A stretch of DNA of 64,000 nt from Desulfobulbaceae bacterium (GTDB lineage: Bacteria > Desulfobacterota > Desulfobulbia > Desulfobulbales > SURF-16), in contig JAHLLM010000002.1 in assembly GCA_020444175.1 (NCBI GenBank), positions 124,001-188,000 on the forward strand. Reading direction: 5' to 3'. A program made the translations under genes and the position numbers. Below, piece by piece: positions 1-64,000 of the stretch. Position 1 is the first letter of the stretch; each line of letters opens with the position of its first letter. The notes under the pieces were generated by a model, which worked only from the letters and a program-made list of their open reading frames with translations, searched no databases and had not been told where the DNA came from.

Positions 1-365
1 GCCACGGCAATGAGGGATGGTTCGGCAATGGTGGTGGCAAAGCCGACCATGCCGGCAAAAAGATAGATCCAGCCATAGGCCTTCCAGTCAGCCTGTAAAA
101 CGATTTTATCTGTGCCATAAAGAAAGGCTGGGTCAGATAGCTGGGTGGCCATGATTTTCCCCAGGGGAAAAAGGGCCTTTTCAAGTCCTGCCAGAAAGAG
201 GGCAAGGCCGATAACAACATAAACTCCGCCGACGATGACGCGGCGAAGATGGGGAATCGACTGCCGCAATACCAGGGTTTGAAAGATTGTAATAAGAAGA
301 ATGATGGGCAGTACATCCCTGCAGGTTGCAACGAGTATGGCGCTGAAGTCGTGTATGAATTCCAT
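1..365 (-). CDS. DUF1538 family membrane protein, C-terminus cut by window edge
   Basis: The frame opens with ATG at 365 and runs off the left edge, giving about 121 residues that begin MEFIHDFSAILVATC. Hydrophobic stretches and the motif TTIAEPSLIAV match the motif [11 protein letters not shown] of the neighbouring gene upstream, so the two are paralogues of the DUF1538 family. DUF1538 proteins are predicted inner-membrane proteins, probably transporters, with no proven substrate; tandem pairs are common. It starts 17 bases after the preceding gene stops, so the pair is surely co-transcribed. The 78-residue frame at 181-417 is an out-of-frame shadow. Confidence 0.75.
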   Translation of the reverse strand, partial: MEFIHDFSAILVATCRDVLPIILLITIFQTLVLRQSIPHLRRVIVGGVYVVIGLALFLAGLEKALFPLGKIMATQLSDPAFLYGTDKIVLQADWKAYGWIYLFAGMVGFATTIAEPSLIAV

Positions 366-382
366 AGATAAGGACTCTGCTT

Positions 383-1117
383 TCAACCGAAAATGAGGAG
401 CCCATACCCCATGACAAAGATCATGGGCAGGAGAGAGGCAAAGGCGATAAGGCCAAAGCCGTCCAGAAGAGGACTTCGGCCGCGTATGGTTGAAGCCAGG
501 CCCACGCCAAGTGCTGTAACAAGGGGGACGGTTATGGTGGACGTGGTGACGCCGCCGGCATCATAGGCTATGCCGATTATTTCTTTCGGGGCGATAATGG
601 TCATCAGCATGACAACGACATAACCGCCGATGATAAGATAATGAATGGGCCATCCTCTGATAATGCGCATGATGCCGATTAGGATGGCAAGTCCCACCGA
701 AAAAGCTACAGACATGCGCAGCCCAAAGGCATATTGCCGAAGCGATTCCCGGCTTGAGTCAATAAGTTCTCCCTGGCATGCAATTTCTGCGGCTTCCGAA
801 CAGACGGCAATAAGGGCAGGTTCGGCAACAGTGGTTGAAAAACCGAGTGCAAATGCAAAACTGAGAAGCCAGAAGAGGCTGCCCTTTCTTGCCAGAGCCT
901 GGGCCATTGCCTCTCCAATGGGAAATAAACCCATTTCCAGCCCCTGGACAAAAAGGCTGAGCCCTGCCACAACAAGAAGGGCACCAAAAAGAACGTCTCC
1001 CATCTGCGGCAGAGGCTGTTTCAGAACAACAATCTGAAAAAAGGCGATAACAAGAATGATGGGAAGCAGGTCTGTTAAGGCATTCTTCAGCTTTTTGAAG
1101 ATGAGAGAGGTTATCAT
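383..1117 (-). CDS. DUF1538 family membrane protein
   Basis: A 244-residue, strongly hydrophobic protein with about six to seven likely membrane segments. It carries the family motif [18 protein letters not shown] near residue 95 and an acidic, conserved stretch [14 protein letters not shown] near residue 60. I assign it to DUF1538 on these motifs and on its paralogue directly downstream. The function of the family is unproven; an ion or small-molecule transporter made of two homologous halves is a reasonable inference, each gene supplying one half. It follows the sucrose-phosphate synthase gene on the same strand after about 70 bases and may belong to the same transcript. Confidence 0.75.
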
Positions 1118-1190
1118 GTGTTTTTTAGTGTTGTATCCCTAACAGACTAGCCGATACCGGCGAATCAATTAATCAGCTGACAGACACCAG

Positions 1191-3368
1191 CTAGAGAAAT
1201 TTATATTGGGTCAGTCCGTCAATTATACCAGCTGCATATTTATGTTTGCTGAAAAAAATGTTTTTTTGTCCCCTGAGTTCTTCGAGCTCCTTGCTGTGGT
1301 TTCCGACAATGAGGCCGCACGTTCTGCCGCGCAACATGTCTTCGTCTGTTATTGAATCTCCCGCAACCATGACGTTTTCCGGGGCAATTTCCCATTTGTA
1401 CTGGATGTATTTGATCGCCTTTCCTTTGGCGGCCCTATAGGGAAGAATGTCAAGAAACATATCATGGGAGAAATTGACCTGACAGCGCAGTTTGGCTTTC
1501 TGCAGACAATGGTAGACCCTGGCCAGCAGTTCAGGTTCATCTTCAAGAAAGTAGCTTAGTTTATAACGCCTCTGCCCTTCTGCCTCCTGCGGATAGATGA
1601 AATCAAGCTGCGCCAGGGTCTCTTTTATCTTTTCCGGCTTCCAGAGGTGTTTCAGGTGTTGCTGCCATCCTTTGTCTGTGCGCAGATCTGGACCATAATA
1701 TATTTCCGTTCCGACTGAACAAATAAGGATGTCGGGCATGGGAATGTCGTGTTCCGTCATAATGTCCAGAGTCATAGCGAGACTTCGCCCCGTAATAACG
1801 CCCCAGCCCATGGTCTCTCTATTTTTTTCAAGCAGCTCAAGAAGATCGGCGAGACTTTCCTTGTCTCCCACCAGCGTATTGTCAATGTCGGTGATGAGAA
1901 GCTTGTTCAGTGCAGACAGTCTGGTCCCGAACGAGGCCTGTTTGCTCAGGGCATTGGCAGCGGAGTTTGAGCCGTGTTTGAGCTGGGGCAGATATTTTTC
2001 ATAACATAAAATGGCCTGCTCGCAATGGAAGTGCCAGGAGTAATGCTTCCTGACCCCGTTGATGCCGTTCCTGGAGCAGGTCTCCCATTTCTCTTGATCA
2101 GCGAGAAGCTCTTTCAGTGCCTCGCCGATTTCCTTGGGGTTGCTGACATCTATCAGTGTCCCGTTCTGGCAATTTGCCACGATATCAACCGGGCCGCCGT
2201 CATTGGTGGCAACTATGGGTAGGCCGCAGGCAGAAGCCTCTATAAGGGTCAGCCCAAAGGGCTCCACCAGGGCGGGATTGATAAAGACACCGCCACTGTC
2301 AGCGCAAAGGCGATAGAGTTCAGGGACTTCGGTGGCAAAATCATGTTTTTTAGGAATGGCCAGTCTGCCGTATAGATCATAATAATCCATTTTTAGCAGC
2401 ATGTCGGTCAACACGTTGCGTTCATTGTCTTCCATTACCTGAATATCTTTTCTGATACCGGCAAAGATGGCCAGGTTGGCCATGGAACGCAAGTTTTTGT
2501 CGGTTCCATATGCCTTGAGAAGGCCTGAAATATTTTTTCGCTGATCAGGGCGGCAGAGCGCAAGAATAAAAGGTTTCTGGGGGTCAGCCCAGAAGCGTTG
2601 CAGCTCTCTGAGCAGCGTCATGCGAGTTTGCTTTGATGTTTCGCTCTTGTCGTCTGAATCAAGTTTGTTGTGATAATAAGGGTAGAAATTATCAAGATCA
2701 ATGCCCGGCGGGATAACAGTAAAGTTATCCCCCCCTGAATTTGTATACAAACCATACTGCTTGTCTATTTCCTGTCTGGTGCTGGTAATGATATGGTTGG
2801 CTTTTTCGATAATCTTTTCTTCAACGTCGATGCGCTTGTTCATCTTATAGCGCTTGTTTATTTCCCGGGTGCTCAGTCCGCTGGCAAGAAGTTTTTCGTT
2901 CTTGTTGCGACCCAGAGAATGGCCAGTAAAAATAAAGGGGGTGTCGAAAGCGGAGGCAAGTTCCATGGCTACATACCCTGCATCGGCATAGTGGCCGTGG
3001 AAAATGTCGGGAATATGGCCCTGGGCTTTGATGAGTTTGATTGTTTTATCAATAAATTCATCAAGATGGGGCCAGAGGAGTTCCTTGCGGATATATTTTC
3101 TTCCTCCGCATTGAATGCGGATTATTTTTACATTGTCGGCAAGTTCCTCTACCGGTGTGGAATATATGGAGGATACGGTGTTGTCCTGAATAAGGCGCGT
3201 AACAAGATCAACCCGGGCAACATCGGGGTGTTCTCCCAGAGAGCGGGCCAGTTCAATGACATACTTTGTCTGGCCCCCGGTGTCGGCGTCTCTGCCGAGT
3301 TCAGGACATTCTCCTCTGATAAGTCCGTGTATGCTGAAAAGTTGTATGTATAGGCCTGATTTTTTCAT
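1191..3368 (-). CDS. Sucrose-phosphate synthase with C-terminal HAD phosphatase domain
   Basis: A 725-residue two-domain protein. Residues 1-470 are a GT-B glycosyltransferase (GT4) of the sucrose synthase/SPS type: GRDADTGGQ at 25-33, GHSLGR at 149-154, and the nucleotide-sugar motif EPFGLTLIEA at 369-378. Residues 485-725 are a HAD phosphatase resembling sucrose-phosphate phosphatase, with DIDNT at 494-498, VITGR at 524-528 and AGDSITDEDM at 669-678. The Asp residues expected for catalysis are present, so one polypeptide may make sucrose 6-phosphate from UDP- or ADP-glucose and fructose 6-phosphate and then dephosphorylate it. It lies 33 bases after the fructokinase gene, which suggests a sucrose synthesis and recycling operon. 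Whether the phosphatase domain is active cannot be told from sequence. Confidence 0.9.
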   Translation of the reverse strand: MKKSGLYIQLFSIHGLIRGECPELGRDADTGGQTKYVIELARSLGEHPDVARVDLVTRLIQDNTVSSIYSTPVEELADNVKIIRIQCGGRKYIRKELLWPHLDEFIDKTIKLIKAQGHIPDIFHGHYADAGYVAMELASAFDTPFIFTGHSLGRNKNEKLLASGLSTREINKRYKMNKRIDVEEKIIEKANHIITSTRQEIDKQYGLYTNSGGDNFTVIPPGIDLDNFYPYYHNKLDSDDKSETSKQTRMTLLRELQRFWADPQKPFILALCRPDQRKNISGLLKAYGTDKNLRSMANLAIFAGIRKDIQVMEDNERNVLTDMLLKMDYYDLYGRLAIPKKHDFATEVPELYRLCADSGGVFINPALVEPFGLTLIEASACGLPIVATNDGGPVDIVANCQNGTLIDVSNPKEIGEALKELLADQEKWETCSRNGINGVRKHYSWHFHCEQAILCYEKYLPQLKHGSNSAANALSKQASFGTRLSALNKLLITDIDNTLVGDKESLADLLELLEKNRETMGWGVITGRSLAMTLDIMTEHDIPMPDILICSVGTEIYYGPDLRTDKGWQQHLKHLWKPEKIKETLAQLDFIYPQEAEGQRRYKLSYFLEDEPELLARVYHCLQKAKLRCQVNFSHDMFLDILPYRAAKGKAIKYIQYKWEIAPENVMVAGDSITDEDMLRGRTCGLIVGNHSKELEELRGQKNIFFSKHKYAAGIIDGLTQYKFL

Positions 3369-3401
3369 ATCTTCATTTGGTAATATTAAAGAGGTTATTA
3401 A

Positions 3402-4274
3402 TCATCTGTGGGAAGATTGGAACTGAAAATCCGACATGGGCGGAGTTGCACCGGGCTGCCCGGCAACAAATGCTCCTCTCTGGTTTGCCCGGGAGAGGCA
3501 TTCCTGCCAGGGACGTTTGTTGAGGATGCCTTCGATAAGAGTGGCAAAAAAAGCATCTCCGGCCCCAACAGTGTCTGCTACTTCTGCCGGAAATCCGGGA
3601 TGCTCGAAAAGTCCATCCCTGCTTACCAGAAGGGCTCCGGCTTCTCCCAAGGTGACCGCAAGAGTCAAAAGATTCCATTTTTCGAACAGTTTCCGGGATC
3701 GTTCTTGTAATGTCCCGGCTTGAATTCCGGACCAGTCCGCAACCTGATGGAGTTCGGCGTCGTTTAATTTGGTGACATCGGCCACTGCCAGAGAATCCAA
3801 GACCGTCTCCCGGGAAGTAAAAGGGGGTCTGAGGTTCACGTCATAAAATTTGAGATCCGCTTTTTCCCATAAACTGCGAATTGCTGCCCTGCTTTGCGAA
3901 GCCCGCTGGGCCAGGGTGCCGAAAATGAGGTGAAAAGAATTCTGCTTAAGGCAATGGGCGAACTCCTGGGGGGCAATGGCATCCCATGCCGCCGGTGCGA
4001 CAATGTCAAAGGATGGTTCATTATTGGGACCGACGGAAACCACAACCTTGCCGGTCGGCAGTTGTCCGTCCTGTTGGACAGTGTCAATTGAAAGACCTGT
4101 GTCGGCTATCTTTTCAAGGGTAAGCGGGGCAAGATCATCGGTGCCGATGCGGCTGATCAGCTGAGTATCGCAGCCAAGGGTGGACAGGTGGTATGCTACA
4201 TTTAATGGGGCGCCACCCAGAATCTTTTTATCATCAAAAATATCCCAGACGATTTCTCCTATGGAAACAATCAT
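3402..4274 (-). CDS. PfkB-family carbohydrate kinase, likely fructokinase
   Basis: A 290-residue ribokinase/PfkB-family sugar kinase. The sugar-binding motif GGAPLN is at residues 20-25 and the C-terminal signature DTVGAGDAF with the catalytic Asp is at 234-242. The fructokinase assignment rests on the next gene, sucrose-phosphate synthase: fructose released from sucrose would be recycled to fructose 6-phosphate. A sigma70-type promoter lies about 55 bases before the ATG, so this is the first gene of the operon. Another hexose as substrate cannot be excluded. Confidence 0.85.
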   Translation of the reverse strand: MIVSIGEIVWDIFDDKKILGGAPLNVAYHLSTLGCDTQLISRIGTDDLAPLTLEKIADTGLSIDTVQQDGQLPTGKVVVSVGPNNEPSFDIVAPAAWDAIAPQEFAHCLKQNSFHLIFGTLAQRASQSRAAIRSLWEKADLKFYDVNLRPPFTSRETVLDSLAVADVTKLNDAELHQVADWSGIQAGTLQERSRKLFEKWNLLTLAVTLGEAGALLVSRDGLFEHPGFPAEVADTVGAGDAFFATLIEGILNKRPWQECLSRANQRGAFVAGQPGATPPMSDFQFQSSHR

Positions 4275-4338
4275 TTTCCTTCTCTCCCGGTAATACCGTC
4301 AAAACTTTCTTCAGGGTGGATGGTTCTGATTGATTTCA

Positions 4339-4367
4339 AGTATATATAGAGAACAGCAGGAAGTCAA
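4339..4367 (-). promoter_or_regulatory. Sigma70-type promoter for fructokinase/SPS operon
   Basis: Read on the minus strand, TTGACT (4367-4362) is followed after exactly 17 bases by TATACT (4344-4339). The predicted start point is near 4331, giving a leader of about 55 bases. The match and spacing are close to consensus; activity is inferred. Confidence 0.65.
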
Positions 4368-4444
4368 ATATGACAATATTGCAAAAATCCTTGAAGCTGA
4401 CCATCTGACAAAGTTATATCAACAATAAATTAATATGGTTATAA

Positions 4445-4583
4445 ACAATTCTCAGTTAAAAATTGCCACTTTCTTGTCGCCAAGTTTCCAATACTGGATT
4501 CCCGCCTCCGCGGGAATGACATAACCAAGCCCGCCGTCACTCCCGCGGAGGCGGGAGTCTAGAGGTTGGCTACTGAGAATTGT
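4445..4583. repeat. 139-bp inverted-repeat element, copy 1
   Basis: Ends are perfect 12-bp inverted repeats, ACAATTCTCAGT (4445-4456) and ACTGAGAATTGT (4572-4583), with TA one base outside each end. Inside are two opposed palindromic cores, ATTCCCGCCTCCGCGGGAAT and its near reverse complement ACTCCCGCGGAGGCGGGAGT, so the whole unit can fold into a long hairpin. Same-length copies lie at 53225-53363 and, inverted, at 63180-63318. It has no coding capacity and resembles a MITE or a REP-derived element. It fills most of the gap 4275-4678 together with the kinase promoter. Confidence 0.85.
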
Positions 4584-4678
4584 ATAGAGGTAATTAAATT
4601 AAATGCGTATCAGCGGCGGTTGAAGGCTTTTAGAAACCGTCAAATATGGCGGTTTTGTATTGGATTTCAGATTTTTAA

Positions 4679-5284
4679 TCAGAACAAGTGGCAGGATTGG
4701 TTTGGTTCAGGATGATATGTACCACTCTTCAAGGCCTGTATGAAGTCGGCGCGGTTTGTAATTGTGTTGTTGAAATTGGTGGTGACTCTGCCCAGTTCTT
4801 CCAGGCTGTGTGCATCCGAACCGCCAACTTCTTTGATGTCAAAGCGGTGTTTCCAGTCGGCAACTGAGTCGTTTTCATGCCGATGATTCCGTCCGTTGAT
4901 GGATTCAACAATAAAACAGAGCCCCTGGTCAATCAAATGTTCCTGGGTGGGGCGGTTGAAGCGGAAAGGATGAGCCGAGACAGCGACACCATCAACGGAA
5001 TGCACATAGCGAAGAAGTTCCGGAGCAGAAAGACCTGTATCAAGTTTTTCAAAGGGGCCGAAGAGGAGAAAGTCTCCTTCCGAAGTAGTGTATTCCATGC
5101 CAAAAATAACACAAAGACCGTTTTCCTGGATACCCTCCCCTACGTGTTCGCGTATTGCCATGGTGTCGTGGTCGGTAATGCAGACTCCATGGAGTCCCTT
5201 GTTTTGGGCTTCACACAGTATGGAGTCAAGTGTGAGTTGACTGCAGGATGATATATTTGTATGTACATGGAGGTCAAATTTCAT
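4679..5284 (-). CDS. PHP-domain metal-dependent phosphoesterase
   Basis: A 201-residue PHP-domain protein that opens MKFDLHVHTN. It has the HxH motif at residues 6-8, ITDHDT near 40, SAHPFR near 107 and GGSDAHS near 155, which supply the His and Asp ligands of a polymetal centre. Family members hydrolyse phosphoesters, for example the 3',5'-nucleoside bisphosphatase/RNase AM group; the substrate here is not decided. I start it at ATG 5284. The same frame stays open to 5836, but that extension lies antisense to the phosphoglycerate mutase gene and shows no PHP-like sequence. No clear Shine-Dalgarno precedes the ATG. It is divergent from the mutase gene. Confidence 0.85.
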   Translation of the reverse strand: MKFDLHVHTNISSCSQLTLDSILCEAQNKGLHGVCITDHDTMAIREHVGEGIQENGLCVIFGMEYTTSEGDFLLFGPFEKLDTGLSAPELLRYVHSVDGVAVSAHPFRFNRPTQEHLIDQGLCFIVESINGRNHRHENDSVADWKHRFDIKEVGGSDAHSLEELGRVTTNFNNTITNRADFIQALKSGTYHPEPNQSCHLF

Positions 5285-5398
5285 AGTTTGCACTATAACC
5301 GGAAAAAAATACGTGTCCAATTGTTTGATTGGATATATACGTTGTTTATTATAGGTGATCTCTATATCTGATAATCTGCCCAGGGGAGGAGAAGGAAG

Positions 5399-6724
5399 AT
5401 GCCGCGCTGTTGTTTTTTGATATTGCTTGATGGATTGGGGGATCGGGCCTATGCTGAGTTTGCCGACAGAACGCCGCTCGAGGCTGCTTCCACTCCTTAT
5501 ATGGACGCCCTTGCCGCCCGGGGAAGCAACGGGCTTTTCTGGGCCATTCGGCCTGGTATTTCTCTTCCCAGTGAGAATGCTCATTTTGCCATGTTTGGTT
5601 ACACTCCGGAAGAATTTCCCGGGCGGGGGTACCTGGAGGCCGCTGGAGCAGGCGTCTCCATGGGAAAGGAAGATGTGGCTGTTCTTGCTCATTTTGTCTC
5701 GGTAAACTGTCTGGCAAACACGCTGCAGCTCGAAAAACATCGGCCACAGGCAGATGCGGATGAAGCGGAGTGTCTCAGTCACGTTGTTGCCTCTTTTCAA
5801 TCCAACGGGATCAAAGTGCATTATCATCAGACCCACGGTCTTGATGGAATTGTCGTTTTGAGCGGCGATGTTGATGCTGCTGTTACCGATTCAGATCCTC
5901 TGGAGCTCCATTCTTCTCTTCTTGAGGTTGAGCCCTGGGAGATAAAGAAAGATGATGGCGCTTCCGTGAACACCGCTATGGCGTTACGTGACTATCTCGT
6001 TTGGAGCCATAAGGAGCTGGCAATGCATCCTTTGAATAAAAAGAGGGAGGCTGCCGGTAAAGAGCCGGCGAACGCCCTTGTGACCCAGCGGTCCGGGAAA
6101 TGGAAGCCGGTGGAATGTTTTTTAGACCGATGGGGTTTGAAAAGTGCCTCCATCTCTTCCGGTATAATGTACTGGGGGCTTTCCGCTTTTCTCGGCATGG
6201 ATACTGTTAAAGTGAAGGATAGCGATGATCCTGGCCGGGATCTTGCTGAAAGGCTGCGCCTCGCCCTCAAGATGAGCAGTGAGTATGAATTTATTCATAT
6301 TCACACAAAGGCTCCTGATGTGGCTGCTCACAGCAAGGATCCACTGAATAAGGTTGCGGCTATTGAGTCATTGGATCGTGGTTTTGGAGCTGTCATGGAT
6401 GAACTCCTAAACGATGATATTACTGTTATTGTCACAGCCGATCATTCCACCCCCAGTACCGGTCCCCTGGTCCATTCCGGGGAACCTGTTCCTTTTGCGG
6501 TTGTCGGTAAAGGTATAAGGAAGGATACGGTTGCGGTCTTTGACGAAGTAAGTTGTGCCGGCGGTGCTTTGGGGACGTTCAGGGGAGAGGACTTCATGTA
6601 TCTGGTTTTGAACTGGCTTGATAAAGCGAAGCTGCAGGGCATGATGGATACCCCGAAAAACCAACCATACTGGCCGGGAAAGCGTGTTCCTCTGTTGATG
6701 GAAAAAATAAAAGCAGTAGAGTAA
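5399..6724 (+). CDS. 2,3-bisphosphoglycerate-independent phosphoglycerate mutase, archaeal type
   Basis: A 441-residue alkaline-phosphatase-superfamily enzyme that interconverts 3- and 2-phosphoglycerate in glycolysis and gluconeogenesis. The metal-binding motif LDGLGD is at residues 10-15, the likely nucleophile Ser is in LPSENAH near 56-62, and the C-terminal metal site TADHSTP is near 346 followed by HSGEPVPF. Motif spacing and length fit the ApgM type rather than the roughly 510-residue GpmI type. A strong Shine-Dalgarno (GGGGAGGAG) lies just before the ATG. It is followed after 33 bases by a nucleotidyltransferase gene. Related phosphonopyruvate-decarboxylase-like or homoserine-kinase-like members share this fold, so the exact substrate is probable, not proven. 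Confidence 0.85.
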   Translation: MPRCCFLILLDGLGDRAYAEFADRTPLEAASTPYMDALAARGSNGLFWAIRPGISLPSENAHFAMFGYTPEEFPGRGYLEAAGAGVSMGKEDVAVLAHFVSVNCLANTLQLEKHRPQADADEAECLSHVVASFQSNGIKVHYHQTHGLDGIVVLSGDVDAAVTDSDPLELHSSLLEVEPWEIKKDDGASVNTAMALRDYLVWSHKELAMHPLNKKREAAGKEPANALVTQRSGKWKPVECFLDRWGLKSASISSGIMYWGLSAFLGMDTVKVKDSDDPGRDLAERLRLALKMSSEYEFIHIHTKAPDVAAHSKDPLNKVAAIESLDRGFGAVMDELLNDDITVIVTADHSTPSTGPLVHSGEPVPFAVVGKGIRKDTVAVFDEVSCAGGALGTFRGEDFMYLVLNWLDKAKLQGMMDTPKNQPYWPGKRVPLLMEKIKAVE

Positions 6725-6757
6725 TACCTCAACTCAACAGCTTAAATTGGAAAGAAT

Positions 6758-7306
6758 ATGATTGAAACAGGAGTAATACATGGTCGTTTCCAGGTTCTGC
6801 ACAATGACCACTTAAAATATCTGCTTGCCGGCAAGGAAAGATGCCGTCATCTTGTTATAGGCATAACGAATCCTGATCCGACCTTGACCAAAACGGACCA
6901 TGCCGACACTGCAAGGAGCAGCGCTGCAGCAAACCCTCTTTCGTATTACGAGCGCTATTGCCTGGTGAGGGCCGCCATGGAGGAGCAGGGATACTGCAAC
7001 GAGATTTCCATTGTGCCATTTCCCATCAACCTTCCTGAACTTTATCGGTATTATGTGCCCCTGGATGCTACTTTTTTTCTGACTATTTATGATGCCTGGG
7101 GAGAAAGGAAAAAGCAGATTTTTGAAAATCGGGGACTGGTAACAGAAGTTCTCTGGCGAAAACGCCTCGGGGAGAAAGGATTATCGTCTACTGCTATCAG
7201 AAAAAAAATGGTAGAGGGCGAGGAGTGGGAAAATCTGCTCCCAGACTCGGTTGTGAAGCTGATATACCGGTTTGATATTATTGAGCGTTTGAAGAGGAAG
7301 AAGTAG
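6758..7306 (+). CDS. NadM-like nicotinamide-nucleotide adenylyltransferase
   Basis: A 182-residue HIGH-motif nucleotidyltransferase. GRFQVLHNDH at residues 9-18 is the HxGH-type motif, here HNDH, with Asp in place of the usual Gly. LSSTAIRKKM near residue 160 is the ISSTxIR-type ATP-binding motif. The short length and N-terminal GRFQ match the archaeal NadM/cytidylyltransferase-like group, which makes NAD from NMN and ATP. The downstream end is a bidirectional hairpin terminator. Substrate specificity and the effect of the HNDH variant are uncertain. Confidence 0.75.
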   Translation: MIETGVIHGRFQVLHNDHLKYLLAGKERCRHLVIGITNPDPTLTKTDHADTARSSAAANPLSYYERYCLVRAAMEEQGYCNEISIVPFPINLPELYRYYVPLDATFFLTIYDAWGERKKQIFENRGLVTEVLWRKRLGEKGLSSTAIRKKMVEGEEWENLLPDSVVKLIYRFDIIERLKRKK

Positions 7307-7360
7307 GGTTTGCAGCCAATTTTTTTACTGGATGCTGAAGCGATTTCCCGTTATAAATAA

Positions 7361-7397
7361 AAAAAGGATTCTGTATTCCAGGCAGAATCCTTTTTTT
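7361..7397. terminator. Bidirectional intrinsic terminator
   Basis: The hairpin arms AAAAAGGATTCTG (7361-7373) and CAGAATCCTTTTT (7383-7395) enclose a 9-base loop. Each strand gives a T-tract, so it can end both the NadM-like gene (plus) and the YkgJ-like gene (minus), which converge here. Confidence 0.85.
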
Positions 7398-7436
7398 ATT
7401 TATTTCTTTGAAAAGGCTGGGCCTTGCAAAAAAAAA

Positions 7437-8354
7437 TTATTTATTCCTTTCCTGCATCAAACGGTCACGTTCGGCCTTGAGGGATTCATAGGTCTCTTTT
7501 GCTCTCTCCTCAACATCGCCTTGTTTTTCCTGCATTTGTGCTGCTCTTTCCTTGATTTTCTCATCTTTTATTTTCAGGTCTCCTGTGCCAAAAAGAGAGG
7601 AGGCGAGATAGCGGAAGGAAAATTTCATGAGCTCGATATCATCTTCCTGAATTTTGTCCAAGGTTTCCTGGTCAACGTCATAGATGTCAAGGAAAGAGCT
7701 TTCAAAAATAAATCGCTTGAATTTGTCGAGATCTGTGCTGACCATGAAAAATATTTTTTTGGCCTCTTCACTCATGCTGGCCTGAAATCCGAAAGATTTA
7801 CGGCGCATGACAATCTCCAGCCACTCCTTGTTCATTTTGTCGCAGACATCAACACCTTGATCCGCAATCCATTCGCGAATAGTCCACTCTTTGTCTTCTT
7901 CGTGGCCTTTACAGTGTTGTTCTTGTACTAAAAAATAAAATTTTTCAGAATCGACACCTTCCTCACCGCCTTCATGAAAGTTTGCCATGCCAACAGGGTA
8001 GTAACGGCAGGCAGAAGGCCTTTCCGGATAGATAGTACAGCCTTCATCAGTAACAAAAGGGCAACGGCCATTTTCGTCGAGATTAATTCTGACACCTGGC
8101 AAATCCGTCTTTTCAATGAACATAGGTGTTGTAAATCTGAGTAGAAATTCATCAGCAGGCAGGTTGAGATATTTACGTAGTCGTAAAATGTCAAAAGGTG
8201 TAAGGATAATATTAATGTTGCCGCAACAGGCGGTAAAGCAGGATACCCCAGGGTGGCACCTGAATTTAATTTTACTGTCAAGTGTATACTTGCGGGGCAA
8301 AATATTGCTTGGATTTGTATCCCCTCCAAACAGGCCCTTGCTTTTATCAGTCAT
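7437..8354 (-). CDS. YkgJ-family cysteine cluster protein
   Basis: A 305-residue protein of the YkgJ (Fe/Zn-chelating, CxxxCC-type) family. Cysteines are at 33, 39, 43 and 44 and again at 98 (GRCPF), 106 (GCTIYPERP) and 116 (SACRYYP), the family's usual metal-binding pattern. Residues from about 260 to the end are rich in Glu and Lys with heptad-like spacing and probably form a coiled coil, an extension beyond the core domain. Function in the family is not established; roles in metal or Fe-S handling are proposed by similarity only. It is divergent from aprB across a 353-base intergenic region. Confidence 0.8.
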   Translation of the reverse strand: MTDKSKGLFGGDTNPSNILPRKYTLDSKIKFRCHPGVSCFTACCGNINIILTPFDILRLRKYLNLPADEFLLRFTTPMFIEKTDLPGVRINLDENGRCPFVTDEGCTIYPERPSACRYYPVGMANFHEGGEEGVDSEKFYFLVQEQHCKGHEEDKEWTIREWIADQGVDVCDKMNKEWLEIVMRRKSFGFQASMSEEAKKIFFMVSTDLDKFKRFIFESSFLDIYDVDQETLDKIQEDDIELMKFSFRYLASSLFGTGDLKIKDEKIKERAAQMQEKQGDVEERAKETYESLKAERDRLMQERNK

Positions 8355-8511
8355 CTCTAAACCTCTTTATATGTGATATTTTTAAGAAAAATTTTTTTGA
8401 AAAAGTTTTCGAATCCTGTGAAGATAATCATCTGTCGGGTGAGTGTCAAACTCAAAAAAAAAAACAGAAAAAAACAATTTAAAAAGAGGCGGATTCACAG
8501 GACTTTTTTTC

Positions 8512-8551
8512 TTGACATTTAGGGGATGAAAATTTATAAACCATATGGTTT
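8512..8551 (+). promoter_or_regulatory. Sigma70-type promoter of aprBA with palindrome at start point
   Basis: TTGACA (8512-8517), 17-base spacer and TATAAA (8535-8540) give a near-consensus promoter. The perfect palindrome AAACCATATGGTTT (8538-8551) overlaps the end of the -10 box and the predicted start near 8547, which is a good place for a repressor operator. The rest of the 353-base gap is A/T-rich; a 9-bp inverted repeat TCCTGTGAA (8414-8422) / TTCACAGGA (8494-8502) lies upstream. Confidence 0.7.
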
Positions 8552-8552
8552 G

Positions 8553-8577
8553 AAAATGAGTGATCCCTCATTTTTTT
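8553..8577 (+). promoter_or_regulatory. Possible attenuator hairpin in aprB leader
   Basis: AAAATGAG (8553-8560) pairs with CTCATTTT (8567-8574) around a 6-base loop and runs into a T-tract ending at 8577. It looks like a weak intrinsic terminator inside the roughly 160-base leader of aprB. The stem is mostly A-T, so a real effect is uncertain. Confidence 0.4.
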
Positions 8578-8707
8578 GTTAAACCACTTTCTTTTTGCTA
8601 CACAGTGGTATTTGTGTGAAATAAAAAAGATTTTAGGAACAAAACAGAAACCCCGATTTCGCAAAAAGTGGAATCAAACAATTAAATCCAATTGAGGAGG
8701 TAATTTA

Positions 8708-9124
8708 ATGCCAAGCTATGTAGATCCTGAAAAATGTGACGGCTGCAAGGGTGGCGACAAAACTGCCTGTATGTACATCTGCCCAAACGACCTGATGGTC
8801 TTGAACAAAGAGGAGATGAAGGCTTACAATCAGGAGCCTGATGCATGCTGGGAGTGCTACTCGTGTGTTAAAATCTGTCCCCAGGGCGCTATTGCGGTTC
8901 GTGGTTATGATGACTTCGTGCCAATGGGTGGTCAGGTTCATCCGATGAGGAGCTCCGATTCCATTATGTGGACAGTTAAATTCCGCAATGGTAACTTGAA
9001 ACGCTTTAAGTTTCCTATCCGGACTACTGCTGAAGGTGCGGCTAATGCCTATGTAGGTGACAAGGGTGCAAATCTGGATGATGAGTGTCTGCTTCTTGAG
9101 TCTGATCTTCCGACCCCTAAATAA
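8708..9124 (+). CDS. aprB: Adenylylsulfate (APS) reductase beta subunit
   Basis: A 138-residue ferredoxin-like subunit of cytoplasmic dissimilatory APS reductase, which reduces APS to sulfite and AMP. Two [4Fe-4S] sites are visible: Cys 10, 13, 21 and 25 (CDGCKGGDKTACMYIC) and Cys 47, 50, 53 and 57 (CWECYSCVKIC). The long insertion between the second and third Cys of the first site is typical of AprB. The C-terminal tail after residue 100 is the arm that wraps around AprA in known structures. A good Shine-Dalgarno (GAGGAGG) precedes the ATG. aprA follows after 60 bases. No sat gene is adjacent. Confidence 0.97.
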   Translation: MPSYVDPEKCDGCKGGDKTACMYICPNDLMVLNKEEMKAYNQEPDACWECYSCVKICPQGAIAVRGYDDFVPMGGQVHPMRSSDSIMWTVKFRNGNLKRFKFPIRTTAEGAANAYVGDKGANLDDECLLLESDLPTPK

Positions 9125-9184
9125 GCTGCGGATTCTATCCAGTTTAACCAATTAATAACTTAGCAAATAATAAGGAGTTATAAT

Positions 9185-11203
9185 ATGGCATTACCGAATA
9201 AACCACTTGGCGAGCTGCCTGCCGTAGTTGATCCGGAAATCAAGGAACATGAGTGTGATGTTCTTATCGTGGGCGGTGGTATGGCTGCCTGTGGTACTGC
9301 TTTCGAGATTAAAAAATGGGCACCGGATGATCTGAAAATCATCCTCTGTGATAAAGCTTCCATGGAACGCTCTGGTGCTGTTGCTCAGGGTCTTTCCGCT
9401 ATTAATACCTACATCGGCGAAAACCCCATTGAGAATTACGTAAAAATGGTACGTAATGACCTTATGGGTGTTGTTCGTGAAGATCTTATCTATGATCTTG
9501 GTCGTCACGTTGATGAGTCAGTAAAGCTTTTCGAGGAATGGGGACTCCCAATCTGGAAGAAAGATGCTGACGGCGAGAACCTTGACGGTTCAAAACCTGC
9601 AGCGACTCTGCGTGAAGGCGGACAGCCTGTGCGTACCGGTAAATGGCAGATCATGATCAACGGTGAGTCTTATAAGTGCATCGTTGCCGAGCCTGCTAAA
9701 ACAGCACTTGGCGAAGAAAACTGCATGGAGCGTGTTTTTATCGTTAAAATGCTGCTTGATAAAAACAAACCAAATCAGATTGCCGGCGCTGTTGGTTTCT
9801 CTACTCGTGAGAACTGCGTACACGTCTTCAAATGTAAAACCGCTATGGTTGCCTGCGGTGGTGCAGTAAATATTTTCCGCCCACGTTCAACCGGTGAAGG
9901 TAAAGGCCGCGCGTGGTACCCAGTATGGAACGCAGGTTCAACCTACACAATGTGTGCTCAGGTTGGTGCTACTCTGACCATGATGGAAAACCGCTTCACG
10001 CCTGCCCGTTTTAAAGACGGATACGGCCCTGTTGGAGCCTGGTTCCTTCTGTTTAAAGCTAAAGTGCAGAACGGTCTTGGTGAGTTCTATGCAAACAGCG
10101 ACGCAGTAAAAGATGAGCTTGAAAAATTCATGCCTTACGGAGCATCAGCAGTTACTCCTACCTGTCTGCGTAACCATCTCATGCTGAATGAGCTCAAAGC
10201 TGGCCGTGGTCCTATTTTCATGGCTACCGACGTTGCTCTGAACGCATTCCTTGATGCAAGACGTGAAGCCGGAATGGATGAGAAAGCAGTTAAGAAATTC
10301 TGGAAACATCTTGAGTCTGAAGCTTGGGAAGATTTCCTTGACATGTCAGTTGGACAGGCCGGTCTCTGGGCTGGTGCTAACATCGAGCCTGAGAAAGTTG
10401 GTTCCGAGATTATGCCGACCGAACCCTACATGCTTGGTTCACACTCCGGTTGCTGCGGTATCTGGACCTCTGGACCGGAGGAAGCTTGGGTCCCGGATGT
10501 AGCTAATGAATCACGTGCCCATAAGTACAAATGGGGCTACAACAGAATGACTACTGTTGACGGTCTCTTCACCGCTGGTGATGGTGTTGGTGCTTCCGGA
10601 CATAAATTCTCCTCAGGTTCCCATGCAGAGGGTCGTATCGTTGCCAAGCAGATGGTTAAATTCTGCCGTGACAACGCTGACTTCACTCCTGAACTGGCTC
10701 AGACCGCTCAGGAACTGGCTGATGAGATCTACGCACCGGTTAAACTGTATCATGAGCATGTTGGCAAAACAACTGCTGCAGACGTTAACCCCAACTACTG
10801 CAAGCCTGCTGGTATCATGATGCGTCTCATGAAAGCTACCGATGAGTATGGTGGTGGTGTTGCTACCTACTACATGACTTCCGGTAAACTTCTGGGAATC
10901 TGCCTTGATCTTCTCCGCATGCTCCGTGAAGATGCAGAGAAAATGGCTGCCGGCGACCTGCATGAGCTTATGCGTTGCTGGGAGAACTACCACCGCATCT
11001 GGTGTGTTGAGTCCCATATCCGCCACATCGAGTTCCGTCAGGAAAGCCGTTACCCAGGTTTCTACTACAGGTCAGACTTCCCGACTTGTGATGACGAAAA
11101 CTGGAAGGTATTCGTTAACTCCACCTTCGATCCTGCCACCAAAGAGTGGAAGTGTGAGAAAGTTGAGTGCATCAACATCGTTGAGACTGATCCCTGGATC
11201 TAA
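9185..11203 (+). CDS. aprA: Adenylylsulfate (APS) reductase alpha subunit
   Basis: A 672-residue FAD subunit of APS reductase, of normal length. The dinucleotide-binding motif VLIVGGGMAACG is at residues 26-37 and a conserved GSHSGCCGIW segment is near 420. It belongs to the fumarate reductase/succinate dehydrogenase flavoprotein superfamily. FAD accepts electrons from AprB and reduces APS; the physiological donor is thought to be QmoABC, encoded next. The Shine-Dalgarno is AAGGAG. A hairpin with a short T-run follows the stop codon. Confidence 0.97.
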   Translation: MALPNKPLGELPAVVDPEIKEHECDVLIVGGGMAACGTAFEIKKWAPDDLKIILCDKASMERSGAVAQGLSAINTYIGENPIENYVKMVRNDLMGVVREDLIYDLGRHVDESVKLFEEWGLPIWKKDADGENLDGSKPAATLREGGQPVRTGKWQIMINGESYKCIVAEPAKTALGEENCMERVFIVKMLLDKNKPNQIAGAVGFSTRENCVHVFKCKTAMVACGGAVNIFRPRSTGEGKGRAWYPVWNAGSTYTMCAQVGATLTMMENRFTPARFKDGYGPVGAWFLLFKAKVQNGLGEFYANSDAVKDELEKFMPYGASAVTPTCLRNHLMLNELKAGRGPIFMATDVALNAFLDARREAGMDEKAVKKFWKHLESEAWEDFLDMSVGQAGLWAGANIEPEKVGSEIMPTEPYMLGSHSGCCGIWTSGPEEAWVPDVANESRAHKYKWGYNRMTTVDGLFTAGDGVGASGHKFSSGSHAEGRIVAKQMVKFCRDNADFTPELAQTAQELADEIYAPVKLYHEHVGKTTAADVNPNYCKPAGIMMRLMKATDEYGGGVATYYMTSGKLLGICLDLLRMLREDAEKMAAGDLHELMRCWENYHRIWCVESHIRHIEFRQESRYPGFYYRSDFPTCDDENWKVFVNSTFDPATKEWKCEKVECINIVETDPWI

Positions 11204-11238
11204 TTTGCATTAGCAAAAAAGAGTCTTAACGTTATGAG

Positions 11239-11273
11239 ATCTCCAGGTGCCTGTTGAGGTGCCTGGAGATTTT
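11239..11273 (+). terminator. Hairpin after aprA
   Basis: ATCTCCAGG (11239-11247) pairs with CCTGGAGAT (11262-11270), followed by only three T residues. It may stop or stabilise aprBA mRNA so that apr transcripts outnumber qmo transcripts; the short T-run makes full termination uncertain. Confidence 0.6.
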
Positions 11274-11370
11274 AGTATGTGGCTTGGAAAATAAAGAAAA
11301 AATCACTATATCTTCTTGTTAAGTTGATTTGCCAAAAAGTTTCTGGTAAATGAAAAAACCATCAAACTGA

Positions 11371-11429
11371 TTTTAAGTTGTAAGTTTTCTGTTTTAAATT
11401 ATTTAAAATGTAAAACTTAACACTTAAAA
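11371..11429. repeat. A/T-rich long hairpin before qmoA
   Basis: Arms 11371-11388 and 11412-11429 match at 16 of 18 positions as inverted repeats, and inner arms TTTTAAA (11392-11398) and TTTAAAA (11402-11408) continue the stem to a 3-base loop. The hairpin covers 59 bases and ends about 40 bases before the qmoA ATG. Confidence 0.65.
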
Positions 11430-11467
11430 ACATTAACTAACATAACCCCTACAAATGGAGGAGTGGC

Positions 11468-12721
11468 ATGACAGAACAGAGTGCATCTGCAGGAGCTGTG
11501 CTGGTCGTTGGTGGTGGCATCAGCGGTTTAACGGCTGCCCTGGAAGCCGCAGAGGTTGGGAATGATGTCTTTCTGGTTGAAAAAAATCCCTACATGGGAG
11601 GCCGTGTAGCTCAGCTCAATCAGTATTTCCCTAAATTATGTCCCCCGTCTTGCGGTCTGGAGATTAACTTTAAGAGAGTCAAGGCTAACCGGAAGATTCG
11701 CGTTTATACTTTGACTGAAGTGAAAAGTGTTTCAGGTTCTGCCGGAAGCTACGAGGTAACCTGTGAAACATCACCCCGCTACGTAAACAACAACTGTACA
11801 GGCTGTGGAGCCTGTGCCGAAGTTTGCGCGGATGAGAGAGATGATGATTTTAACTTTGGAATGAGCAAAACAAAAGCTGTATATCGCCCCCATGAGATGT
11901 CATTTCCCATGAAATATGTGCTTGATAAAGCTGCCTGCAGTGCAGACACACTGGAGAAAGTCAAGGCTGCCTGTAAATATGAAGCCATTGATACAGACAT
12001 GAAGAGTGAGTCTTTTACTCTGCAGGTTGGTTCCATTGTCTGGGCAACCGGTTGGAACCCGTATGATCCAACCAACATGGACAACCTGAAATACAACGAA
12101 AGTGATGCCATTATTACCAATATGCAGATGGAACGTCTTGCGGCTCCCAACGGACCCACTGGTGGTCAGATTTTACGACCCGGCGACAATAAAGAGCCTG
12201 AAAGCTTTGGTTTTGTCCAATGCGCAGGAAGCCGTGATGAAAACCATCTTGAGTACTGCTCGTATATCTGCTGTATGGCAACCATGAAGCAGATTACCTA
12301 TATTCGTGAGCGATATCCTGAAGTTCCTATTTATGTTTTTTACATTGATCTTCGTACACCTGGTAAATATGAGAAATTCCGTGAAAAACTGATGTCTGAT
12401 GAGAATACTCATTTTATCAAAGGTAAAGTTGCCGACATTATTCCGGAAGATGACGGGGTAACCATGGTAGCAGAGAATGCGGTTACCGGTGATAAAGTTC
12501 ATCAGAAGGTTGATCTTTGTGTCTTGGCTACCGGAATGGAACCAGCCATTAAATCCCAGGCTGCAGGTCTTGGAATTGATGTGGACAGCAATGGTTTTGT
12601 TGTCAGTGATCCAGCAAAGGGAATGATTTCTGCCGGATGTGCCAAAAAAGCTGCTGATGTTGTGACCAGCGCTCAAAGCGCAACCGCTGCAGCATTAAAA
12701 GCAATTCAAGCAGCTAAGTAG
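11468..12721 (+). CDS. qmoA: Quinone-interacting membrane-bound oxidoreductase subunit A
   Basis: A 417-residue soluble flavoprotein related to HdrA of heterodisulfide reductase. GGGISGLTAALEA begins at residue 15 (FAD-binding), MGGRVAQLNQ is in the 40s, and a single [4Fe-4S]-type motif CTGCGACAEVC lies near residues 110-120. Within the Qmo complex it carries electrons between QmoC in the membrane and, through QmoB, APS reductase. It is shorter than HdrA, as expected for QmoA. The Shine-Dalgarno GGAGGAG precedes the ATG, and qmoB starts 11 bases after its stop. Confidence 0.95.
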   Translation: MTEQSASAGAVLVVGGGISGLTAALEAAEVGNDVFLVEKNPYMGGRVAQLNQYFPKLCPPSCGLEINFKRVKANRKIRVYTLTEVKSVSGSAGSYEVTCETSPRYVNNNCTGCGACAEVCADERDDDFNFGMSKTKAVYRPHEMSFPMKYVLDKAACSADTLEKVKAACKYEAIDTDMKSESFTLQVGSIVWATGWNPYDPTNMDNLKYNESDAIITNMQMERLAAPNGPTGGQILRPGDNKEPESFGFVQCAGSRDENHLEYCSYICCMATMKQITYIRERYPEVPIYVFYIDLRTPGKYEKFREKLMSDENTHFIKGKVADIIPEDDGVTMVAENAVTGDKVHQKVDLCVLATGMEPAIKSQAAGLGIDVDSNGFVVSDPAKGMISAGCAKKAADVVTSAQSATAAALKAIQAAK

Positions 12722-12732
12722 GAGGAAGATCA

Positions 12733-14997
12733 ATGGATAAAAAATACGGTGCATATATCTGCACAGGTTGTGGTATCGGAGAAGCGCTTGATGTTGAAAC
12801 GCTTACAAGTGCGGCGAGCGAGCAGGGTATGGAAGCAAAGACCCATGAAGCACTTTGTGGTGCAGCCGGTCGCCAGATGATTGAAGATGATATTAACAAC
12901 GACGGTGTCAATACCATCGTTGTCTGCGCCTGCTCCCGCAGGGTAATGCAGGATGAATTAAATTTTGGTGATGACAAGATCACCATCCGCGGCAATATCC
13001 GTGAGCAGGCTGCCTGGTGTAAGGAGCAGCCTTCTGATGATAAGGACCAGGAGACTATTGACGATTTTTCCAATGAAATGGCCCAGGACTATGTTCGTAT
13101 GGCTTGTGTGCAGGCCAAGAAAACCGAGCTGCCTGATCCGTTCCAGCTTGAAACCCTGACCCGCAAGATCCTTGTAATGGGTGGCGGTGTTGCAGGTCTT
13201 ACCGCAGCAAAAGAAGCAGCTGCCACAGGTTACGAAGTGACCATCGTCGAAAAAACAGACGTACTTGGTGGAAAAGCTCTAGGCTGGACCAAACAGTTTC
13301 CGACAAAAGCTCCCTATGCTGACCTTGAAGAGCCCACAATAGGTGCATTGGTTGCTGATGTTGAAGGTGATTCCAATATTACTGTCAAGACAGCTACTGA
13401 AGTTGCTCGTATCGGTGGGGCACCCGGCGATTTTAACGTGACCTTTAAAGCTGCCGGAACCAGCGGCGAGTGGGATGCTCCTTATAAAGTTACAGTTGAT
13501 GAGCAGGATAAGATCGACAAGGGACAAATGGAAGATCCCAATGCCGGTTACAAAAAATACACCGAAGTTAACCCGGATGGTGAAAAATTCGGTGCCGTCA
13601 TTCTGGCCACCGGTTGGACACCTGCCGATGTCAGTGAGTTCGAGCACCTGAACTATGCCAATAGCGATAAAATCGTTACCAACGCAGAGTTTGAAAAAAT
13701 GGTTAAAGACGGACAGCTCGGCGGCATTAATTCAGTTGCTTTTATTCAGAGCCCCGGCGGTGAAGAGCATGACATGGATTTTCCCTATGCCAACTCTGTT
13801 ACCAGTATGGTTGCCCTGAAGCAGGCTAAGTATGTTCGTGAAAACAACCCTGATGCCAAGGCATACATCCTTTACCAGCACATGAGAACACCCGGCAACA
13901 TGGAGATGTTCTATAAGGGTATTCAGGCTGATGACGGTATTTTTCTGACCAAAGCCACTGTTACAGGCGTGGAGCCGACCGGCAACGGCTGTACTGTAGC
14001 AGCTAAAGATACCTTGCTTGGTGAAGATCTCAACCTTGATGTTGATCTCGTTGTTCTCGCTGCCGGTATGGTGCCCACCACCAAAGATAAAGCAGTCATC
14101 AACCTTGCCTATCGTCAGGGTCCTGCCTTCCTTGATCTGGATCTCTTTGACGGGTATTCTGATTCACATTTTATCTGTTTTCCGTATGAGACCCGGAGAA
14201 CAGGTGTTTACACCTGTGGTGGTGTCCGCAAGGCCATGCCCATGGATGAAACCATTGACGATGCCACCGGTGCCGCACTGAAAGCCATCCAGGCCATGGA
14301 GTGTGCAGACCGCGGTGTTGCCGTTCATCCCCGTTCAGGTGATCAGACATATCCTGAGTTCTTTTTTCAACGTTGTACGCAGTGTAAACGTTGTACTGAG
14401 GAATGTCCTTTCGGCGCCCTTGATGATGACGAGAAAGGTACTCCGCTGCCCAATCCGACCCGTTGCCGCCGTTGTGGTACCTGTATGGGTGCCTGCCCCG
14501 AGCGTATCATCGGCTTCAAGGATTACAACATTGACATGATCGGTTCCATGATCAAGGCGATCGAGGTTCCTGATGATGATGAAGATAAACTTCGTATTCT
14601 CGCCTTGGTTTGTGAGAACGATGCCATGCCGGCTCTTGATATGGCGGCCATGCGTAAGCATCCATTGAACAGTCTTGTTCGTTTCATCCCGGTTCGTTGT
14701 CTTGGTTCGGTTAATATGGCCTGGATCAAGGACGCCCTGTCATCCGGTATGGACGGAGCCATCCTGCTTGGCTGCAAGTATGGTGATGATTACCAGTGCC
14801 ATTTTGTCAAAGGCAGCGAGATCGCCAACAAGCGTATGGATAATATCGGTGAGACTCTCAGTACACTTGGTCTTGAACCGGAACGCTGCGCAGTTCGCCA
14901 GATTGCCATCACGGATTATGACAAGGTACCTGAGATCCTGAATGAGTTTGTTGAAGAGATTGTTGAGCTTGGACCAAACCCATTCAAGGGCTTCTAG
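12733..14997 (+). CDS. qmoB: Quinone-interacting membrane-bound oxidoreductase subunit B
   Basis: A 754-residue HdrA-like flavoprotein. The N-terminal segment has YICTGCGIG (residues 8-16); the FAD motif GGGVAGLTAAKEA begins near residue 153; two [4Fe-4S] ferredoxin motifs, CTQCKRCTEECP and CRRCGTCMGACP, lie near 548 and 580. From about residue 615 to the end it resembles the MvhD/FrhD delta subunit, which holds a [2Fe-2S] centre in methanogen hydrogenase complexes. This is the normal QmoB architecture. A strong terminator-like hairpin follows it, before qmoC. Confidence 0.95.
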   Translation: MDKKYGAYICTGCGIGEALDVETLTSAASEQGMEAKTHEALCGAAGRQMIEDDINNDGVNTIVVCACSRRVMQDELNFGDDKITIRGNIREQAAWCKEQPSDDKDQETIDDFSNEMAQDYVRMACVQAKKTELPDPFQLETLTRKILVMGGGVAGLTAAKEAAATGYEVTIVEKTDVLGGKALGWTKQFPTKAPYADLEEPTIGALVADVEGDSNITVKTATEVARIGGAPGDFNVTFKAAGTSGEWDAPYKVTVDEQDKIDKGQMEDPNAGYKKYTEVNPDGEKFGAVILATGWTPADVSEFEHLNYANSDKIVTNAEFEKMVKDGQLGGINSVAFIQSPGGEEHDMDFPYANSVTSMVALKQAKYVRENNPDAKAYILYQHMRTPGNMEMFYKGIQADDGIFLTKATVTGVEPTGNGCTVAAKDTLLGEDLNLDVDLVVLAAGMVPTTKDKAVINLAYRQGPAFLDLDLFDGYSDSHFICFPYETRRTGVYTCGGVRKAMPMDETIDDATGAALKAIQAMECADRGVAVHPRSGDQTYPEFFFQRCTQCKRCTEECPFGALDDDEKGTPLPNPTRCRRCGTCMGACPERIIGFKDYNIDMIGSMIKAIEVPDDDEDKLRILALVCENDAMPALDMAAMRKHPLNSLVRFIPVRCLGSVNMAWIKDALSSGMDGAILLGCKYGDDYQCHFVKGSEIANKRMDNIGETLSTLGLEPERCAVRQIAITDYDKVPEILNEFVEEIVELGPNPFKGF

Positions 14998-15011
14998 TTT
15001 TGTGTTTTATT

Positions 15012-15051
15012 ACCATCAGGCAGGCTTGAGGTCTGCCTGATGGTTTTTTTT
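15012..15051 (+). terminator. Strong intrinsic terminator between qmoB and qmoC
   Basis: ACCATCAGGCAG (15012-15023) pairs perfectly with CTGCCTGATGGT (15033-15044), followed by a run of T (15044-15051). This is a textbook terminator lying inside what is usually one operon. The remaining 90 bases before qmoC show no clear promoter to me. Confidence 0.85.
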
Positions 15052-15141
15052 ATATAAATCTGTTGGCCGGTTAAATGGCCATATCATTTTTGGCGTTGGT
15101 TGTCCCTTTTTTCAGGGCAGCCTTGAGGAGGAGAGAAGAAA

Positions 15142-16338
15142 ATGAAGGTGAATCCTGATTTAGACTTCATCAAGTATATGAAAAGTGCCGGAGGCGACAC
15201 TTTGAAAAAGTGTTATCAATGTGCCACCTGCTCCGTGGTTTGTCCGTTGTCTTCTGACGGGAAACCCTTTCCGCGTAAGGAAATGATCTGGGCACAGTGG
15301 GGACTCAAGGATAAGCTTATTGCTGATCCCGATGTCATGCTTTGTCATCAGTGTGGCGACTGTACCGCATATTGTCCACGTGGTGCGAAGCCGGGTGACG
15401 TCCTTGGTGCAATTCGCGCCTATGCTTATACACATTATGGTTTTCCCGCGGGACTGGCCAAGCTTGTGAGCAATTCGAAAAATTTACCTATAACCATTGG
15501 TCTTCCTGCCCTGATTGTTCTTATTATGTGGTTTATCTCAGGCGGAATGCATGTGCCTTCAGCTGAGGCTTTGGATCAGTATGGCTTTGGGCATTTCTTC
15601 GGGCATTGGGATTGGCATTGGCTGGCAAAAAATGTTGCCTTTATTGACATCATAATGGTTCCGGCAGCAGCCCTGGCTGTTTATTCGGCCTATCGCGGCG
15701 TTTCCACAATGTGGAAGGCCATGATGAAGCAGTACAACGTAAGTTCGGACTATCGTCCTTCGGTTGTCCAGTTTATTCAGCAGTTTCTTGTACCTTCCGT
15801 GAAGGAGATTCTTGCTCATACACGTTTCAAAGAATGCGGCACCAATGCGGACAGAACAACTGGCCATTTGCCTCTCCTGCTTTCTTTTGTTGCGCTGCTT
15901 TTTGTAACTGCTTACAGTGCTTTTGTGCAGGACGTTCTGGGTATATTTTATCCTGAGCTGCATGGCCCCATGAGCATGATGAACCCGGTAAAGATTCTGG
16001 CCAACGTTGCGGCCATTGCCTTGATACTGGGTGTTGGAATACTCTGGTCAAATCGTTCCGCTTCGGAATCTGAGGCCGGGGTTACCGGTACGTACTACGA
16101 TTGGTTTCTTATCTATGAAATCATGGCTGTCGGCGTCACCGGACTTGCGGCAGAGCTTGGTCGTCTTGTAGGCGTTCCCGTACTGGCTTATTTCTTCTAC
16201 TATCTGCATCTTGTTTCTGTTTTGATGCTCTTTCTCTATATGCCATACACCAAGTTTGCGCATATGGTATACAGGACATTTGCCATGGCATTTGAGAAAT
16301 ATAGAGAAAGTGATTTTGTCACAAAGAGTGCCGAGTAG
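15142..16338 (+). CDS. qmoC: Quinone-interacting membrane-bound oxidoreductase subunit C
   Basis: A 398-residue fusion of an HdrC-like iron-sulfur domain and an HdrE-like membrane domain. Residues 24-34 (CYQCATCSVVC) and 68-78 (CHQCGDCTAYC) hold two [4Fe-4S] clusters. From about residue 115 on there are several hydrophobic segments with His residues suited to bind heme b. It takes electrons from menaquinol and anchors QmoAB to the inner membrane. The Shine-Dalgarno is GAGGAGGAG. It is separated from qmoB by a terminator-like hairpin, which is odd for subunits of one complex. Confidence 0.95.
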   Translation: MKVNPDLDFIKYMKSAGGDTLKKCYQCATCSVVCPLSSDGKPFPRKEMIWAQWGLKDKLIADPDVMLCHQCGDCTAYCPRGAKPGDVLGAIRAYAYTHYGFPAGLAKLVSNSKNLPITIGLPALIVLIMWFISGGMHVPSAEALDQYGFGHFFGHWDWHWLAKNVAFIDIIMVPAAALAVYSAYRGVSTMWKAMMKQYNVSSDYRPSVVQFIQQFLVPSVKEILAHTRFKECGTNADRTTGHLPLLLSFVALLFVTAYSAFVQDVLGIFYPELHGPMSMMNPVKILANVAAIALILGVGILWSNRSASESEAGVTGTYYDWFLIYEIMAVGVTGLAAELGRLVGVPVLAYFFYYLHLVSVLMLFLYMPYTKFAHMVYRTFAMAFEKYRESDFVTKSAE

Positions 16339-16371
16339 TAGTTCACATTTGTTGTACTGATTTACATTAAA

Positions 16372-16503
16372 GAAACACCGTAATCGAGCTTGTTGAGAAT
16401 GGCATTTTTGCTTCCCTTTCGAAACTCGAAACACTGAAGCAAAAAAAATATCTCAACAGGAAAAAAAGGTTGATTTTTGCCTTTGAAGCGATTACGGTGT
16501 TTC
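16372..16503. repeat. 132-bp inverted-repeat element before the tRNA cluster
   Basis: Perfect 15-bp inverted repeats GAAACACCGTAATCG (16372-16386) and CGATTACGGTGTTTC (16489-16503) bound the unit. Inner inverted pairs (TTGTTGAGA with TCTCAACAG; ATTTTTGCTTC with GAAGCAAAAAA) suggest a folded RNA or single-strand form. It ends 11 bases before the first tRNA gene, so the tRNA promoter must lie in it or overlap it. A weak candidate is TTGATT (16470-16475), 17-base spacer, TACGGT (16493-16498). Confidence 0.7.
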
Positions 16504-16514
16504 GGTTTCAGGTT

Positions 16515-16590
16515 GCTGGCGTAGCTCAATTGGTAGAGCAGCTGATTTGTAATCAGCAGGTTGCGGGTTCGAGTCCCATCGCCAGCTCCA
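16515..16590 (+). tRNA. tRNA-Thr (anticodon TGT)
   Basis: A 76-base cloverleaf: acceptor GCTGGCG pairs with CGCCAGC, anticodon stem GCTGA/TCAGC has loop TTTGTAA, and the T-loop GGTTCGAGTCC is present. CCA is encoded. First of four tRNA genes before tuf, the same order as thrU-tyrU-glyT-thrT-tufB in Escherichia coli. Confidence 0.97.
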
Positions 16591-16682
16591 AGTAGAAAAA
16601 AATATAAAATAGCATTTTTGATGCACAGTAGTATTTTTTCTAGTTTTTTGAAGTTATTGCTTTTTAGAAGTTGTTACATTGA

Positions 16683-16767
16683 GGAGGGGTTCCCGAGTGG
16701 TCAAAGGGAACAGACTGTAAATCTGTCGGCGACGCCTTCGGAGGTTCAAATCCTCCCCCCTCCACCA
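16683..16767 (+). tRNA. tRNA-Tyr (anticodon GTA)
   Basis: An 85-base class II tRNA with a long variable arm. Acceptor GGAGGGG pairs with CCCCTCC, the anticodon loop is CTGTAAA, and CCA is encoded. Confidence 0.97.
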
Positions 16768-16844
16768 ATTACTCTCTCTTGAATTTTAAGAGGGCTTCAC
16801 CTGAAGTGCAAAGGGCTGCAGGCTCAATATCCGGCATAAATTGC

Positions 16845-16920
16845 GCGGGAGTAGCTCAATTGGTAGAGCATCAGCCTTCCAAGCTGAGGGTCGCGGGTTC
16901 GAGACCCGTCTCCCGCTCCA
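16845..16920 (+). tRNA. tRNA-Gly (anticodon TCC)
   Basis: A 76-base tRNA. Acceptor GCGGGAG pairs with CTCCCGC, the anticodon loop is CTTCCAA, and CCA is encoded. Confidence 0.97.
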
Positions 16921-17001
16921 TTTTAGATTCGGAAGACTTGCCTCCCTTCACGTAACGTTGAAGCAGAAATGCAATAGGCTTTAAAAGCAGCTTGATTCGT
17001 C

Positions 17002-17077
17002 GCTCACTTAGCTCAGCAGGTAGAGCACCTCCTTGGTAAGGAGGAGGTCACCGGTTCAAGTCCGGTAGTGAGCTCCA
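17002..17077 (+). tRNA. tRNA-Thr (anticodon GGT)
   Basis: A 76-base tRNA. Acceptor GCTCACT pairs with AGTGAGC, the anticodon loop is TTGGTAA, and CCA is encoded. It ends 72 bases before tuf and is probably cut from a tRNA-tuf precursor. Confidence 0.97.
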
Positions 17078-17149
17078 TTTGAGAAAAAGAAAGTAAGTTC
17101 AGGCCTGTCAGGCAGGCAATAATATAAAATCAGTCTGAGGAGCTTAAAC

Positions 17150-18340
17150 ATGGCAAAGGAAAAGTTTGAACGCACAAAACCCCATGTAAATATTGGAACT
17201 ATAGGTCATATCGATCATGGTAAGACTACACTGACTGCGGCAATCACCCAGGTGCTTGCTACCAAAGGCTATGCAAAGCAGACTGATTTTGGTGAGATTG
17301 ATAAGGCTCCTGAAGAAAAAGAGCGTGGAATTACCATTGCAACAGCCCATGTTGAGTATGAGACGGATAATCGTCATTACGCCCATGTTGACTGCCCCGG
17401 CCATGCTGACTACATCAAAAACATGATCACCGGTGCCGCGCAGATGGACGGTGCGATTCTGGTTGTTGGCGCAGATGACGGCCCCATGCCCCAGACCCGT
17501 GAGCACATCCTTCTTGCCCGTCAGGTTGGTGTTCCGGCAATCGTTGTTTTCCTGAACAAATGTGACATGGTAGACGACGAAGAGCTGATCGAGCTTGTCG
17601 ACATGGAGCTTCGTGAACTCTTAAGTAAATATGAATTTCCCGGTGATGATACCCCGATTATTCAGGGCAGCGCCCTGAAGGCCCTTGAGAATCCCACCGA
17701 TGAGGGAGCCACCAAGTGTATCTGGGACCTGATGGATGCCTGTGACTCCTTTATCCCTGAGCCGGAACGTGATGTTGACAAACCTTACCTGATGCCGGTG
17801 GAGGATGTTTTCTCTATCTCCGGTCGCGGTACCGTTGCAACCGGACGTATTGAGCGCGGTGTAATCACGGTTGGTGAAGAGGTTGAGATAGTTGGTATCA
17901 AAGATACCCAGAAAACAACCGTTACCGGTGTCGAGATGTTCCGCAAGTTGCTGGATCAGGGTATGGCCGGTGACAACGTCGGTATTCTTCTTCGCGGTAT
18001 CAAGCGTGAGGAGATTGAGCGTGGACAGGTACTGGCCAAGCCGGGCAGCATCACCCCCCATGTGAAGTTTAAGGCAGAGTGCTACATTCTGACCAAGGAA
18101 GAGGGCGGACGTCATACACCGTTCTTTAACGGATATCGTCCGCAGTTTTACTTCCGTACCACAGACGTAACCGGAGTTGTCAATCTCCAGGAAGGCGTTG
18201 AGATGGTTATGCCGGGTGATAACGTCACCATAGAAGGCAGCCTGATTACCCCGATCGCCATGGAAGCGGGACTGCGCTTTGCAATCCGCGAGGGTGGCCG
18301 TACCGTAGGCGCCGGCGTTATTAACGAAATTATTGAGTAG
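17150..18340 (+). CDS. tuf: Elongation factor Tu, copy 1
   Basis: A 396-residue GTPase that brings aminoacyl-tRNA to the ribosome. G1 is GHIDHGKT (residues 19-26), G3 DCPGH is near 81, and G4 NKCD is near 136. Length is standard. The protein is identical to the copy at 33868, and the genes differ only at a few bases in the last 70 or so. This copy sits after the tRNA cluster, as tufB does in Escherichia coli. The Shine-Dalgarno GAGGAG lies before the ATG. Confidence 0.98.
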
Positions 18341-18379
18341 TTTACAGCTGATTTCTCCGCTTTTTTTGAAGCGTTTTAT

Positions 18380-18416
18380 GTAAATGGATATTGCCAATGG
18401 GGCAGTATCCATTTAC
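18380..18416 (+). other. Strong hairpin between tuf and rpmG
   Basis: Arms 18380-18395 and 18401-18416 pair over 16 positions with one G-U and a 5-base loop. No T-tract follows, so it is more likely an RNA-stability or processing element than an intrinsic terminator. Confidence 0.6.
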
Positions 18417-18470
18417 TCAATTTGAAATTGGCTATTTGGGCTGTATTTTAGAAAACAGGGAAATGATGGT

Positions 18471-18623
18471 ATGAGAGACATAATCACACTCGGTTGTACT
18501 GATTGTAAACAGCGCAACTACACAACGACAAAAAATAAGAGACAAACACCGCAGAAGCTTGAATTCAAGAAGTACTGTCGTTTTTGTAAGACTCATACAG
18601 TGCATAAAGAAACTCGTAAATAA
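18471..18623 (+). CDS. rpmG: 50S ribosomal protein L33
   Basis: A 50-residue protein beginning [17 protein letters not shown], too short for many gene finders. Two Cys pairs, CTDC near residues 9-12 and CRFC near 36-39, make it the zinc-binding (C+) form of L33. The length and the place between tuf and tRNA-Trp/secE match many bacteria. AGGGAAATGATGGT before the ATG supplies a modest ribosome binding site. Confidence 0.95.
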
Positions 18624-18633
18624 ATTAAGAGCT

Positions 18634-18710
18634 AGGCCAGTAGCTCTAATTGGTAGAGCGCCGGACTCCAAATCCGGATGTTGGGGGTTCGAGTCCCTCC
18701 TGGCCTGCCA
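18634..18710 (+). tRNA. tRNA-Trp (anticodon CCA)
   Basis: A 77-base tRNA. Acceptor AGGCCAG pairs with CTGGCCT, the anticodon stem-loop GGACTCCAAATCC has anticodon CCA, and the 3' CCA is encoded. It lies between rpmG and secE, a widely conserved position. Confidence 0.97.
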
Positions 18711-18787
18711 TACAAGTTGATGCTTCGTTGATGCTGTCAGTTGACGAAGCACAATTTTTTTGTGAATTACCACGAGACCTTATAGAT

Positions 18788-19054
18788 ATGGCAAGCAAGA
18801 AGTCGACAAAAACGACAAGTAAAAATAAAACGGGCAAAAATCCTGTTCCGGAAGAAGGTTCAAAGTTTGATTTGAATAAAATCAATCAATTTACTTCTGA
18901 GGTAAAAAATGAGTTTGGGAAGATTGCCTGGCCGGATAAAAAGCATACAGTGGCGACAACCGGTGTCGTAGTCGTGCTTGTTTTTATGATAAGCTTTTAT
19001 CTCGGGGCTGTGGACCTTATTCTTGGAAAACTTATCGGCTTAGTTATTAAATAA
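18788..19054 (+). CDS. secE: Preprotein translocase subunit SecE
   Basis: An 88-residue protein with a Lys/Thr-rich N-terminus, the conserved cytoplasmic amphipathic segment EVKNEFGKIAWPDKK and one membrane segment of about 22 residues, as in single-span SecE. It clamps SecY in the translocon. The frame is open into the tRNA-Trp gene, but the ATG at 18788 gives the normal start; an ATG at 18731 would add 19 residues and cannot be excluded. No strong Shine-Dalgarno is seen. nusG follows after 44 bases. Confidence 0.92.
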   Translation: MASKKSTKTTSKNKTGKNPVPEEGSKFDLNKINQFTSEVKNEFGKIAWPDKKHTVATTGVVVVLVFMISFYLGAVDLILGKLIGLVIK

Positions 19055-19098
19055 ACGTTAACCAGACGTTCTTAGAAACTTTTTTCCTGGAATTTTAT

Positions 19099-19629
19099 AT
19101 GGCTAGATCGTGGTATATACTTCATACGTATTCAGGCTTTGAAGAGACGGTGAAGACAGCAATGCTTGAACGCATTAAAAAAGCTGGACAGGAAGATTTG
19201 TTCGGTGAGATTTTAGTGCCCACAGAGCAAGTTGTTGAGATGATAAAAGGGGCAAAAAAAACCTCATCCAGGAAATTTTTTCCAGGATATATTCTGTTAA
19301 ACGTCGATTTAAATGATGAAACCTGGCATACCGTACGTGACACACCTAAGGTAACAGGTTTTGTTGGCAACGATCTTCATCCTGTTCCTCTTTCAGATGA
19401 AGAGGCGATGAAGATTATCGGTCGTATAAAGGACGGAGCTGTTAAGCCGAAGCCTAAAGTTACTTATGACGTAGGAGATGTGGTCAGGGTAACAGACGGA
19501 CCTTTCTCAAATTTTCAGGGTGTTGTTGATACTGTTTACCCTGATAAGGGACGAGTTCGCGTTATGGTGAGCATATTTGGCCGCGAAACACCTGTTGAGC
19601 TGGAATTTGTTCAGGTAACACGTGGATAG
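19099..19629 (+). CDS. nusG: Transcription termination/antitermination factor NusG
   Basis: A 176-residue protein: an NGN domain at the N-terminus (WYILHTYSGFEETVK) and a C-terminal KOW domain (GDVVRVTDGPFSNFQGVV). It binds RNA polymerase and couples it to Rho or to ribosomal protein S10. It sits in the standard secE-nusG-rplK order. Confidence 0.97.
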   Translation: MARSWYILHTYSGFEETVKTAMLERIKKAGQEDLFGEILVPTEQVVEMIKGAKKTSSRKFFPGYILLNVDLNDETWHTVRDTPKVTGFVGNDLHPVPLSDEEAMKIIGRIKDGAVKPKPKVTYDVGDVVRVTDGPFSNFQGVVDTVYPDKGRVRVMVSIFGRETPVELEFVQVTRG

Positions 19630-19711
19630 CAGCTGGACAAATTGATAGTTTGTAATCCTGCTGGAACTTATATCCGGCTGGGATTGATCGTAATAGTTTT
19701 AGGAGAATAAA

Positions 19712-20137
19712 ATGTCAAAAAAAATTACAGGATATATAAAGTTACAGATTCCGGCGGGAAAGGCCAATCCTTCTCCACCTGTTGGTCCTGCTTTGGGGCA
19801 GCATGGTCTTAATATCATGGAGTTCTGCAAGGCTTTCAACGCCAAGACGCAAAATGAAGGGGATACAATTATCCCCGCAGTTATAACGGTATATGCTGAT
19901 CGTTCATTCTCCTTTATAACGAAGACTCCTCCTGCATCTGTTCTTTTGTTCAAGGAGTTAAAGCTTAAAGGCGGATCAAGCAATCCGAAAAAAGATCGTG
20001 TAGCGAAAATAACCAGAGAACAGCTGAAAAAAATAGCTGAGATAAAGATGCCCGATTTAAATGCATATGACATTGACGCAGCAGTTAATATCGTTGCAGG
20101 GACTGCAAAAAGTTGCGGCATTACTGTTGTCGATTGA
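19712..20137 (+). CDS. rplK: 50S ribosomal protein L11
   Basis: A 141-residue protein with the N-terminal proline-rich [15 protein letters not shown] motif at the GTPase-associated centre and the C-terminal 23S rRNA-binding domain. It forms the base of the L7/L12 stalk with L10. AGGAGA lies ahead of the ATG. rplA follows after 22 bases. Confidence 0.98.
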
Positions 20138-20159
20138 TTGAATATCTGAGGAAGTTACC

Positions 20160-20870
20160 ATGGCCAAAAGAGGAAAAAAATATCAAAATTCTGTTTCCGG
20201 ACTTGATGCATTAAAAATCTATGAGTTGGATGATGCTGTAGAGTCAATGTTAAAAGCGAAATATGCTTCATTTGATGAGTCCGTTGATGTTGCTGTAAAA
20301 CTTGGTGTCGATCCGCGTCATGCTGACCAGATGGTTCGCAGTACGCTCGTGTTGCCCAATGGAACAGGGAAAACAGACCGTGTTCTGGTTTTTGCAAAAG
20401 GTGAAAAGGTGCAGGAAGCCCTTGATGCCGGTGCAGATTTTGCGGGTGGTGATGAATTGGTTGAAAAAATTCAAGGCGGTTGGCTTGATTTTGATAAAAC
20501 CATCGCAACTCCTGATATGATGGGGACGGTTGGTAAAATCGGTCGTGTACTTGGACCTCGTGGTCTGATGCCCAATGCTAAACTTGGTACCGTTACTTTT
20601 GACGTGGGCCGGGTTGTCAGTGAGATAAAATCAGGTAAGGTCGACTTTAAAGTAGATAAGGCTGGTATAGTCCATGTTATGTTGGGCAAGTCCTCCTTTG
20701 GACCTGAAAAGATCAAACAAAATATTCTGGCTTTTATTGATAAGGTTATTCAACTCAAACCTTCTTCAGCAAAGGGCATTTATCTCAAGGGTGTTACCTT
20801 GACCTCGACCATGGGACCCGGTTTCAAGCTTGATCCTATGGAATTACGCACTTTGGTGAAGCAAGCATAG
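20160..20870 (+). CDS. rplA: 50S ribosomal protein L1
   Basis: A 236-residue L1-stalk protein with the [18 protein letters not shown] signature near residues 122-139. In Escherichia coli L1 represses its own operon by binding a leader that mimics its rRNA site; a similar site is not obvious here. A hairpin terminator and the L10 leader separate it from rplJ. Confidence 0.98.
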
Positions 20871-20881
20871 GTTTTTCATTT

Positions 20882-20909
20882 GTCTTCCTTGACCAAGGAA
20901 GACTTTTTT
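20882..20909 (+). terminator. Terminator-like hairpin after rplA
   Basis: GTCTTCCTTG (20882-20891) pairs with CAAGGAAGAC (20894-20903), followed by six T residues. It probably ends or attenuates the rplKA transcript before the L10 leader. Confidence 0.75.
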
Positions 20910-20925
20910 CAAAAGTAGATTTGAT

Positions 20926-21200
20926 GTCGAAGACAGCAGGTACCCTGAAAGTTTAATCTTAATCCAAGGCCTGCCGAGACTGATATCGTTGCTTTCCAGC
21001 AACAAAGCAAGTGACCATAGAGAGCATCGTTTTGCAGATGTTTTTCATCCTTTCTATGAAACAAAGTTTGCTTTTTTCACTTGTCTTGTCCTTATCGACT
21101 TCAACTGCTTTATTGTTAAAGTGAGCTTTTTTTGACTAAAGTTCACCTTGTGCCATTCTTTTTTTGGAAGAGTGGCGAAACGTCAATGTTGCAACGTATG
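20926..21200 (+). promoter_or_regulatory. Ribosomal protein L10 leader
   Basis: The AGACAGCAGG (20931-20940) and CCTGCCGAGA (20970-20979) segments form the kinked stem typical of the L10 leader RNA bound by the L10-(L7/L12) complex to repress rplJL translation. A second hairpin, GTGAGCTTT (21121-21129) with AAAGTTCAC (21138-21146), lies nearer the gene. The 346-base gap before rplJ is explained by this leader and the preceding terminator. Confidence 0.75.
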
Positions 21201-21216
21201 GTAAGGAGGTAAGACA

Positions 21217-21744
21217 TTGAACCGTGATGAAAAGGCTGCGGTAGTAGCAGACCTCAGTGGCAAATTTGAGAAAGCTCAAATAGCCATTGTCACTGACTAT
21301 CGCGGGCTGACCGTATCGAAATTAGAGGTGTTGCGTCGTGAGCTTAAAAAGAACAACGCCGAGATACGGATAGCCAAAAACACTTTGATTCGCCGCGCTG
21401 TACAGGGCACCTCATTTGAGGGTATGCAGGACCATCTTCTTGGAACAACCGCCCTGACAGTATCTTACGACGACCCTGTTGCGCCAGCTAAAATTCTGAC
21501 AGATTTTGCCAAAGATAATCCGGAACTTGTCATCCGCACAGCTGTGCTGGAAGGTAAGGTTTTATCTATTGATGACTTGAAAGCTCTTTCAAGCCTGCCG
21601 AGCAGGGAAGTTCTGCTTAGCCAGGTGCTTTCAGTCATGATGGCCGTTCCAACCAGTTTTGTCAGGGTTCTGAATGCTGTGCCACAGAAAGTTGTTTATG
21701 CTCTGCAGGCGATCAAGGAAAAGAAAGAACAGGAAAATAACTGA
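21217..21744 (+). CDS. rplJ: 50S ribosomal protein L10
   Basis: A 175-residue stalk protein that begins MNRDEKAAVVADLSGKFEKA; its C-terminal helix binds L7/L12 dimers. The start is TTG at 21217, placed six bases after a perfect AAGGAGGT. In Escherichia coli the L10-L7/L12 complex represses this gene through the leader, and the leader described upstream supports the same control here. Confidence 0.97.
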   Translation: MNRDEKAAVVADLSGKFEKAQIAIVTDYRGLTVSKLEVLRRELKKNNAEIRIAKNTLIRRAVQGTSFEGMQDHLLGTTALTVSYDDPVAPAKILTDFAKDNPELVIRTAVLEGKVLSIDDLKALSSLPSREVLLSQVLSVMMAVPTSFVRVLNAVPQKVVYALQAIKEKKEQENN

Positions 21745-21784
21745 TTTTAACAAAACGTTTATTGTTTTAATGGAGGATTTGTAA

Positions 21785-22168
21785 ATGTCTGTAACAAAAG
21801 ATGATGTAATCGATTTTATTGCTAATATGAGTGTTCTTGAGCTTTCCGAGCTCGTAAAAGAAATGGAAGAAAAATTCGGTGTTTCCGCAGCCGCTCCTGT
21901 AGCAGTTGCTGCTGCCGGACCTGCGGGTGGCGCTGATGCTGCTGCTGCCGAGGAAAAAACTGAATTTGATGTTGTTCTTACTGGTGCCGGCGACAAAAAA
22001 ATCGGTGTTATTAAAGAGGTTCGCGCGATCACTGCTCTTGGCCTCAAAGAAGCCAAAGCCCTTGTTGAAGGTGCACCTGCTCCAATCAAAGAGGGTGTAT
22101 CAAAAGATGAAGCAGAAGACATCAAGACCAAGATCGAAGCTGCTGGTGGTTCAGTAGAAATCAAGTAA
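21785..22168 (+). CDS. rplL: 50S ribosomal protein L7/L12
   Basis: A 127-residue acidic stalk protein: N-terminal dimerisation domain, an Ala/Gly-rich hinge near residues 36-52 and a C-terminal domain with [20 protein letters not shown], the factor-binding face. It is present in several copies per ribosome, which fits its strong GGAGG site. It is followed by a 199-base spacer with a strong hairpin before rpoB. Confidence 0.98.
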
Positions 22169-22239
22169 TATGGCTTTTTAATTAGATTTGCATAGATCCT
22201 GGTCCGGATAAGCGATTCCGGGCCATGAAGGATACGTTG

Positions 22240-22281
22240 AATATAACGCTACGGGGATCAAAAGCTCTGTAGCGTTATATT
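22240..22281 (+). promoter_or_regulatory. rplL-rpoB intercistronic hairpin
   Basis: Perfect 13-bp arms AATATAACGCTAC (22240-22252) and GTAGCGTTATATT (22269-22281), loop of 16 bases, no following T-tract. The same interval in Escherichia coli has an attenuator and an RNase III processing site, so a similar role is likely. Confidence 0.6.
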
Positions 22282-22367
22282 ACGTTATCCCCCACATATC
22301 CGCAACAAGCAGGCGATCACGTCGAAAATACCTGTGTGATCAGATTCTGAGAAGAGGGCATAACTTA

Positions 22368-25300
22368 ATGAAAGTAACGAGAAGAGTCAGGAAAAGTTTT
22401 GCAAAGATTGGGGAGGTAATTGATAAACCTCATTTGATTGATATGCAGAGGTTGTCATATGAGAAGTTTTTGCAAATAAACGTTGATCCTGATGAGCGTG
22501 AAGATATTGGGTTGCAAGGAATATATAAATCTGTTTTTCCCATTCAGGATTTTAACGGCGTCTGCACTTTAGAGTTTGTCCGCTATAATTTTGGAGAACC
22601 GAAGTACACAGTTGAAGAATGCGTCGAGCGTGGGATGACTTACGAGGTGCCGATAAAAATTACTGTACGCCTTGTCTCCTACGAAATAGACCCGGACACT
22701 GAAGTTAAAACTATACGTGACATAAAAGAACAGTCCGTATATCTGGGCTCTATTGCCTTGATGACCAAAACAGGGGTTTTTGTTGTCAATGGGACAGAGA
22801 GGGTCATTGTCAGCCAGCTCCAGAGATCGCCGGGACTTTTTTATGCCCATGACAGCGGCAAGACACACGCCGGAGGCAAGCTGCTCTATTCAGCCAGAAT
22901 TATTCCCGTTCGTGGTTCCTGGGTTGATCTTGAATTTGATGCAAAAGACATTTTGTATGTGCGCATCGACAGAAGGAGAAAATTCCCGGTAAGTACCCTT
23001 TTGAAAGCATTGGGTTACAGTGGACCTGAACTGCTTCGCTACTTTTATGATACTGAAAAAATAAGTCTGGCAGACGGCAAAATATTGAAGAAATTCGATG
23101 CTGATATCATGATCGGTCAGCGTGCTCCCCATGAACTTATTCATCCGGAATCCGGCGAAATTCTTGCCAAACAAAATCGAAAAATCGGTAAAGCCCTGGC
23201 CGGGAGAATAGCCGACGCCGGCATAGATACAATTGAGGTAGACCTTGATTCCATTCTGGGTCATTTTGTTGCAGAAGATATTATTAATCCGCAGACCGGT
23301 GAAGTTATCCTGCCCTGTAATGGGGAATTAACGGAAAGCATTTTTGATGAGATAGGTCAGGCAGGCGTTACAGCATTTGAAATACTCTATATTGACGGCA
23401 TTAAGGTTACCGATTCATTCCGGAAAACCATGGCCCTTGATAAAGCTGAGAGTGTCAATGATGCCCTGCTCGAAATATATCGGAGACTCCGTCCCAGTAG
23501 CCCTCCGACCCTGGAGGTTGCCACCAAATTTTTTGAAAATCTGTTTTTTAATCCTGACACCTATGACCTTTCCGTGGTCGGCCGTTTTAAGGTCAACGCC
23601 AAACTGAGTTTGGATACGGACGTCTCCATCAGGACATTGACCATTGAAGATATCATGAAGGCCGTTCATTATCTTCTGCGTTTGAAAGATGCTCAGGGGC
23701 CGGTTGATGATATTGACCATCTTGGCAATAGAAGAGTAAGAACCGTTGGTGAGCTGGTTGAAAATCAGTACCGTATGGGACTGGTTCGCATGGAACGCGC
23801 CATCAGGGAACGCATGAGCCTTCAGGAAGTTGAAACTCTGATGCCCCATGATCTCATCAATCCTAAGCCCATTACTGCCGCTATTAAAGAATTTTTTGGT
23901 ACAAGTCAGTTATCGCAATTCATGGATCAGACCAATCCGCTTTCAGAGGTTACCCATAAAAGAAGGTTGAGCGCCTTGGGACCTGGAGGTCTTTCCCGAG
24001 AAAGGGCCGGGTTTGAGGTTCGTGACGTTCATCCTACTCACTATGGACGTATCTGCCCGGTTGAAACACCGGAGGGTCCGAATATCGGTCTTATCGTTTC
24101 CCTGGCTACCTTTGCAAAGGTTAATGAATTCGGCTTTATTGAAACACCTTACCGTAAGGTAGAAAATCGTAAGGTGACTGATGAAGTTGTCTACATGACT
24201 GCCTTGAAGGAAAAGGGTGAGGTTTTTGTACCGGCTCATGTTGAGTTGGATACGAAGGGCAAAATTGTTCCCGACAACCTTATTGGTCGTGAAGAGGGTG
24301 AGGTTGTCATTACCTCTGCCGATAATGTGACCCGAATGGACGTTTCACCAAACCAGCTCGTCAGTGTTGCGGCCTCGTTAATTCCTTTTCTGGACAATGA
24401 TGATGCTAACCGCGCACTCATGGGGTCGAACATGCAGCGCCAGGGAGTGCCCCTGCTCAGGACTGCTTCTCCCTTGATTGGTACCGGACTTGAGAAAACC
24501 ATAGCCCATGATTCAGGTGTTTGCCTCCTTGCCGGAGGTGACGGCGTTGTGGAAGAGGTTGATGCAAATCGTGTGGTTGTTCGGTACAACGAGCCCGGAA
24601 CTGATGGGTTTGATACTGGAATCGGTGTCTATCGTCTCGATAAATACCGTAAATCAAATCAGTCTACATGTTTTAACCAGACTCCCCTTGTTCTCCCCGG
24701 CCAGCGCGTGGCAAAAGGTCAGATTCTTGCCGATGGCCCTGCTGTGGAAGTTGGAGAGCTTGCCCTGGGAAAAAATGTGACCATCGCCTTCATGCCCTGG
24801 AGGGGATTTAATTTCGAGGATTCAATTCTGGTCAGTGAAAGGCTGCTTCGAAATGATACCTACACGTCTCTGCATATAGAGGTGTTTGAGACGGTAGCGC
24901 GCGACACCAAACTCGGGAAAGAGGAAATAACCCGAGATATTCCCAACGTCAGTGAGGAAAGTTTAAGAAATCTCGATGACAGCGGGGTTGTTCGCATCGG
25001 CGCTGAAATTAAACCTGGGGATACCATGGTCGGCAAGGTTACGCCCAAGGGCGAAACCCAGCTGTCCCCCGAGGAAAAATTGCTTCGGGCAATTTTTGGA
25101 GAAAAAGCAGGAGATGTAAAAGATACTTCCCTGCGTGTACCACCCGGTGTTGAGGGTGTCGTCATCGATGCCAAGGTCTTTTCCAGAAAAGGCGTTGAGA
25201 AAGACGAACGTACCCTGACCATTGAGGAAGCCGAAGTGAGCCGCCTTGAAAGAGACAGGGATGATGAAATTAACTGTTTGAGAAAAGCCATTAAAAATGG

Positions 25301-26456
25301 TCTTGCCGATATATTGTCCCAGGAAAAGGCGCAGTCTCCTGTTGTGGCCAAGAACGGCGAGATGCTTCTGGAAGAAGGCGGCAAGATCAGTCTCGAAATT
25401 TTAGAGAAAATGTCTCTTTCTTCGATTAAACGCATTGATTACTCAAACCGTGAGCGGCTTCAGGGTGAGGTTGATCTCCTTTTTGAGCGATTCGATAAAC
25501 AGGTTGATGAAGTAAACACACGCTATGATGCCCGTATTGCCCGTTTGCGCAAGGGAGATGATTTGCCCCCGGGTGTCATTAAGATGGTGAAAGTGTATGT
25601 TGCCACCAAACGCAAACTTGCCGTTGGTGACAAGATGGCAGGCCGTCATGGAAATAAAGGTGTTGTCTCACGTATTCTGCCAGATGAGGACATGCCCTAC
25701 TTTGAAGATGGAAACACGGTGGATATTGTCTTGAATCCACTCGGTGTTCCGTCTCGAATGAACGTTGGTCAGGTTTTAGAAGTTCATCTCGGTCGGGCTG
25801 CGAAACAGCTTGGCGAGCAGATTCAGCGACTTGCGGAAAAACACGAACTTGCTGCTGTGAAGGCGAAGATGCAGAGTATTTATTCAGCCGATGAATATAC
25901 ACAACTCACCGATGGTCTGACTGATGATGAGTTGCTGGCCATGGCCCGTAAAATGGGGACTGGTATTCATATGGCCACACCTGTGTTCGATGGCGCAAGT
26001 GAAGCCGAAATCCGAAGATGTCTGGTTGAGGCAGGTTGCGATGAGGTTGGGCAGTCGGTGCTTTATGATGGTTTAACCGGTGAAAAATTCGAAAACAAGG
26101 TCACGGTAGGGACGATGTACTTCCTGAAACTCCATCATCTTGTTGATGATAAAATCCATGCCCGATCAACCGGTCCTTATTCTCTGGTTACCCAGCAGCC
26201 TTTGGGCGGTAAAGCTCAGTTTGGCGGACAGAGGCTGGGGGAAATGGAGGTATGGGCCATGGAGGCTTATGGCGCAGCATATACCCTTCAGGAATTTTTG
26301 ACTGTTAAATCTGATGACGTCAGTGGCCGTACCAAGATGTACGAGAAAATTGTTAAAGGAAACAATTTCCTCACTGCAGGGTTGCCTGAGTCATTTCATG
26401 TTCTTATCAAGGAGCTTCAGGGCCTCTGTCTTGATATGGAACTGCTGGAACAATAA
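22368..26456 (+). CDS. rpoB: DNA-directed RNA polymerase subunit beta
   Basis: A 1362-residue beta subunit, of normal length for this group. The rifampicin-region sequences [19 protein letters not shown] and [12 protein letters not shown] are present near residues 505-540, and the C-terminal clamp and switch segment [17 protein letters not shown] is near 1280. It forms the catalytic core with RpoC. The gene follows the rplL hairpin, and its ATG has a weak AGAGGG site. The spacer to rpoC is unusual in carrying short tandem repeats. Confidence 0.98.
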
Positions 26457-26566
26457 AGGTTTAGGTTTAGGTTTAAGTCTGCAGCGAAGCGTTGACCCAA
26501 TATGTTGGGCTGCAGACTTATTGAGAAATGCACACTTAAAACTTAAAACTTAAAACTTAAAACTTT
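26457..26566. repeat. Short tandem repeats and hairpin in rpoB-rpoC spacer
   Basis: Three AGGTTT units (26457-26474) are followed by TAAGTCTGCAG (26474-26484), its reverse complement CTGCAGACTTA (26510-26520), then four ACTTAAA units (26534-26561). The outer tandem blocks are imperfect reverse complements of each other, so the spacer can fold into one long structure. Confidence 0.75.
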
Positions 26567-26584
26567 TCTTATATAGGTGCTGAC

Positions 26585-29500
26585 GTGGAAGAACTTTTCA
26601 GCTTTTTTAAAAACGAAAAAAAGCCATTCAAATTCAATAAAGTTCGTATAACACTTGCCTCCCCGGAGAAAATACATGATTGGTCCCATGGTGAAGTAAA
26701 AAAACCTGAAACCATCAATTACCGTACATTCAAACCGGAAAGGGATGGTCTTTTCTGTGCCAAAATTTTTGGCCCTGTAAAGGATTATGAATGTAACTGC
26801 GGTAAATACAAAAGGATGAAACACCGCGGTGTCATCTGTGAAAAGTGCGGTGTTGAAGTCATTCAGTCTAAAGTGAGACGCGAACGTTTAGGCCATATTG
26901 AACTTGCTGCGCCTGTAGCCCATATCTGGTTTTTGAAAAGTTTGCCCAGCAAGATCGGCAATCTCTGTGACATGACTCTTAAGGAGCTTGAAAAGGTACT
27001 CTATTTCGACTCTTACGTTGTCATTAAGTCTGAAGAACCTGCTCCGGTTATAGGTACCATTATGACCGAGGAGCAATACCGCCAGAATAAGGAAGAGTAT
27101 CCCGGCAAATTCACTGTCGGCATTGGTGCTTCTGCTATCAGGGACATTCTGAAAAGTCTTGATCTTAATGAGCTTTCTGTCCAGCTTCGAGAAGAGATGC
27201 GTCAGACAGGCTCAGAAGCCAAGCGTAAAAAATTGGCAAAACGATTGAATATTGTCGAGGCGTTTCGAGATTCCGGCAACAAACCGGAATGGATGATTCT
27301 GGAGGTCATACCTGTATTGCCCCCGGATCTTCGACCTCTCGTTCCACTTGAGGGTGGAAGGTTTGCCACCTCGGATCTGAATGATCTTTACCGCAGGGTC
27401 ATTAACCGGAATAACCGGTTGAATCGTTTAATTGAGCTTGACGCCCCGGAGATCATCATTCGCAATGAGAAACGAATGCTGCAGGAAGCAGTTGATGTGC
27501 TGTTTGATAATGGCCGTCGTGGCAAGGTCATCACCGGTCCCAATAAAAGGCCGCTGAAATCTTTAAGCGACATGCTGAAAGGAAAGCAGGGCAGATTCCG
27601 TCAGAATCTCCTTGGTAAGCGTGTTGATTATTCAGGACGTACAGTTATTGTTGTCGGGCCCCATCTTCGTCTGCACCAGTGCGGTTTGCCGAAAAAGATG
27701 GCTTTGGAGCTCTTTAAGCCATTCATATATAATAAACTTGAAATGCATGGTTATGTAACCACTATCAAAAGTGCCAGAAAAATGGTCGAAAAAGAGACCA
27801 AGGAAGTCTGGGATGTACTCGATGACGTGGTAAAAGAGTATCCTATCATTCTGAACAGGGCACCTACCCTTCACAGACTGGGTATGCAGGCCTTTGAGCC
27901 GGTTTTGATCGAAGGAAAGGCAATTCAGCTCCACCCCCTTGTCTGTGCGGCTTTTAATGCCGACTTTGACGGTGACCAGATGGCTGTCCATGTGCCGCTC
28001 ACCGTTGAAGCGCAAATGGAAGCCCGGGTGCTCATGATGTCCACCAATAACATTCTTTCTCCGGCCCACGGAGAGCCTGTTATTATTCCGAGTCAGGATA
28101 TTGTTCTTGGCCTCTACTATATGAGTCGTGAACGTCTGCAGGTCAAAGGCGAGGGAAAAATATTCTCTTCTCCTGAAGAGGCTCGTATTGCCTATGACTA
28201 TGGTGAAGTAAATTTGCAGGCAAAGGTAAAGGTTCGTATCGAAGGGAAACTTGTTGATACCACCATGGGACGTATTCTGCTCAGTGAGCTCTTGCCCGGC
28301 AATATGCCGTTTGAGACCATCAATAAAGTGATGAATAAGAAGACATTGGCCGGCCTTATTGATTATACCTATCGTCATGCCGGAACCAAGGAGACTGTCA
28401 TTCTTGCTGATCGTTTAAAAGACATTGGCTATGAATTTGCGACCCAGGCATCAATCTCCATCTGTATTAATGATATGCAGATTCCTGTGGTCAAGGAAGA
28501 GATTATTGACAAGTCGGAAAATGAGGTTCTGGATGTTGAGCAGCAATATTCCGAGGGCCTGATAACTTCGGGTGAGAAATATAACAAGGTGGTTGATATC
28601 TGGTCCAGGGCCACAGATGATGTTGCTCAGGAGATGATGAAGGAACTCAGCGTCACCTATGTTCGTGATAAAGACAATAATCTCATCGAGACCCCGAGTT
28701 TTAATTCTATTTTTATCATGGCTGATTCCGGTGCCAGGGGCAGCAAGGACCAGATCCGTCAGCTTGCCGGTATGCGTGGCCTCATGGCAAAACCTTCGGG
28801 CGCCATTATTGAGTCTCCCATCAAGGCAAACTTCCGCGAGGGCCTGAGTGTACTCGAATATTTCATTTCAACCCACGGTGCCCGTAAGGGTCTTGCTGAT
28901 ACAGCTCTTAAAACGGCAAACTCCGGATACCTTACCAGACGTCTTGTTGACGTTGCCCAGGATTCAACCATTGTTGAGAGCGATTGCGGTACTCTGGACG
29001 GTATCATGGCTGAACCTCTTTTTGAGGGTGGTGAGGTTATCCAGAAAGTCGGTGAGCGTATTCTTGGCCGTGTTGCCCTGGAAGATGTTATTGATCCTTT
29101 TAACGGAGAACTCATTGTTGAAGCTGGACAGGACATTGACGAAGACAAGGTGAAGAGGATCGAAGATGCTGGGATTGATCGCGTTCTCATCCGCTCCGTG
29201 CTTACCTGCCGATCACGACGTGGTGTGTGTATTGCCTGTTATGGGCGCGACCTTGGTCGAGGCCATATGGTCAACATCGGTGAGGCCGTCGGAATTATTG
29301 CCGCCCAGTCCATTGGTGAGCCCGGTACACAGCTCACCATGAGGACTTTCCATATCGGCGGTACGGCGAGTAGAAGTGTTGAGCAGGCCGAGATACGCAC
29401 GCTGCATGGCGGTGCCGTAAAGTTCCAGGACCTTCACTGTGTTATGAATAATGAAGGTAAACTGGTTGTCATGAATAGGAACGGTGAGATCAGTATTCTC

Positions 29501-30646
29501 GGTACAAAGGGCAGAGAGCGGGAGAGATACCCGGTAACCTACGGTGCTGTTCTCCATGTGAACGATGGTGATGATCTTGTGCCGGATACCATGATCGCTG
29601 ACTGGGATCCCTATACTATTCCGATTGTCAGTGAAATTGCCGGTATCGTCAAGTTTGGTGACATTATAGAAGGTTCGACCATGCAGGAAAAGGTTGATCC
29701 GATCACTGGAAAATCGAGTTATGTAATAGTCGGCTCTAAAGTTGCGGCAATGAATCCCCGTATTACACTGAAGGGCGAAAAGAATAAAACCCTGAAGTTG
29801 CCTGCAACCGGGACAGCTGCCCGCTATTCACTGCCGGTGGGTACCCTTATTAATGTCGAAGAGGGCGATGAGATAAAAGCCGGTACTGTTCTTGGTAAAA
29901 TTCCACGCGAGACAACAAAAACCAAGGATATTACAGGTGGTCTGCCAAGGGTAGCCGAACTTTTTGAGGTGCGTAAGCCCAAGGAGCATGCGGTTATCAG
30001 CGAGATTGACGGTCGTGTCAGTTTCGGCAAGGACCTCAAGGGTAAAAAGCGTGTTGTCGTTACGCCTGAAATCGGCGAGGCGAAAGAATATCTCATTCCT
30101 AAGGGCAAGCATATCAGCGTTCATGAAGGCGATTTCGTTAAGGCTGGTGAGGCCCTTATGGACGGCTCCCCTGATCCGAATGACATTCTCAGGGTAATGG
30201 GCGTCAAGGAACTGGCCAAATTCCTTGTTAATGAGATTCAGGAGGTTTACCGCCTCCAGGGCGTAAAGATCAATGATAAACACATAGAAGTCATTGTCCG
30301 GCAGATGCTGCGTCGCGTTATGATTAAGGGTGTTGGTGACAGTATCTTCATGCTTGGAGAGCAGGTTGAGTGGTGGAAATTCTATGAAGAAAATGAAAAA
30401 CTGCTCAAGGAAGGACTGCGCCCGGCTGTTGCTGAGCCGCTTCTTCTCGGTGTAACCAAGGCTTCTCTCAGCACGGATAGCTTTATCTCTGCTGCATCGT
30501 TCCAGGAAACGACAAAGGTTTTGACCAATGCGGCCATGGCTGGAAAAGTAGACGACCTGAGCGGACTGAAGGAAAATGTCATTATGGGCCGGCTTGTACC
30601 CGCAGGTACGGGGCTTGAGCGCTATACAGTCAAAAATAATACATAG
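26585..30646 (+). CDS. rpoC: DNA-directed RNA polymerase subunit beta prime
   Basis: A 1353-residue catalytic subunit. An N-terminal zinc site ([19 protein letters not shown]) lies near residues 63-81, the active-site motif NADFDGDQM with three Asp that bind Mg near 458, and the second zinc site ([11 protein letters not shown]) near 876. The start codon is GTG at 26585. It is followed by a promoter for the str operon. Confidence 0.98.
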
Positions 30647-30694
30647 TCTTAAAGGGAATACTCTTGCGAATCTGAAAGAAAAGAAAGTTTGTTC

Positions 30695-30723
30695 TTGACA
30701 CTGATTGCTGCATCGTGTATTTA
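30695..30723 (+). promoter_or_regulatory. Sigma70-type promoter of the str operon
   Basis: TTGACA (30695-30700), 17-base spacer, TATTTA (30718-30723). The start point would be near 30730, about 75 bases before rpsL. It lets rpsL-rpsG-fusA-tuf be read apart from rpoBC. Confidence 0.7.
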
Positions 30724-30804
30724 TTCCCCTTTTCCGGTATATGATTATGTCCTTTTCGATTGAGAAGGCGAATTTATAAATAAAATTTTTAGGAGTTTGA
30801 ATCA

Positions 30805-31176
30805 ATGCCAACCATCAATCAGCTGGTACGGCACGGTCGTAAAAAATCCGTAAAGCGTACTAATACACCAGCATTGCAGGCCTGCCCTCAGAGAAGGGGA
30901 GTGTGTGTTCGTGTGTATACAACAACACCAAAAAAACCAAACTCAGCCTTGCGTAAAGTCGCAAGGGTCAGGTTGACAAACGGTATTGAGGTAACTTCAT
31001 ATATTCCAGGTATTGGGCATAACCTCCAGGAGCATTCGGTTGTTCTTATTCGAGGCGGCAGGGTAAAAGACCTTCCTGGTGTTCGTTACCATATAATCAG
31101 GGGAACCCTTGATACGTTGGGTGTCTCAGATAGGAGACAGGGTCGTTCCAAGTATGGAGCCAAGCGTCCTAAATAA
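30805..31176 (+). CDS. rpsL: 30S ribosomal protein S12
   Basis: A 123-residue decoding-centre protein with the conserved segments [17 protein letters not shown] (containing the Lys that is the usual streptomycin-resistance site) and [13 protein letters not shown]. Length is standard. AGGAG precedes the ATG. First gene of the str operon. Confidence 0.98.
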
Positions 31177-31214
31177 GTTTTCTGTTTTAATGCTGTAGAT
31201 AAGGAGTTGATAAA

Positions 31215-31688
31215 ATGCCCAGACGTAGACTTGTTGCAAAACGCGATATAATTCCTGATTCGCGATATAATAGTGTTCTTGTGTCTAAATTTATAAATGG
31301 CATCATGTTGGACGGCAAAAAAAGCGTTGCTCGTAAGATTTTTTACGATGCCATGGATATTCTTGAAGGACGTATAACAGAAGATACTCCATTGGCAGTT
31401 TTTGAGAAGGCAATGGACAATGTCCGCCCAAAGGTTGAGGTTAAGTCCAGACGCGTAGGTGGAGCAACCTATCAGGTGCCGGTTGAAGTAAGAGCCGAAA
31501 GGCGTAATGCTTTGGCAATACGCTGGCTTGTATCGCTTTCCCAAAACAGAAGCGGTAAATCCATGGGTGAAAAACTTGCGGCAGAGTTTATGGATGCATA
31601 CAACAACCGTGGTACAGCTGTAAAAAAACGCGAAGATACCCACCGCATGGCAGAAGCAAACAAGGCTTTTGCTCATTACAGGTGGTAG
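31215..31688 (+). CDS. rpsG: 30S ribosomal protein S7
   Basis: A 157-residue protein that nucleates assembly of the 30S head, with [20 protein letters not shown] at the start. In Escherichia coli S7 is the translational repressor of the str operon. AAGGAG precedes the ATG. fusA follows after 69 bases. Confidence 0.98.
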
Positions 31689-31757
31689 TGCCCGATTTTT
31701 TCTCTGGGCTAGTTGTTGTGAGTCGTTTAACAGAGATGTTGCGTAAAGGAAATAACA

Positions 31758-33842
31758 GTGGGAAACAACATCTCTTTAGCTCGTTTGCGCAATATCGGCA
31801 TCATGGCCCATATCGATGCCGGCAAAACGACAACCACAGAAAGGATTCTTTATTATACAGGTCGTACCTATAAGATAGGTGAGGTTCATGACGGTGCTGC
31901 TGTCATGGACTGGATGGAGCAGGAGCAGGAGCGTGGAATTACCATAACCTCTGCTGCTACCACCTGCCAGTGGAAGAATCACATAATTAATATAATAGAC
32001 ACGCCTGGGCATGTTGATTTCACGGTTGAGGTCGAACGGTGTCTCAGGGTTCTAGATGGAGTTGTTGCCGTTTTCTGTGCAGTGGGTGGCGTTGAGCCGC
32101 AATCTGAAACAGTATGGCATCAAGCAGACAAATACGCTATTCCGAGAATAGCATTTGTCAACAAGATGGACCGGGTAGGCGCAGATTTTGAGCGCTGCAC
32201 CGCAATGATGGTTGAGCGGCTTAATGCCAATCCTTTGCCGGTGCAGATTCCCGTTGGCTCTGAAGACACATTTCGGGGCGTCATAGACCTCATCACTGAA
32301 AAGATGCTGGTCTTTGAAGAAGAATCGCAGGGTTCGGAAATTACGGAACTTCAAATCCCTGATGATCTCGTAGAAAAATTCACGGCTGCACGTATGGCCC
32401 TCGTCGAGAAGCTGGCCGACTTCGATGAGGGGGTCATGGAAAAATATCTGGAAGAGCAACCAGTAACAGCGGACGACCTAGTAAAGGCGATTCGAAACGC
32501 AACACTTGATTTGCAGGTGGTGCCGGTTCTATGCGGAAGCGCTTTTAAGAATAAAGGTGTTCAACCACTTTTAGATGCTGTTATATCATATTTGCCTTCA
32601 CCAACAGATGTACCTCCGGTTGCAGGAGTAAACAGTAAGGGCGAGACTGAGACAAGAAAGACCGGTGCCAGCGAGAAATTCTGTGCATTGGCCTTTAAGC
32701 TGACAAGTGATCCTTTTGTCGGCAACCTTGCGTATATCCGCGTTTATTCAGGTGTATTGAAAAGCGGGGGCAAGGTCTACAACCCTTCCAAGCAGAAGCA
32801 GGAAAAGATTGGGCGTATCGTGAGGATGCATTCAAACAAGCGGGAAGAGGTTGATCAGATCGGTCCTGGAGATATAGCCGCGGTAATTGGTTTGCGATTC
32901 AGTACCACGGGAGATACCCTTTGTGCTCCAGGAGATTCGATTCTCCTGGAAACAATGGAGTTTCCTGAGCCTGTTATCAGTATAGCCATTGAACCGAAAA
33001 GCAAGGCGGATGAAGAAAAGCTTCATGAGAGCCTTGATAAGGTGGCAGTTGAGGATCCCTCATTCAGGGTTTCCACTGACGCAGATAGCGGACAAACAAT
33101 AATATCAGGTATGGGTGAATTGCACCTTGAGATTATTGTAGATCGCCTGATACGAGATTTTAAAGTTTCGGCAAATGTAGGCACCCCGCAAGTGTCCTAC
33201 AGAGAAGCTATCGAGGAGCATGCCAAAGGTGAAGGGAAGTTTGAACACCTGGCCTCTGCCAAGCCTCAATTCGGACATGTTATTCTTGAGGTTGACCCTC
33301 TGCCCCGAGGCGGCGGTTTTGCCTTTGAGAGTAAGATTGACGAAGATTTGATACCAAAAGATTTTATGCCGGCTATCATGAAAGGCGTTGAAGCCAGTCT
33401 TGATGGCGGAGCATTGGCCGGTTTTCCGGTAAAGGATGTAAAGGTAACTCTTACTGGCGGCTCTTACCATGAAGAGGATTCAACGGACCAGGCATTTGGT
33501 GTTGCTGCCACAATAGCCATGCGGGATGCCCTTTCTAAAGCGCATCCGGTTCTTCTTGAACCTTTAATGGACGTTGAAGTAAGAGTTCCCGAGCAGTTTG
33601 TGGGAGATGTCATTGCGGATATCAACTCACGAAGAGCAAAAATAAACGGGATTGATACCCGTGAAAATGGATACCAGGTAATAACAGCTCAGAGTCCATT
33701 GGCGGAAATGTTCGGATATTCCACTGATCTCAGATCTGCAACACAGGGCCGGGCGACATTTACCATGCAGTTTGCTGCCTATGATAAGGTGGCAGCTAAA
33801 AAGGCTGAAGAAATAGTTAAGAAAGTTAAAGGGTTAATTTGA
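31758..33842 (+). CDS. fusA: Elongation factor G
   Basis: A 694-residue translocase GTPase. G1 AHIDAGKT is at residues 17-24, G3 DTPGHVDF near 82, G4 NKMD near 136; the C-terminal domains IV and V are present. The start is GTG at 31758 after AAAGGA. It is the only EF-G in this window. tuf copy 2 follows after 25 bases. Confidence 0.98.
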
Positions 33843-33867
33843 AACAATCCGACAATGAGGCAAAGTA

Positions 33868-35058
33868 ATGGCAAAGGAAAAGTTTGAACGCACAAAACCC
33901 CATGTAAATATTGGAACTATAGGTCATATCGATCATGGTAAGACTACACTGACTGCGGCAATCACCCAGGTGCTTGCTACCAAAGGCTATGCAAAGCAGA
34001 CTGATTTTGGTGAGATTGATAAGGCTCCTGAAGAAAAAGAGCGTGGAATTACCATTGCAACAGCCCATGTTGAGTATGAGACGGATAATCGTCATTACGC
34101 CCATGTTGACTGCCCCGGCCATGCTGACTACATCAAAAACATGATCACCGGTGCCGCGCAGATGGACGGTGCGATTCTGGTTGTTGGCGCAGATGACGGC
34201 CCCATGCCCCAGACCCGTGAGCACATCCTTCTTGCCCGTCAGGTTGGTGTTCCGGCAATCGTTGTTTTCCTGAACAAATGTGACATGGTAGACGACGAAG
34301 AGCTGATCGAGCTTGTCGACATGGAGCTTCGTGAACTCTTAAGTAAATATGAATTTCCCGGTGATGATACCCCGATTATTCAGGGCAGCGCCCTGAAGGC
34401 CCTTGAGAATCCCACCGATGAGGGAGCCACCAAGTGTATCTGGGACCTGATGGATGCCTGTGACTCCTTTATCCCTGAGCCGGAACGTGATGTTGACAAA
34501 CCTTACCTGATGCCGGTGGAGGATGTTTTCTCTATCTCCGGTCGCGGTACCGTTGCAACCGGACGTATTGAGCGCGGTGTAATCACGGTTGGTGAAGAGG
34601 TTGAGATAGTTGGTATCAAAGATACCCAGAAAACAACCGTTACCGGTGTCGAGATGTTCCGCAAGTTGCTGGATCAGGGTATGGCCGGTGACAACGTCGG
34701 TATTCTTCTTCGCGGTATCAAGCGTGAGGAGATTGAGCGTGGACAGGTACTGGCCAAGCCGGGCAGCATCACCCCCCATGTGAAGTTTAAGGCAGAGTGC
34801 TACATTCTGACCAAGGAAGAGGGCGGACGTCATACACCGTTCTTTAACGGATATCGTCCGCAGTTTTACTTCCGTACCACAGACGTAACCGGAGTTGTCA
34901 ATCTCCAGGAAGGCGTTGAGATGGTTATGCCGGGTGATAACGTCACCATAGAAGGCAGCCTGATTACCCCGATCGCCATGGAAGCGGGACTTCGCTTTGC
35001 AATCCGCGAGGGTGGCCGTACCGTAGGCGCCGGCGTTATTAACGAGATTATTGAATAA
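33868..35058 (+). CDS. tuf: Elongation factor Tu, copy 2
   Basis: A 396-residue protein identical to copy 1. By eye the two genes agree base for base from the ATG to about base 1124, then differ at CTG/CTT, GAA/GAG, GAG/GAA and TAG/TAA near the end. Sequences before the ATG and after the stop are unrelated. This copy is the str-operon tufA equivalent. rpsJ begins 11 bases after its stop. Confidence 0.98.
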
Positions 35059-35069
35059 GGATAGTGAGC

Positions 35070-35381
35070 ATGATACAGACACAAAAAATTCGTATCAGGC
35101 TGAAAGGCTATGATCATAAACTTTTAGATCAATCAACCCATGAGATTGTTGATACTGCCAAGAGAACGGGAGCTATTGTTGCAGGCCCCATTCCTCTGCC
35201 TACATCAATCAATAAGTACTGTGTTCTTCGTTCACCCCATGTTGATAAAAAATCACGTGAGGCCTTTGAGATGAGAACACATCGCAGGTTGCTTGATATT
35301 CTTGAACCAACACAGCAGACAATCGATGCATTAATGAAACTTGAACTTTCTGCCGGTGTTGACGTTGAAATTAAGCTGTAA
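35070..35381 (+). CDS. rpsJ: 30S ribosomal protein S10
   Basis: A 103-residue protein beginning [20 protein letters not shown], with the HKKSRE-like segment [17 protein letters not shown]10 also serves as the NusE partner of NusG and NusB. I start at ATG 35070 rather than GTG 35064, because AAGGA at 35057-35061 is then eight bases away. No gap or terminator separates it from tuf, so str and S10 operons are probably read together. Confidence 0.97.
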
Positions 35382-35426
35382 CTGACTACAGATCTGTTTG
35401 TGCATTGAGCAGGCAGATAAAAAATT

Positions 35427-35448
35427 ATGAACTGATAATTCAGTTCAT
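35427..35448 (+). promoter_or_regulatory. Hairpin between rpsJ and rplC
   Basis: ATGAACTGA (35427-35435) pairs with TCAGTTCAT (35440-35448) around a 4-base loop, 29 bases before the rplC ATG. No T-tract follows; perhaps an mRNA processing or translational control site. Confidence 0.45.
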
Positions 35449-35477
35449 GGTGATGAAAAATAACTAGGATAAGACCC

Positions 35478-36107
35478 ATGCCTAAGACACTTGGTATATT
35501 AGGACATAAGATCGGCATGACCCGTATCTACTCAGAGGACGGACAGGCAATTGGAGTGACAGTTGTTGAGGCCGGACCTTGTGTTGTTCTACAGAAAAAA
35601 ACAGAAAAAAAAGAAGGTTACAACGCTATACAGGTTGGTTTTAACCCGAAAAAAGAATCCAGGGAGAATAAGCCGAAGATTGGTCACTTTAATGGGGCTG
35701 GTAAAGGTTGCTTCTACCATGTTAAGGAATTCCGGGTTGCTGATCCCGATCAGTATGAGCTTGGTCAGGAGATTTGTGTCAGCGATCTTTTCAAAGTTGG
35801 AGATCTTGTTGATGTGAGCGGTCATGTGAAAGGTCGTGGCTTTCAGGGTGTTGTAAGACGCCACGGTTTTAAGGGTGGTCGTAAAACCCATGGATCTATG
35901 TTCCATCGTGCACCTGGTTCAATTGGATGCAGTGCAACACCGAGTAAGGTTGTGAAAGGGAAAAAGATGCCTGGCCGGATGGGAAATAATCTCATCACAA
36001 AAAAGAATGTGACAATCCTTGATGTTCGCAATGAAGAGAATGTACTGGTTGTTAAAGGCTCTCTTCCTGGAACAACAAAAGGTTTGCTTCATTTTTTCAC
36101 AAAGTAA
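35478..36107 (+). CDS. rplC: 50S ribosomal protein L3
   Basis: A 209-residue early-assembly protein with the extended loop that reaches the peptidyl transferase centre ([20 protein letters not shown]). Length is standard. AGGA precedes the ATG. rplD follows after 19 bases. Confidence 0.98.
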
Positions 36108-36126
36108 AGACTAAGAGGTTCCGGAA

Positions 36127-36750
36127 ATGGCTTTAGCAGGCATATTAAATTTAAATAATGAAAAAGTAGGGGAGGTTGAACTCAACGACGCATTATTCGG
36201 CGTCGAAGTCAAACCGTATGTCCTACATGATATAGTCAGAATGCAGTTGGCTAAACGTCGCGCCGGTAATGCGTGTACAAAGACCAGGGCAGAAGTGAGA
36301 GGAAGTGGAGCCAAACCATGGCGTCAAAAAGGAACTGGTCGCGCACGTGCCGGTAGTCGGCAATCTCCTGTCTGGCGTGGTGGTGGAACCGTTTTTGGTC
36401 CTAAGCCAAGAAGCTACAGCTTTAAATTGCCCAAAAAGGTTCGCAGACTTGGTCTGAAAATGGCTTTGAGTGCCCGTTTTGCTGAAGAGCGCCTTTTGGT
36501 TCTTGATAATCTGCAGATGGATGAGATTAAGACAAAGAATTTTGTAAGTATCATGAATACTCTCAAAGTTGATAACGCGCTTATTGTTATCCCTGAACAG
36601 AATGAAAATTTAGAGAAATCATCTCGTAATGTTGGTGGTTACAAGGTTATGACGACTGCTGGAGTAAACGTTTATGACGTGCTTCTGCATAAGAATGTTA
36701 TTCTTGTTCAGCCAACTATCGGTCAGCTCGAAGAGAGGTTGCTTTCATGA
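36127..36750 (+). CDS. rplD: 50S ribosomal protein L4
   Basis: A 207-residue protein with the long exit-tunnel loop (GSGAKPWRQKGTGRARAGSR). In Escherichia coli L4 represses the S10 operon by attenuation and translation; no leader upstream of rpsJ is evident here. Its stop overlaps the rplW ATG by four bases. Confidence 0.98.
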   Translation: MALAGILNLNNEKVGEVELNDALFGVEVKPYVLHDIVRMQLAKRRAGNACTKTRAEVRGSGAKPWRQKGTGRARAGSRQSPVWRGGGTVFGPKPRSYSFKLPKKVRRLGLKMALSARFAEERLLVLDNLQMDEIKTKNFVSIMNTLKVDNALIVIPEQNENLEKSSRNVGGYKVMTTAGVNVYDVLLHKNVILVQPTIGQLEERLLS

Positions 36751-37037
36751 TAGATATGTATGATGTCATAAAAAAACCGTGCCTTACTGAAAAAGGAATG
36801 ATCCTGCAGGAAGAGAACAACCAGGTTGTAATGAAGGTTCATCCCAAGGCAAATAAGATTCAGATAAAGAATGCGGTAGAAAAACTTTTTAATGTCAAAG
36901 TTGACGCGGTTCGCACCCTTAATATGCACGGCAAGAAAAAACGTGTCGGCATGCATTTTGGTCAGCGTTCCAACTGGAAAAAGGCAGTTGTAACTCTGTC
37001 AGAAGGGCATAAGATAGATTTCTTAGAAGAGCTGTAA
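36747..37037 (+). CDS. rplW: 50S ribosomal protein L23
   Basis: A 96-residue protein at the tunnel exit that docks trigger factor and SRP. The motif MYDVIKKPCLTEKG opens it. The ATG overlaps the rplD stop (ATGA), with GAGAGG inside rplD, so translation is coupled. Confidence 0.97.
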   Translation: MIDMYDVIKKPCLTEKGMILQEENNQVVMKVHPKANKIQIKNAVEKLFNVKVDAVRTLNMHGKKKRVGMHFGQRSNWKKAVVTLSEGHKIDFLEEL

Positions 37038-37083
37038 TACCTGCATTACCATTTATTGTATAACTAAATATTCGGGGTAAGAA

Positions 37084-37908
37084 ATGGCAACAATGAAGAC
37101 CTATAAACCGACATCGCCGGGTAGACGAAATTATGTTTCAGTTTACAACCCGGAACTGTCTAAATCCGGACCTGAAAAGAGTCTGGTGAAACCGCTACGA
37201 AAATCTGGCGGCCGCAATAACTTTGGCCGTATAACAGCCAGACATATAGGTGGAGGCCATAAGCGTAAGTATAGGGTTATTGATTTCAAAAGGGACAAGG
37301 AAAACATTCCGGCTAAAGTAGCATCCATTGAATATGATCCAAACCGTTCAGCTAATATCGCACTGCTTTTTTATGCAGACGGAGAAAAAAGGTATATTCT
37401 CTCTCCTCTTGGCATCAAAGTGGGTGACATTGTAGAAGCTGGTGAAAAAGTTGACATCAAAGTCGGCAATTGTCTCCCCATGAAGAATATTCCTCTGGGT
37501 AGCATCATCCACAATATCGAGATGCGCATAGGCAAGGGTGCTCAGATGGTCCGCAGTGCCGGTGCCTCGGCCCAGTTGATGGCTAAAGAAGGAGATCATG
37601 TTCTCGTAAAGCTGCCATCTGGTGAGGTTCGCAGGTTCCATTGTCTCTGCCGTGCCTGCATAGGCCAGATCGGAAACATAGAGCATGAAAGCAAGAAAGT
37701 CGGAAAAGCCGGACGGAATCGCTGGAAGGGCAGAAGGCCTAAAGTTCGTGGTGTTGCCATGAATCCCCATGACCATCCAATGGGTGGCGGTGAAGGTAAA
37801 AGTTCAGGTGGACGTCATCCATGTACACCTTGGGGTGTACCTACAAAAGGTTACAAAACAAGAGGGCGTAAATCTTCTGATAAAGATATCGTCAAGAAAA
37901 GGTCATAG
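37084..37908 (+). CDS. rplB: 50S ribosomal protein L2
   Basis: A 274-residue protein of normal length, needed for subunit association and peptidyl transfer. The C-terminal segment [20 protein letters not shown] contains the conserved His. A GGGG site precedes the ATG. Confidence 0.98.
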
Positions 37909-37923
37909 GAAGGGGGTATAAGC

Positions 37924-38199
37924 GTGGCACGTTCAGTAAAAAAAGGTCCGTTTGTTGATGACCATTTAATGAAAAAAATTGAAAGCGCAAAGGAGACCGG
38001 CTCTCGTAAGGTAATTAAGACCTGGTCAAGAAGGTCTGATATTCTACCTGAGATGGTTGGACTTACCTTTGCTGTACATAATGGGAAAAAATTTATTCCT
38101 GTATTTGTCACAGAAAATATGGTTGGTCACAAGTTGGGCGAATTTTCACCCACACGTACTTTTTATAGCCATGCTGGAGACAGAAAAGGCAAAAAGTGA
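37924..38199 (+). CDS. rpsS: 30S ribosomal protein S19
   Basis: A 91-residue 30S head protein, [20 protein letters not shown] at the start and [19 protein letters not shown] near the end. The start is GTG at 37924 after GGAAGGGGG. rplV follows after 34 bases. Confidence 0.98.
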
Positions 38200-38233
38200 T
38201 AATGCTTTTCACCTGAAAAGGAGTCAGTAAGCA

Positions 38234-38566
38234 ATGGAAGCGAAAGCTGTTGTTAAAAATATAAGAATTTCACCTCAAAAGGCCCGTCTGGTCGCTGATT
38301 TGATTCGTGGGCAGCATGTTGAGTCTGCCCTGAATACCTTACGTTTTATGCCTAAGAAAGGTGCACGGATTTTACGTAAGCTCGTAGAATCAGCGGTAGC
38401 AAATGCGAGTCAGAATGAGTCTATAGATGTTGATACCCTGTTTGTCAAAAAGGTATATGTTGATGGAGGCCCGATGCTGAAGCGTATTCGTCCCCGGGCT
38501 ATGGGTAGAGCTACTCGCATATTAAAGCGATCAAGCCATATCACCATTGTTCTTGATGAGATGTAA
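38234..38566 (+). CDS. rplV: 50S ribosomal protein L22
   Basis: A 110-residue exit-tunnel protein. The conserved [15 protein letters not shown] at the N-terminus and the long loop ending in [18 protein letters not shown] are present. AAGGAG precedes the ATG. A 72-base gap then leads to rpsC. Confidence 0.98.
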
Positions 38567-38638
38567 TTAAGAAACTGTTAAAAATTTACCTGACAAGGCT
38601 GTTAAATACAAATAATGCTTTTGTGATGGAGGAAGGTT

Positions 38639-39286
38639 TTGGGCCAGAAAGTTAATCCAATAGGTTTGCGCCTTAATATTGTTCGTTCTTGGGAATCTAC
38701 TTGGTATGCAGACCGTGATTATTCAAAATTTTTACTTGAAGATCAGAAGATCAGAAAATTTTTGAAAAAGAGACTGTATCATGCGGGTATTTCAAAAATT
38801 AATATCGCCCGTACCGGTGAAAAGCTGAATCTGAAACTCCATACAGCCAGACCAGGAATAGTTATAGGTAAAAAAGGCTCTGAAATTGAGAACCTCAAAA
38901 AAGAGTTAAATAAGCTGACCAGTAAACAATGCGTGGTAGATATTCAGGAAGTAAGACGTCCTGAAGCCGACGCACAGCTTGTAGCTGAAAATGTTGCACT
39001 GCAGCTTGAAAGGCGTATAGCTTTTCGTCGTGCTATGAAAAAGGCTGTTAATATCGCCTTGAAGTTCGGAGCAAAAGGTATTAAGATATCCTGCTCTGGA
39101 AGATTGGGTGGTGCTGAAATGGCACGCCGCGAATGGACCCGTGAAGGAAGAGTTCCGCTTCACACTCTTCGCGCTGATATTGATTACGGTGTTGCCGAAG
39201 CAAAGACAACATACGGAATCATCGGCGTTAAGGTCTGGATTTTTAAAGGTGAAGTGCTTTCAGAGGCAGAACAGAATTTAGAATAG
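38639..39286 (+). CDS. rpsC: 30S ribosomal protein S3
   Basis: A 215-residue protein beginning [18 protein letters not shown], with the KH-domain motif [16 protein letters not shown]. It helps form the mRNA entry helicase. The start is TTG at 38639, just after GGAGGAAGG; the conserved N-terminus leaves no other choice. A hairpin with a T-rich tail follows the gene. Confidence 0.98.
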
Positions 39287-39306
39287 TTTATCTCTGATTG
39301 TGTCAT

Positions 39307-39341
39307 CAAGGTGCCATCATAATGTGCACCTTGTTTTATTT
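39307..39341 (+). terminator. Terminator-like hairpin between rpsC and rplP
   Basis: CAAGGTGC (39307-39314) pairs with GCACCTTG (39326-39333), followed by TTTTATTTATT. It sits inside the S10 operon, so it is likely an attenuator that lowers distal expression. Confidence 0.65.
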
Positions 39342-39397
39342 ATTAGTAATAACAAGCAGTCCTTTAGAGCTCTTGATAACGATGAAGGTAACATAAA

Positions 39398-39814
39398 ATG
39401 CTTAGTCCAAAGAAAATTAAACATAGAAAACAGATGAAAGGGCGCATGAAAGGTGCTGCTCATCGCGGTTCAACCATTTCATTTGGGGATTATGCTTTAA
39501 AAGCAACACAGTGTGGGAAAATGACTGCTCAACAGATTGAGGCAGCTCGTATTACTATCAGTCGTACAGTAAAACGTGGTGGAAAAATGTGGATCAGGGT
39601 TTTCCCGGATAAGCCCGTTACCAAGAAACCTGCAGAAACACGTATGGGTAAGGGTAAAGGTAGTCCCGAGTCCTGGGTTGCACCTATTAAACCCGGAAGA
39701 ATATTGTATGAGCTGACTGGTGTTGAAGAGAGCCTTGCCATTAAGGCATTGACTCTGGCCGGTAATAAACTTCCTTTTCAGACCAAAGTAATTTCAAAGG
39801 GGAGCACAATATGA
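39398..39814 (+). CDS. rplP: 50S ribosomal protein L16
   Basis: A 138-residue protein near the A site, with [19 protein letters not shown] at the start and [17 protein letters not shown] in the middle. Length is standard. Its stop overlaps the rpmC ATG by four bases. Confidence 0.98.
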
Positions 39815-40002
39815 AAGCCAAAGAGATGCGTGATTTGAGTATTGAGGATCTGCAGGCAAAATGTGTAGATTTTGCTGAAGAACTGAATAAATTAAGATTT
39901 CAGCATGGTATCAGGCCCCTTGAAAATACAGCTAAACTGAAAGAGCTGAAGAAAGATATTTCAAGATGCAAAACTGTTATTACAGAGAAGACGCAGGCCT
40001 GA
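39811..40002 (+). CDS. rpmC: 50S ribosomal protein L29
   Basis: A 63-residue helical protein, [18 protein letters not shown], next to L23 at the tunnel exit. GGGGAG lies inside rplP before the ATG; the ATGA overlap suggests coupled translation. Confidence 0.96.
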
Positions 40003-40058
40003 TAACTCTCAAAAAATAAGATAGATGATTATTAAGTCAGATATCGTGGGAAAAACAG

Positions 40059-40325
40059 ATGGTTGAAAAGAAAAAAAACAGTAAGACGAAGATCGGTATA
40101 GTTGTCAGCGATAAGATGAACAAGAGTATTGTTGTCCGTACTGAAAGGCTCATTCCCCATAAACTCTACGGTAAGTTTATACGACGACAAGTGAAATATA
40201 TGGCAGATGATCCTGAAAGTCTGTGCAGTATAGGTGATCGTGTTCTTATTGAAGAATGTCGTCCGCTGAGCAAAAAGAAACGCTGGAGATTACGTAAAAT
40301 AGTTGAAAAAGCGGTGCAGATATAA
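40059..40325 (+). CDS. rpsQ: 30S ribosomal protein S17
   Basis: An 88-residue early 16S rRNA binder with the signature GDRVLIEECRPLSKKKRWRL. The N-terminal KIGIVVSDKMNKSIVV is typical. The Shine-Dalgarno is weak (GTGGG). Last gene of the S10 operon in the classical order. Confidence 0.97.
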   Translation: MVEKKKNSKTKIGIVVSDKMNKSIVVRTERLIPHKLYGKFIRRQVKYMADDPESLCSIGDRVLIEECRPLSKKKRWRLRKIVEKAVQI

Positions 40326-40412
40326 AACTGTAACTTTTTTAATCGCCGTTTTACGAAGTAAATACATTTATTATTCAATACATCCATTTAATTTTGGATA
40401 GTTGGTGAAGAT

Positions 40413-40781
40413 ATGATACAGACAGAAACCGTCCTCAATGTCGCCGATAATTCCGGAGCAAAGAAAGTTCTCTGCATCCGCGTCTTGGGTGGCACTAGGA
40501 AAAGATATGCCAGAGTTGGCGATGTTATAGTCGTGACCGTTAAAGAAGCGATGCCGAATGCAAAGGTGAAGAAAGGTGATGTTCTTAAGGCGGTAATAGT
40601 GAGAACTGCTTATAAGATAAGACGTCAGGACGATACTTCTGTTAAGTTTGATGAAAACTCCGCTGTTTTACTCAGTAATTCCGGAGATCCAATGGGTACC
40701 AGGATTTTTGGGCCAGTTGCACGTGAACTTCGCGGTAAAGGATATATGAAGATTGTTTCCCTGGCACCGGAAGTTCTCTAG
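40413..40781 (+). CDS. rplN: 50S ribosomal protein L14
   Basis: A 122-residue protein, [19 protein letters not shown] at the start and [20 protein letters not shown] near the end. It forms an inter-subunit bridge. First gene of the spc operon in the classical order. Confidence 0.98.
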
Positions 40782-40858
40782 TCGTATTTTGGTTAAATTG
40801 TGTCTGTTTGACATATAATCTTGAGAAAACAAAGTTTTCTACAGAAGAGGTTTGAGTG

Positions 40859-41194
40859 ATGGCATCAGGAAAGAATTATCTGAGGCTCAATGATAAGGTT
40901 GAGGTAATTGCAGGTAAAGATAAAGGCCGTGTTGGTAAAATCATAAAAGTGTATCCGGATGTAAGTAAGGCAAAAGTTGAAAAAATCAACGTTGTCAAAA
41001 GGCACATGAAGCCTAATATGAACAATCAACAAGGCGGTATTGTTGAGATGGAAGCTCCGATTCATGTTTCTAATCTGATGCTGATTTGTTCTAAGTGCGC
41101 TAAGACTGTTCGGGTGAAGACATCTCTTTTAGACGATGGCACAAAAGTCCGCGTCTGTAAGAAATGCGGTGAATCTATAGAATCAGAAGCATAA
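40859..41194 (+). CDS. rplX: 50S ribosomal protein L24
   Basis: A 111-residue KOW-domain protein ([19 protein letters not shown]) that starts 50S assembly. A C-terminal stretch has two Cys pairs, CSKC near residue 79 and CKKC near 103, which may bind zinc. I take ATG 40859; GTG 40856 would add one Met. GAAGAGG precedes it. Confidence 0.96.
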
Positions 41195-41219
41195 TGCGTT
41201 TGGTTTGTCGGAGGCTATA

Positions 41220-41759
41220 ATGTCAAGTTTGAAAGAGTTTTATGAAAAAGAATGTATCCCTCAGCTCATGAAAGAGTTTGGGTATAAAAATATAATGGAG
41301 GTCCCAAAAATTGAGAAAATTGTACTCAATATGGGACTTGGCGAAGCTGTACAGAATCCCAAAATTGTAGAAGGCGCAGCCAATGAACTGACACTCATTG
41401 CCGGTCAGAAAGCTGTTGTCACAAAAGCAAAAAAATCCATTGCTGGTTTTAAGCTTCGTGAGGGCATGCCGATAGGCTGTCGCGTGACACTGCGTCGGGA
41501 AATGATGTATGACTTTTACAGTAAGCTCGTTCATATTGCTCTGCCAAGGGTTCGCGACTTCAGGGGAATAAAGGAAACCGGCTTTGATGGCAGGGGAAAT
41601 TTCTCCATGGGCATCAAAGAGCATATCATTTTCCCAGAAATTGATTACGACAAAATTGATAAAATTAAAGGCTTTAATATAACCATTACAACTAATGCAA
41701 AGACTGATGACGAGGGACGTTTCCTCTTGCGATCATTAGGAATGCCTTTTCGTAAATAG
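41220..41759 (+). CDS. rplE: 50S ribosomal protein L5
   Basis: A 179-residue 5S rRNA-binding protein. [20 protein letters not shown] starts it and [21 protein letters not shown] is near residue 135. I take ATG 41220, eight or so bases after CGGAGG; the frame is open five codons further upstream but those codons overlap the Shine-Dalgarno. Confidence 0.97.
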
Positions 41760-41779
41760 TACTGTCCAGGAGGAAGAGG

Positions 41780-41965
41780 TTGGCTAAGAAATCCTTAATA
41801 TCAAAAAGTGCCCGGAAGCCTAAGTTCAAGGTTCGAGCTTATAATCGCTGTCCACTCTGTGGCAGACCACGTGCGTTTATTCGTAAATTCGGTATATGCC
41901 GTATTTGCTTTAGAAGCCTTGCATCCCGCGGAGAGATAACCGGCGTTACCAAATCAAGCTGGTAG
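41780..41965 (+). CDS. rpsN: 30S ribosomal protein S14, zinc-binding type
   Basis: A 61-residue short S14 with [20 protein letters not shown], two Cys pairs that bind zinc, as opposed to the roughly 100-residue zinc-free form. The start is TTG at 41780 after AGGAGGAAGAGG. Sometimes named rpsZ. Confidence 0.97.
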
Positions 41966-42007
41966 AGAAAATTCTCGTCTGCGTTTGACCGCAAAAGGAG
42001 TAGTTAT

Positions 42008-42406
42008 ATGTCTATGAGTGATCCTCTGGCCGATATGTTGACCAGAATCAGAAATGCTGCAATGGTAAAGTTTGATAGTCTTGAGATGCCGCACTCGAAG
42101 TTTAAGAAGAGTGTCGCGGAAATCCTTTTACAGGAAGGCTATGTAAGCGATGTCCAGGTTGTTGCCGATGATAACCAGGGTGTATTAAAAATCGGCTTGA
42201 AATATGATAAAAATAATAATTGCGTGATAACCGGCTTAAAACGCGTCAGTAAACCAGGTTGTCGGGTTTACGTGAAATCGGATAAGATTCCGAATGTTAT
42301 GAGTGGGCTCGGTATAGCTATTATTTCCACTTCCACTGGAATTCTCACGGACCGGGAAGCACGGAAAAATGGCGTCGGTGGCGAGTTGCTTTGTAACATC
42401 TGGTAG
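42008..42406 (+). CDS. rpsH: 30S ribosomal protein S8
   Basis: A 132-residue protein: [17 protein letters not shown] at the start and the C-terminal signature [19 protein letters not shown]. In Escherichia coli S8 represses the spc operon at the rplE start region. AAAGGAG precedes the ATG. Confidence 0.98.
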
Positions 42407-42489
42407 GTAGTATCCGGATAGGGCTTACTTGCTCATCTCGTAATAAATAAAAGAAAGTTTGATAAGATACGATTAACTGGAGATAACCA

Positions 42490-43026
42490 ATGTCTAGGAT
42501 TGGTAATAAACCCATAGAGGTACCAGCAGGGGTTAAAGTTGATATAAATGGTACACATGTGAAGGTCGTCGGGTCCAAAGGTACTTTGGAACGACATATC
42601 AGACCTGAGATTGAACTTGTTCAGAGTGATGGTGTCATTACGGTCAAATGTTTGGATAACAGTAAAAGGACTCGTGCATTCAGTGGACTGACAAGGACAT
42701 TGGTGAACAATATGATTGTCGGCACAGAAAAGTTGTTCAACAAAAAACTCATTGTTGAAGGAGTTGGATATAAAGCTGATATCAAAGCAAACCTTTTGAC
42801 TTTGAATGTTGGATATTCCAATCCTGTTGAGTTTCCCCTGCCGGAAGGTGTGACAGGAAGTGTCGAAAAAACAACAATCTCTCTTGAGTCAATTGACAAG
42901 GAACTGCTTGGCCTGACTGCTGCAAAGATACGTCAAATCAGAAAACCTGAACCCTACAAGGGAAAAGGTATCAGATATGAAGGTGAGCATATTGTCAGGA
43001 AAGCTGGTAAGTCTGCTTCCAAGTAG
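42490..43026 (+). CDS. rplF: 50S ribosomal protein L6
   Basis: A 178-residue two-domain protein, MSRIGNKPIEVPAGVKVDI at the start and the signature RKPEPYKGKGIRYEGE near the end. Length is standard. CTGGAG precedes the ATG. Confidence 0.98.
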   Translation: MSRIGNKPIEVPAGVKVDINGTHVKVVGSKGTLERHIRPEIELVQSDGVITVKCLDNSKRTRAFSGLTRTLVNNMIVGTEKLFNKKLIVEGVGYKADIKANLLTLNVGYSNPVEFPLPEGVTGSVEKTTISLESIDKELLGLTAAKIRQIRKPEPYKGKGIRYEGEHIVRKAGKSASK

Positions 43027-43057
43027 AAAAACACTTGAATTAATTTAGGTTACGATA

Positions 43058-43426
43058 ATGGCAAGAACAAATTCAAAAACACAAGCGCGCGCCAAGCGTG
43101 TGAAAAGAATCAGAAAGAAAATATGGGGTACTGCAGAACGTCCGAGACTGCGTGTTTTTAAAAGTGCCAAACATATTTATGCACAGATTATTGATGATGT
43201 AGCTGGACATACTCTATGCGCAATGTCTACTTGTGATAAATCTTTTGCTCCTTCAGAGGAAGCAAAAGGCAAAACCGGACTCGCTCATCAGGTAGGCAAG
43301 TTGCTCGCTGAAAAGGTTAAGGGACAAGGCATAGAAAAGGTCATTTTCGACAGAGGCGGTTATATCTATCACGGACGTGTAAAAGCGCTGTCAGATGGTG
43401 CCCGTGAAGGTGGACTTCAATTTTAG
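43058..43426 (+). CDS. rplR: 50S ribosomal protein L18
   Basis: A 122-residue 5S rRNA-binding protein with [20 protein letters not shown] and the C-terminal [26 protein letters not shown] precedes the ATG. Confidence 0.98.
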
Positions 43427-43485
43427 GCAATTGTGTTTTTACGGCATGATTCAGAAAAATCATATGAAATTGTTGGGGGTTCAAG

Positions 43486-43992
43486 TTGGCTGATTTTAAA
43501 AGCGATAAGATGGACGATCAGCTTATCGAAAAAATAGTTTTCATTAATAGGGTAGCTAAAGTTGTTAAAGGTGGACGAAGATTCAGCTTCAGCGCTATCG
43601 TTGTTGTTGGCGATGGGAAAGGTAATGTGGGATATGGCCTTGGAAAAGCGAATCAGGTACCGGAAGCTATCCGTAAGGGTGTGGAAAGAGCCCGCAAAGA
43701 CATGAAACAAGTCGCGATTACTGATATCAGTATACCCCACGAAATAAATGGTAGGTATGGTGCAGGTAAAGTTATGTTGAAACCTGCTTCTGCTGGTACA
43801 GGTTTAATTGCCGGTGGTGCTGTACGTGCAGTTCTTGAAGCTGCCGGAGTACAGAATATTTTGACAAAATGCCTGGGATCACATAATCCGCATAACCTTG
43901 TTAAGGCGACTATGGATGGGCTCAGGAGACTACGCAGTGCAGAAAATGTTGCTGCTCAGCGCGGTCTGAGTGTTGATGATATACTTTCATAA
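43486..43992 (+). CDS. rpsE: 30S ribosomal protein S5
   Basis: A 168-residue fidelity and helicase protein with the double-stranded RNA-binding fold: [20 protein letters not shown] near residue 40. The start is TTG at 43486 after TTGGGGGTT, giving [19 protein letters not shown]. Confidence 0.97.
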
Positions 43993-44081
43993 TATTATTT
44001 AACTATTCATCAGCTTTCTATTGATTGAATGGTACTGCAGAATACATCTCTTTTTACTGAAAGGATGAAATAGGTATTGCA

Positions 44082-44264
44082 ATGGCACAAGAGCTTAAAA
44101 TTACATTAAAAAAGAGCGTTATAGGCAGCACAAAAAAGATTCGTGCTACTGCAGCGGGTCTTGGACTGACAAAAACGAATAAGACAATAGTTCGTAAGGA
44201 CACACCTGAGATTCGTGGAATGGTCAATAAGGTTCAGCATCTCATTGAAGTGGAGGAAATATAA
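44082..44264 (+). CDS. rpmD: 50S ribosomal protein L30
   Basis: A 60-residue protein with ITLKKSVIGSTKKIRATAAG and MVNKVQHLIEV. Its stop shares a base with the rplO start (TAATG), so translation is probably coupled. Confidence 0.96.
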   Translation: MAQELKITLKKSVIGSTKKIRATAAGLGLTKTNKTIVRKDTPEIRGMVNKVQHLIEVEEI

Positions 44265-44704
44265 TGCTGTCGTTATCTAACTTATCCCCACAGAAAGGAT
44301 CTCGTAAGCCAAAGAAACGCCTGGGGCGTGGACATGGCACGGGACATGGAAAAACATCCGGTCGTGGACATAAAGGTTTTAAAGCCAGATCCGGCAGCGG
44401 TATCAAGCCTGGATTTGAAGGCGGCCAGATGCCTTTACAGAGGCGTCTTCCCAAACGCGGCTTTAACAATATTTTCCGTAAAGACATTGCAGTCGTCAAT
44501 GTCAGGGATCTTGAAAAATTTGATGCAGGTTCAAAAATTGATCGTGAATCTCTCATAGCTGCCGGACTGGTAAAATCCAAATATAACCATATTAAAATCC
44601 TTGGTGAAGGTGAACTTACTAAGAATTTAACTGTGGCAGTAGATAAAGTGAGTGATGGAGCCCGCAAGAAAATTGAAACTGCGGGCGGTACTGTCGAGGC
44701 ATAA
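44264..44704 (+). CDS. rplO: 50S ribosomal protein L15
   Basis: A 146-residue protein with a Gly/Arg/Lys-rich N-terminus (RLGRGHGTGHGKTSGRGHKG) and the usual C-terminal globular part. GGAGGA precedes the ATG, inside rpmD. secY follows after 11 bases. Confidence 0.98.
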   Translation: MLSLSNLSPQKGSRKPKKRLGRGHGTGHGKTSGRGHKGFKARSGSGIKPGFEGGQMPLQRRLPKRGFNNIFRKDIAVVNVRDLEKFDAGSKIDRESLIAAGLVKSKYNHIKILGEGELTKNLTVAVDKVSDGARKKIETAGGTVEA

Positions 44705-44715
44705 GGGGAATCCGC

Positions 44716-46026
44716 ATGGCCAATGCTTTACAGAATGCAGCAAGTACTCCTGAACTGAGGAGGAGAATAACCTTTACTCTTCTTATGCTTGCTGTTTATC
44801 GAGCTGGTGTACAGATTCCAACACCCGGCATTAACGGCGAAGCCCTGGCTGCTTTTTTCGAAAAAAATGCCGGTACACTCTTTGGCATGTTTAATATGTT
44901 CTCCGGTGGTGCCTTGGAAAATTTTTCCATATTTGCCCTGGGGATCATGCCCTATATCAGTGCGTCCATCATTTTTCAGCTTTTAACAGTTGTTATCCCT
45001 CAACTTGAAGCTTTATCAAAAGAAGGTGAGGCTGGACGACGGAAGATTACACAGTATACCAGATACGCCACTGTCGGTCTCAGCCTTATACAGGGTATGA
45101 TGATAAGTGTCGGCCTGGAAGGCATGGCTGCACCTGTGGGTAATGAAATGATTGTCATTGCTCCTGGCTGGGGCTTTCGTTTGATGACAATGCTGACGCT
45201 TACATCCGGTACCGCGTTTATCATGTGGCTTGGAGAGCAGGTTACAGAACGGGGAATCGGCAATGGTATATCGTTAATCATTTTCGCTGGAATCGTTGCC
45301 AGGATGCCATCGGCTATCGTGAACACCTTCAAGATGATTGGTTCCGGCGAGATGACGGTAATTTTTGTGCCCATACTCCTTGCCATGATGGGTGCGGTTA
45401 TTGCTATTGTTATCTTTTTTGAGACAGCACAGCGACGAATACCCATTCAATATGCCAAGCGTATGGTGGGCAGGCAGATGTATGGCGGTCAACGTTCTCA
45501 TTTGCCATTAAAAATTAACATTGCTGGTGTTATCCCTCCAATTTTTGCTTCATCAATTATGATGTTTCCGGCAACTATCGGAGGTTTTATACAAATTGAC
45601 TGGGTTCAGCAGGTTACCTCAAAACTAGCCTGGGGAAGTCCTCTTCATACCCTGCTTTATGTTGGTATGATTGTTTTCTTTTGTTTCTTTTATACAGCTG
45701 TGACCTTTAATCCTGTTGATGTTTCTGAAAATCTGAAGAAAAACGGCGGATTTATTCCCGGTGTACGGCCCGGCAAAAAGACAGCAGAGTTCATTGATAA
45801 GATAATAACTCGTTTAACAGTTATCGGTGCAATATACGTGAGCTTGGTATGTGTTCTACCGACCATGCTGATAAATAAACTGAATGTTCCTTTTTATTTT
45901 GGCGGTACGGCATTATTGATTGTCGTCGGTGTTGCTATTGATACCCTGTCACAAATTGAATCTCACTCAATTTCTCGAAATTATGATGGATTCCTGAAGA
46001 CAGGTCGTATCAAGGGCAGAAGATAA
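44716..46026 (+). CDS. secY: Preprotein translocase subunit SecY
   Basis: A 436-residue inner-membrane channel protein with ten predicted membrane helices. GVQIPTPGIN (plug region) is near residue 30, FNMFSGGALENFSIFALGIMP (split here as the first and second halves) is near 60, and cytoplasmic loop GKKTAEFIDKIITRLT is near 350. It forms the translocon with SecE. No adk gene follows; map comes next after 12 bases. Confidence 0.98.
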   Translation: MANALQNAASTPELRRRITFTLLMLAVYRAGVQIPTPGINGEALAAFFEKNAGTLFGMFNMFSGGALENFSIFALGIMPYISASIIFQLLTVVIPQLEALSKEGEAGRRKITQYTRYATVGLSLIQGMMISVGLEGMAAPVGNEMIVIAPGWGFRLMTMLTLTSGTAFIMWLGEQVTERGIGNGISLIIFAGIVARMPSAIVNTFKMIGSGEMTVIFVPILLAMMGAVIAIVIFFETAQRRIPIQYAKRMVGRQMYGGQRSHLPLKINIAGVIPPIFASSIMMFPATIGGFIQIDWVQQVTSKLAWGSPLHTLLYVGMIVFFCFFYTAVTFNPVDVSENLKKNGGFIPGVRPGKKTAEFIDKIITRLTVIGAIYVSLVCVLPTMLINKLNVPFYFGGTALLIVVGVAIDTLSQIESHSISRNYDGFLKTGRIKGRR

Positions 46027-46038
46027 TCTGGTAGCACT

Positions 46039-46815
46039 ATGGCTTCAGTTATTATCTTGAAGTCTCCTTCCCAGCTTAAAATAATGGAGGAGGCAAATCA
46101 AATTGTAGCACAAACCCTGTCAATGCTGAGAGAGCACATAGCTCCGGGCGTTACGACTCTTGAACTCGATACTCTGGCTGAAAAATTTGCCAGAAAACAT
46201 GATTCTGTTCCTGCTTTTAAGGGGTATCGAGGCTTTCCAGGGAGTTTATGTGTTTCATTAAATGATCAGGTTGTTCATGGCATCCCTTCTAAAAAAGTAG
46301 TTTTGAAGGATGGAGACATAATCAGTATAGATTTTGGTGTCCAATACAAAGGTTTTTTTGGCGATGCTGCAGTTACCCTGCCTGTTGGGGAAATAGATAC
46401 GCAGACCAGGAAACTCCTTTCTGTTACAAGAGAATCCTTATATAAGGCCATTGAGCAGGTACAGGTTGGAAACAGAATTTCAGATGTTTCCGAGGCAGTG
46501 CAGGAATACGTTGAAAAACATGGATTTTCGGTTGTTCGCCAATTCGTAGGGCATGGCATAGGCCAGTCACTTCACGAACCGCCTGAAATACCAAATTATA
46601 AACGGAATGGTAGAACAGCAAAGCTCATGTCCGGTATGGTGATAGCCATTGAACCCATGGTAAATGCGGGTGGACACGAAGTGAAGATTTTGCGTGATGG
46701 GTGGACTGTAATCACAAAAGATCGAAGTCTTTCCGCTCATTTTGAGCATTCCGTTGCCGTGACTGATAATGGGCCTCTTATTTTAAGTCATGGTACAGAT
46801 GCAAATTTTAATTAA
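46039..46815 (+). CDS. map: Methionine aminopeptidase, type I
   Basis: A 258-residue enzyme that removes the initiator Met. The metal ligands are seen in SIDFGVQYKGFFGDAAV (two Asp), GHGIGQSLHEPPEIPN (His), VIAIEPMV (Glu) and FEHSVAV (Glu). Length and absence of an N-terminal zinc finger fit type Ia. No good Shine-Dalgarno is visible; translation may be coupled to secY, which stops 12 bases before. Confidence 0.97.
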   Translation: MASVIILKSPSQLKIMEEANQIVAQTLSMLREHIAPGVTTLELDTLAEKFARKHDSVPAFKGYRGFPGSLCVSLNDQVVHGIPSKKVVLKDGDIISIDFGVQYKGFFGDAAVTLPVGEIDTQTRKLLSVTRESLYKAIEQVQVGNRISDVSEAVQEYVEKHGFSVVRQFVGHGIGQSLHEPPEIPNYKRNGRTAKLMSGMVIAIEPMVNAGGHEVKILRDGWTVITKDRSLSAHFEHSVAVTDNGPLILSHGTDANFN

Positions 46816-46850
46816 TTTGCCTGTGAAATAATAAAAAAATATGTTATGGT

Positions 46851-46884
46851 CACCAATTCTTTTGTGGAAGTGGTGGCTTTTTTT
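46851..46884 (+). terminator. Intrinsic terminator between map and infA
   Basis: CACCAATTC (46851-46859) pairs with GAAGTGGTG (46867-46875), one mismatch, followed by GC and seven T residues (46878-46884). It divides the spc part from infA and the alpha operon. Confidence 0.7.
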
Positions 46885-46935
46885 GATATTTAAATTACGA
46901 CCTCTCTGGTCTTTCTGACAAGGAACCGATGATTT

Positions 46936-47169
46936 ATGGCTAAAGAAGAAGCCATTTCAGTTGAAGGAACAATTATTGAGCCTTTACCCAATGCAATGTT
47001 TCGTGTTGAACTTGATAACGGACATAAGGTGCTGGCTCATATTTCAGGCAAAATGAGGATGCATTTTATAAAAATATTGCCTGGCGATAGAGTCACTGTA
47101 GAGTTGTCACCCTATGATCTTACTCGCGGAAGAGTAACATTCAGGGCCAGAAATCAAAAAAAGAAGTAG
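46936..47169 (+). CDS. infA: Translation initiation factor IF-1
   Basis: A 77-residue OB-fold protein, about five residues longer than most IF-1 proteins because of a Lys-rich tail. [18 protein letters not shown] and [19 protein letters not shown] are conserved. It binds the A site of the 30S subunit. AAGGAA precedes the ATG at a long distance. rpmJ follows after 15 bases. Confidence 0.97.
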
Positions 47170-47184
47170 TATGAAGGATTAAAA

Positions 47185-47298
47185 ATGAAAGTACGTGCAT
47201 CAGTAAAAAAAATATGTAGTGATTGCAAAGTGTTTAAACGCAATGGTGTTGTGCGTGTAACATGCAAGGTTAAAAAACATAAACAACGGCAAGGATAG
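47185..47298 (+). CDS. rpmJ: 50S ribosomal protein L36
   Basis: A 37-residue protein, [20 protein letters not shown] at the start, too short for many gene finders. Cys 11, 14 and 27 and His 33 are the zinc ligands, so it is the C+ form. GAAGGA precedes the ATG. rpsM starts 30 bases later. Confidence 0.97.
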
Positions 47299-47328
47299 AG
47301 TCGTTAGGAATAATGAGGAGGAAGACCC

Positions 47329-47697
47329 TTGGCACGTATAGCAGGCGTTGATTTACCTAAAAATAAGCATCTCGAAATTGCTTTGACATATATTTACGGT
47401 ATTGGCAAAACAACAGCTCGTAAAATTATTGACGAAGCTGGGTTGACATACACGATGAACAGTGACGAGATCACTGACGATCATGTTGTGATCATCAGGA
47501 AGATAATCGATGATAATTTTCCTGTAGAGGGTGATAAACGACGTGAAGTGGCAATGGACATAAAACGTCTTATGGACCTTGGTTGCTATAGAGGATTAAG
47601 ACATCGTCGAAGTTTGCCGGCCCGCGGACAAAGAACAAAAACAAATGCCAGGACGAGAAAAGGCCCAAGACGCACACCGGGCGCTCGTAAGAAATAA
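47329..47697 (+). CDS. rpsM: 30S ribosomal protein S13
   Basis: A 122-residue head protein, [19 protein letters not shown] at the start and a basic C-terminal tail [18 protein letters not shown] that touches P-site tRNA. The start is TTG at 47329 after GAGGAGGAAG. Confidence 0.98.
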
Positions 47698-47743
47698 CTT
47701 AATTGACAGTTTGAACATTAACGGACCTGAACAGGAGATATAA

Positions 47744-48133
47744 ATGGCCAGTCCGAAGAAGCGTACACGACGCAAAGAAAAAAAGAATGTACCAGAAGGT
47801 ATTGTTCATATTAAATCAACTTTTAACAATACCCTGATTACCATTTCTGACAAACAAGGTAATGTTATATCCTGGTGTAGTTCCGGAGTATTGGGATTCA
47901 AAGGATCACGCAAGAGTACTCCCTTTGCAGCCCAGAATGCAGTTGAAACCGCTGCAAAAGCTGCAATGGATCATGGTATGCGCAAGGTTGAGGTAAATGT
48001 CAAGGGCCCTGGCCCGGGCAGAGAATCCGCAATTCGAGCTCTGCAGACAGTTGGTTTTGAGGTGAGCAGGATTTGTGATGTTACACCTGTTCCTCATAAT
48101 GGGTGTAAACCACCGAAAAGAAGAAGAGTTTGA
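47744..48133 (+). CDS. rpsK: 30S ribosomal protein S11
   Basis: A 129-residue platform protein with [19 protein letters not shown] and the C-terminal [22 protein letters not shown] precedes the ATG. Part of the alpha operon. Confidence 0.98.
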
Positions 48134-48194
48134 TTTTCTATTAATATAATTTGCAACCTGCAACGTTATTGAACAGTGATAACGGAGGTATAAA

Positions 48195-48824
48195 TTGGCC
48201 AGATATAGAGGTGCAGTCTGTAGGCAATGCCGCAGAGAGAAATTGAAATTGTTTCTGAAGGGAGACAGGTGTTATTCCGATAGATGTTCTTTTGAACGAA
48301 GATCATTTCCACCGGGACAACATGGACAATCTCGAATGAGAAAAGAGTCTGATTACTCTATTCAGTTGAGAGAAAAACAAAAAGTACGCCGTATATACGG
48401 AATGCTTGAAGGTCAATTCAAGCGTTATTTTGAGATTGCAGAACGTACAAAAGGTGTTACCGGCGAAAATTTGCTTATTCTTCTCGAACGAAGACTTGAC
48501 AATACATTGTTTCGGCTCGGATTTGCATCATCAAGGACCCAAGGTCGCCAGTTGGTGAGGCATAATCACGTTCTGGTTAATGGTAAAAAGGTTAACATTC
48601 CATCATTTCAGGTATCTGTTAATGATGTGATTTCCATACGTGAAAAAAGCCGCAAGGTTGAAACCATTACGGAAAGTTTGGAATCAGTCGCAAGAAGGGG
48701 AATCCCTGACTGGCTTGAACTTGATCAAGCCGCTTTTTCCGGAAAGATCAAGGCCTTACCGGATCGTCAGGAAATTACTATGCCGATCCAGGAACAGCTG
48801 ATTGTCGAGCTTTATTCCAAATAA
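48195..48824 (+). CDS. rpsD: 30S ribosomal protein S4
   Basis: A 209-residue primary 16S rRNA binder with the S4 RNA-binding motif ([20 protein letters not shown] near residue 95). An N-terminal set of four Cys (CRQC near 9-12, and Cys near 27 and 32) suggests the zinc-binding form of S4. The start is TTG at 48195 after CGGAGGT. In Escherichia coli S4 represses the alpha operon. Confidence 0.98.
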
Positions 48825-48878
48825 TGGCAAGGATTTTTAACTTTTTTTAACGTTGGAAAGAACAGCAAGAGAATAATA

Positions 48879-49934
48879 ATGACAAATGAGGAAATCCTGA
48901 CACAAGAGTCGACACAATTTTATCGTAACTGGCGTGATTTGATTACGCCTAACCCTCTTGAGTTGGACAAAGAAAGTCATACTGACAGTTACGGTAAATT
49001 TGTCTGTCATCCTCTTGAAAGAGGTTTTGCAACCACTATAGGTAATGGGCTTCGCCGTATTCTTCTCTCATCGGTGCAGGGTGCAGCTATTACAGCGGTT
49101 AAAATTGATGGCGCAATGCATGAATTTTCAACTCTTCCCGGTATACTTGAAGATGTTACAGAGATTATTCTGAATTTAAAGGAAGTTCGTTTAAAACTTT
49201 TTGATGATGATTCTGCGGTAGTCAAAATTGAGAAACATGTTCCAGGTCCGGTCAGTGCGGGTGATATTATCACAGGGTCTTCAGTTGAAGTTATGAACCC
49301 GGATAAACATATTTGTACAATTACCGGTGATGGTCATTTTGTTGCTGAACTTGAGGTTCAGTGGGGCAAAGGCTATTCTCCTGCAGAAAAGAATAAGTCG
49401 GAAGATCAGAGCGTCGGGGTTATACCAATCGACGCAATTTTTACTCCTATAAAAAATGTAAAAACCATTGTCAGTCAAGCCCGCGTCGGTCAGAGAACTG
49501 ACTATGATAAATTGACAATGGAAATAACCACCGATGGCAGTGTAAAGCCTGAGGATGCTCTTGCCTATGCAGCAAAAATACTCAAAGAGCAGATGACAGT
49601 TTTTGTTAATTTTGATGAAGATTTGATTGAGCCTTTACCTGTTGATTCAGGCCTTGAGACAGAGGAGAAAGAGGTCAATCCAAATCTTTATAAGAGTGTT
49701 GAAGATCTGGAGCTTTCCGTTCGATCCGCAAATTGTCTTCGTAATGCACAAATTTGCCATATTGGTGAACTTGTGCAGAAAACTGAGGCGGAAATGCTTA
49801 AAACCAAGAATTTTGGCCGTAAATCATTAAATGAAATTAAACAACTTCTGTCCGAAATGGGTCTTTCTCTCGGAATGAAGATTGATAATTGGGAGCCACC
49901 TGAATCTTCAGTCAACGATGATCAGGATGAATAA
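48879..49934 (+). CDS. rpoA: DNA-directed RNA polymerase subunit alpha
   Basis: A 351-residue subunit, slightly long because of an N-terminal extension of about 25 residues and an acidic tail. The N-terminal domain has [19 protein letters not shown] near residue 48; the C-terminal domain, which binds UP elements and activators, has [20 protein letters not shown] near 288 and [15 protein letters not shown] near 310. The Shine-Dalgarno is weak. Confidence 0.98.
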
Positions 49935-49946
49935 AGAGGTAGGATT

Positions 49947-50333
49947 ATGAATCACAGGAAAACAGGCAGAAGACTAGGACGGACTACATCCCATAGAAAG
50001 GCAATGGTTCGTAACATGGTTACTTCTCTTCTTGAGCATGAGCGGATTGTAACGACAACTCCGAAGGCGAAAGAAGTTAGAAAAGTCGCTGATAAAATGA
50101 TTACCCTTGCCAAAAGGGGTGATTTGCATGCCAGACGTCAGGCGTTATCCTTTATTCGTGATAAAAATGTAGTTGCGAAACTCTTTGATAAGTTGCGTGA
50201 TGAATATATGGACCGAAATGGTGGTTATACCCGTATAATCCAAACTGGGAACAGGACCGGAGATGCCGCACCCATGGCCATACTCGAACTTGTTAACTAT
50301 CAGGAAGAAAGCGCTACTGAAGACGAGAATTAA
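49947..50333 (+). CDS. rplQ: 50S ribosomal protein L17
   Basis: A 128-residue protein: [20 protein letters not shown] at the start, [20 protein letters not shown] next. Last gene of the long ribosomal block; a perfect hairpin terminator follows. AAGAGG precedes the ATG. Confidence 0.98.
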
Positions 50334-50353
50334 ATTTGTTGTCATTTATAAAA

Positions 50354-50409
50354 TGAACAAATAAAAACCCCCGGGACATGTTAATGTCCCGGGGGTTTTT
50401 ATTTGTTCA
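50354..50409. terminator. 26-bp perfect hairpin terminator after rplQ
   Basis: Arms 50354-50379 and 50384-50409 are perfect reverse complements with a 4-base loop; the centre is CCCCCGGGACAT. The T-tract lies inside the right arm. It can work on both strands. The rest of the gap to 50768 shows no gene or clear signal. Confidence 0.9.
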
Positions 50410-50768
50410 GAAAACATAATGGTTTTTTTTACTCTACTTCTTAAATTTTTTTTGATATCATTTTTCTAGTCTGTGAGATAAGTGTCGTCACAACGGATGT
50501 GAGCGCAGGTTGCAGGGCCGGAAAAATAAAATTAATTTCATCAATTCACTTACCCTCCTTTATTGATGTTTCTTGTCTCTCATCAATGTAAGCGGGACCT
50601 GATCCTGCAGAGAATCTGATAGTCATTGCTCTCTTTCACGCCTTATCCCCTCAAGTTTTGGACGATCACACACCGACAATGCCTTTTTTCAGCGTTAAAG
50701 CTGTGAACTTCCGAGGAGGAAGGTCTTTATGGAGAATTGTTTATTATGTTGATGTATTAAATTGTTAA

Positions 50769-50953
50769 GTGATTACCACTGAAACTCAGCCAGTCTTGCA
50801 GCAGGTACTGTAATGCATTAATAATTCAAAAAATACTGTCTACACAAAAGTCATTCCCGCGAAAGCGGGAATCCAGAGTAGTTGGCTAGTCCGCCTGGAT
50901 TCCCGCCTCCGCGGGAATGACGTATAAAAAGGTTGAAAATGAGTGGTAATCAC
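50769..50953. repeat. 185-bp inverted-repeat element, family 2 copy A
   Basis: Ends GTGATTACCACT (50769-50780) and AGTGGTAATCAC (50942-50953) are perfect inverted repeats and extend imperfectly to about 24 bases. AAATTGTTA occurs at 50759-50767 and again at 50954-50962, so the insertion seems to be flanked by a target duplication of 9 or 10 bases. The interior carries two opposed REP-like palindromes, at 50850-50875 and 50897-50922. No coding capacity. A related unit is at 62922-63147. Confidence 0.75.
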
Positions 50954-51004
50954 AAATTGTTATGTATAAATTTATTGAGTAAATTTGTTTTCAAGGAGTA
51001 AACT

Positions 51005-51217
51005 ATGCAGGATGAAAGGGTATATAAATTTGTAGAGTTTGTCGGCACAAGTACGGATTCGTGGGAAGATGCAGCCAGAAACGCTGTACTTATAGCCAGT
51101 AAAAAATACAGCGATTTGCGCATAGGAGAGATTCTTGAGCAGGATATTACCATAGAAGCTGGTCAGGTCTCATTGTTCCGAATACGAATGAAGATGTCAT
51201 ACCGGTTCCATCTTTGA
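51005..51217 (+). CDS. Dodecin-family protein, SecE2/calcium-dodecin-like
   Basis: A 70-residue dodecin-fold protein: VYKFVEFVGTSTDSWEDAAR, then a final strand RIRMKMSYRF. Classical flavin-storing dodecins have a Trp in a WFEV motif that stacks on the flavin; here the site reads LRIGEILEQD, without Trp. That pattern matches the SecE2/calcium dodecin type of Mycobacterium, which forms a dodecamer but does not bind flavin in the usual way. AAGGAG precedes the ATG. It is a stand-alone gene. Confidence 0.85.
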   Translation: MQDERVYKFVEFVGTSTDSWEDAARNAVLIASKKYSDLRIGEILEQDITIEAGQVSLFRIRMKMSYRFHL

Positions 51218-51243
51218 TTTTTTTTTAAAATAAAAATAAAATA

Positions 51244-51272
51244 TTGCACTGGCAGAATTGTTTTGTTATAGA
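51244..51272 (+). promoter_or_regulatory. Sigma70-type promoter of cold-shock gene
   Basis: TTGCAC (51244-51249), 17-base spacer, TATAGA (51267-51272). The start would be near 51279, giving a leader of about 135 bases before the Csp gene. Long leaders are common in cspA-type genes and act as RNA thermosensors. Confidence 0.55.
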
Positions 51273-51414
51273 AATAATATAGTAATGTTGCAGTTTTTTT
51301 ATGTCTTCACTGTTAGTGGCAACCTGTACAAGGCTACACTCAGAATGTGACTATGAGAAATCTGTAAACTTTAATATTTTTAATGATTCCTCATAGGGAA
51401 TGAAGGAGCAGTAA

Positions 51415-51615
51415 ATGGTAGAAGGAAAAGTAAAATGGTTTAACGAATCCAAGGGTTTTGGTTTCATCGAGCGTGAAGATGGCGACGATGTATTCGTACA
51501 TTTTTCTGCAATTGAAGAAGAGGGATTTAAGACATTAAATGAGGGCCAAGCTGTAACGTTTGAGATCGTTGATGGACAGAAAGGACCTGCCGCTGCAAAT
51601 GTGAAGAAACTGTAA
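51415..51615 (+). CDS. Cold-shock domain protein (CspA family)
   Basis: A 66-residue single cold-shock domain with RNP1 KGFGFIE and RNP2 VFVHFSAI. Such proteins bind single-stranded RNA and DNA and melt mRNA structure. Length is standard. GAAGGAG precedes the ATG, and a hairpin terminator follows. Whether it is cold-induced cannot be told from sequence. Confidence 0.96.
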
Positions 51616-51640
51616 GATATTTTCTCTTACATTTATATGA

Positions 51641-51672
51641 AAAGCCCGCCCTTGAAAGGACGGGCTTTTTTT
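51641..51672 (+). terminator. Intrinsic terminator after Csp gene
   Basis: AAAGCCCG (51641-51648) pairs with CGGGCTTT (51661-51668) and runs into a T-tract to 51674. Confidence 0.85.
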
Positions 51673-51717
51673 TTACCTGTTGTCCATGTGTTGTGTATCG
51701 TGATGCGATGTTTCGTT

Positions 51718-53025
51718 TTAGCCCTCGACCAGCTTTCTTTTATCAATAACTCTTTTGGCTTTTCCCTCAAAACGTTCTAATGATTTTTCTTCAACAAGTT
51801 TGACATCCACTCCGATTCCAAGTTCTGTTGCCAGTCTTTTCTTTATATGATCGACTAATTGACGTTGCTTTTTCATCTGATCAAAAAATATAGATTCAAC
51901 AACCTCGACCAGAACGGTAACCTTGTCCAGGCGGTCCTCTCGTTCGACGACAATCTGGTAATGAGGCTCAGTGCCTTCGATATCAAAAAGAACTGCCTCA
52001 ATCTGCATGGGGTATACATTTACGCCCTTGATAATGAGCATGTCGTCGGTACGGCCAATGACGCGAGTCATTCTCTGAAAAGTCCGCCCGCACGGACATG
52101 GTTCAGGAAGCAACTTGGCCAGATCCCGGGTTCGGTAGCGAATAACCGGAAAAGCCTCTTTCGTCAAAGTGGTAAAAACCAGTTCCCCCAATTCACCCGG
52201 TTGCACAGGTTCCAGAGTATCCGGGTTGATTACCTCCACAAGAAAATGGTCTTCATTAATGTGCAAGCCATTGCATTCACTGCATTCACCCGCAACACCT
52301 GGGCCCATTACCTCGCTGAGACCATAGTTGTCAGTTGCCGTAATATGCAGCTTGTTGTTGATTTCACGGCGCATCTCTTCAGACCAGGGTTCGCCTCCGA
52401 ATAATCCGTAACGCAAGGAAAGGGCATTGAGGTTAATGTCCATTTCAATCATTTTGTCTGCAAGCAGCAGGGCATAGCTGGGCGTACATATCAATGCCGT
52501 GGTTTTGAAATCCTGCATGATCTGTATCTGTCTTTTGGTGTTGCCGCTTGAAATTGGAATAACCGATGCACCAACTTTTTCAGCACCGTAATGGAGTCCG
52601 AATCCGCCGGTAAAAAGTCCATATCCAAAAGCGATTTGAACCACGTCATCCTGCCCGACACCAGCAGAGGTAAGTATTCGAGCAACCATTTCAGACCAGT
52701 TTTTAATATCATTTCTGGTGTAGCCAACAACGGTAGCCATTCCTGTTGTCCCTGAAGAGGCATGAACGCGTACGACATCTCTTAATGGCACAGCAAAAAG
52801 GCCGTAAGGGTAATTGTCTCTCAGGTCATCTTTAGTTGTAAAAGGAAGATTGCGTACCTCCTCAAGAGACCGAAAACCATCCGGATCGATTTTCAGTTCC
52901 TTGAATTTTTTTCGATAAAAGGGAACATGCGTTGCCACACGGTAGAGAGTGGACTGCAGCCTTTCCAGTTGCAGTTGCTCAAGGTCTTCACGGGGTATGC
53001 ATTCTTTTGCTTCATCCCAGAACAT
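51718..53025 (-). CDS. paaK: Phenylacetate-CoA ligase
   Basis: A 435-residue adenylate-forming enzyme of the PaaK family. The AMP-binding P-loop-like motif [14 protein letters not shown] lies near residue 90, [12 protein letters not shown] near 235, and the C-terminal hinge segment [19 protein letters not shown] near 330. It makes aryl-acetyl-CoA from an arylacetate, ATP and CoA, or may run in reverse. A paralogue at 58806 is on the same strand, and the Liv transporter genes lie between them. Specificity for phenylacetate versus indoleacetate is open. Confidence 0.92.
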
Positions 53026-53224
53026 TATCGGCCTCCCAAATCAGATAAAAATAACAAAAATATTCAGCCTGATGCTGAAAACTGACGGTCTCGCAAAAAG
53101 CTCACGAGTTCAATCCGGCAACGCAATATCCCTGGTTGCATCGTTGGCGATGTTTGAGAGGTATTGTACCCACACGGAGCATAAATACGAAACCATCAAA
53201 ATTAATTAAAAAATATGCTTATAA

Positions 53225-53363
53225 ACAATTCTCAGTTAAAAATTGCCACTTTTCTGTCGCCAAGTTTCAAATACTGGATTCCCGCCGCCGCGGGAATGAC
53301 ATAACCAAGCCCACCGTCACTCCCGCGGCGGCGGGAGTCTGGAGGCTGACTTCTGAGAATTGT
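53225..53363. repeat. 139-bp inverted-repeat element, copy 2
   Basis: Same length and orientation as the copy at 4445. Left end ACAATTCTCAGT (53225-53236), right end CTGAGAATTGT (53353-53363). Its cores read GCCGCCGC and GCGGCGGC where the other copies read GCCTCCGC and GCGGAGGC, so one base pair has changed on both arms. It lies between the livF and paaK genes. Confidence 0.85.
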
Positions 53364-53389
53364 ATAGAGGCAATTTAAAAAAAAGGTTA

Positions 53390-54136
53390 TTAAACAACAT
53401 CACAGGTCGCGCCATCCGTGTCGACATCGCGCCCCAAATAGGCTCTCTGCACGTCGCGGTTGACGAGAAGATCTTCCGCCGGTCCCTGCAAAATTATTTT
53501 ACCGGTTTCCAGAACATATCCGCGGTCAGCAATACCAAGGGCTGCTTTCGCGTTTTGTTCGACAAGTAAAACCGTATTGCCGGCATCCCTGAGCTTAATA
53601 ATTATTTTAAAAATGTTTTTGACAATGAGTGGAGCAAGACCTGTTGACGGCTCGTCAAGCATAATGAGTTTCGGCTTGGCCATGAGGGCACGTCCCATGG
53701 CGAGCATCTGCTGTTCTCCTCCGGAAAGTGTACCGGCAAGCTGGTTTTCTCTTTCTTTTAAAACAGGAAATATGGAATAAATTTCATCAAGCTCTTGTCG
53801 CTGTTGATAATTTTTCCGTTTGTTCCGGACATAGCCGCCGAGTATCAAATTTTCTTTTACAGACATTGTGGCAAAAACCTGTCTCCCTTCAGGTACGAGT
53901 GAGCACCCCTGGGCCACAATTTTTTCTGGTTTTACCTTGTTAATGGGCATGTCCAGAAGTGTGATGTCTCCTGCGCTCGATTTTATCATGCCGGCAATGG
54001 TATAAAGGAGCGTGGTTTTCCCTGCTCCGTTGGCTCCAATGATCGTCACAATTTCACCACTATCTACATGCATGGAGATGCGCTTCAAAACACGCAGCTT
54101 GCCATAGCCTGACTCGATGTTTCTGATTTTAAGCAT
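53390..54136 (-). CDS. livF: Branched-chain amino acid ABC transporter ATPase LivF
   Basis: A 248-residue ABC ATPase. Walker A is GANGAGKTT, the signature LSGGEQQM, Walker B LIMLDEPS, and the switch His is in LLVEQNAKAAL (Gln/Asn variant of the H-loop is usual in LivF). I choose the third of three tandem ATG codons, 54136; the gene overlaps the livG end by eight bases. Upstream ATG at 54217 would run inside livG. It pairs with LivG to drive uptake. Confidence 0.93.
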   Translation of the reverse strand: MLKIRNIESGYGKLRVLKRISMHVDSGEIVTIIGANGAGKTTLLYTIAGMIKSSAGDITLLDMPINKVKPEKIVAQGCSLVPEGRQVFATMSVKENLILGGYVRNKRKNYQQRQELDEIYSIFPVLKERENQLAGTLSGGEQQMLAMGRALMAKPKLIMLDEPSTGLAPLIVKNIFKIIIKLRDAGNTVLLVEQNAKAALGIADRGYVLETGKIILQGPAEDLLVNRDVQRAYLGRDVDTDGATCDVV

Positions 54137-54893
54137 CATCATCACCCAGGTAGATTTGTATGACCTCTTTATTTTTTTGAATAGCACTCGGTTGGTCTTC
54201 AGCGATTTTCCGGCCAAAGCTCAACACCACAATTTCATCGGATATATCCATAACCAGAGACATATCGTGTTCAACGAGAAGGACTGTGATGCCCTGTGAC
54301 TGGATTTTGGTTATAAGACGGGCTATTTCCGCCGTCTCATAGATATTAAGACCTGCTGCAGGTTCGTCGAGAAGAAGCAGCTGCGGATCGGAAGCAAGTG
54401 CCCGGGCAAATTCAACAGCCCTCTGCTGCCCAAAGGCGAGACTTGTTGCCTCGGCATCGGCAAATTGCTCAATTTCAAGTAAGTCAAGAAGCTCAAGGGA
54501 TTTGTTGCGAATTTCTTTTTCTTCGGACCAGGATGTTGGTAAATGAAACATGCCGGCAAAAAAACCGGCACGGCTTTGGGTATGGCGGCCAACCATGACA
54601 TTTTCTAGGGCAGTCATGCCGGGGAAAAGCTTGATGTTCTGAAAGGTTCGTGAAATGCCGCAGTTGGCAATCTGATGCGGTTGCAGTGCCTGAATCTCTT
54701 TACTGTCAAAGAGTACCTTGCCGGAATTCAGGGGAAGATTGCCTGAGATAAGGTTGAAAAGTGTGGTTTTGCCGGCGCCGTTTGGCCCAATAACCGCCTT
54801 TATCATGCCTTTTTCAACAGAAAACGTGACATCATTGACTGCATGGAGTCCGCCAAAGCGTTTATTGACATTAGTGACTTCTAAGAGTGCCAT
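54129..54893 (-). CDS. livG: Branched-chain amino acid ABC transporter ATPase LivG
   Basis: A 254-residue ABC ATPase. Walker A GPNGAGKTT, a degenerate signature LAFGQQRAVEFARAL as is usual in LivG, and Walker B LLLLDEPAAGL; the H-loop LLVEHDM is present. It starts 18 bases after the livM stop and overlaps livF. Confidence 0.95.
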   Translation of the reverse strand: MALLEVTNVNKRFGGLHAVNDVTFSVEKGMIKAVIGPNGAGKTTLFNLISGNLPLNSGKVLFDSKEIQALQPHQIANCGISRTFQNIKLFPGMTALENVMVGRHTQSRAGFFAGMFHLPTSWSEEKEIRNKSLELLDLLEIEQFADAEATSLAFGQQRAVEFARALASDPQLLLLDEPAAGLNIYETAEIARLITKIQSQGITVLLVEHDMSLVMDISDEIVVLSFGRKIAEDQPSAIQKNKEVIQIYLGDDDA

Positions 54894-54910
54894 TATCTTT
54901 AAAAATACGT

Positions 54911-55963
54911 TTAAGTTTTTGCTTTATCTTTCTTAAAGCGCTGCCAGAGGTGAAGGCGCAAGATTCCCTCAGGAGCAAAAAGCATGATGACGATGAGGAT
55001 ACAGCCAAAAACTGCATCATCGTATGAGCCGAACAGGCCGCGCAAGGACATAAAATTCAACAGAGTGCCCATGATGAGTGCGCCCCACAAGTGGGCCATG
55101 CCACCTATGGCAACAATAGCCACATAGCGCACCGATTTCATGATTCCGGCCTCGCTGGGACCGATACTGCCATTATAATGGGTAAGAAGCACACCAGCCA
55201 AGGCAGCGTATCCTGCACTTAAAACAAAGGTAAGAAGTTTGGCCCGGGCAGTGTCAACTCCCATGGCCTGGGCCGCCTCCTCGGAGCCGTGGATAGCACG
55301 GAGAGCCCTGCCCATGCGTGAATTAACCAGGTTGGTCAAGAGAAGCATGCCGATGAGTACAGCTCCCCATGCAATGTAGTAGTTGCTGGTTCGCGCTCCG
55401 AAATCACCGCTTACAGTAACTCCCGGCAGCAGCGTAAAGGAAGGAACGCCGGATAGGCCGTCAGCTTCACCAAAATAGGGAGTGGCCATGGCAATACGAT
55501 AGATGATAATGCCGAAACCAAGGGTAGCCATTGCTAAGTAATGCCCCTTTAGTTTCAGGACGGGTCCGCCCAAAGCCAGGGCTATGAGTAAGGCCGTGGA
55601 GACGGCGATAAAACAGGCAGCCCATGGATGCAGAGTGAGCAAAGGGTCGCCGTAAAGGTCCTGACTCGCTACCAGCAGGCCTGCTTTGTTTAACATGGAT
55701 GCAAAAGCGTTGTCGGCAAAAGGTGCAAGATTATGGGTGGTGAGCCCGGCCGACAGATAGCCTCCAATGGCAAAAAAACCGGCATGGCCCAGGGAGATTT
55801 GTCCTGCATAACCCATAATTGTGCATAAGCCGATAATAAGCAGGGAGTAGTAGGCGCTCATGGTGAGCTGGGTCAAGTAAAAGGCGGTATCTGTCCATTG
55901 GGTGATGAGTTGGACGAGAACCACCAAGGCCAGCAGAAAACCCAAAGAAAAATATTGCCGCAT
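54911..55963 (-). CDS. livM: Branched-chain amino acid ABC transporter permease LivM
   Basis: A 350-residue membrane permease with about ten hydrophobic segments and the family motif GYAGQISLGHAGFFAIGGY near residue 52. The EAA-like loop GRALRAIHGSEEAAQAMGVD near 225 contacts the ATPases. It begins two bases after the livH stop. Confidence 0.95.
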   Translation of the reverse strand: MRQYFSLGFLLALVVLVQLITQWTDTAFYLTQLTMSAYYSLLIIGLCTIMGYAGQISLGHAGFFAIGGYLSAGLTTHNLAPFADNAFASMLNKAGLLVASQDLYGDPLLTLHPWAACFIAVSTALLIALALGGPVLKLKGHYLAMATLGFGIIIYRIAMATPYFGEADGLSGVPSFTLLPGVTVSGDFGARTSNYYIAWGAVLIGMLLLTNLVNSRMGRALRAIHGSEEAAQAMGVDTARAKLLTFVLSAGYAALAGVLLTHYNGSIGPSEAGIMKSVRYVAIVAIGGMAHLWGALIMGTLLNFMSLRGLFGSYDDAVFGCILIVIMLFAPEGILRLHLWQRFKKDKAKT

Positions 55964-55965
55964 GG

Positions 55966-56856
55966 TTAAAACTCCTTGAGGCTTGCAGTCTCACTGCGTC
56001 CAAAGAGCCCATGCGGCCGGACAAAGAGAATGAGGAGCAGAATGGAGATTGAAACAGCCTCCTGGAAGGCAAGGGGAATTACAGTAATGCTGAACGATTC
56101 GATAAGGCCGAGCAGTAAGCCGGCGATAACGGCGGCCATGCTGTTGCCCAGGCCGCCCAGAATGGCAACAGTAAAACCCTTGATGGCAAGACCAGGTCCG
56201 ATATCATACTGGGTGTAGGTAATCGGGCTTATGACGCATCCTGCCAGGGCACCAATCCCTGCTGAAAGCATAAAGGAAAATGTGACCATGTTTTTGGCAT
56301 TGATGCCGCATAGCTGTGCCGCTAAACGGTTTGAGGAACAGGCCCGCATCTGCTGACCAATGGAGGTGAATCTGAAAAAAAGACTTAAGGCCGTTACCAT
56401 GATCGTGCTGACTCCGATCACCCAAAGTACCTGGGGTGATACTTTGGCTCCTAAAATGGTGATAGTGCTTAATTCATTGCCAATAAAATAGGGAAGGCTG
56501 TAAACTGTTTCTCCCCAGAAATGGAGGGCCAGCTCCCGGATGATTATGGAAAGTCCGATTGTTATAATGATCATCCTGAGAACGGAGGGACTTTTAAGCC
56601 AGCGGATAAAGATTACCTCCAGCAGTGCACCGATGATCATGGTGAGAGCCACGGCAGCAGCTATGGCAAGTGGCAGAGGAAGAACGTTGTTGAGACTAAT
56701 GGCAAACATCCCGCCCAGCATGACAAACTCACCCTGGGCAAAGTTAATAATGCCGGTGGTATTGTATATAATGTTAAATCCGATAGCCACTATGGCGTAT
56801 AAAAAGCCATAGGTGACACCGGCTAACAGGTATTGAAAAAAAAGATCAGGATTCAT
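55966..56856 (-). CDS. livH: Branched-chain amino acid ABC transporter permease LivH
   Basis: A 296-residue membrane permease with the LivH motif GIINFAQGEFVMLGGM near residue 36 and the coupling loop GQQMRACSSNRLAAQLCGIN near 180. I start at ATG 56856; GTG 56865 would add three residues. Neither has a Shine-Dalgarno, because the start lies directly in the tail of a terminator hairpin. Confidence 0.92.
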   Translation of the reverse strand: MNPDLFFQYLLAGVTYGFLYAIVAIGFNIIYNTTGIINFAQGEFVMLGGMFAISLNNVLPLPLAIAAAVALTMIIGALLEVIFIRWLKSPSVLRMIIITIGLSIIIRELALHFWGETVYSLPYFIGNELSTITILGAKVSPQVLWVIGVSTIMVTALSLFFRFTSIGQQMRACSSNRLAAQLCGINAKNMVTFSFMLSAGIGALAGCVISPITYTQYDIGPGLAIKGFTVAILGGLGNSMAAVIAGLLLGLIESFSITVIPLAFQEAVSISILLLILFVRPHGLFGRSETASLKEF

Positions 56857-56864
56857 GAAAGGCA

Positions 56865-56909
56865 CAAAAAAGCAGGCAAACCGGTAGCGCTACCATCGTT
56901 TGCCTGCTT
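56865..56909 (-). terminator. Terminator-like hairpin between livK and livH
   Basis: On the minus strand AAGCAGGCAAA (56909-56899) pairs with TTTGCCTGCTT (56880-56870) around an inner palindrome GGTAGCGCTACC, then a T-run follows. It would keep most transcripts to the binding-protein gene and let fewer continue into the permease genes. Confidence 0.8.
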
Positions 56910-56923
56910 GTCTCTTTTCCGGT

Positions 56924-58084
56924 TTAATGAGCTAATGCAAATTTACCGTCTTTAACGGTGAGCATTTCAAATGCATCAAGTTTCAGGCCGCTGTGATCCG
57001 TTGGAGAAAATGTGAATACTCCGCCTGTGCCGACAAAAGTCAAGTTCTCAATAGCATTAACCACCATGGCGGTGTCCACTTTGCCTGCGGCTTCAATGCC
57101 TTTCGCCAAGATCATGATAGCGTCATATGCGTGTCCGCCAAAAGTACTCACTGGATCGTTATTGAATTTAGATTGGTAATCCATTGAGTATTTAACCAGT
57201 ACAGCCTTTTGAGGATGGTCTTCCGGCAGGCTGTCAGCCACGAGCAGGCGGCCTGCGGGAAAGAAAACTCCTTCAACTGCCGCACCGCCGAGTTCAACGT
57301 ATTTAATGTTGCCGAAACCATGGCTCAAGAAGAGAGGAACATCCCAGCCGGCCTGGCGCATGTTTTTGGCCAGGATTGTCTGGGCCGGAACGATGGACCA
57401 GTTAACCACTGCCTGTACGTCTTTGTTGGCCATCAATTTCGTTACCAGGCTGCTCAGGTCGGTTGCGCCTGGATCATAAACCTCGTTTTCAAGAACGGTA
57501 ATCCCGAATTGCGGGGCCATTTCGTTGAGGAATTTTTTCCCCATCTTGCCAAAACCAGTGCCGCCGGCAGCCACCGCGATTTTGGAAATTCCTTTTTTAT
57601 TCATCTCGCGAAAGATCATTTCAACGGCAAGACTGTCGTTCTGAGGGGTTTTAAAGACATGTTTGGCAACCGGGTCGACAATTGCCTTGGTTGAAGCACA
57701 GGAGATCAGGATGGTGCCGGATTTGTCGCAAAGGTCTTTGATAGCCATGGTGCAACCGCTGCGGGATGGTCCAAGAATGGCAAAGACTTTTTCTTCCTCA
57801 ATGAGCTGTTTGGCAAAGGAGACCGCTTTTTCCGGGCTGCCCCCGGAATCTTTGAGGATAAGCTTTATCGTGTTTCCAGCGACACCGCCCTGGGCATTTA
57901 TTTCATCGGTAAGCATGCGGAGCGTCCGGGCCTCGGGTACTCCCAGGAAAGCAGCCTTGCCGGTTTCGGCAATGATAGCACCGATTTTGATTTCCTTGGC
58001 CTGGGCAGAAGTCGGCAAAGCAATAAAGGTTGCTACCGCCCATAAAGACAGAAGTGTTACAGCAGACAGAAAAAGTCTTTTCAT
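56924..58084 (-). CDS. livK: Branched-chain amino acid ABC transporter substrate-binding protein
   Basis: A 386-residue periplasmic binding protein. Residues 1-29 are a signal peptide ending in AQA before KEIKIGAI; the motif GPSRSGCTMAIKDLC near 105 lines the ligand cleft. It belongs to the LivJ/LivK (Peripla_BP_6) family. Ligands may be leucine, isoleucine and valine or aromatic amino acids; the neighbouring aryl-acid genes make aromatic ligands plausible. Confidence 0.92.
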   Translation of the reverse strand: MKRLFLSAVTLLSLWAVATFIALPTSAQAKEIKIGAIIAETGKAAFLGVPEARTLRMLTDEINAQGGVAGNTIKLILKDSGGSPEKAVSFAKQLIEEEKVFAILGPSRSGCTMAIKDLCDKSGTILISCASTKAIVDPVAKHVFKTPQNDSLAVEMIFREMNKKGISKIAVAAGGTGFGKMGKKFLNEMAPQFGITVLENEVYDPGATDLSSLVTKLMANKDVQAVVNWSIVPAQTILAKNMRQAGWDVPLFLSHGFGNIKYVELGGAAVEGVFFPAGRLLVADSLPEDHPQKAVLVKYSMDYQSKFNNDPVSTFGGHAYDAIMILAKGIEAAGKVDTAMVVNAIENLTFVGTGGVFTFSPTDHSGLKLDAFEMLTVKDGKFALAH

Positions 58085-58202
58085 CTTGGTCCCCCTCCAT
58101 TAAAAAATGTAAAAGTGTTACGTGTGATGTCTTAAGCGCAGACCTGTTAATGACATAGAGCCTTTTACTCAAAACCCAAAACCATGAAATTAAAACTACC
58201 TC

Positions 58203-58634
58203 TTAAATAGCATACACCTCTTCGCCTGAAAGAAGGCGAACTCCGGCTTTAACCAACGTTTCAATAGCCGCATTGATGTCATCAAACCGGAAAATAATCA
58301 AACCTGTTTCACCGCTTTTCTGTGTAAAAGCATACATGTATTCGATGTTAAGCTCTCCGGCTTTAATTGTCTGCAGGACACTGGCCAGTCCGCCTGGTTT
58401 GTCGGCAACCTCGGCAACAATGACTTCAGTTGTTCCTACGGTAAAACCATTGTCTTTGAGAATCTGCTTGGCGTTTTCGGTATCATTGACAATAAGGCGC
58501 AGAATGCCGAAATCAGCCGTGTCGGCCAGCGACATTGCCCGGATATTAATACCTTTTTCCGCCAGAATACTGGTGATTTCAGCAAGCCTTCCCGATTTAT
58601 TCTCTAAAAAAATAGCAATTTGGTCTACTTTCAT
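58203..58634 (-). CDS. ACT-domain protein, tandem ACT
   Basis: A 143-residue protein of two ACT domains and nothing else: VDQIAIFLENKSGRLAEIT at the start and VADKPGGLASVLQTIKAGEL near residue 75. ACT domains bind amino acids and regulate enzymes or transport. I start at ATG 58634, after GAGG; the frame is open to 58652. It lies between the livK gene and the second ligase gene, as in many bacteria with PaaK-like ligases, so it may sense an amino acid and control this pathway. Confidence 0.88.
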   Translation of the reverse strand: MKVDQIAIFLENKSGRLAEITSILAEKGINIRAMSLADTADFGILRLIVNDTENAKQILKDNGFTVGTTEVIVAEVADKPGGLASVLQTIKAGELNIEYMYAFTQKSGETGLIIFRFDDINAAIETLVKAGVRLLSGEEVYAI

Positions 58635-58805
58635 ACATACCTCGCTTTCCATAAGCTTGATGCATCAGTTTGCGTAAAAAAAATAGGTTCATAGTCTCTA
58701 GATAGTGAGCGCTTTTCGTTTAAAAAGGCGTTAGCTGGCACGTTTTTTTTGCGTCGCATCTAACAGGCTACAGACTAAAAAGCTGAGCAACATGCAAAAT
58801 TAAAT

Positions 58806-60107
58806 CTATAGTTTACGATTGTCAATTACCCGTTGCGCTTTTCCCTCGCTGCGCTGGATTGTTTTTGGCTCAACAAGTTTTATTTTGCAGCTTACCCCAA
58901 GAAGATCTTTTATTTCATGCTGTATTTTCTTCGTCAGGCCTTCAAGGGTTTTGACTTCATCGGAAAAAATACTTTCACTCACCTCCACCTGGACTTCCAA
59001 TGTGTCAAGGGAACCTTCCCTGTTTACAATGATCTGGTAGTGGGGCTCAACCCCCTCAATGCTGATAAGTACATGCTCAATCTGGGATGGGAAGACGTTG
59101 ACCCCGCGAATGATGAGCATGTCGTCAGAGCGGCCAGTCACTTTTTCCATGCGATAAAAGGAACGACCGCAGGAGCATGGAGCAGTGACCAGTCTTGAAA
59201 AGTCTTTTGTCCGGTAGCGAATAACCGGAAAGGCCTCTTTGGTAAGGGTGGTGAAGACAAGTTCTCCTTTTTCTCCGAGTTCCAGAGGTTCAAAGGTTTC
59301 GGGGTGGACAATCTCCGGAAGGAAGTGATCTTCCATGACGTGCAGGCCTTTTTGTTCCTCAATGCATTCCACGGCAACACCGGGGCCGATAATTTCACTG
59401 AGCCCGTATATGTCGATTGCCTTCAGGCCAAGTTTTTTCTCGATTTCCTCGCGCATGTTTTCGCTCCAGGGTTCGGCTCCAAAAACGCCGACCCTGAGGG
59501 CCATCTCCGATGGGTCCGTGCCCATGTCAACCATGGCCTCGGCAAGATTCAAGGCATATGAAGGTGTACAGAGCAGAACAGTGGACCCGAAATCCCGCAT
59601 GATCATGATCTGCCTTTTGGTATTGCCACCGGAAACGGGAACCACCGTGGCTCCGAGATTTTCAGCACCGTAATGAGCACCGAGGCCTCCGGTGAAAAGG
59701 CCGTATCCGTATGCGTTGTGGATGATATCCTTTTGCGAGGCTCCTGCAGCACTCAGGCATCGTGCCATGAGTTCAGCCCATATCTTGATGTCACGTTTTG
59801 TGTATCCGACAACTGTCGGTTGACCGGTTGTGCCGGATGAGGCATGAATTCTGACAACCCTTTCCAGTGGAACGGTGAAAAGACCAAAGGGATAGTTCTT
59901 GCGAAGATCTTCCTTGGTTGTGAAAGGGAGTTTGTTGATGTCGGATAAGGTCTTGATGTCACCCGGGGCGACTTTTACCTCGTCCATCTTGGCCCGGTAA
60001 TACGGCACAGTGGCATAAACCCTTTCAACCTGAGCCTGCAGCCTTTTCAGTTGCAGTGCCTCCAGTGCCTCCCTCGGTAGGGTCTCATACTCTTCGTTAT
60101 AAATCAT
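58806..60107 (-). CDS. paaK: Phenylacetate-CoA ligase, second copy
   Basis: A 433-residue PaaK-family ligase. [14 protein letters not shown] lies near residue 90, [12 protein letters not shown] near 235, and [19 protein letters not shown] near 330. Clearly paralogous with the ligase at 51718 but not a recent copy. I start at ATG 60107, six bases after GGAG; the frame begins four codons earlier at 60119. The neighbour upstream on this strand is iorB, 130 bases away. Confidence 0.92.
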
Positions 60108-60236
60108 AAGCGACTCCATTTGGCGTTGATTTTAATAGCCACGGAATGCACGGCAAACACCCGAAAATCTGCATTCTCAAAGCCGGGTGCCTGGCCCGTT
60201 GCTTGAGGGCCTGCCGTGGGCATCTGAAACAAAAAA

Positions 60237-60815
60237 TTAAGATGTAATCTTTCTGCCCTCTTTAAAGGCAGCAATATTTTCATCTAGCTTTTTGGGGATC
60301 CTTTTTTTGAGAACATCCAGAAAAAGATCTTCCTCAATGGGCAGAAAGGTTGATAGTGCACCGACAAGAGCAATATTGGCTGATCGTATTTCTCCTACGG
60401 ATTTGGCGATTTCAAACCCGTTCATGGGAAAGGTGGCGATGTTGCGGTCCGTCAACTCGCTGAGCAGGTTGTCGGGGTACGTCATCTTGCCGGTTGCCAC
60501 GGCAGGAGGGGCAATTCGGTGGGTATTGACAACAACCTTGCTGTTTTTGTTGAGGAAAGGAAGGTAGCGAACCGCCTCCATCATTTCAAAGGCCACGGCA
60601 AAATCAGCCTGCCCCGGATCAATGAGCGGAGAATAGACCTTTTGGCCATAGCGAAGATGGGCAACAACGGAACCACCGCGTTGGGCCATGCCGTGCACCT
60701 CGCTTTTTTTTGCGTCAAAGCCGCTTTCCAGAAGGGCAAAAGCCGTGATCTCGCTGGCCAGTAGAATTCCCTGTCCGCCAACCCCGCAAAAGAGTATGTT
60801 TCCACTTTCTTTCAT
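60237..60815 (-). CDS. iorB: Indolepyruvate ferredoxin oxidoreductase beta subunit
   Basis: A 192-residue gamma-domain subunit (NILFCGVGGQGILLASEI at the start) of the 2-oxoacid:ferredoxin oxidoreductase family. With IorA it oxidises indolepyruvate, phenylpyruvate or hydroxyphenylpyruvate to the aryl-acetyl-CoA with reduced ferredoxin. The start shares one base with the iorA stop (TGATG), so the two are coupled. Confidence 0.92.
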   Translation of the reverse strand: MKESGNILFCGVGGQGILLASEITAFALLESGFDAKKSEVHGMAQRGGSVVAHLRYGQKVYSPLIDPGQADFAVAFEMMEAVRYLPFLNKNSKVVVNTHRIAPPAVATGKMTYPDNLLSELTDRNIATFPMNGFEIAKSVGEIRSANIALVGALSTFLPIEEDLFLDVLKKRIPKKLDENIAAFKEGRKITS

Positions 60816-62617
60816 CAGTTCCCCTCCACTTCGGCAATGGCATCAAATTTACAGAGTGTTTTGCATTGACAGCAGCCATTGCACATTTCCACACTAATGC
60901 GGCTGTAGCCTTTTTGCTTTTCTTTTTTGCCCATTTTTTTGGCTTCTTCCGGAGTAAGAGGAACCCAGCTGATTGCAGGGCAGCCGATACGGATACATGC
61001 CGTACATCCGGTGCAGTTGTCCACTATCGACGTAAGCGGTTTTTTTACCCTTTTTCTTTCTTCCGGAATGAGCACGCAGGGAGCCCGGGCAATGATCACC
61101 GATGGTTCAGGCCGTTCAATTTCTTCAGTAAGCACTTTTTTGGTGGCCGGGATGTCATGGGGATTGACCGTGCGAATGTTCCGGACGCCCAGGGCCTTGC
61201 ACAGTTCTTCAAGATTAACGGCATTGGCTGGTTCTCCCATTAATGTGCTGCCTGAAGCCGGATTGGGCTGGTGGCCGGTCATTGCCGTAATGCGGTTATC
61301 GAGGATGATCACCGTGGAGGCGCTTTTGTTGTAAACCATATTGGCAAGACCGGTGATGCCGGAATGCATGAAGGTCGAGTCGCCGATGACGCCAACGGTT
61401 TTTCCCCTGCCCTTTTCTCCGAGGGCCTTGTCCATGCCATGGGCCACTCCGATGCTTGCGCCCATGCAGACGCAGGAATCCATGGCCGACAGGGGCGGCA
61501 GGAAGCCGAGGGTATAGCAGCCGATATCTCCTGAAACAAAGACATCATGTTTTGACAGGTTGTAGAAAATGCCGCGATGCGGGCAGCCGGGGCACATATT
61601 GGGAGGACGGGCCGGAATGTCCACCGGGGCAAAAACCTCGCCGGTGTCCACGTTCAGAGCCTTTTTAATGATAAAGGGGTTGAGCTCGCCGATTGCCGGA
61701 ATTTTTTCTTTGCCGATGCAGGAAATTCCTTGTGCCTTGATGTGTGTTTCCAGAAAGGGGTCGAGTTCTTCAACCACGATCAACTCTTCAACCTCATCCG
61801 CGAACGAGCGGATCATGTCAAAGGGTAAAGGCCAGGTGGAGCCTATTTTCAGAACAGATGCCTGGGGAAAAGCCTCCTTGACATAGAGATAGGAGATGCC
61901 GCCTGTAACAAAACCCTGTTTTTTGTCACCCCATTCGATGCGGTTCTGTTCAAATGATTCGACAAAAACTTCAAGTTTTTCCTGGCGTTCCGCTATTACC
62001 TTTCTTCTGGCGCGGGCATTTGCCGGCAGCATGACAAACTTGGCCGGCATTTTTTCTATTTCAACCGGCACCGGCCCGAGTTTACGCTCGGAAGTGGCTA
62101 CCATGCCCTTGACATGGGCCACCCTGGTGGTCGTGCGAAGGATAACCGGGGTGTCAAATTTTTCGCTCAGCTCATAAGCCTGTTTGAGCATGACAAGCGC
62201 CTCGGCAGGGTCCGAAGGCTCAAGCATGGGCACTTTGGCAGCATAGGCATAATTGCGGTTGTCCTGCTCATTCTGGGAGCTATGCATTTCGGGATCGTCG
62301 GCATTGATGATGACGATCCCTCCGCGTACACCTGTGTACGAGGCGGTAAAAAGCGGATCGGCCGCGACATTAAGGCCGACATGTTTCATGGTGACAAGCA
62401 CCCTGGCCCCGGCAAACGAGGCCCCCAGACCAACTTCCAGGCCTACTTTTTCATTGGGAGCCCATTCTGTGTAGACATCATTATATTTGGAAAGATTTTC
62501 AAGGATCTCTGTTGATGGGGTTCCAGGGTAGCCGGAAGCCACGGTAACACCGGCTTCCCAGGCGGCACGGGCAATTGCTTCGTTCCCTGACAACCATTTG
62601 GTATTTTCTGTAGTCAC
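60815..62617 (-). CDS. iorA: Indolepyruvate ferredoxin oxidoreductase alpha subunit
   Basis: A 600-residue subunit. The N-terminal pyrimidine-binding domain opens with LSGNEAIARAAWEAG; the thiamine-diphosphate site is at GDIGCYTLG near 370 and continues into GDSTFMHSG; two C-terminal [4Fe-4S] motifs, CTGCTACIRIGC and CNGCCQCKTLC, lie near 545 and 580. I start at GTG 62617, six bases after AAGGAG; the frame is open to a TTG at 62641. It makes aryl-acetyl-CoA from the 2-oxoacid of an aromatic amino acid. Confidence 0.93.
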   Translation of the reverse strand: MTTENTKWLSGNEAIARAAWEAGVTVASGYPGTPSTEILENLSKYNDVYTEWAPNEKVGLEVGLGASFAGARVLVTMKHVGLNVAADPLFTASYTGVRGGIVIINADDPEMHSSQNEQDNRNYAYAAKVPMLEPSDPAEALVMLKQAYELSEKFDTPVILRTTTRVAHVKGMVATSERKLGPVPVEIEKMPAKFVMLPANARARRKVIAERQEKLEVFVESFEQNRIEWGDKKQGFVTGGISYLYVKEAFPQASVLKIGSTWPLPFDMIRSFADEVEELIVVEELDPFLETHIKAQGISCIGKEKIPAIGELNPFIIKKALNVDTGEVFAPVDIPARPPNMCPGCPHRGIFYNLSKHDVFVSGDIGCYTLGFLPPLSAMDSCVCMGASIGVAHGMDKALGEKGRGKTVGVIGDSTFMHSGITGLANMVYNKSASTVIILDNRITAMTGHQPNPASGSTLMGEPANAVNLEELCKALGVRNIRTVNPHDIPATKKVLTEEIERPEPSVIIARAPCVLIPEERKRVKKPLTSIVDNCTGCTACIRIGCPAISWVPLTPEEAKKMGKKEKQKGYSRISVEMCNGCCQCKTLCKFDAIAEVEGN

Positions 62618-62921
62618 ATGTATCTCCTTAGCACTCAGCAAGGCTCTGCAAATTTTTCCGGCAAAGCCTTCTCTTAAAGAAAGGCAGCGGGGGGATTCTG
62701 GAAAACTTTAGCATGGCTTCTTACCACGTATTTCTACTAAGTTCAAGTAAAGGGAGCAGGCGCAAAGAGTAAAAATACCTACCGCAGAGCACCTGTCTCA
62801 TGTATAAAAGGTCATGGAGACTGGCTAAAAAGTGATAATTGTTGTTAAAGGCAAGCGTGAAATTTTCTGAAATTTTTGTAACTATTCAGCTGCACCCCTG
62901 GAAGTCTGTGCTTATCTCTTT

Positions 62922-63147
62922 ATGATTACCAACGAATTTCAGCCAATGATATATTATTGGCTCATTAACAGGTTGATTTATAGACATAAAATACAAATGG
63001 TGTCATTTCGACCAACGGGAGAAATCTTTATTGCGGTGGAGTCAGATTTCTCACATTCGTTCGAAATGACGACATTGGTCGTATTGTAGACAAGTCGTTA
63101 GATTACATGCAACTTGGCAACTATGGCTGAAAATGAGTGGTAATCAC
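62922..63147. repeat. 226-bp inverted-repeat element, family 2 copy B
   Basis: The left end from 62922 and right end to 63147 are inverted repeats of about 24 bases, 19 matching, of the same family as the 50769 element (TGATTACCA, then TTTCAGCCA). The centre differs: it carries GTCATTTCGACC and, opposed, TTCGAAATGAC, a stem about 60 bases across. No target duplication is obvious. It lies in the 724-base gap between iorA and thiF; 62642-62921 shows nothing else I can name. Confidence 0.65.
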
Positions 63148-63179
63148 AATTTTATATTAATAAAGAAATTTGCCTCTAT

Positions 63180-63318
63180 ACAATTTTCTGTAGCCTACCT
63201 CTAGACTCCCGCCTCCGCGGGAGTGACGGCGGGCTTGATTATGTCATTCCCGCGGAGGCGGGAATCCAGTATTGGAAACTTGGCGACAGGAAAGTGGCAA
63301 TTTTTAACTGAGAATTGT
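63180..63318. repeat. 139-bp inverted-repeat element, copy 3 (inverted)
   Basis: Same family and length as the 4445 copy, in the opposite orientation. Left end ACAATTTTCTG (63180-63190), one base off consensus; right end ACTGAGAATTGT (63307-63318). It lies 32 bases after family 2 copy B and 23 bases before the thiF ATG. Confidence 0.85.
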
Positions 63319-63341
63319 TTATAAGCATATAAAGAAAAAAC

Positions 63342-63974
63342 ATGATTGAAAAAAAGACTATCGATGCAGTGCTGGCCCAGCGTCATGGGGCGGAAATTCA
63401 AGCTATTATTCAAAAAAGTACAGTCGGCGTCATGGGACTTGGCGGGCTCGGTTCAGCCGTTGCCGTGGCTTTGACCAGAATAGGTATTGGCAAGTTGCTG
63501 CTTGCCGATTATGATGTGGTGGAATTAAGCAACTTGAACCGGCAATATTACTTTCTTGATCAGGTCGGCTTACCCAAAACAACAGCCCTGCTTGACACCC
63601 TTCGCCGCATTAACCCTTATGTCAGCTTCGAGACTATTAACGAACGTTTGACGGAAGAGGCGATTCCCGGATATTTTAATGATGTGGATGTGTTGGTTGA
63701 ATGTTTCGATGATCCCGTCATGAAACCCGCTGCCCTGCGGGCCGCTGTGACAAGCCTGAAAAATGTCGGTTTTGTCGGGGCTTCCGGCATGGCCGGATTT
63801 GGAGAGAACAACAGGATAAGGACCAAACAGCTTTATCCCCATGTTTATCTTGCCGGCGATAATGAGTCGGAGGTCGGGCTTAACCAGGGGCTTATGGCGC
63901 CGCGGGTTGGCATATGCGCTCACCACCAGGCAAATCAGGTGCTGCGCATCCTTTTGGGAGTGGATGGGGAGTAA
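63342..63974 (+). CDS. thiF: ThiF-family sulfur-carrier adenylyltransferase
   Basis: A 210-residue E1-like enzyme. The nucleotide motif GLGGLGSAVAVALTRIG lies at residues 32-48, and the Asp and Arg of DYDVVELSNLNRQYY near 55 are the usual ATP contacts. Length without a C-terminal zinc or rhodanese domain fits the shorter ThiF family, which activates the ThiS C-terminus by adenylation for thiazole synthesis. The CxxC metal motifs of the longer MoeB/ThiF class are not present. No Shine-Dalgarno is seen and the upstream side is repeat sequence. Confidence 0.88.
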   Translation: MIEKKTIDAVLAQRHGAEIQAIIQKSTVGVMGLGGLGSAVAVALTRIGIGKLLLADYDVVELSNLNRQYYFLDQVGLPKTTALLDTLRRINPYVSFETINERLTEEAIPGYFNDVDVLVECFDDPVMKPAALRAAVTSLKNVGFVGASGMAGFGENNRIRTKQLYPHVYLAGDNESEVGLNQGLMAPRVGICAHHQANQVLRILLGVDGE

Positions 63975-64000
63975 GTGACGCCCGTAGGTCGGAAAACCTT

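Follow-up and report, generated by a model that had tools for sequence, protein, structure and literature searches.

The MITEs NEMIS/Correia, ERIC and RUP are short, non-coding elements with inverted ends, many intergenic copies and a strong predicted hairpin. All of these features recur in the element described here, whose end sequences differ from theirs and which is accompanied by an 8-bp duplication. A second described system, that of the CGTC-1 REPs, corresponds to the dRS3 repeats of Neisseria (PMC3733652; PMC3898611). A folded RNA is often considered proven when an inverted repeat shows complementary changes on both arms. A family of 40 copies in one genome helps to separate the causes of such changes: its REP stems are conserved, its loops vary freely, and copying between arms has left a clear footprint.

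The window analyzed here is a 64,000-nucleotide stretch of a Desulfobulbaceae genome, and it holds three copies of the element (Table 1). In the copy at 53225, cores 1 and 2 read GCCGCCGC and GCGGCGGC (53278-53297 and 53319-53338); the sister copies read GCCTCCGC and GCGGAGGC. Within these cores, TCCCGC-CGCC-GCGGGA starts at 53280 and TCCCGC-GGCG-GCGGGA at 53321, the corresponding loops in the other two window copies being CTCC and GGAG. The letters given by the first-pass annotation for the copies at 53225, 4445 and 63180 (minus strand) proved exact, and the T-A to G-C change that it described on both arms, with pairing retained, is real; its site is formed by the two REP loops, which pair with each other only in the long hairpin. 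Genome-wide, the double change CGCC/GGCG occurs in the 53225 copy only. Because the nearest copy, L002, has CTCC/GGAG and all other REPs of the genome lack the change as well, its origin is placed on the branch leading to the 53225 copy. The T.G and A.C mismatches bordering the change are unaltered, so that any tract copied at 53225 would have been at most about 16 bp long.

A whole-genome search returned 40 near-complete copies, spread over many contigs of the 90-contig draft assembly. Thirty-nine are distinct: L032 and L033 are identical, flanks included, and were counted once. This pair, at the end of contig C90 and near position 194000 of contig C28, represents the same element with identical flanks, that is, a duplicated segment or a contig overlap. 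When the copies were aligned together with their flanks, the boundaries were found at TATGCTT at the start and GGCAAA at the finish. The 139 bp annotated earlier are the inner part of the element, and their length was an underestimate, as aligned similarity continues outward to 161 bp. The terminal inverted repeats span about 22 bp, with 18 of the 22 positions paired in the consensus. At a length of 8 bp, the sequences on either side of the element showed a mean identity of 92%, versus 45% with shuffled partners, and the duplication was perfect in 20 of 33 testable copies; no comparable peak appeared at lengths 7 and 9. Flanks were adequate in 30 copies; all of them lie in intergenic DNA, between tandem (21), divergent (6) or convergent (2) genes or in an undetermined setting (1). 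A terminator-like role was rejected, since convergent genes flank only 2 of these 30 copies.

Table 1. Coordinates of the element at 53225, its parts, its neighbors and related features in the window
Feature	Position	Strand	Details
Full MITE-like element	53214-53374	+	161 bp; alignment of 40 genomic copies and target-site duplication (TSD) analysis
Left TSD	53206-53213		8 bp; TTAAAAAA
Right TSD	53375-53382		8 bp; TTAAAAAA, exact match to left copy
5' terminal inverted repeat	53214-53235	+	TATGCTTATAAACAATTCTCAG
3' terminal inverted repeat	53353-53374	+	CTGAGAATTGTATAGAGGCAAT
Core 1	53278-53297	+	CGTC-1/dRS3-type REP palindrome ATTCCCGC-CGCC-GCGGGAAT; sister-copy loop CTCC
Core 2	53319-53338	+	Inverted REP palindrome ACTCCCGC-GGCG-GCGGGAGT; sister-copy loop GGAG
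Second window copy (CTCC/GGAG)	4434-4594	+	L008; TSD TAAATTAA
Third window copy (CTCC/GGAG)	63169-63329	-	L016; TSD TTTCTTTA in element orientation
REPIN-like pair, same REP type	50850-50921	+	Opposite arrangement (CGTC ends outside); loops GAAA/CTCC, non-complementary
Predicted ABC-transporter ATPase gene	53390-54217	-	One neighbor of the 53214-53374 element
AMP-binding enzyme gene	51718-53025	-	Other neighbor of the 53214-53374 element

By its anatomy the element is a MITE: it is short and non-coding, has inverted ends and a target-site duplication of fixed 8-bp length, and is dispersed in multiple copies. It is a new element, but of an already known kind, the small mobile DNA repeat, and movement by cut-and-insert transposition is suggested by its target duplication of exactly 8 bp. 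Non-exhaustive end-motif searches of its own genome and 21 family genomes yielded only short elements or chance matches for an autonomous element with the same ends, and no partner transposase was found in them. Elements with related ends, for example GTGGCTATTAA...CTCAGC, are present in other genera (L080, L086, L092 and L097 in G009; L044 and L045 in G066 and G086), and here too REPs of this type lie inside the element as an inverted pair. Two atypical copies were also observed: L072 (near 1490-1580) has both inverted ends and neither REP palindrome, and L035 (G000:C37:165761-166503) is interrupted by roughly 150 bp of other sequence, possibly a nested insertion.

Each core consists of an 8-bp stem and a 4-base loop. 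Core 1 has all the hallmarks of a CGTC-1 REP/dRS3 repeat, namely a stem starting with AT, the 4-base loop, a TGTC head and a CCA tail; core 2 shares the CGTC head and the 4-base loop, but starts with AC and ends with CTA. The pattern TCCCGC(N4)GCGGGA has 197 matches in the genome, versus 1 for a reversed control pattern, and 49 REPIN-like pairs with the opposite arrangement were found, including the one in the window, their loops being mostly GAAA/TTTC. Across the 39 copies, the REP stems and the adjoining REP arms change little (0.8% and 1.0% substitutions per site); rates are higher in the REP loops (4.5%), the flanks (5.7%) and the apical loop (6.9%), and REP stems and REP loops differ significantly (P = 6e-5). 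What is conserved is the REP, apart from its loop, which is free to vary. Were the long hairpin the selected structure, the loop bases, which pair in its middle, should be under the same constraint as the rest, and they are not. Since the two REPs are inverted copies of each other, their loops started out complementary.

Loop states were then compared among copies: 28 of the 39 carry CTCC/GGAG, 9 differ in a single loop, and 2 have complementary double changes. These two, the 53225 copy (T-A to G-C) and L038 (T-A to A-T), are altered at the same pair, and both are double transversions. One possibility is coincidence: loop sites vary freely, and two independent substitutions there may have been complementary by chance. 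When the 3' letters were shuffled, at least one Watson-Crick double arose in about 17% of data sets at the observed loop rate (P = 0.17), and doubles in the terminal repeats match the shuffled expectation (P = 0.68). At least two doubles, however, were obtained with P of about 0.01, a value to be read with caution as several tests were made, and the fact that both affect the same pair as double transversions makes chance an unlikely source of the change at 53225. The shuffle tests take no account of relatedness among the copies, although internal branches in the copy tree are short. A separate alignment and count, made independently, likewise found double changes at one pair, in two copies; the loop covariation score was matched by 1 of 500 shuffles, and no such pair was seen in the local REP stems. 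A single double change is thus unremarkable alone and two together are mildly remarkable, and some coupling between the arms remains.

The interpretation given by the first-pass annotation is partly supported. Of its two readings, one was selection on a folded strand, for which support at this position is weak. Under this explanation, pairing between the loops of the two arms, in a transcript or a single-stranded transposition intermediate, would be maintained, with G.T allowed. The long hairpin is the predicted fold of the element (z = -7.4 against shuffles), and compensatory changes have been described as common in Pseudomonas REPINs (PMC3116915). The substitution spectrum also fits: single-arm changes in the cores amount to 14 distinct substitutions, every one a transition, and the two complementary doubles are the sole transversions there, whereas 54 transitions and 48 transversions occur outside the cores (P = 0.0003; P = 0.007 for G/C sites only). 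All 10 single-arm loop changes are transitions, 8 of which retain a G.T pair on the element + strand. On that strand, standard pairing is seen in 98.7% of loop-pair cells, a value matched by 1 of 500 shuffles. In the stems, the local hairpins alone can yield the transition excess; in the loops, where it is based on six distinct single-arm changes, it is no more than suggestive of pairing and fails in the REPIN set and in relatives. Strand-specific G.T tolerance over the whole long hairpin was rejected: 14 Watson-Crick pairs became G.T against 6 that became A.C, an excess not counted as significant because 4 of the 14 come from one degenerate copy, L038.

Other observations weigh against such selection. 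The loops change at the background rate, unlike the stems, and arm substitutions independent of each other, the pattern that the annotation itself had named as contradicting its reading, are found in the nine copies with one altered loop and in relatives, where 13 of 21 distinct loci with head-to-head REP pairs have non-complementary loops. Relatives also carry the same T-to-G change, uncompensated, at L097/L138 and L121, and stable C.C and G.G loop mismatches are common to several of their copies. Among the 49 REPIN pairs, 29 are complementary and 20 are not; with identical copies removed, 16 of 32 are complementary (permutation P = 0.12), and single transversions are present both in this set and in the pairs of relatives. 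Predicted RNA energies point the same way: a single-arm change costs just about 4-6 of 74 kcal/mol relative to either paired state and leaves the local hairpins unaffected. The double change stabilizes the long hairpin by less than 2 kcal/mol. Rfam matches in the window are tRNAs only. We regard compensatory selection as a tentative and rather unlikely explanation of the change at 53225. Its stricter form, in which the long hairpin is under strand-specific pairing selection that tolerates G.T and lets loop transversions survive only if both arms change, appears improbable; if it were true, this mobile element would depend on a single folded strand for its spread or function. The 53225 change lies in a loop that varies freely within a mobile repeat, and an accident of copying from arm to arm is likelier than selection on a folded RNA.

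A direct footprint of copying between arms is present within the family. In L040 (G000:C68:97599-98144), the nine bases to the right of core 2 read GACGGCGGG in place of the consensus CTAGAGGTT. They match exactly the reverse complement of the palindrome's own left flank, and beyond them normal sequence resumes. The replacement, which lengthens the arms of the palindrome to 17 bp, is what a short template switch within a hairpin would be expected to leave behind. Quasipalindrome template-switch mutations have been described in E. coli (PMC7202029), and one-step compensatory changes have been proposed to arise by template switching (PMC8794818). The copying of one arm onto the other, which the annotation had offered as its alternative, is thus directly documented in L040, and for 53225 we infer it. 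A base change would first have occurred in one arm of the element; during replication, the nascent strand would then have switched template inside the extruded hairpin and copied the changed base to the other arm, giving a complementary double without selection on the terminal branch to the 53225 copy.

We give about an even chance to this reading, in which the paired change at 53225 is the product of arm-to-arm copying without selection on a terminal branch and not the mark of a functional RNA. An isolated compensatory change bears no footprint that distinguishes copying from two mutations (PMC8794818). Two findings count against copying. Copying alone predicts that transitions are doubled as often as transversions, yet the two doubles are transversions and every one of the 10 single-arm loop changes is a transition, a pattern that, in tiny numbers, fits pairing selection better. 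The L040 footprint, moreover, lies in a local REP hairpin, and the 53225 change would need the long hairpin. Gene conversion from another repeat already bearing both changed loops could draw on about 200 related palindromes in the genome, yet TCCCGCCGCCGCGGGA is absent elsewhere in the assembly and the 53225 copy retains private differences in its flanks and spacer, which makes this source highly improbable. Conversion from a donor copy was rejected, as the CGCC loop is in no other REP of the assembly and no donor is available.

The element can be compared with similar systems already described. RAYT-mobilised REPINs (PMC3116915) are alike in having two inverted REPs in one hairpin and reported compensatory changes; the REP type here is CGTC, not GTAG, and the element duplicates its target, unlike a single-strand Y1 mechanism. 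Among 11 Y1_Tnp (IS200-like) matches (L107-L117), none has such a palindrome within 1.5 kb, and RAYT mobilisation was rejected because the Y1 genes are not near such REPs. The likeness to CGTC-1/dRS3 repeats (PMC3733652; PMC3898611) extends to the 8-bp stem, the variable 4-base loop, the (C/T)GTC head and the CCA tail. Core 1 fits ATTCCC(N8)GGGAAT and core 2 differs (ACTCCC/GGGAGT); the GTC ends lie inside, an arrangement described there as rare, and the pair is embedded in a larger element, one that has inverted ends and duplicates 8 bp of its target. In Halothiobacillus neapolitanus, CGTC-1 dimers lie in 41-bp palindromes (PMC3733652), alike in that a REP dimer regularly sits within a longer inverted repeat; their flanks differ, and the portion of that paper devoted to them does not mention a target duplication. 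The 2013 survey, in its treatment of CGTC-type REPs, found no dedicated transposase (PMC3733652); here, REPs of this type ride inside an element with an exact 8-bp target duplication.
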